Virus record (IMG/VR): IMGVR_UViG_3300046804_000858
Coordinates: 1-23,762 of that record
DNA: 23,762 bases
Reading direction: 5' to 3' (one strand)
Origin: a virus
The notes beneath the pieces were generated by a model. The model saw only the letters and a list, made by a program, of their open reading frames with translations, was not told the origin of the DNA and made no database searches. Shown here piece after piece: positions 1-23,762 of the stretch (positions within the stretch are counted from its first letter, which is position 1; each line of letters opens with the position of its first letter). The position numbers and the translations under genes are program-made.

Positions 1-1452
1 GTCAACGAGATGGCGACGACTGGCCGTGCGACGTACGACCAAGAATACGTCAGCCGCAATCTTCCCGAGATCGTTGCGCTCAAGCCCTGGGACGAGATCA
101 TCGTTCCGCCAGAGACGGCTGACTTGCAGCGATCACGGGTCATCTATCGTAGGACATGGATGTCCGAGGTTGAGTTGCGCGAGAAGATCACCACAGAAGG
201 ATGGGATCCAGATTGGGTTGAGCGTGCTCTTCAGCAGATTGGAAAAAGCAGCACTTTTTACAACATCAACCTGCTCCCAACAACGACCATGTTGGTTTAC
301 AACGGCGTAAACTACATGAACATGGTGGAGGTTGTTTATGCTTACACGAAAAGCCTCGATGGAAAAGCTCCCGCCATCTACTTCACCGTTTTTTGTCCGC
401 AAGCTGCGTCCAATCGAAAAGAAGATGCAGCCTCGTGGGCTATCCATCAGCGACTTGATTACGCTCACGGCGAATACCCGTTTGTTGAATTCCGTCGCGA
501 ACAGTTGCGCCGCGCTATTACTGATACTCGTGGTATACCCGAACTTGCGAGCACAGATCAAGACGAAGTCAAAGCCCAGCACGATTCGATCCGGGATCAT
601 ACTGCCTTCTCGACTCTACCTCCCATCAAAGTCGTCAAACGAATTGGTGCCATCAACAAGGTGGGCCCAGGAGTACAGTTGCCTGTCGTAAGTCCTACGG
701 ACTACAGTTTCATGGAGCCACCTGCGCGTGAACCCACGGTGGCGTTTAACTTGATCAACCGGGTTGAGGCCAACCATGCAGCTTACTTCGGCACAATTAA
801 CCCAGCAGTGCCACCGGCCAAAACGCAAATGTTGCAGCAGTTGCTTGTCAATAGCTGGCTCTTAAGCTGGCGTAACATCTACCGACAGATGTTTGCATTG
901 TGCTGCCAGTACATGAGCCCGGAAGAGATTCTGCGCGTCACCGGCGGTCAGTTGCCGCAGAGTTTGTCTGAGATACACAACGAGTTCGACCTTAACGTCC
1001 GCTTTGACGTGATGGACATGGACAAGGAATACATTGCGCAGAAGATCGACTTCCTTACTAAGGTTGCACAACTCGACACAGGCGGCGTGCTTAACAGAAC
1101 TCGCCTCACCGAGATGATGATTCAAGCTATCGCGCCTGAAATGGCAAGCGAGCTTATCGTCAACCAGCAGCAGGCTAGTGTGCAGATGTTCAAGGACGTG
1201 CAGAGTGACATTGGCATGATGCTCCTTGGCAACGAGGCGCTGTACCAAGAGAACGATCCGGCTGCACAGACCAAGCTGCAATACGCGCAGCAGGTCTTGC
1301 AGGCTAATCCGAAAGCGCAGGCTGCATTGCAGCAGGACGAGAACTTCAAGGCGCTGTTTGAGAACTACGTTAAGAGCCTGCAAATGTCAGTTATGCAGCA
1401 GCAGAACGCGCAGATTGGCCGGATTGGTGTAACTCCTGTATCACAACAATGA
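1..1452 (+). CDS. Phage portal protein, C-terminal part (5' end outside window)
   Basis: Probable portal, the dodecameric ring at the head vertex through which DNA is packaged and released. The frame is open to base 1, with V-N-E codons before the first ATG at 10, so the true start is upstream; 483 residues are visible, whereas podovirus portals are usually about 600-800. Visible traits are a beta-rich first half, the stretch PTVAFNLINRVEANHAAYFG, a helical middle (QLLVNSWLLSWRNIYRQMF) and a long Gln/Ala-rich helical tail from about residue 385, typical of a portal barrel. I see no catalytic motif, as expected. It sits directly before scaffold and capsid genes, the standard portal position, and its stop overlaps the next start (ATGA). 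Assignment rests on composition and gene order more than a signature motif. Confidence 0.72.
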   Translation, partial: VNEMATTGRATYDQEYVSRNLPEIVALKPWDEIIVPPETADLQRSRVIYRRTWMSEVELREKITTEGWDPDWVERALQQIGKSSTFYNINLLPTTTMLVYNGVNYMNMVEVVYAYTKSLDGKAPAIYFTVFCPQAASNRKEDAASWAIHQRLDYAHGEYPFVEFRREQLRRAITDTRGIPELASTDQDEVKAQHDSIRDHTAFSTLPPIKVVKRIGAINKVGPGVQLPVVSPTDYSFMEPPAREPTVAFNLINRVEANHAAYFGTINPAVPPAKTQMLQQLLVNSWLLSWRNIYRQMFALCCQYMSPEEILRVTGGQLPQSLSEIHNEFDLNVRFDVMDMDKEYIAQKIDFLTKVAQLDTGGVLNRTRLTEMMIQAIAPEMASELIVNQQQASVQMFKDVQSDIGMMLLGNEALYQENDPAAQTKLQYAQQVLQANPKAQAALQQDENFKALFENYVKSLQMSVMQQQNAQIGRIGVTPVSQQ

Positions 1453-1700
1453 CGGAAAATCAAAAGGACGCCTTTGGCTTTTCAGGAAAGAACATTGTCT
1501 GGAGCGAAGTGCTTAAAGTTATCGAGCAGTTGCAAGAACAGCACTGGATGATGGCTATAAGTAAAGACTGCAAAGGAGAAGATAGAATACATTCCGCAGG
1601 CCAAGCTGATGGCATTAATCTTACTTTGAGCACACTCATTGAATTAAGAAGACAAGCAAGAGAATTAAATGGCTTGACTAATAACGAAGATTTGGCATAA
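1449..1700 (+). CDS. Small hypothetical protein between portal and scaffold
   Basis: An 83-residue protein I do not recognise. Its ATG overlaps the portal stop codon (ATGA), which argues for translational coupling and for its being real. It is mixed in charge and probably mostly helical: WSEVLKVIEQLQEQHW looks like an amphipathic helix, followed by a Gly/Ser-containing turn and a second helix around LSTLIELRRQARELNG. There is no signal peptide, transmembrane segment or Cys/His cluster. Its codons are more AT-rich than the portal's. Its position suggests a head-assembly accessory protein, but that is inference from location only. Confidence 0.7.
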   Translation: MTENQKDAFGFSGKNIVWSEVLKVIEQLQEQHWMMAISKDCKGEDRIHSAGQADGINLTLSTLIELRRQARELNGLTNNEDLA

Positions 1701-1701
1701 C
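1674..1701 (+). promoter_or_regulatory. Weak sigma70-like promoter candidate before scaffold/capsid genes
   Basis: TTGACT (1674-1679, 5 of 6 to the bacterial -35) is followed after 16 bases by CATAAC (1696-1701, 4 of 6 to the -10). It lies in the last codons of the preceding small gene and would start RNA in the gap before the scaffold gene. The spacing is one base short of ideal and the host's sigma preference is unknown, so this is only a candidate. Confidence 0.2.
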
Positions 1702-1715
1702 GCCACTAGCGGGCT

Positions 1716-1732
1716 AACCAGCGCTACTGGTT
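1716..1732 (+). other. Hairpin in the 1701-1763 gap
   Basis: AACCAG (1716-1721) pairs perfectly with CTGGTT (1727-1732) across the loop CGCTA. A smaller hairpin, GCTA-CCTAT-TAGC (1751-1763), ends right at the scaffold ATG. No U-run follows either, so a factor-independent terminator is not supported. The gap is one of only two larger non-coding stretches in the structural part and shares short repeats with the other at 3854-4012. Confidence 0.5.
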
Positions 1733-1763
1733 TGATTATATAAAGGACTTGCTACCTATTAGC

Positions 1764-2762
1764 ATGAACGAAGCACAATCACAGCCTGACGCCGGGAGTC
1801 AGGAGGCAGAAACGACACCCGTTGCACAAAAACTCGGTTTGCTGGATCAGCAAAGTCTTAGTGACTTGCTTAAATCTGGTTTCCTTGACGAGAAGGAGGC
1901 GACTCCCGCCAAAGAGGAGCAGGCTGAACCTGAGGTTGAAGCTGAGGAGCCAATCGTGGACTCGGAAGCTGAAGCTGAGGCGCCAGCCGATCAGCCCATT
2001 GAAGAAGAAGCTGAAGCTGAAGAAAGTTCGTTAAGCAAAGGCGTACAGAAGCGTATCAACAAGTTAGTTGCTGCGAAGAAGGCCGCTCAAGCTGAACTGG
2101 AAGCGCAAAAAGCCCGTCTGTCTGAGTTGCAGAGGGAGCTAGAGACTGCAAAGTCTTCGGCCCCGGCAAAGCAGGTGGACGTATCCGATGCAGTCGAACG
2201 CTTGTCCACCATCGAACAGGTGAAGGAAGAGCGCCAGAGAGCGTTGGATGTCATTTTGTGGTGCGAAGAAAACCCAGACGGAGGAGTAATTACCCTGCCG
2301 GATGGAACTGAGAAGGATTTAACCGATCAGGAAGTTCGCAGCATGAAGCGATTGGCGATTCGGCGCAAGGAAATCGAGCTGCCAGCCCGCGAAGAGTACC
2401 TGCAACAGCAGAGTTACGTCGAGGGTGAAGTGGTGAAAGACTTTCCTTGGTGGAGCAAGCCAGAGACTGAGGAGTATCAAACTGCTCAACAGATTCTGCG
2501 TGAGTTCCCAGAGCTAAAGAAGCGCAGGGCAGACTGGAAGCATGTTGCTGGATTGCTTGTTATGGGCATCAAAGCCTATGGCGAGAAGAAGGCACAGAAA
2601 AAGCCGGTTGCACCCATTAAACGCGCCCCTGCACAGCCGTCTATTAAGGCAGCTCCTGCAAGGACGACCCAGACGGATCTTCAGAAAGCCAAGCAATCGT
2701 TCGTTAGGAACAATTCAAGAGATGGGATGACTGACGTGATTAAAGCAATGGGACTTGTGTAA
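1764..2762 (+). CDS. Capsid scaffolding protein
   Basis: Probable scaffold, the internal protein that guides capsid assembly and leaves or is degraded before DNA fills the head. From the ATG at 1764 it has 332 residues. A strongly acidic, Glu/Ala-repetitive stretch (about 44-87) is followed by a heptad-like coiled coil (about 89-130, with LSELQRELETAK), a helical middle and a basic Pro/Ala/Lys-rich tail ending in a short helix (about 305-332), the usual site of capsid-protein contact in scaffolds. It lies directly before the major capsid gene, the classic position. No Ser-protease motif is seen, so it does not look like a protease-scaffold fusion. A TTG at 1749 would add five residues, but it falls one base after AAAGGA and overlaps a hairpin, so I prefer the ATG. 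Confidence 0.8.
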   Translation: MNEAQSQPDAGSQEAETTPVAQKLGLLDQQSLSDLLKSGFLDEKEATPAKEEQAEPEVEAEEPIVDSEAEAEAPADQPIEEEAEAEESSLSKGVQKRINKLVAAKKAAQAELEAQKARLSELQRELETAKSSAPAKQVDVSDAVERLSTIEQVKEERQRALDVILWCEENPDGGVITLPDGTEKDLTDQEVRSMKRLAIRRKEIELPAREEYLQQQSYVEGEVVKDFPWWSKPETEEYQTAQQILREFPELKKRRADWKHVAGLLVMGIKAYGEKKAQKKPVAPIKRAPAQPSIKAAPARTTQTDLQKAKQSFVRNNSRDGMTDVIKAMGLV

Positions 2763-2797
2763 GTCCTTAACAATCAAACTTAGTTTTACTCTTATTT

Positions 2798-3853
2798 ATG
2801 GCTATTCTTACTGAACCCCAACTTAGCGGTCGCGGTCTACGCGAAGACTTGATGGACATGATTGCGCTCGTTGACGCAAAGGACACCCCCTTTACGTCGA
2901 TGGCTCGCAAAGGCAGCAAGCCCGGAAATATGTACTTCCGCTGGCAGTCTGACTCGCTTCCTACCCCTCAGGTAGGTGGTGTGGTGGACGGCACGGACGT
3001 TTCCAGCTACGACAACTATGTCGTTGGCTACCGCGCTGAACTCGCAAACTACGCACAGGTATTCCGCCGTGCAGTGCGCGTGTCCAAGCTCACCCAGGAC
3101 ATCGCTGATGTCGCAGGTGTGCGTGACGAACTGGCTGACAACGTCAGCAAGGGCATCACGGGCATCAAGCGTGACATGGAAGCGACCTTCACGTCGAACC
3201 AGCTCTCGCAGCAGGACAACGGCACGACCCAGGCCTACCGCACCGCTGGTGTGCAGACCTGGATCAGCAACGCTGGTACTGGCACGCCTACTCCCGGAGA
3301 CATCCCTTCGCAGTTCCGTACTCCTCTGACCTCGATCCTTACTGGTGCATCCAGCGGGTTGACGGACGCAGGCGTGCAGGGCTTGCTCAAGTCGATCTTT
3401 GATCAGACTGGCCACTACACCAGCTTCGACGCCATCGTCGGAACGGACCTGAAGCGTGCTTTCACTGGCCTGCTTGGAACCACGGCTCTGACCACGGTTA
3501 GCAACTCCAGCAATACGCTTGCTGCCGGTGCTACCAAGGTGCAGACCTTCCAGCGTGACGCTGCGGCTGACACCTTCATCCAGAGCTTGGACGTGTTCCA
3601 AGGTGACTTCGGAACGGTGCGTCTGCATCCTTCCACGTTCATCGGAACCGTGTCCGGAACGACCTGGACGCCCACGCCTTACAAAGGTCTTGTGCTTGAC
3701 ATGAACCTCATCGAGGTTCGCTACGGCGGAAATGTCGCTAACGTCACTGCGCTGCCAGATTACGGTGGTGGCCCTGCTCGCTTGATCGAAGCAGTTGCTG
3801 GTTTGGTTGTCGGCAACCCGCTCGGCCTTGGGAAATTCGACTACTCCTCCTAG
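2798..3853 (+). CDS. Major capsid protein, SU10-like (DUF5309) family
   Basis: Builds the icosahedral head shell. The 351-residue protein has the N-terminal pattern of the SU10/DUF5309 capsid family as I recall it: a short arm, then DTPFTSMARKGSKPGN and FRWQSDSLPTP, a region of helices with RRAVRVSKLTQDIADV, and KRDMEATFTSNQ. The C-terminal half carries the conserved-looking FQGDFGTVRLHP. These fit an HK97-type fold, with length typical for the family. The ORF is rich in C-ending codons compared with neighbours, consistent with high expression. There is no Shine-Dalgarno sequence in the 35-base gap upstream, which is A/T-rich. The gene ends with tandem TAG codons (3851-3856) and is followed by a hairpin-rich gap. 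Confidence 0.85.
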   Translation: MAILTEPQLSGRGLREDLMDMIALVDAKDTPFTSMARKGSKPGNMYFRWQSDSLPTPQVGGVVDGTDVSSYDNYVVGYRAELANYAQVFRRAVRVSKLTQDIADVAGVRDELADNVSKGITGIKRDMEATFTSNQLSQQDNGTTQAYRTAGVQTWISNAGTGTPTPGDIPSQFRTPLTSILTGASSGLTDAGVQGLLKSIFDQTGHYTSFDAIVGTDLKRAFTGLLGTTALTTVSNSSNTLAAGATKVQTFQRDAAADTFIQSLDVFQGDFGTVRLHPSTFIGTVSGTTWTPTPYKGLVLDMNLIEVRYGGNVANVTALPDYGGGPARLIEAVAGLVVGNPLGLGKFDYSS

Positions 3854-3891
3854 TAGTTGTTGATCGGTGACACCTACCTAGTGGCGTGACT

Positions 3892-3907
3892 AATCGGAGA
3901 GACGATT
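3892..3907 (+). other. Hairpin of unit 1
   Basis: AATCG (3892-3896) pairs with CGATT (3903-3907) across the loop GAGAGA. The lead GTGGCGTGAC lies just upstream at 3881-3890. TCTTTAG follows, a poor U-tract. Confidence 0.6.
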
Positions 3908-3940
3908 TCTTTAGCCTAAGCGACACCTGCTAGTCTGCGA

Positions 3941-3957
3941 CTAAGGCCCAGCCTTAG
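3941..3957 (+). other. Hairpin of unit 2 (strongest stem)
   Basis: CTAAGGC (3941-3947) pairs perfectly with GCCTTAG (3951-3957) around the three-base loop CCA. It lacks the GAGAGA loop of the other two units. It is followed by the 8-base palindrome GATGCATC (3957-3964) and no U-run, so it is not a typical terminator. Confidence 0.6.
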
Positions 3958-3986
3958 ATGCATCGTAGTTCAAGAAGTGGTGTGAC

Positions 3987-4002
3987 TGCTGGAGAGACAG
4001 CA
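3987..4002 (+). other. Hairpin of unit 3, just upstream of the next start codon
   Basis: TGCTG (3987-3991) pairs with CAGCA (3998-4002) across the loop GAGAGA, the same loop as unit 1. The next gene's ATG is at 4013. GGAG at 3991-3994 is at the base of this loop, 18 bases before the ATG and too far for ordinary Shine-Dalgarno use unless structure shortens the distance. Confidence 0.6.
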
Positions 4003-4012
4003 CAATTTTACT

Positions 4013-4357
4013 ATGATTACAATCCATACTGATTTAGTGCCACAGCTTGAAGAAGAGTTGCGTCGAGGCTGGCAGAAGAACCGCATTGAAGCGCAGGTTC
4101 AGGCCAAGCAAAGCGAAAAGCTCAACCGTCAGCGGCACAAGTCAATAGAAGGATTGGGTCAGCTTACCGCAAGGATTCCTCCCACGGCGTATCACTTTTG
4201 GGGACAAAAGCTCGGATACGAGTGCTGGAACGATAAAGCGTTCATGGATGAGTTTTTGCGTGACAATCCCGAGTGTCGAGTCAATAGTGGAGGGACTAAA
4301 GAAATCCACGTTGGCTGGACGCCAACCAATGTTCGTTCCCGTACCGTTTATCAATGA
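4013..4357 (+). CDS. Hypothetical protein downstream of capsid gene
   Basis: A 114-residue soluble protein. The first 45 residues form a charged, probably helical segment (LEEELRRGWQKNRIEAQVQ). The second half carries PPTAYHFWGQKLGYECW and FLRDNPECRV, a pattern I have seen in unnamed phage proteins encoded near capsid genes. Two Cys residues are present but no metal-binding cluster. The ATG at 4013 follows the third intergenic hairpin, and the stop overlaps the next start as ATGA (4354-4357), tying it to the connector gene in one transcript. A head-decoration or head-completion role is possible from position only. Confidence 0.75.
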   Translation: MITIHTDLVPQLEEELRRGWQKNRIEAQVQAKQSEKLNRQRHKSIEGLGQLTARIPPTAYHFWGQKLGYECWNDKAFMDEFLRDNPECRVNSGGTKEIHVGWTPTNVRSRTVYQ

Positions 4358-5562
4358 AGACCGTTCCGTTTAGCGACATCCTTGCTTCTGTATGCCAACT
4401 TGTTGGTTTGGATCGCGCTACGCTAAACGATAAGTCTTTCGGCGCAATACGCGACTTCACAAGTCGCCGGTTGTCGGTTGTGTGGGATCGTGAAGAGTGG
4501 CCCGATGTGCAAAGATACATGTACACATGGCCTGGAATGCCGGTATCCTCGATTGAGTCTGGATTAAACATCCTTGCTACGGAAACCAGTGTTGCGCTTG
4601 CCACTGAAGACAATGAGGAGTTATTTACCGAGAACGAGCTCAACACAAACACGACCCGGATTAACTTTGACACAAACTTTAAGCGGATCTACCTGCAAGA
4701 CTTTTTGCATGACAGGTACAAGCTGGGCACAGTTGGCGAGTCGTATGTGAAGTTCTTGAACCCATTTTACGGTTCCGTGAATGACGGTCCACTGACTTCC
4801 GTTGCTGAAAACCAGTATCAATTTACATACTCAACAGCTACGGATAATATTGGTGAATACATAACCAATATTGTTATTGAGTCTGACTTTACCAGCACCA
4901 ATTATTTTACCTATAACGGCCCGAACTCGCCGTTGACGACCAAGGCGTTGTTCATGGATAACCAGCAGTTGTTGATCCAGATTCCACAGGGCTCGTTGCA
5001 AGGCTTGGCAATCTACACGAACGATCCACGGCAGACGACTAAGGCTATTCCGCTGCCGTTTATTGCTGAGGACTTTGCCGATCAGACGCCACAAGACTTT
5101 GGCGACGACGTTAACTATCTGCGCACCTTCAACACGTCGAAGCAGTTCGTGCAGTACCGGCTTACGCCGCCGCGCATGTTTGGCATTAAGTACGACAGTA
5201 CATCAGTGTACTCCGTAGGGGCACAGATTTACTTTGATCTTGGCCAGAATAGCGGCAGCTATAGCATTAGCGACAAGACCAAGGCCAGCAGCGGCAATTT
5301 CTTTTTTGCAACGACCAACGTGACCTCCGGGGTGACACCAGGCAATCAGACATCTGATGTTTGGCAGCAGGTTGAGATTCCTGCACGGTTTAGGGATTAC
5401 TTGGCCAACTCCGTTTCATCTGACTTCCTCAAGTCTGAAGGTCGTGCTGATGAAGCTGTCGTGCTTGAACAACTGGCTGAGTCTGCGATTGAGCAGCAGA
5501 TTGACGTTCTTATCCGCCAGCAGGCGCAGAATCAACGCTTGAACATGGCTTACACCTACTAA
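4354..5562 (+). CDS. Probable head-tail connector / neck structural protein
   Basis: A 402-residue virion protein, probably bridging portal and tail. The N-terminal third is helical (FSDILASVCQLVGLDRATLN), followed by a long beta-rich, Asn/Thr/Tyr-rich middle and a sharply helical C-terminus with FLKSEGRADEAVVLEQLAES and IEQQIDVLIRQQAQNQR. An N-terminal helical domain with an all-helical end resembles tail-tube/adaptor proteins of podoviruses, but I cannot match a named family. A small beta module at about 293-340 (GAQIYFDLGQNSGSYSI to VWQQVEIP) resembles short carbohydrate-binding-like inserts seen in fibre and neck proteins. The order capsid, small protein, this gene, then fibres supports a neck role. 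Confidence 0.6.
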   Translation: MKTVPFSDILASVCQLVGLDRATLNDKSFGAIRDFTSRRLSVVWDREEWPDVQRYMYTWPGMPVSSIESGLNILATETSVALATEDNEELFTENELNTNTTRINFDTNFKRIYLQDFLHDRYKLGTVGESYVKFLNPFYGSVNDGPLTSVAENQYQFTYSTATDNIGEYITNIVIESDFTSTNYFTYNGPNSPLTTKALFMDNQQLLIQIPQGSLQGLAIYTNDPRQTTKAIPLPFIAEDFADQTPQDFGDDVNYLRTFNTSKQFVQYRLTPPRMFGIKYDSTSVYSVGAQIYFDLGQNSGSYSISDKTKASSGNFFFATTNVTSGVTPGNQTSDVWQQVEIPARFRDYLANSVSSDFLKSEGRADEAVVLEQLAESAIEQQIDVLIRQQAQNQRLNMAYTY

Positions 5563-5563
5563 G

Positions 5564-5767
5564 ATGATTACGAGATTTCTAAGAAAACGGAATCCAAATG
5601 TGTCTTTGGAGTTCAATAAAAACTTTGCGCGTGTCCAGGTGAAGGGAAACGCAAACACGTTCTTGTACAAAAAAGTTGCAATTGCAGCGCCACCAGAAGC
5701 CAGAATCTTGACAGAAGTAGGCGATTTTCTTAATACTGAAGCTAGTCAGCGTATAAACATTGGATAA
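5564..5767 (+). CDS. Small basic hypothetical protein
   Basis: A 67-residue protein starting one base after the previous stop. The N-terminus is basic (MITRFLRKRNP) and the middle looks like short beta strands (VSLEFNKNFARVQVKG). No transmembrane segment or known motif is visible. Its location between the connector and the fibre genes suggests a small virion or assembly component, but I do not recognise it. It ends three bases before the next ATG, so it is probably translated in a coupled way. Confidence 0.65.
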   Translation: MITRFLRKRNPNVSLEFNKNFARVQVKGNANTFLYKKVAIAAPPEARILTEVGDFLNTEASQRINIG

Positions 5768-5770
5768 TCC

Positions 5771-6535
5771 ATGAGCATTAAAATTTCCAACCTCCCAGCA
5801 GCCGTTGCTGTAAACAATGAGGATCTTGTTCCGATTGTCCAGAATGGTACTACCAAGAAAGCAACAGCAGTACTGATTCGTCCTGTATATGGAACTGCGG
5901 CTGGCACAACCTGCGAAGGTAATGATCCTCGCTTGATTGACCCCCGCACGCCAACCGGCGCTGCCAGCGGTGATTTAACTGGTGAATATCCCGGACCTGC
6001 GCTGACGACGACCGGCGTTGTTGCGTTGACTTATGGTGGCGCTGGTCAGGTTGGTCAGTTCACGGTAGACGCCAAGGGGCGCATCACATCCGCTGCTGCT
6101 GTGGCTATTACACCCGGTGCTATTGGAGCTTTATCGGCCAGCAGCGTAACTGGCTCTGGGTTGGCAGTACTTCAAACAAGCCCGTCAATCTCAACTCCTA
6201 CGATCAATGGCTACGTCGAAGGAAACACTGATATCGGCGTTGTGGGCGCATCTGCGACGCTCAGTATTGCCAGCAGCACCGTGCTTACTGCCACGCTTAC
6301 AGGCGGCACAGCAACGACCTTTACGATGCCAGCAGTATCGGCTGGAAAAGCGTTTACGTTGTATCTGAAACAACCTGCATCTGGATCAGTTGGGTCTGCT
6401 GTATTCACCGGCGTAAAATGGCCTAATGGAGGTGTTCCAGTTGTTACTGCACTTAATGGCAAACTCGACATCTTTCCGTTCATCTCTGATGGAGTTAACT
6501 GGTACGGATCTTCGTTGCAAAACTTCGTTTACTAA
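5771..6535 (+). CDS. Short tail fibre protein
   Basis: A 254-residue fibre. The N-terminal block (MSIKISNLPAAVAVNNEDLV, continuing to about residue 36) is paralogous to that of the next, larger fibre and is probably a shared attachment or trimerisation module. A shaft-type module follows at about 85-120 (QFTVDAKGRITSAAAVAITP, then GAIGAL), a motif recurring in the next gene. The C-terminal beta domain (about 150-254) holds TFTMPAVSAGKAFTLYL, VKWPNGGVPVVT and ISDGVNWYG, a pattern familiar from fibre tips. Likely trimeric, attached to the tail and binding a cell-surface glycan or protein. Three bases separate it from the preceding stop; no Shine-Dalgarno is seen. Confidence 0.8.
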   Translation: MSIKISNLPAAVAVNNEDLVPIVQNGTTKKATAVLIRPVYGTAAGTTCEGNDPRLIDPRTPTGAASGDLTGEYPGPALTTTGVVALTYGGAGQVGQFTVDAKGRITSAAAVAITPGAIGALSASSVTGSGLAVLQTSPSISTPTINGYVEGNTDIGVVGASATLSIASSTVLTATLTGGTATTFTMPAVSAGKAFTLYLKQPASGSVGSAVFTGVKWPNGGVPVVTALNGKLDIFPFISDGVNWYGSSLQNFVY

Positions 6536-6537
6536 TT

Positions 6538-9500
6538 ATGTCTGACATCAAAATCTCACAACTTCCAGTAGCCAATGTCGTCAATGACAATGACATTGTT
6601 GTTTTAAACCAAGGAGGTGACACAAAGACTGCTGCGAAGAGCTTGATTGTTGCGGGACTGGCGACGACTGACCAGATCTCAGCATTTGCCACAACTTCAC
6701 AGGTTGAGTCGATTGCTTCGGCACAAATTGCTGCGATCACTCCTGCTTCGATTGGCGCCCTTTCGACGGATGCCGCTTCCGGGTTTGCCACTACTTCACA
6801 GTTAAGTGGTTTTGCTACTACTGATCAGCTTGAAGGTTACGCAACAACGACTGACATCCAAGGCATTGCATTCACCTCGCAGTTGTCCGGTTTTGCTACG
6901 ACTGACCAGATCTCTGGATTCACCACAAGCTCACAAGTAGAGGCAATCTCAGCTTCGCAAATCTCGCTGATTACGCCAGAATCAATCGGGGCTTTTGCGA
7001 CCAGCGACGTTATTCAGATCAGCCAAGGTGGAACAGGAGAAGTTACATCGACTGCTGCGCTTGCCGCTCTTGGTGGTATATCGGGTAATGAATCAGTTTC
7101 TGGCGATTTGTCTGGAACTGTACTTTCGTCAAATGTTATTGCGCTTGCTGGCAATCCTCTTTTGTTTCCACAATTTCCAAGCAGTGGACAAATTCTGCAA
7201 TGGAATGGCACTGTATGGGAGCCTACAAATAATCCCGGTGGCACAGTTACTTCGATTACAGTTGGCCCTGAGTTGACTGTTGACGGTGTTCCCGGCGGCA
7301 CGCTTTCACAGTCTGGAACAATTGCCCTTGCTGGCACCGGGGTTCCTGCCGGATCTTACGGTTCTTCCACGCAAGTAGCTGCCATCACTTTTAATGGGTT
7401 TGGCCAGATCACATCGGCATCGAACGAAGCCATCACGCCCGCTGGCATCGGCGCACTATCTACAGATGCTGCTTCTGGCTTTGCTACGACAGGTCAGATC
7501 TCTGGTTTTGCGACAACCGATCAGTTGTCTGGCTTTGCTACAACCACGGACATTCAAGGGATCGCCTTTACGTCCCAGTTGGCAGCATTCACCAATAGCG
7601 CACAGGTAGAGGCGCTGGCCTCTGCTCAGATCGCTGCTATCACGCCCGGCTCAATTGGCGCTGTAGCAACTAGCGACGTCATTGCTATCACCAAAGGCGG
7701 CACAGGATCAACCAGTGCAGCAGCAGCTCTCACGGCTCTTGGTGCTATGTCTGCAACGCAGGCTGCTGGTGGAGACTTGAGCGGTAACTTGCCAAGCCCA
7801 ACGGTGGCTAAGATCCAAGGGATCTCTGTCACGAACGTCACGCCACTTGATGGCCAAGTGTTGCAGTACGACACGGCAACGTCAACGTGGGTGGCTGGAG
7901 CAATTCCAAACGGTGGATCTGGTGGTGGAGGACAGACATTCTTCTTCAACTACAATACGGCAGCGGACGCGCCAACAACCGGGCTTCCTACAACGCCAAC
8001 CATTGTTAAAGAACTTGGGCGCGTATCTGACACGGTTGGGACTAGTTATACGTCTGGAGTCTTATCTGAAGTTACATACGACTTGGTTGTTCACTTTGTC
8101 ACTGATGTTCTTGATCCTAACATCACAGCAATTCCCGCTGGATTGTTTGACTTCAATTTCTGGGCATCATCCAACGCCAACGCAGCTAACCAAACGATTG
8201 CACAGATTAAAGTCTTCAAGTACGACGGAACGACTGCCACGCTGCTTTCCACCTCGGACGACATCTCAATCTACGATCCAACGGTAACTGCTCAGTACAT
8301 TGCTTCGGTGGTGCTGCCACAGACGACTGTTGCGCTTAATGATCGCCTGTATATTCAGTTCTTGGCAAAAGCTACGGCAAATAACCGCACGGTTACGTTT
8401 AATTTTGGTGCGACACAACCTTCGCATGTTCACACTACCATTCCATCTGTGGGTGGCACTGGCTTGGTTAAGGTTATCAACGGAGTGTTCCAGTCCCCGG
8501 CATCCAAGCTTGTTGACTCGGATGTTGCAACTAACGCTGCAATCTCGCTCAGTAAGATTGCCATGTCTGAGGTCAGCGTGCTGACTGTAGATGGCCTGAC
8601 TGGCGGTGGCGATCTTTCGACCAGCAGAACCTTGTCGCTGACCACTACTGGTGTGTCTGCACTGTCTTACGGCTCTTCGACACAGGTGTCCGCATTTACA
8701 GTAGATGCCTACGGCAGGCTCTCAGCGGCAAGTAATGTAGCCATCAGCGCATCTGGTATTGGCGCACAGCCAGCACTGACGAGCGCAGCACCTGCTGCAA
8801 TTCAGCAGGGTGGCACTGGAGCTACAGATGCAGTTTCAGCGTTGAACAACCTTGGCGGCGTATCTTCTAGCGCACTTAGCGGGTATGCCACGACTGGTCA
8901 AGTAAGTGGATTTGCTACTACAAGCCAATTGTCTGCTTATCAACCTGCGCTTACTAGTGCAGCTCCGGTAGCTATCGAACAGGGTGGCACAGGCGCTACA
9001 ACGGCTGTAGCGGCTCTTAGTAACCTCGGAGGTATCACCTCTGCGGCATTGTCTGGGTACGCTTCCACGAGCCAATTGGCGGCTTATCAACCTGCACTTA
9101 CGACGGCTGCTCCACTTGGCATCGATAAAGGTGGCACAGGTGCAACCACGGCGATTGCAGCAATGACCAATCTTGGCTCGTTGCACTTTACTGGCGGATG
9201 GTCGCAAACAAGCGTTGTGACTGGCACAATGGATACTGGCGTTACGCCAAACACGTTTACGGTTACCGCCACAGGAGCCTTGTCAGTAGATAGTGGCGCA
9301 CCAATTGCAGGTGACATTGTTGTATTTACAGCGCAACCAACAGCCAGTCAAAGTTTTGGTCGAGATAACGGGCCTTGGGTTGTGGTAAACCCCGGTGGAG
9401 TTGGAGTTCAGGCTACGTTTGTACGTCCAGATTGGTTTTCTGGAACAGTCAAAACTGGGATTTTAATTACAAATCAGTTTGGGTCAGCAAGAACTGGCAC

Positions 9501-10143
9501 AACTCATGTAATTCAAGGGCCGGTAACCACAACAAGTGGTGATTTTATAGCTGTAGGCACTGATGTGCTTAGCGTGTTCACCGCATATCAACGCGCCGGG
9601 AATGCTACTAGCGGAGCAAACACATACAGCGGAAGACAAACATTTTCCGCAGCATCAAGCAGCACTACCGTTAACCCGATTAATTTTAGTTCATCAGCAC
9701 CTGTATTGTTATCCTCGCGCCAGCTTGGTGCACTTGAGTGGGATAACCAACAGCTCTACATCACTTCATCCACGCAGTTTTCTTCGCTTAGCCGCAACGC
9801 AGTTGCTACGGCTACAGTGCTGATCAACGCGCAGACTGGCGCGTATACGGTTACGAACATCGCCAGTGGATCGGATGCTGGAAAATTAATCACGGTCAAT
9901 AGCGCCTCTGCTGTTACTGTAAGCATTCCGACAGACGCTACGGCTAATGCTGACTTCCCAGTTGGCACACAGATTATGGTCATGCAGCTTGGTGCAGGTC
10001 AGGTGACGGTAGCCGCGGTTACGCCGGGGACGACTGCTGTGAACAGCAAGAACGGCACGAAGACATCTGGACAATATGCAGTCATTTCGCTAATCAAAGT
10101 GGCCGCAAATAGCTGGGTCGTTGGTGGCGATGCAACAACGTAA
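6538..10143 (+). CDS. Long repetitive tail fibre protein
   Basis: At 1201 residues this is the largest gene in the window. The N-terminus (MSDIKISQLPVANVVNDNDI) parallels that of the preceding fibre. Residues about 40-450 and 690-885 are shaft repeats: GFATTDQL-type units, YGSSTQV/GRLSAAS modules and five GGTG-type units ending in LGG-like motifs. A Gly-rich linker (about 459-465, GGSGGGG) leads to a globular beta domain (about 466-640, starting QTFFFNYNT). The C-terminal part (about 1080-1201) is beta-rich, with YTVTNIASGSDAGKLITV and FPVGTQIMVMQLGAGQV, a pattern I associate with fibre ends. Probably a long trimeric host-binding fibre. The start lies two bases after the previous stop. Duplicated modules differ strongly at synonymous positions. 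Confidence 0.85.
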   Translation: MSDIKISQLPVANVVNDNDIVVLNQGGDTKTAAKSLIVAGLATTDQISAFATTSQVESIASAQIAAITPASIGALSTDAASGFATTSQLSGFATTDQLEGYATTTDIQGIAFTSQLSGFATTDQISGFTTSSQVEAISASQISLITPESIGAFATSDVIQISQGGTGEVTSTAALAALGGISGNESVSGDLSGTVLSSNVIALAGNPLLFPQFPSSGQILQWNGTVWEPTNNPGGTVTSITVGPELTVDGVPGGTLSQSGTIALAGTGVPAGSYGSSTQVAAITFNGFGQITSASNEAITPAGIGALSTDAASGFATTGQISGFATTDQLSGFATTTDIQGIAFTSQLAAFTNSAQVEALASAQIAAITPGSIGAVATSDVIAITKGGTGSTSAAAALTALGAMSATQAAGGDLSGNLPSPTVAKIQGISVTNVTPLDGQVLQYDTATSTWVAGAIPNGGSGGGGQTFFFNYNTAADAPTTGLPTTPTIVKELGRVSDTVGTSYTSGVLSEVTYDLVVHFVTDVLDPNITAIPAGLFDFNFWASSNANAANQTIAQIKVFKYDGTTATLLSTSDDISIYDPTVTAQYIASVVLPQTTVALNDRLYIQFLAKATANNRTVTFNFGATQPSHVHTTIPSVGGTGLVKVINGVFQSPASKLVDSDVATNAAISLSKIAMSEVSVLTVDGLTGGGDLSTSRTLSLTTTGVSALSYGSSTQVSAFTVDAYGRLSAASNVAISASGIGAQPALTSAAPAAIQQGGTGATDAVSALNNLGGVSSSALSGYATTGQVSGFATTSQLSAYQPALTSAAPVAIEQGGTGATTAVAALSNLGGITSAALSGYASTSQLAAYQPALTTAAPLGIDKGGTGATTAIAAMTNLGSLHFTGGWSQTSVVTGTMDTGVTPNTFTVTATGALSVDSGAPIAGDIVVFTAQPTASQSFGRDNGPWVVVNPGGVGVQATFVRPDWFSGTVKTGILITNQFGSARTGTTHVIQGPVTTTSGDFIAVGTDVLSVFTAYQRAGNATSGANTYSGRQTFSAASSSTTVNPINFSSSAPVLLSSRQLGALEWDNQQLYITSSTQFSSLSRNAVATATVLINAQTGAYTVTNIASGSDAGKLITVNSASAVTVSIPTDATANADFPVGTQIMVMQLGAGQVTVAAVTPGTTAVNSKNGTKTSGQYAVISLIKVAANSWVVGGDATT
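6763..6885 (+). repeat. Fibre-coding duplication, copy 1
   Basis: Encodes residues 76-116 of the long fibre (starting STDAASGFATT). It matches the block at 7459-7581 at 37 of 41 residues, but 24 of those 37 identical residues use a different codon. Confidence 0.85.
7459..7581 (+). repeat. Fibre-coding duplication, copy 2
   Basis: Encodes residues 308-348 of the long fibre, the partner of 6763-6885. The flanks continue as a weaker match, since both copies lead to a SIGA and TSDVI segment and then to a GGTG unit. Confidence 0.85.
8767..9180 (+). repeat. Tandem QPALTSAAP / GGTGAT shaft repeats
   Basis: Three consecutive copies of a module reading roughly QPALTSAAP, then IEQGGTGATTAVAALSNLGG, with GGTG-unit starts at 8800, 8974 and 9121. 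Spacing is 174 and 147 bases, differing by how many GYATTSQL-like units lie between. Two further GGTG units occur near 7018 and 7687. This is typical of fibre shafts that lengthen or shorten by recombination. Confidence 0.8.
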
Positions 10144-10146
10144 TTT

Positions 10147-12408
10147 ATGTTCTCTTCTATGTTATCCTTACTAGGCAGTCTCAGGCGCGGAAACTTTGTC
10201 CAAAACTCACTTCGGTTTAGATCGAGTGCTTCTGCCTACCTGAGCAGGACGTTAGGAACACCAACCAGTGGAACAACATGGACATGGAGCGCGTGGGTGA
10301 AGCGGGGTGGCTTTTCTGCAACTCAGGGGTTGCAACATGGATTTAGCGCAAACAATAATGGAGGTGGGATTCTTTTTAGTTCGGACTCAATACACGTTTA
10401 TGATTTTCCAATAAGCACAAATTGCAGTCTTATTACAACACAGGTATTTCGTGATCCGTCAGCTTGGTATCACATTGTTGTTCAAGTTGATACAACCCAA
10501 CCTACTGCATCAAATCGCGTTCGCATTTATGTAAATGGCTTGCAGGTTACATCATTTAGTGCAGCAACTTATCCACAACAAAATACTGTTTTTCGTATGG
10601 TTGCCGCTGGCAACACTGGATCAGTTGGACGTTATTTTGACGGAACTAATTATTACTTTGACGGCTACCTCACGGAAGTCAACTTCATCGATGGCCAAGC
10701 ACTGACACCATCGTCCTTCGGCCAGATCGAATCCACGACCGGCGTGTGGTCGCCCAACCAGTACGTTGGCAGCTACGGCACGAACGGCTTCTACCTCAAG
10801 TTTGCTGACGCAAGTGCTGCTACGGCTGCTGCGATTGGCAAGGATAGCTCAGGCAACGGCAACAACTGGACACCGAACGGCATTAGCGTGACGGCTGGCG
10901 CGACGTACGACAGCATGATCGACGTCCCGGTGAACTACAGTGACAGCGGAAATGGCAGGGGGAATTATGCGGTGTTGAATTCGTTGGATAAGGTAACTAC
11001 AGCTACCTTGGCTGCTGCAAATCTTGAAACTACGTCTGCTGCTGCCCAAAATATTATTGGCAGCATGTCAATGGATAGCGGCAGTTGGTATTGGGAAATT
11101 GCCTATAGCGCAGCAACGGCATCTCAGCTTGTTGGTGTTTATAAGGCTGCTGCAACAACAGTTTCAGTCACTCCAACAACCAGTGTAATTGGACTTCGAT
11201 TTAATGCAGACACTGGTGCATTAGATTATACCGTCAATGGGTCAACGTATACGTCGATTGCAACGGGCCTTACTGGAGGTGGATATTTCCCATATGCTGG
11301 ATCATTAACTAACGCAAAGGTTATTTACGCCAACTTCGGCCAGCGCCCCTTCACATACACGCCTCCCGCTGGCTTCAAGGCACTCAACACGAACAACCTG
11401 CCTACACCGTCCATCGTCAACGGAGCCAACTTCATGGCTGCTACGACGTACACGGGCAACGCTGCTGCACGGTCACTGTCGAATGCGGTGAACAACGTGT
11501 CGTTCCAGCCGGACTTGGTGTGGATCAAATCACGTACACCGGGAGCTACAGGTCATGCGCTGTTTGATTCTGTGCGTGGAGCGCAAAAATACTTATCATC
11601 TGATACAACTGCTGCTGAAACGACCAACGCAAACACGCTGACTGCTTTTACTGGCGACGGTTTTAGTCTTGGGACGGATACGACGCTGGTGAATGCAAGT
11701 GCAAACTCGTATGTGGCTTGGCAGTGGAAAAGAAGCATTACGTCTGGATTGGACATCGTTTCTTATGCTGGTACTGGCGTGGACAGAACAGTTGCCCATA
11801 ACCTTGGCGTTGCCCCAGCAATGATCATTGTGAAAAGATCGACGGCAGGTGCAGCGGCCAGTTGGTTTGTGCGCCATGCATCTATTGTACCCGCAAACAG
11901 CATATTGCTTAACCTAGCAAATTCACAATTCTCTACTCCTACAGTATGGGCCAACACAGCGCCAACATCCAGTGTGTTTACTGTTGGCACATCCGTAGAC
12001 ACAAATGCCTCTGGCATTAATTATGTGGCTTATTGCTTTGCTGAAATTGCAGGGTTTAGTAAGTTTTCTAGCTACTTGGGCAATGGGTCTGCTGACGGAC
12101 CGTTTGTGTTCTGTGGATTTAGGCCAAAGTTTGTGATGGTAAAATCATTAACTCCAAACGGATATAATTGGATAACGGTAGATACAACAAGAGATACTTC
12201 TAATTTTGTTCAGAATAAATTAGCGCCAAATTTATCTGTAATCGAAAATGATCCAGCCACTGTTGGAGTATCCTCAGTAAACACCTTTGATATTTTGTCT
12301 AACGGATTTAAATTGAGATCAACCAACATAGAGACAAACCAAAGCGGAACCACTTACATCTTCGCAGCCTTCGCAGAAGTGCCCAGTAAATACGCTTTAG
12401 CTCGCTAA
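10147..12408 (+). CDS. LamG/SPRY-domain receptor-binding tail protein (DUF7483-like C-terminus)
   Basis: A 753-residue adhesin. Residues about 20-190 form a concanavalin/LamG-like jelly roll (SLRFRSSASAYLSRT, WTWSAWVKRGG, WYHIVVQVD, RVRIYVNG). Conserved-looking linkers follow (YLTEVNFIDGQALTP; SYGTNGFYLKF; GKDSSGNGNNWTPNGISVT). Residues about 270-400 resemble a SPRY/B30.2 beta-sandwich (SGSWYWEIAYS, VIGLRFNADTGALDYTVNG, YANFGQRPFTYTPP). From about 440 the C-terminus has two related beta units (FQPDLVWIKSR, VAPAMIIVKRS, FRPKFVMVKS and similar), which I recall as DUF7483-type. Probably binds host glycans as a fibre tip. Base composition changes abruptly within the gene, suggesting domain shuffling. 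ATG follows the fibre stop by three bases. Confidence 0.8.
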   Translation: MFSSMLSLLGSLRRGNFVQNSLRFRSSASAYLSRTLGTPTSGTTWTWSAWVKRGGFSATQGLQHGFSANNNGGGILFSSDSIHVYDFPISTNCSLITTQVFRDPSAWYHIVVQVDTTQPTASNRVRIYVNGLQVTSFSAATYPQQNTVFRMVAAGNTGSVGRYFDGTNYYFDGYLTEVNFIDGQALTPSSFGQIESTTGVWSPNQYVGSYGTNGFYLKFADASAATAAAIGKDSSGNGNNWTPNGISVTAGATYDSMIDVPVNYSDSGNGRGNYAVLNSLDKVTTATLAAANLETTSAAAQNIIGSMSMDSGSWYWEIAYSAATASQLVGVYKAAATTVSVTPTTSVIGLRFNADTGALDYTVNGSTYTSIATGLTGGGYFPYAGSLTNAKVIYANFGQRPFTYTPPAGFKALNTNNLPTPSIVNGANFMAATTYTGNAAARSLSNAVNNVSFQPDLVWIKSRTPGATGHALFDSVRGAQKYLSSDTTAAETTNANTLTAFTGDGFSLGTDTTLVNASANSYVAWQWKRSITSGLDIVSYAGTGVDRTVAHNLGVAPAMIIVKRSTAGAAASWFVRHASIVPANSILLNLANSQFSTPTVWANTAPTSSVFTVGTSVDTNASGINYVAYCFAEIAGFSKFSSYLGNGSADGPFVFCGFRPKFVMVKSLTPNGYNWITVDTTRDTSNFVQNKLAPNLSVIENDPATVGVSSVNTFDILSNGFKLRSTNIETNQSGTTYIFAAFAEVPSKYALAR

Positions 12409-12412
12409 CCTT

Positions 12413-12673
12413 ATGCCAAAAAAATCCGTATCACTATCCGTTGGCCGAGGCGAGAAGCTGCCTGCGTCGAGGGGCGCAGGGCTGACGGCCAAGGGTCGCG
12501 CTAAGTACAATCGCGCTACAGGCAGCAACCTGAAGGCTCCTGCACCTAGTCCAAAGACCAAAGCTGACGCTGGCCGCAAGAAGAGCTTTTGTGCTCGTAT
12601 GGCAGGTGTGGTCGCTAAAGCTAAAGGCCCGGCAGAACGGGCCAAGGCAAGCATGAGACGTTGGAAGTGCTAA
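12413..12673 (+). CDS. Small basic DUF6321-like protein
   Basis: An 86-residue, strongly basic protein that fits a family I recall as DUF6321, widespread in tailed phages and without known function. Hallmarks seen are the N-terminal SVGRGEKLPASRGAGLTAKG, RAKYNRATGSNLK in the middle, KSFCARM near residue 60 and the C-terminal MRRWKC. The paired Cys residues and many Lys/Arg suggest nucleic-acid or structural binding, but this is inference. It sits between the receptor-binding protein and the lysis genes, with four bases (CCTT) between the previous stop and its ATG. Confidence 0.75.
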   Translation: MPKKSVSLSVGRGEKLPASRGAGLTAKGRAKYNRATGSNLKAPAPSPKTKADAGRKKSFCARMAGVVAKAKGPAERAKASMRRWKC

Positions 12674-12677
12674 TCTT

Positions 12678-12857
12678 ATGGAACACATGATGGAAGTGGT
12701 GGCAAGCAAGGTATTGGAACAAGGATTTTCGGTATTTGTACTGGCCGTTGCCCTCTGGTATCTGCACGTTAAACTTACCAAGGTAGAGAACAAGATTACT
12801 GAATGCGAGCAAGACAGACTTAAACTTTGGGAAAAGATAGCTCAACTACACAACTGA
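12678..12857 (+). CDS. Small one-helix membrane protein, holin or spanin candidate
   Basis: A 59-residue ORF opening with an amphipathic start (MEHMMEVVASKVLEQG), one hydrophobic segment (FSVFVLAVALWYLHV, about 17-31) and a charged helical tail (KLTKVENKITECEQDRLKLW) that looks like a coiled coil. This layout is like BhlA/UviB-type holins, which have one membrane helix and a charged tail; a short inner spanin has a similar shape and cannot be excluded. It lies four bases after the previous stop and two before the next membrane gene, upstream of the endolysin, which supports a lysis role. Confidence 0.65.
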   Translation: MEHMMEVVASKVLEQGFSVFVLAVALWYLHVKLTKVENKITECEQDRLKLWEKIAQLHN

Positions 12858-12859
12858 TT

Positions 12860-13015
12860 ATGAAAGAGTACTTGAAACAACCATCCACTTGGCTCGGCAT
12901 TGTTAAACTTGGCACGGCTATCGGGTTGTACAGCACCGGCATCGGTGGCGCAATTGCCCAAGGTGTCATGGCCATCTTTGGTGTCATCGATGTTATTCGT
13001 AACGAAAAACTGTGA
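12860..13015 (+). CDS. Small hydrophobic membrane protein, holin candidate
   Basis: A 51-residue protein from the ATG at 12860. After MKEYLKQPSTWLG come hydrophobic stretches (IVKLGTAIGLYSTGIGGAIA and QGVMAIFGVIDVI) that can form one long or two short membrane helices, then a charged end (RNEKL). The KQPSTW.G opening is one I associate with small phage membrane proteins next to endolysins. A longer reading from a TTG at 12827 would overlap the previous gene by 31 bases, so the ATG two bases after that gene's stop is preferred. The stop overlaps the endolysin GTG start (GTGA), so the two are probably translationally coupled. Confidence 0.7.
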   Translation: MKEYLKQPSTWLGIVKLGTAIGLYSTGIGGAIAQGVMAIFGVIDVIRNEKL

Positions 13016-13488
13016 TTGACGAACGGTCAGCCAAATTCATAGAGACGCTGCTACCTGAAGTCAGGGACGCATTTATTGCGTTCATAGTGGATGCTAAAGA
13101 ATTGGTTGCCAAAAGCGGGCTGGATTACAAGGTCATCTGTGGAACTAGGACGTTTGAGGAACAAGCGGCGCTGTATGCCAAGGGGCGCACAGCTCCGGGG
13201 CCAAAGGTGACAAATGCCAAGCCAGGATCATCCATGCACAACTTCGGGCTCGCCATCGACTGCGGCGTGTTCAAGGGTAAAGTGTACATGGATGGCAGCA
13301 CACCCGCTGACGCGAAGCTCGCTGACCTTATGCATAAACACGCCTCAACCTTGTGCGCAAAGCACAGGCTACGCTGGGGCGGCAACTTTAAATCGCTATA
13401 CGATGCGCCTCATTTTGAGTATGATACTCCTTATTCTCTTGCTGAGTTGCGCACTCGCAGGGAAGCCAAGAAATCTTTAATCGCCTAA
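13012..13488 (+). CDS. Endolysin, M15-type L-alanyl-D-glutamate / D-Ala peptidase
   Basis: Cleaves cell-wall peptide cross-links to release progeny. The 158-residue protein is a single-domain VanY/M15 metallopeptidase: GTRTFEEQAALYAKGRT (about 44-60), the zinc motif SSMHNFGLAIDCG with His76 and Asp83 as likely ligands, and RWGGNF (121-126) with DAPHFEY, whose His134 is the third ligand. The pattern matches T5-type endolysins that cut L-Ala-D-Glu, although D,D-carboxypeptidase specificity cannot be excluded. There is no signal peptide or cell-wall-binding domain, so export needs a holin, matching the membrane genes just upstream. GTG is the start, overlapping the preceding stop. Confidence 0.9.
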   Translation: MIDERSAKFIETLLPEVRDAFIAFIVDAKELVAKSGLDYKVICGTRTFEEQAALYAKGRTAPGPKVTNAKPGSSMHNFGLAIDCGVFKGKVYMDGSTPADAKLADLMHKHASTLCAKHRLRWGGNFKSLYDAPHFEYDTPYSLAELRTRREAKKSLIA

Positions 13489-13492
13489 TCTT

Positions 13493-13741
13493 ATGCCTAA
13501 GTCAATGAATGCAATGTTGGCCATCCTTGGTGGCCCTATGGGTGGCAAGGGCCGCTCCTGTCCTGAATGTGAGTCTCCTATGGAGTCTGACGGCACTTGT
13601 TCTGAGTGCGGTTACGGCGAAGAGGATGACATGGAAATGGAAGATGACGGCGAGGAAGAGGACATGCACAACGAGCGCATGATTGAACTGCGCGACGATC
13701 TTCAGCGGGTTGTGGACAAGCTCAGTAAGCTTATTTCCTAA
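13493..13741 (+). CDS. Small acidic zinc-ribbon protein
   Basis: An 82-residue protein with a compact zinc ribbon near the N-terminus (CPEC at 23-26, CSEC at 36-39), a highly acidic Glu/Asp/Met linker (about 43-58) and a C-terminal helix (LRDDLQRVVDKLSKLIS) suited to dimerisation. The zinc ribbon implies nucleic-acid or protein binding. Its place between endolysin and tail nozzle is unusual for a regulator, so it may be a chaperone or a minor virion factor; this is inference. The spacer before its ATG is TCTT, and its stop overlaps the nozzle start as TAATG. Confidence 0.7.
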   Translation: MPKSMNAMLAILGGPMGGKGRSCPECESPMESDGTCSECGYGEEDDMEMEDDGEEEDMHNERMIELRDDLQRVVDKLSKLIS

Positions 13742-15681
13742 TGGCACAAGAAGCACAAGAGGCACAAGCTGAAGGTGACGACATGTTTTTGGGTTTTGCC
13801 AGTAGGCTTGACCCTGCAAACTTGCAGCCTGGCATCTTGCAAGCGAGCTTCAATACGCGACTTCAGCGTGGTATTGCCCAGCCCCGTAAAGGCACCAAAC
13901 GTCTTACTGACAACGACCTTATCAACCTGACAATGGTTGGCTCAGGCCTGTACGTTGACGCTGACGGTCACGACAACATCGTGATGGTTTTTACGGACAG
14001 GATGTATCTGTACAAGCCTGCTCAAGGGCAGGATGCTGAGGACTTGATCGGGCCGTACATGTTCCCTGCTGGCAGGACGATTGAAGAGGGTGGCATTTGC
14101 GACGTAGTGACGGCCCTAAACAAAGTGTACATCTTTCGCGGCAAGTACGACAAAAAGACGTTTGTTGCTACTGAATCCAACGGGAACATTGCCGATAACG
14201 CGACTGGCACGATCACGATTACGACTATCCTAGCGCACGGTTACTCGACCGGCGATGAGGTCACTATCGGGCGCACGGATGGCTCAGATACAGCAGGACA
14301 GGACGTTGCCGGCAGTTATGTTATCACGGTGACTGGCACGAATACGTTTACCTTTCAGTACACGAACAATACTGGCGTGACTTACGCTGCTCGGACTACT
14401 CAAGCAGGTTGGACAGCTCGCCGGGGATTGCCGCCGCTGATATGGCAGGACGGACTAGCAGCAGTTACGTTTGCGCAGCAGAAGTTTACCGTAGACGGCG
14501 GCACGGTGACGGGAATCACGCAGTCTGTACCCTGCGCTGACTTTGGCTTGTACTTTCAGAACCGGCTTATCCTTAAGTACGGTGACTACCAGATGCTCGT
14601 TAGTGACATCCTGAGCGAGCAATGTGACACGACGCTGAACAACTTCGTCATTAATACAGGAGGGAATGACTCAATTGTAGGGGTGCTACCATGGGTGCAA
14701 GACCAGTTCTTGGTCTTTATGACCAACAGCATCTACGTTGTTTACGTCCAGACTGACAACTTTGACATCAACTCGCCTCCCGGCGCCAACAGTAGCACAA
14801 CGGTGATTACGACCGAAATTGGCTGTTTGGCCAGACGGTCTATAGTGTCAGCGGGTCAGTTTGTGTTCTTCCTGTCTGCCAATGGCGTGCACATGCTTAC
14901 GCCCCAGCTCGACCTGAAGCTACTAGGCAACACGCTGCCACTTAGCGAGCCGATTGCAGACTTTTTTGACACTGTTAACTTCGACGCCGTTCAAAAGTCA
15001 GTAGCTTCATATTATAACAATCGCTTCTATATTGCGATGCCTACTGGTACGGCAACAAGGAACGACAGGATTCTTGTATACAATACGCTGAACCAGAATT
15101 GGGAGTCGATTGATTATTATCCTGTTGGGTTATTCTTAGATAACTTGATCTTGTCTGCGTATATTAATCAACGGAGGTTGATGATCATCACCAACTTTGT
15201 GGGATCTGGCCAGTACGGCGGCATTTTTTTATCAGAAGAACAAGTTGAGGGTGACGAGTTCAACACGTCCAACGCACTACCAGTGCTGCCGTTCAACTTG
15301 TTTCCGCAGTCGTCCCAGATTACGCCATCGACTCTGATTCCAAGCACCCAGAACTTCGTCCATATCCCTGCCTCTGTACGGACTAGGGAGTACACGTTTG
15401 GCGGTACATCTGAGAAACGGTTTAGCCGAGGTGAGTTCCAGTTTAACAACGTGCAGAACGACTTTGTGAAGATCGAGAGCAGCACGCATGACCCAGATGT
15501 CACCGAGACGGTGCTGGAATACTCGTTCAGCGGAAACACAGATGGAACGCTTCGACCACGCCTAGCGTGCAGGGGCGCGTCAGTAGACTGCACAGTTAAT
15601 TTTGTGGTTGGAAGACCAGCCTTGAAAAGTGTTGCTGTTTATGCTATAGCAGCAAATAGACCAATGATTTCTCAGGAGTAA
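13741..15681 (+). CDS. Tail nozzle-like protein (beta-propeller type)
   Basis: A 646-residue protein likely forming the tail tip through which DNA exits, as T7 gp12 and P22 gp10 do. After a short Gln/Glu/Ala-rich start come ASFNTRLQRGIAQPRKGTKR, many strand-rich blade-like segments (MVFTDRMYLYKP, FLVFMTNSIYVVYVQ, QFVFFLSANGVHMLTP, NRFYIAMPTGTATRNDRILV, NQNWESIDYYP) and a C-terminal beta domain. A compact sandwich-like insert lies at about 155-215 (GTITITTILAHGYSTGDEVT; SYVITVTGTNTFTFQYT), a module I have seen inserted in phage structural proteins. Nozzle function is inferred from repeated blades, size and podovirus context rather than a firm family match. Confidence 0.65.
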   Translation: MAQEAQEAQAEGDDMFLGFASRLDPANLQPGILQASFNTRLQRGIAQPRKGTKRLTDNDLINLTMVGSGLYVDADGHDNIVMVFTDRMYLYKPAQGQDAEDLIGPYMFPAGRTIEEGGICDVVTALNKVYIFRGKYDKKTFVATESNGNIADNATGTITITTILAHGYSTGDEVTIGRTDGSDTAGQDVAGSYVITVTGTNTFTFQYTNNTGVTYAARTTQAGWTARRGLPPLIWQDGLAAVTFAQQKFTVDGGTVTGITQSVPCADFGLYFQNRLILKYGDYQMLVSDILSEQCDTTLNNFVINTGGNDSIVGVLPWVQDQFLVFMTNSIYVVYVQTDNFDINSPPGANSSTTVITTEIGCLARRSIVSAGQFVFFLSANGVHMLTPQLDLKLLGNTLPLSEPIADFFDTVNFDAVQKSVASYYNNRFYIAMPTGTATRNDRILVYNTLNQNWESIDYYPVGLFLDNLILSAYINQRRLMIITNFVGSGQYGGIFLSEEQVEGDEFNTSNALPVLPFNLFPQSSQITPSTLIPSTQNFVHIPASVRTREYTFGGTSEKRFSRGEFQFNNVQNDFVKIESSTHDPDVTETVLEYSFSGNTDGTLRPRLACRGASVDCTVNFVVGRPALKSVAVYAIAANRPMISQE

Positions 15682-15684
15682 CTT

Positions 15685-16422
15685 ATGCCCGGCCAACAAA
15701 TCCAAAAAGGAACGACATACGTCAATTACCCTACCGTCGGCACTAATCAAGTGACTGCGGAGAATCTGAACGATCATGTCGATAACGCGATCTTGTTGCC
15801 AGGAGCTATCTCGGCACAACTTGAAGGTGCTCCTGAAGATAATGATTACGTTCTTGCTGAGCGTGGAGGATCATTGTTTAAGTACGCTTTAAGTAGCATT
15901 AAGGATTTATTTGCCGCTTACTTTTTGTTGCGTTCTGGATCGACAATGACTGGAGAGTTAACGCTTTCCAGCAGCACTCCAAGCGCAGCGGCAGTTGCGG
16001 CGAGTAAGGGGTATGTGGATGCTACTGTATCTGCAACTATTATTCCGGGTACAATTGTAATGTGGGGAGCATCTACTGTTCCGACGGGTTGGCTAGAATG
16101 TAATGGCCAGTCTACGGCTGGATCACCAAATCTTATTCCGCTTTTTGGAACTAATGTACCAGATTTGCGCGGAGAGTTTATCCGTGGTTGGAGTAATGGT
16201 AGGTCCGGCGTTGATCCGGGGCGTCAGATTCGATCTTTCCAAGGCCAAGACATCCAGCCGCACACGCATGGCTACACCCTTACAAACACAATTTCTTGGA
16301 GCCAAGAGGGCGGTTCCGCCTTAGGAACAAAACCGGTCCAAGAAGCATCCCAAACTGGCGTTGCTGGCAGCACCGAAACCCGTCCCCGCAACGTAGCCTT
16401 GATGTTCATCGTCAAAACCTAA
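15685..16422 (+). CDS. Collar-domain tail fibre protein
   Basis: A 245-residue fibre of the Phage_Collar family. The N-terminal part (about 1-85) is a likely attachment region, followed by a short shaft (about 88-112, with SAAAVAASKGYVDAT) and the collar domain from about 119: PGTIVMWGASTVPTGWLECN, LFGTNVPDLRGEFIRGW, GRQIRSFQGQDIQPHTHG and the terminal RPRNVALMFIVKT. The three-part pattern of PxGW, PDLRG and HxH is diagnostic, and H-x-H loops in such tips bind metal. It probably trimerises and contacts the host or the tail. It has one of the few good Shine-Dalgarno matches here (GGAG six bases before the ATG). Confidence 0.9.
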   Translation: MPGQQIQKGTTYVNYPTVGTNQVTAENLNDHVDNAILLPGAISAQLEGAPEDNDYVLAERGGSLFKYALSSIKDLFAAYFLLRSGSTMTGELTLSSSTPSAAAVAASKGYVDATVSATIIPGTIVMWGASTVPTGWLECNGQSTAGSPNLIPLFGTNVPDLRGEFIRGWSNGRSGVDPGRQIRSFQGQDIQPHTHGYTLTNTISWSQEGGSALGTKPVQEASQTGVAGSTETRPRNVALMFIVKT

Positions 16423-16820
16423 TGACCGTACAGGACTGGGAACAACTTGTAGACGCTTTATATGAACAATGCCGAAACCACATCAAACTTCTTGGACAAG
16501 TGTCTAGGGATGACGTTGATGGTTACCTTAGCTTTTATGGCGTTCACGACAGCATCTATATTGCAAAGCGAGATGGAGTTATCACAGGCATATCTACTGT
16601 TCATCCCGGTGTTAGTGACTTCAACTGGAAGTGGCGCAAGCCTAACGGGATTTGGACAATTCATCTTGCGTGGGCAAGCGAACCTAAAGCGGTTGGTGAA
16701 ATGTTTAACCAGTTTTTTCAACGCAAGGCACCTATCAATCAAGTTTGGGCATGGAGACATGATCATGCCACACAAGTCACTCCTCAAAAGCTAGAAAGAC
16801 TTTTATATGGGCGGAAGTAA
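16422..16820 (+). CDS. Possible GNAT-like protein in ejection cluster
   Basis: A 132-residue protein starting at the ATG overlapping the collar stop (TAATG); a longer reading from 16296 would run 127 bases into the collar gene and is unlikely. Features are DDVDGYLSFYGVHDSIYIAK, a beta hairpin (DGVITGISTVHPG), WTIHLAWA and an alternating Trp/Phe stretch to VWAWRHDHATQVTP. The order helices, strands, central strand, helix, strand loosely recalls an acetyltransferase-like fold, and T7 gp13, from the same genome region, is GNAT-like. I do not see a clear acetyl-CoA loop (Q/RxxGxG/A), so enzymatic activity is doubtful. Its stop lies 14 bases inside the next gene. Confidence 0.5.
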   Translation: MTVQDWEQLVDALYEQCRNHIKLLGQVSRDDVDGYLSFYGVHDSIYIAKRDGVITGISTVHPGVSDFNWKWRKPNGIWTIHLAWASEPKAVGEMFNQFFQRKAPINQVWAWRHDHATQVTPQKLERLLYGRK

Positions 16821-17880
16821 AACTCAAGTTGTACAAGCACCAGCGGCTCCAGATTATAAGGAGTCCATGCGGTCTATTTTGCAAGCGCAGATTGACTTGG
16901 CTCCGCAGGTGTACGCCAGCGAAAGGGAGTTTCAACCTCAATATCAAGCTCTACAGGATCAAATTGCCAAACAGGCGGCTACTAGCCAGATCAACCTGTA
17001 CAGGGAGCTTCAGCCGCAATACTCGCAGCTAGAAGAGGATTACATGAAGTCTCAGCAGGCAGCGCAGTTGCGCGGCTTACAGCAGCGTGCTCCGGGTTAT
17101 GTGCAGGCCTTTCAAGAGGCTCAAGGTGTTGGCGGCATCAACCGCGCTTTACAACAGTATACTCAACAGAAGCTTGGCGGATTACAGGCTGACGGGACAA
17201 TGATCTCGCCCCAAGAACAACGCGCAATCGAGCAGCAGACACGCGCAGGCTACGCAACTCGCGGAACGGCGCTCGGCGCACAGTCCAATCTTGCGGAGGT
17301 GCTTAACCGCTACAACGCACGGCAGGCCCGGGAACAGCAGCTTGTGGCCCTTGGCACAGGCTTGGGTGGTTACTTCCAGCAGCAGTCTGCTCCTGCGTTG
17401 ACCTCCTTCTACCAGCAGCCTATGTACGCTGGCAGCTTTGGCGGTCAGGCTGCACAGAACGCGATGATGGCACAGCAGCAGGCTGGCCCGCAATACTTCA
17501 ACCCAGAATCACAAACTGGCATGGGATCGATCTACGGAGCGTATAATGCGCAGATGCAGTTGGCCGCTGGTCAAGCTCAAGCTAATGCAGCTAGAAGTGC
17601 TGGCAGAAGCTCAATGTTTGGGTCAATTGCTGGCGGGTTGCTTGGTGCTGCCGGAACACTTGGAGGAGCAGGCATCCTTAAGTGCTGGGTAGCTCGTGAA
17701 GTATATGGCCGCATGAACCCAGACTGGATAACCTTCCGCGAGTGGATGGTGAACGAAGCGCCTGCATGGCTTAGGAACATCTACATCAAGTACGGCCAGC
17801 AATTTGCTGATTTCATTAAGGATAAGCCTCGCGTAAAGTGGTTTATCAAGCTGTGGATGGACTCGAAGATTAAACGGTAA
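16807..17880 (+). CDS. Internal virion / ejection protein with CWVA-type C-terminal module
   Basis: A 357-residue protein. The first 250 residues are Gln/Ala-rich and helical (QAQIDLAPQVYASEREFQPQ, then RELQPQYSQLEEDYMKSQQA), followed by a Gly/Ala-rich hydrophobic segment (about 270-289, MFGSIAGGLLGAAGTLGGAG) able to insert in a membrane, and a distinct basic-aromatic C-terminal module (about 291-357) with CWVAREVYG, TFREWMVNEAPAW and KWFIKLWMD. From memory this module recurs at the end of various phage structural proteins, but I cannot name a function. Ejection-protein status is inferred from composition and neighbours. It overlaps the previous gene by 14 bases. Confidence 0.6.
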   Translation: MGGSKTQVVQAPAAPDYKESMRSILQAQIDLAPQVYASEREFQPQYQALQDQIAKQAATSQINLYRELQPQYSQLEEDYMKSQQAAQLRGLQQRAPGYVQAFQEAQGVGGINRALQQYTQQKLGGLQADGTMISPQEQRAIEQQTRAGYATRGTALGAQSNLAEVLNRYNARQAREQQLVALGTGLGGYFQQQSAPALTSFYQQPMYAGSFGGQAAQNAMMAQQQAGPQYFNPESQTGMGSIYGAYNAQMQLAAGQAQANAARSAGRSSMFGSIAGGLLGAAGTLGGAGILKCWVAREVYGRMNPDWITFREWMVNEAPAWLRNIYIKYGQQFADFIKDKPRVKWFIKLWMDSKIKR

Positions 17881-17885
17881 TTCTT

Positions 17886-18524
17886 ATGGCAAAACCTCGT
17901 GAACTTTATAGTGGAGCCGCACCACAGGCGATGAGCCTGATGGGCCAGGGCATTGCTGACGCTTACGCTAACGTGGGCCGGATCGAAGGGCAGGGCATGG
18001 CTGCACTAGGGCAAGGCATTGCACAAGGGATTACCGCAGCAGCAGGCGCAGTAGCTGACTACAAGAAGATGTCGTCGCAGGTGAAGGCATCCGAGAACTT
18101 CTATAACACAATGAAAGAAGGCGGCTATCTTCCTCCAGAGATGACAAAGGGCATCGACACGGTGGTAGGCGGTGAAGTGTACAAAAACATGGGCACTGCA
18201 GAGAAGGCTCAGTTTTGGGGTGACGTCAAAGGTTATACTGGCAATGCTCTTGGGCAGTACTACAAGATGCAGCAGATTAAGGCGGAAGCAGGTGCAGCAA
18301 AAGACAGAATAATAACCGGCGCATTTGCAAATAGGGCGGCAGAACTGGCTGGAACGCCAACGCCTCCAGTGCCAGCAATGGTTGTGCCTGTTGAGACTGG
18401 CGCTGGCATTATATCCACAACGCCGCCTGTTGTGCCAGTGCAGCCAAGCCCCGTGCAACCAAGCACAAAGCCAATAAGCCCTTGGCTTCAGTATAAGCCA
18501 AAACAAAAACTTGGTGGCGGTTAA
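17886..18524 (+). CDS. Internal virion protein, Gly/Ala-rich (putative)
   Basis: A 212-residue protein with a glycine-zipper-like, Ala-rich helix (AYANVGRIEGQGMAALGQGI to AVADYKKM, about 27-62), a helical middle (WGDVKGYTGNALGQYYKMQQ, about 111-130) and a Pro/Val-rich, probably disordered tail (TPTPPVPAMVVPVETGAGI, then repeated PVQPS). Such hydrophobic glycine repeats fit proteins that oligomerise or insert in membranes during genome delivery. It lies between two other large helical genes and has a spacer of TTCTT before its ATG. No catalytic motif is seen; the role is inferred from position and composition. Confidence 0.55.
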   Translation: MAKPRELYSGAAPQAMSLMGQGIADAYANVGRIEGQGMAALGQGIAQGITAAAGAVADYKKMSSQVKASENFYNTMKEGGYLPPEMTKGIDTVVGGEVYKNMGTAEKAQFWGDVKGYTGNALGQYYKMQQIKAEAGAAKDRIITGAFANRAAELAGTPTPPVPAMVVPVETGAGIISTTPPVVPVQPSPVQPSTKPISPWLQYKPKQKLGGG

Positions 18525-18533
18525 TAATTTGTT

Positions 18534-19481
18534 ATGCCTAATTTATCTTACTCAAGTGTTCCAAGTGGCATCATGGAAATGTTGTCCGCTGAACGCGCTC
18601 GCATCGAACAGGCAAATCAGGCCGCTGCTCAAGCACGAGCGCAGCAGGCTGCTCGTATTTCTCAGTTGAGCCAACAGGCCGTTCAGCCGCCGCAAATGCA
18701 GCAGCCACAAGTACAGATTCAAACAGATCCGGCGATGATGGAGTTTGGCGAGTACAAGTATAACGCTGAACTTGCTCCAAGACTTCAAGATTATACCAAT
18801 CGATATAATCGGCTTAATCAAATTCTTCAAGCTGATGAAAAGCAGGCAACATTTGTAAAGAATAACTTGGATTTACTTAACAAGCAGTTCTCAAGTAGCA
18901 TTGAACCGTTTGAAAAGACTGAGCAGTACAAACTTGCTGCTGAAGCTGCAAAAAGTGCTGAAGTAACAAAAGAAAGTGCTTTTATTGACTTGCTTGGTAA
19001 AACAATTAAATCCGTAGAGTCTAGTCCTCAAGAGTATCAAGCAAATGCAGCAAAGACGTTTTTAACTAGTTTAGTTAACTCGGCTAAAGGAACAGCAGAC
19101 GCCGAACAGGCAAACGAGTTTATTCGACGCGCTCCTGAGCTAGAAACATATTTTCAATACGCTCAAGATGTAAATAAAAGCGTTTTTGATCCTAAAACAA
19201 TTGCTTCTTACTTGGACTCTAATCCTGGAAAAAAGCTTGTTAAACTTTTTTCTGATCCAGCAAAGCCTGCGGAATATCTTGAAAAGGTTAAAAACATTCA
19301 CGACGACAAGGCCAGCACATGGAATGAAAATGTGTACAACCGTATTGTCAGGCCAACAAGCCCAGAAACTGCCGAGAAGTTTGGAGTTGTTCCTAAGTCA
19401 ACATTTAAGGACATAGAACAGCAGGCACAAGTTCAACGGCCAAGCGGCCCACCGCCCGGAACTGTACGGAGGATTCGATAA
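18534..19481 (+). CDS. Internal virion protein, coiled-coil rich (putative)
   Basis: A 315-residue, nearly all-helical protein. The N-terminus is Gln/Ala-rich (RARIEQANQAAAQARAQQAA), followed by a Gln/Pro segment (about 45-66) and long coiled-coil-like helices (RLQDYTNRYNRLNQIL; FVKNNLDLLNKQF), then a Pro/Arg-rich end. Codon use is more AT-rich than in neighbouring genes. No enzyme motif is seen. It sits inside the ejection-protein group, and its stop overlaps the start of the next as TAATG, so coordinate translation is likely. Ejection or internal-core function is inferred. Confidence 0.55.
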   Translation: MPNLSYSSVPSGIMEMLSAERARIEQANQAAAQARAQQAARISQLSQQAVQPPQMQQPQVQIQTDPAMMEFGEYKYNAELAPRLQDYTNRYNRLNQILQADEKQATFVKNNLDLLNKQFSSSIEPFEKTEQYKLAAEAAKSAEVTKESAFIDLLGKTIKSVESSPQEYQANAAKTFLTSLVNSAKGTADAEQANEFIRRAPELETYFQYAQDVNKSVFDPKTIASYLDSNPGKKLVKLFSDPAKPAEYLEKVKNIHDDKASTWNENVYNRIVRPTSPETAEKFGVVPKSTFKDIEQQAQVQRPSGPPPGTVRRIR

Positions 19482-21940
19482 TGCCCACATTTGAAGTAGA
19501 CATTGCTGGTGCAACTTACGAGGTTGATGCTCCAGATGCAAATACGGCCTATCAGTGGGCGTCGTCTGAGCATGAGGCGCAGGCTAGCCAGCAGCCTGTG
19601 GAAGATGCTGGGCTGTTAGCTCGCATCTCCGAGTCAATTACTGGCAAGGCAAGGAGCACTCCAGAGATTGAGGCTTTGCCAGACTGGCGTGGAAACATGC
19701 CTGAGTTTTCGTTGTCTCAAGGCATTCCGGCTCTTAAGACTTCACTTGGCACTATGTTTGCCGATGCTGATGAGACCGCCAAGATCATCAAGTCAAACTT
19801 TCCGAGAGTCCAAGTAAGGCAAGACTCTAAAGGAAACTACATCTTTAAGTCTGACATTGATGACAATGAATATGCTTTAAAGCCTGGGTTTAGGGGAAGT
19901 GATATTCCAAGAGCATTGGCAGGGCTCAGGGTGTTTAGCCCTGCTGGTGCAGTTCAAGGCATTCTTGGCGCAGCAGGCGCAGCGGGTCTAACTCAAGCTG
20001 GCATCGAAGCAACTCAGGCTGCTACAGGTGGCGAGTTTAACGTAGGGGAAATCCCTACGGCAGCAGCTTTTGGAGGGGCAACTCAGGCTGCATTCAAGAT
20101 ACTTGGAGCTGCAATCCCGGGTGCAAAGCGGCTACTTCAAGGCAAGTCGTTTATCCCCGAGGACATTGCTGCATCTGTTCCAGAGGTTGCGCCAGAGGTT
20201 GCAGCTAAAGACCTGCGATCAATCATAGACAAAGCCACTGGCAGCGGACTAGGCGCAACAAAGGCGCAGACTGAGCTTGCACAGCTTGCTAGGGTAAACC
20301 CAGAAGCACTTGCAGTAGCACAAGAGTTGGGCATTGAGGTTCCTATTGATGTACTTAGCGATAACCCGCAGATGCGAGCCATTGTGGGTACATCTCGCGG
20401 GATCTCTGGTTCTGAAGCGGAAGCAGCATGGAAGACGCAGCAAGCGCAGTTTGTACAGCAAGCTGACGATTTAATGGAGCGCATCGGCGCAAATAACAGC
20501 CTATCCGAGGTGTCTGATGACGTTAAGGCTGCGCTAAAGAAGACAAGAGACAAGCTTGATGAGATTACTGGCGAGTCTTACGAAAGGATTAACAGCTTCA
20601 TTCCAAAGAACACCGTTATCTCTGGAGAAGGCAAGCCAGGATTGCCCAATGTAAAAAAGCTACTCGATGAGACTGTTAAGGAGGTTGGCGGCGTTGAAGC
20701 TCTAACATCTCAAGAAAAAAGCCTCTACAACATGGTGAATAATGAAACCATGACGTATGGCAGATTTGTGCGTGAGAAGGGCGACATACGAGGCGCTTTG
20801 AGTGGCAAGCAGAACGCTTATGGTAGTCTAGACTCAAAGATACTAAGTGATCTTTATAACGCCTTGACCCAAGATCAGCTTAATGCAGTTGAGCAGCTTG
20901 CCGGAACTGCTGCTAAGGATGACTTGCTTGCAGCAAATGCGCTTTACGCCAAGCAGAAAAACCTTGAGCGCACTATCGTTGATGCTTTCGGTAAGGACAC
21001 GGAAGGCAGCATTGCTGGACTAATTCGTCAGTCTATCACAAAGACCGGCAAGGGTAGTTCTGAGGGTTTAACAAAGCTGCTGAATGTTGTTCCGCAAGAC
21101 TTGCAGAAGAACACGTTGCTTACGGCAATATCTGACTTGTCCACCGAGACTCGCGCTGAGTTTAGCGGACAGTTTAGCTTTGCAAAGTTCAGAGCATTGT
21201 ACGACGGGATACAAAAAGAACGTCCTTTGATGTCCAAGATCGAAAGCATTATTGAGCCCGAGGCCGCAAAGACCCTTAAAGGGCTTTACGAGATCTCCAA
21301 GCGAGTTACGGAAGCTCGTGCTCTTGTAAGCTCTACTGGCAAAGCTAATCAAGCGTTGATCCAAGAGTTGAGAGCGCAAACACTCGTTGATCGCATTTTG
21401 AATCCAGCAACCGGCGCTGCTATTGGAGCATCCATTGGTGGCGCCCCCGGTGCATGGGCTGGATCTAAGTTGTTCTCCGCAATTGGAGGATCTAAAGACC
21501 GTATTGCTGCAACTGGAAAGCTCTTTATGAGCCCAGAGTTTCAAAAGCTGGCATCTGATGCGGCATCAAAGTCAACAGTTCCGAACTCCAGCATTTCAGG
21601 TGTAGCAAAATCAAGTGCGTTCAGAAAGTACGCTGCGCTCATGAAGTTGCCATATGAGCCGATGAAGGCAGAGCGTTGGATTAAAGCAGCACTCATGTCG
21701 CCATACGATATGGCGCAACCTCAGTCTGCATTTGAGCCAAGCAGAGTTGTTGCTGAAGTATTGCCGAATGCGTCAATCAAGTCTGATCCAGCTACGAAGT
21801 TTAAGATTCTTCAAAAGACTGGCGGCAAATTTAGGCTGCTTGCACCAGACGGAACGATTAGCGTATTCAACACGGAAGGCGAAGCAATTAAAGCAGCAAA
21901 CAAGCAACTTAAGAAATTCAACGCAGCACCTGTAAAATAA
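19481..21940 (+). CDS. Large internal virion / ejection protein
   Basis: An 819-residue protein, the largest outside the fibre. It opens with a compact beta module (MPTFEVDIAGATYEVDAPDA), an N-terminal pattern I have seen on other phage virion proteins. Hydrophobic Gly/Ala stretches lie at about 150-185 (AGAVQGILGAAGAAGLTQAG) and about 639-670 (ATGAAIGASIGGAPGAWAGS), separated by long charged helices. These resemble the membrane-interacting proteins of T7-type ejection complexes that help DNA cross the cell envelope. I found no lytic-transglycosylase or peptidase motif, so any cell-wall cutting activity is not supported. Its start overlaps the preceding stop (TAATG). Confidence 0.6.
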   Translation: MPTFEVDIAGATYEVDAPDANTAYQWASSEHEAQASQQPVEDAGLLARISESITGKARSTPEIEALPDWRGNMPEFSLSQGIPALKTSLGTMFADADETAKIIKSNFPRVQVRQDSKGNYIFKSDIDDNEYALKPGFRGSDIPRALAGLRVFSPAGAVQGILGAAGAAGLTQAGIEATQAATGGEFNVGEIPTAAAFGGATQAAFKILGAAIPGAKRLLQGKSFIPEDIAASVPEVAPEVAAKDLRSIIDKATGSGLGATKAQTELAQLARVNPEALAVAQELGIEVPIDVLSDNPQMRAIVGTSRGISGSEAEAAWKTQQAQFVQQADDLMERIGANNSLSEVSDDVKAALKKTRDKLDEITGESYERINSFIPKNTVISGEGKPGLPNVKKLLDETVKEVGGVEALTSQEKSLYNMVNNETMTYGRFVREKGDIRGALSGKQNAYGSLDSKILSDLYNALTQDQLNAVEQLAGTAAKDDLLAANALYAKQKNLERTIVDAFGKDTEGSIAGLIRQSITKTGKGSSEGLTKLLNVVPQDLQKNTLLTAISDLSTETRAEFSGQFSFAKFRALYDGIQKERPLMSKIESIIEPEAAKTLKGLYEISKRVTEARALVSSTGKANQALIQELRAQTLVDRILNPATGAAIGASIGGAPGAWAGSKLFSAIGGSKDRIAATGKLFMSPEFQKLASDAASKSTVPNSSISGVAKSSAFRKYAALMKLPYEPMKAERWIKAALMSPYDMAQPQSAFEPSRVVAEVLPNASIKSDPATKFKILQKTGGKFRLLAPDGTISVFNTEGEAIKAANKQLKKFNAAPVK

Positions 21941-21944
21941 CACT

Positions 21945-22085
21945 ATGCCACTAAAGAAATCCGCATCTGAAAAGGCGTTCGTACAGAACATCAAGACCGA
22001 AATCAAGCATGGCAAGCCGCCCAAGCAGGCTGTCGCTATCGCTTACTCCGTGCAGAAGGCAGCCGCTACTAAGCGCAAGAAATAG
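21945..22085 (+). CDS. Small basic KQAVAIAY-type phage protein
   Basis: A 46-residue Lys-rich protein. Key stretches are SEKAFVQNIKTEIKHGKPPK and KQAVAIAYSVQKAA. This KQA.AIA pattern is one I have seen in many very short phage proteins of unknown function, so it is more than a chance ORF. It is likely a single amphipathic helix flanked by basic ends, which could bind nucleic acid. ATG lies four bases after the large ejection gene's stop; the stop is three bases before the metallophosphoesterase ATG. Confidence 0.7.
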   Translation: MPLKKSASEKAFVQNIKTEIKHGKPPKQAVAIAYSVQKAAATKRKK

Positions 22086-22088
22086 CCT

Positions 22089-22841
22089 ATGGCGAACATA
22101 ACACGGAAGTGGAAACGCTTCCTTGCAGTATCGTGCAGCCACGGCTTTATGGCCGACCAGGCTGTACTCAAGGAAGTGTTGCGCTTTCGTGATCGGTGGA
22201 AGCCGGATACGGTGCTGCATCTCGGTGATGCCATCGACATGACGTGCCTGCGCACAGGGGCGCTCACTAGTGACAACGCCGATTCTGCCGTAGATCCCGA
22301 GGCCGACCTGAACGATGGCCTGGCGTTTATCTCTGCATTTCGTCCACAGCACTACCTGCTTGGTAACCATGAGGCCCGGCTCGTGACGCTCATGAGCCAT
22401 CCCAAGGCGATCATCTCGGCTCTAGCGACTCGCGTCTATCACCAGATCCACGACCGAGCCAAGTCCCTCAAGTGCAAGGTGTACGACTATAAGCTTAAGA
22501 CCGGCTTCGTTGGTTTAGGTGACGCACTCTTCCAGCACGGATACTTGCACAGTGAGAACGCCTTGCGTGATTCTGCCGAGCGTATGTGTCACGGCAAGTA
22601 CACCAAGCTCGTCATGGGGCACATCCACCGTGTACAAATCGCTGAAGGTCGGCGTATTAAAGGGGTGACTGGCTACTCTGTTGGGTGGCTGGGAGATCCC
22701 GAAATGGCTGGCTATGCGGAGAATAGGATTGCGACGACGACTTGGAGTAGGGGCTGGGCGTGGGGCGAATATACTGACAACGAGACAATTGTATGGCTGA
22801 CAAAAGAACTAAAGGACGGAAGTTTCAAGTTGCCGCTGTAA
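22089..22841 (+). CDS. Calcineurin-like metallophosphoesterase
   Basis: A 250-residue hydrolase of the calcineurin-like metallophosphoesterase superfamily. Motifs in order are CSH at 16-18 (the usual D-x-H), GD at 46-47 in LHLGDAID, GNHE at 92-95, QHGYLH with His150, and GHIH at 177-180. Phage relatives include phosphodiesterases and DNA/RNA 3'-end or nucleotide phosphatases, so the substrate cannot be chosen here. The Asp of the first motif is replaced by Cys16, which could change metal use or activity. Its base composition is GC-rich, unlike the ejection genes, and it begins a set of non-structural genes. The next gene overlaps its end by 49 bases. Confidence 0.85.
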   Translation: MANITRKWKRFLAVSCSHGFMADQAVLKEVLRFRDRWKPDTVLHLGDAIDMTCLRTGALTSDNADSAVDPEADLNDGLAFISAFRPQHYLLGNHEARLVTLMSHPKAIISALATRVYHQIHDRAKSLKCKVYDYKLKTGFVGLGDALFQHGYLHSENALRDSAERMCHGKYTKLVMGHIHRVQIAEGRRIKGVTGYSVGWLGDPEMAGYAENRIATTTWSRGWAWGEYTDNETIVWLTKELKDGSFKLPL

Positions 22842-23050
22842 AAAAAGATTGGCTTACTCAGCTTGCCGCCAACGTCAACGCCAAGTTTGCCCCTTCAGGC
22901 TGGTACACTCTTTCGGAAATCGCTATCAAGCTTAAGATTGGACGCACCGCCACAAGAACTTTGCTTGCTGTAAAGAAAGCTGATAAGCAAAAGTTTTACC
23001 ACAGAACCTCTGATGGTCGCATCATCCTGACACCACACTACAAGCTATGA
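22793..23050 (+). CDS. Small winged-helix-like DNA-binding protein (putative)
   Basis: An 85-residue basic protein. After a Lys-rich opening (MADKRTKGRKF), residues about 40-70 read as a helix-turn-helix (WYTLSEIAIKLKIGRTATRT), followed by a wing-like beta hairpin (KFYHRTSDGRIILTP). This resembles a winged HTH or MarR-like small regulator, but no family is certain. The start is inside the metallophosphoesterase gene (49-base overlap in another frame); no in-frame ATG lies further downstream before the helix. The stop overlaps the next start (ATGA), so the two are probably co-translated. Confidence 0.55.
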   Translation: MADKRTKGRKFQVAAVKKDWLTQLAANVNAKFAPSGWYTLSEIAIKLKIGRTATRTLLAVKKADKQKFYHRTSDGRIILTPHYKL

Positions 23051-23331
23051 GCCCCGAAGAACAAGAACGCCAAGCCATCATCCAACGCGCAAAAGACATT
23101 CTGTCCGAGCACTTTGACTGTGGCGAAATCCTCGTACAAGCGCAGGATGAGAACGATAGCGACAATACGAACCGCTACGAGGCTGGGTGGGGCAATCGTT
23201 TCGCCCGAGACATGCACATCAACCTCATGCACAAGGAAAGAGTGCTAGAGCATTCTTGGATGGAAGAGTGTGGGGATGAGGACGATGACGATGACGAGGA
23301 TGATGACGACGAAATAAAATCAAAAAAGTAG
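23047..23331 (+). CDS. Small acidic protein with poly-Asp/Glu tail
   Basis: A 94-residue protein. The first half is helical (EEQERQAIIQRAKDILSEHF) and the middle has GWGNRFARDMH. The C-terminus holds a run of Asp/Glu (about 76-89, DEDDDDDEDDDDEI) before SKK. The coding DNA there is a GAY/GAR low-complexity repeat (about 23276-23313). Such acidic tails can mimic DNA or bind basic proteins, but that is inference. I do not recognise the N-terminal part. It overlaps the previous gene by ATGA and is the last gene before a 71-base gap. Confidence 0.6.
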   Translation: MSPEEQERQAIIQRAKDILSEHFDCGEILVQAQDENDSDNTNRYEAGWGNRFARDMHINLMHKERVLEHSWMEECGDEDDDDDEDDDDEIKSKK

Positions 23332-23369
23332 TTGCGCGTAGTAGACCAACGTATACTTTGCTAGGCATT

Positions 23370-23386
23370 CGGTGAATGGTTCGCCG
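23370..23386 (+). promoter_or_regulatory. Leader hairpin before the OB-fold gene
   Basis: CGGTGAA (23370-23376) pairs with TTCGCCG (23380-23386) through seven pairs, one of them a G-U, around the loop TGG. An alternative stem CATTC/GAATG (23366-23370 with 23374-23378) overlaps it, so the two exclude each other. There is no U-run, so a terminator is not supported. The ATG is 16 bases downstream after an A-rich stretch. A lone TATACT (23352-23357) has no good -35. Confidence 0.4.
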
Positions 23387-23402
23387 ATGAAACACAACAA
23401 AA

Positions 23403-23762
23403 ATGAAAGTAGCACAAATTAGCGACATTCAGAACTTGGCGGATGGCAGCGTCATCGGAGAAATGCGGGTGACGATCAAAGCGACGTTTCCGCCTAAAAC
23501 TGGCGAAGGTAAGTTTGGCCCTTGGCGAGTACAGAACTGCATCCTTCAGGACTCAACCGGCGAGTGCCGGGCATCGTTCTGGTTGCCCGACGAGATGGGT
23601 GACCTCAAGGGCCAGATGGTGACTCTTAAGAGCCAAGCTGGCAAGAAGGGCTTGCAGGGCATCTCCGTCAAGCACAGCACACACTCCGGCGAGAACGAGC
23701 TTAAGATCACCGATGCCTGCGCGATCATTGACGACGCTGGCAGTGCCGTAGCGGCAGCAGGC
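23403..23762 (+). CDS. OB-fold (RPA-like) nucleic-acid-binding protein, 3' end outside window
   Basis: The frame is open to the end of the window, giving 120 visible residues. The N-terminal pattern VIGEMRVTIKATFPPKTGEG, then WRVQNCILQDSTGECRASFW and GDLKGQMVTLKSQAGKKGLQ, matches the strand layout of an OB fold like the single-strand-binding domains of RPA-type proteins (the D-x-TG after a strand and the KG before the next are typical). A role in single-stranded DNA binding for replication or recombination is likely. It follows a 71-base leader, and its GC-rich codons differ from the structural genes, suggesting the start of the DNA-metabolism region. No Shine-Dalgarno is seen; the ATG follows AACAACAAAA. 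Confidence 0.7.
   Translation, partial: MKVAQISDIQNLADGSVIGEMRVTIKATFPPKTGEGKFGPWRVQNCILQDSTGECRASFWLPDEMGDLKGQMVTLKSQAGKKGLQGISVKHSTHSGENELKITDACAIIDDAGSAVAAAG

Follow-up and report, generated by a model that had tools for sequence, protein, structure and literature searches.

A tandem two-stem RNA element behind a phage capsid gene and its possible role in protein-independent antitermination

A gap of 159 bp lies between the major capsid gene of a virus (IMG/VR record IMGVR_UViG_3300046804_000858, positions 1 to 23,762) and a 114-aa gene downstream in the same operon, which raises the question of what this gap encodes and what it does for the phage. A preliminary description of the window (the whole stretch of 23,762 nucleotides that was analysed) had placed three tandem RNA hairpin units here and had proposed a new RNA element that controls capsid mRNA stability or serves as a protein-binding array. 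The gap encodes a structured, cis-acting RNA in two tandem copies, the parts of which are given below in window coordinates.

2798–3853, + strand: major capsid gene, directly upstream of the element (PHROG 1328 major head protein, E 2e-39)
3867–3908, + strand: unit 1, compact, without insert (48.6 bits with the covariance model R1, a score by construction since this unit sat in the R1 training set; both stems likewise in ViennaRNA)
3870–3874, + strand: unit 1, P1 5' strand ACACC, pairing with GGCGT at 3883–3887 with one A-C mismatch (sequence, R1 alignment)
3888–3890, + strand: unit 1, linker GAC between P1 and P2 (invariant, 39 of 39 rows of alignment A1)
3892–3907, + strand: unit 1, P2 hairpin AATC-G[GAGAGA]C-GATT (apex invariant; stem varies with pairing kept)
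3920–4002, + strand: unit 2, long form with an insert in the P1 loop (R1 36.4 bits, E 8e-8; P1, insert hairpin and P2 in ViennaRNA)
3923–3927, + strand: unit 2, P1 5' strand ACACC, pairing with GGTGT at 3979–3983 (sequence, R1, ViennaRNA)
3941–3957, + strand: insert hairpin CTAAGGC-CCA-GCCTTAG inside the unit 2 P1 loop (relatives have other inserts or none here)
3984–3986, + strand: unit 2, linker GAC (sequence; invariant in A1)
3987–4002, + strand: unit 2, P2 hairpin TGCT-G[GAGAGA]C-AGCA (sequence, R1, covariation, arm test)
4004–4009, + strand: T-rich stretch AATTTT after P2 (common in relatives by positional base frequencies)
4013–4357, + strand: downstream gene of the operon, 114 aa, starting 10 nt from the P2 end (without PHROG match)

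Each unit consists of P1 (ACRCC/GGYGU), an invariant GAC, and P2, a variable stem topped by G[GAGAGA]C, an apex that does not vary. P1 measures about 5 bp and tolerates big inserts in its loop, whereas P2 is 4–5 bp of free sequence with the loop GAGAGA, replaced by GAAAGA in some phages. The joint between them is GAC plus 0–1 nt, some of which pairs with the 5' flank in predicted folds. R1 matched positions 3869–3908 of unit 1 and 3922–4002 of unit 2, the latter including a 49-nt insert, and an R1 search of the window gave nothing convincing beyond these two. The core pattern (GGYGTGAC, an arm of 3–6 nt, GGAGAGAC and a pairing arm) was found twice in the window and in 0 of 300 shuffles, with about 9e-5 expected.

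The leads of the preliminary description were located correctly (GTGGCGTGAC at 3881–3890, GTCTGCGAC at 3933–3941 and GTGGTGTGAC at 3977–3986), as were the identical GGAGAGAC apices at 3896–3903 and 3991–3998, the stems of which differ yet pair (AATC/GATT and TGCT/AGCA). The division into three units was not borne out, since R1 and the relatives give two. What was formerly counted as a hairpin unit of its own is a variable insertion lodged in the second unit's P1 loop, and the likeness of the 3933 sequence to the other leads arose by chance. The recurring GTGGYGTGAC leads form the 3' strands of P1, and the P1 5' strands are ACACC within GYGACACC; the recurrence of GCGACACCTGC had thus been seen rightly, while its pairing with GGTGT as the P1 5' strand had been missed.

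The same stems were obtained for both units by ViennaRNA without comparative input. Fold energies were unremarkable (z of -1.5 for the whole gap, and -1.3 and -1.9 for the two units), so thermodynamics by itself says little and the structural support is comparative, with the relatives as independent evidence for unit 1. An IMG/VR scan with the capsid returned 396 relatives, and 80 loci were taken for comparison. Three of these (L002, L037 and L039) stop before the capsid-downstream region; in all 77 loci having sequence there, the covariance-model search placed the element behind the capsid gene (164 R1 matches, 164 of 164 on the coding strand). Relatives differ in unit number, insert and stem sequence.

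Covariation in alignment A1 (39 selected units) was 0.458, compared with 0.125 after shuffling and at most 0.058 after sliding. Pairing was found in 88.8% of its cells (72.4% shuffled), and 80 cells were changed on both sides (27 shuffled). Units of A1 had been picked with a P2 filter, and the arm-pairing test was repeated without a pairing filter, which gave 83% paired against 43% shuffled (maximum 54%) and fully paired arm pairs in 61% against 8%. Alignment A2 (109 model matches) gave a covariation of 0.422 against 0.131 shuffled. P1 flips as a whole among relatives (ACACC/GGTGT to ACGCC/GGCGT and back), and positional frequencies revealed further conserved bases, namely GYG 5' of ACACC and UGC...AGU around the P1 loop. 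No model match was obtained in control genomes where the linear 15-base pattern occurs by chance. From the covariation in A1 and A2 and the unfiltered arm-pairing test, it can be concluded with very high confidence that the element is a structured RNA, as judged by sequence comparison; the compensatory stems and invariant apex that had been read as a conserved RNA structure from the window are upheld by the relatives.

The element was also found in unrelated phages, prophages, phage-plasmids and conjugative plasmids. In a viral scan for GGTGTGAC N2-8 GGAGAGAC, most of the matches listed were complete units, with as many as five in an array. BLAST with consensus units added cultured carriers, among them E. 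coli phage mEp390, Klebsiella P7641, Cronobacter CS01, Morganella IME1369_02, Pseudomonas Medea1 and Itty13, Stenotrophomonas phiSHP3, cyanobacterial phages and a Rhodobacter phage, nearly always with the element in unannotated gaps. The E. coli and Klebsiella phage copies score low with R1 (15–24 bits), have the P2 loop GAAAGA or GAAGAGA and use other P1 sequences (for example AGUUC/GAACU in mEp390); they are variants tied to the element by architecture, position and P2 loop, not by a strong model score. The model matches in pEIB202 and pVb1978 are weak, at 11.6 bits and E 0.8. Among sampled bacterial genomes, the element was confined to Pseudomonadota, where it was present in 4 of 198, 3 of 274 and 4 of 240 genomes of gamma- and alphaproteobacterial groups (11 of 712, two of the 11 having been chosen beforehand); it was present in 0 of 249 Bacillota, 0 of 198 Bacteroidota and 0 of 149 Actinomycetota (0 of 596). 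A stricter filter was used for this sample, and these counts are lower bounds. A pattern scan of genome contigs gave mostly chance matches (45 of 81 without a stem) and was superseded by the model searches.

No Rfam family matched at the elements, either in the window (at the gathering score) or, at E up to 5–10, in the relatives and the carriers unrelated to them, and glycine and glutamine riboswitches, C4, isrK, tmRNA and known ribozymes were thereby rejected as candidates. The literature search gave HK022 put as the sole comparable case, and King in 2011 reportedly treated further antiterminator RNAs of phages. As far as was searched, the RNA family is new to Rfam and to the searchable literature, in line with the new RNA element of the preliminary description; it may have been described earlier.

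Genomic contexts were compared across carriers. The element lies between cI and the left operon in mEp390, Klebsiella P7641, Medea1 and an E. coli prophage (L331), with the E. coli phages having it on the left operon only; just past cro-like genes in L323 and L115; and at the head of RecT/exo recombination operons in L160 and EBPR podovirus 1. It precedes holin/terminase or HNH/terminase (lysis/terminase) genes in several records, and adjoins capsid genes in unrelated phages too (L117, L149 and phiSHP3). These early-operon leaders, the sites before terminase genes and tRNAs, and the conjugative plasmids speak against the role specific to capsid mRNA that had been supposed. Of 25 annotated records, 22 by our own count have an upstream neighbour that runs in the same direction as the element. 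In about 10 contexts (L102, L088, L120, L141, L108, L095, L077, L073, L048 and L047) tRNA genes follow directly and always on the same strand, the tRNA starting 28–39 nt from the start of the GGYGTGAC-type motif, a few bases past P2. Up to five or six tandem units occur in one place, and some copies stand where an operon ends and a convergent gene follows. The shared feature of the contexts is untranslated RNA inside an operon, from which the operon-end copies differ.

T7-type RNA polymerase was found in 0 of 29 metagenomic element-bearing records, in a search that detected the N4-like positive control, and in 0 of 15 relatives. Carriers thus almost never have such an enzyme, which indicates that their genes are read by the host polymerase. 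A weak copy was present in Pokken, an N4-like phage; in its relatives, genes of this sort are transcribed by an RNA polymerase of the phage itself. GGAGA resembles the T7 start, but a promoter for a phage RNA polymerase was rejected because both stems covary and carriers are without T7-type polymerase.

Several further observations were made in these neighbourhoods. The phage family of the window has a second element site directly behind a RusA-like resolvase gene (L332:6772-6813 in relative G003, where it lies about 22 kb past the capsid, and the same place in G004, G011, G012 and G013). In G003, two separate ORFs encode a DnaB-like replicative helicase, the break falling just past Walker A (GGETKSGKTMLALNIIANLINE* / MNKGILVISLEMP; L332:7712-8419 and 10661-11245). 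Genes for exonuclease VIII and a DNA methyltransferase lie between these halves, and no intein is obvious; L337 has the same arrangement (9536-10192 / 12610-13191), and the split recurs in the family. The window itself holds a fibre-like ORF of 1201 aa (6538-10143) with many frame-preserving 27-nt repeats (GFATTSQLS/GFATTDQ type). The left-operon leaders of mEp390 (L369:4600-5280) and the E. coli prophage (L331:5950-6810) share an untranslated structured region of about 700 nt, which contains GTAGCCGGAATGTGCAAG ... GGCGATACGGTGTGAC and several GGAAAGAC hairpins, and the annotated ORF mEp390_036 that overlaps it is probably spurious. A Microbulbifer phage-plasmid (L323:6003-6338) carries isrK RNA and C4 antisense RNA less than 120 nt after the element, followed by replication genes. 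In Cronobacter phage CS01 (L370:5034-5227), Rfam gave weak matches of tmRNA type directly past the element (alpha_tmRNA at E 0.016, under the gathering score). The Marinobacter copies (L345, L347 and L366) lie 100–300 bp from IS1595-type transposase genes and are convergent with them.

In HK022 put, two stem-loops are separated by a nucleotide at their bifurcation; the RNA is located downstream of PL and PR, needs no phage protein, and affects both intrinsic and Rho-dependent terminators (PMC9378689). The element resembles putL and putR in its two adjacent stem-loops (about 1 nt at the bifurcation for put; compared by the R1 structure, ViennaRNA folds and a putL fold), in its left-operon leader and post-cro sites in temperate phages, and in having no dedicated protein gene beside it. 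This early-promoter position holds for mEp390, P7641, Medea1, the E. coli prophage, L323 and L115, whereas the window copies belong to a late operon. Stem II of put differs in being a long interrupted hairpin with the apex AGGAU, where the element has GGARAGAC; put sequences contain neither GGARAGAC nor GGYGTGAC, and tandem arrays, pre-tRNA sites and post-capsid sites are not known for put. R1 run with filters off on HK022 900-2700 of L322 reached at best 3.8 bits, outside the put sites, and homology to put was therefore rejected both by R1 and by sequence. On RNA polymerase, the target of put is the zinc-binding domain of beta', and put binding suppresses pausing and termination.

Other known systems share single traits with the element. 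Antitermination leaders and spacers of rrn operons (boxB-boxA-boxC, Nus factors) are alike in that the element would also serve untranslated RNA (tRNA segments) and the host RNA polymerase; their structure is different, and no boxA-like sequence was seen in the units read. C4 and isrK immunity RNAs of P1, P22 and P4-like phages (RF01695, RF01394) are likewise phage leader RNAs, and the L323 element is just upstream of both, but they are separate RNAs and neither Rfam model matches the element. CsrA/RsmA targets, named in the preliminary description, are also tandem with GGA near a hairpin apex. The CsrA consensus is ANGGA in a loop, and the conservation here is the opposite: the bases ahead of GGA are variable and paired, the GAGAC that follows GGA is invariant, and P1 covaries, so CsrA binding is unlikely and such sites were rejected.

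We tentatively favour the reading that the element is an RNA-only antitermination or anti-polarity element, put-like in action, that would influence the host's RNA polymerase while untranslated phage RNA is being made. The nascent element RNA would act on the host elongation complex, either by itself or with the help of a universal host factor, and the polymerase would then cross long untranslated stretches (early-operon leaders, gaps past highly translated genes such as capsid, and tRNA clusters) without pausing or Rho-dependent or intrinsic termination. In the window phage, transcription might in this way be kept going from the capsid gene into the tail genes downstream. The reading is favoured by the conserved fold, nut- and put-like positions, sense-strand placement and tRNA adjacency, by host RNA polymerase use, the restriction to Pseudomonadota and the put-like architecture, and by first genes of left operons that are not arginine-rich N-like proteins (four operons). 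It is weakened by several observations: intrinsic-terminator-like sites are not enriched downstream (11 sense versus 11 antisense in 600 nt), some copies stand at operon ends before a convergent gene, arrays of five or six exceed what processive antitermination should need, the E. coli phages have the element on the left operon only, Pokken carries a weak copy, and put is not seen by R1. The broader proposal is somewhat more doubtful, namely that this is a new family of protein-independent antiterminator or anti-polarity RNAs, unrelated to put in sequence, modular and often tandem, with which mobile elements of Pseudomonadota (many unrelated phages, but also phage-plasmids and conjugative plasmids) would drive the host RNA polymerase through untranslated sequence and clusters of tRNA genes.

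Much of the same evidence can be read in other ways. Abutment on tRNA 5' ends, placement 3' of an abundant capsid mRNA, copies at operon ends and tandem copies would all suit RNA processing or stability, with hairpins that are seen by a host RNase or chaperone, or that block exonucleases, and so set the ends or half-life of mRNA and tRNA segments. Stems of 4–5 bp are short for RNase III or an exonuclease barrier, however, an invariant loop on a free stem points to loop recognition instead of mere blocking, and sites at operon heads ahead of the first gene are less expected; this role is considered unlikely. Loop recognition by a phage protein was considered as well, with P2 (loop GARAGA) bound like boxB by an arginine-rich N-like antiterminator or another RNA-binding protein. 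The early-operon, nut-like positions and the short purine-loop hairpin recall lambda-type nut (boxA/boxB with N), in which the boxB loop is GAAGA or GAAAA. N/boxB pairs co-diverge, whereas this loop is constant across distant phages and plasmids of alpha- and gammaproteobacteria; moreover, the first left-operon genes are not arginine-rich (first genes only, in four phages or prophages), the neighbourhoods of the elements yielded no candidate protein in common, and nut has no counterpart to the covarying P1. A boxB-like site is considered less likely still, though a protein-binding array, as first suggested, keeps some probability.

Three further explanations have little in their favour. Many copies are a hairpin followed by a T-rich stretch, as expected of simple intrinsic terminators or module insulators, and the preliminary statement that no U-runs follow was not quite accurate, because AATTTT stands 2–7 nt past the second hairpin and relatives are T-rich there (54–61% T at +5 to +7). 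Its dismissal of simple terminators nevertheless holds: P2 is short at 4–5 bp and free in composition rather than GC-rich, the T-rich run begins only from about +5, a terminator scan gave only 5 stem pairs with unit 2 marginal and no excess over shuffles, serial copies occur within operons as well as in leaders that precede every gene, and P1 and the invariant loop would be superfluous, all of which makes this account highly improbable. Nearly as hard to credit is a feature at the DNA level (a site of recombination or cassette insertion, or a mobile hairpin, that does nothing as RNA); the mosaic of inserts and copy numbers, the neighbouring tRNA cassettes and the IS1595 transposases beside the Marinobacter copies would fit it, but the strict coding-strand orientation, the compensatory changes in both stems and the asymmetric invariant loop do not. 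Also highly improbable is catalysis, with the element acting as a new small self-cleaving ribozyme, or as another kind of catalytic RNA, to cut the transcripts of the phage. The element is compact, has many invariant unpaired or linker bases (GAC, GAGAGA and UGC/AGU) and occurs near tRNAs and in phages, where ribozyme classes are found, and known ribozymes in Rfam do not match; no junction or cleavage-site pattern was recognised, though, operon-leader positions fit poorly, and tandem copies would shred the mRNA.

To our knowledge, antitermination by RNA alone has been described for HK022-like phages and in few cases besides. If the antitermination reading is true, the element would be a general answer of phages and plasmids to transcription of long untranslated stretches by the host polymerase, and RNA-only antiterminators would be spread far wider than put. 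As a marker it would allow operon heads to be annotated in many uncultured phages, and it is a compact RNA part that is directly testable in E. coli K-12. Even if its role should be processing or stability, the element represents a widespread structured RNA family missing from Rfam.
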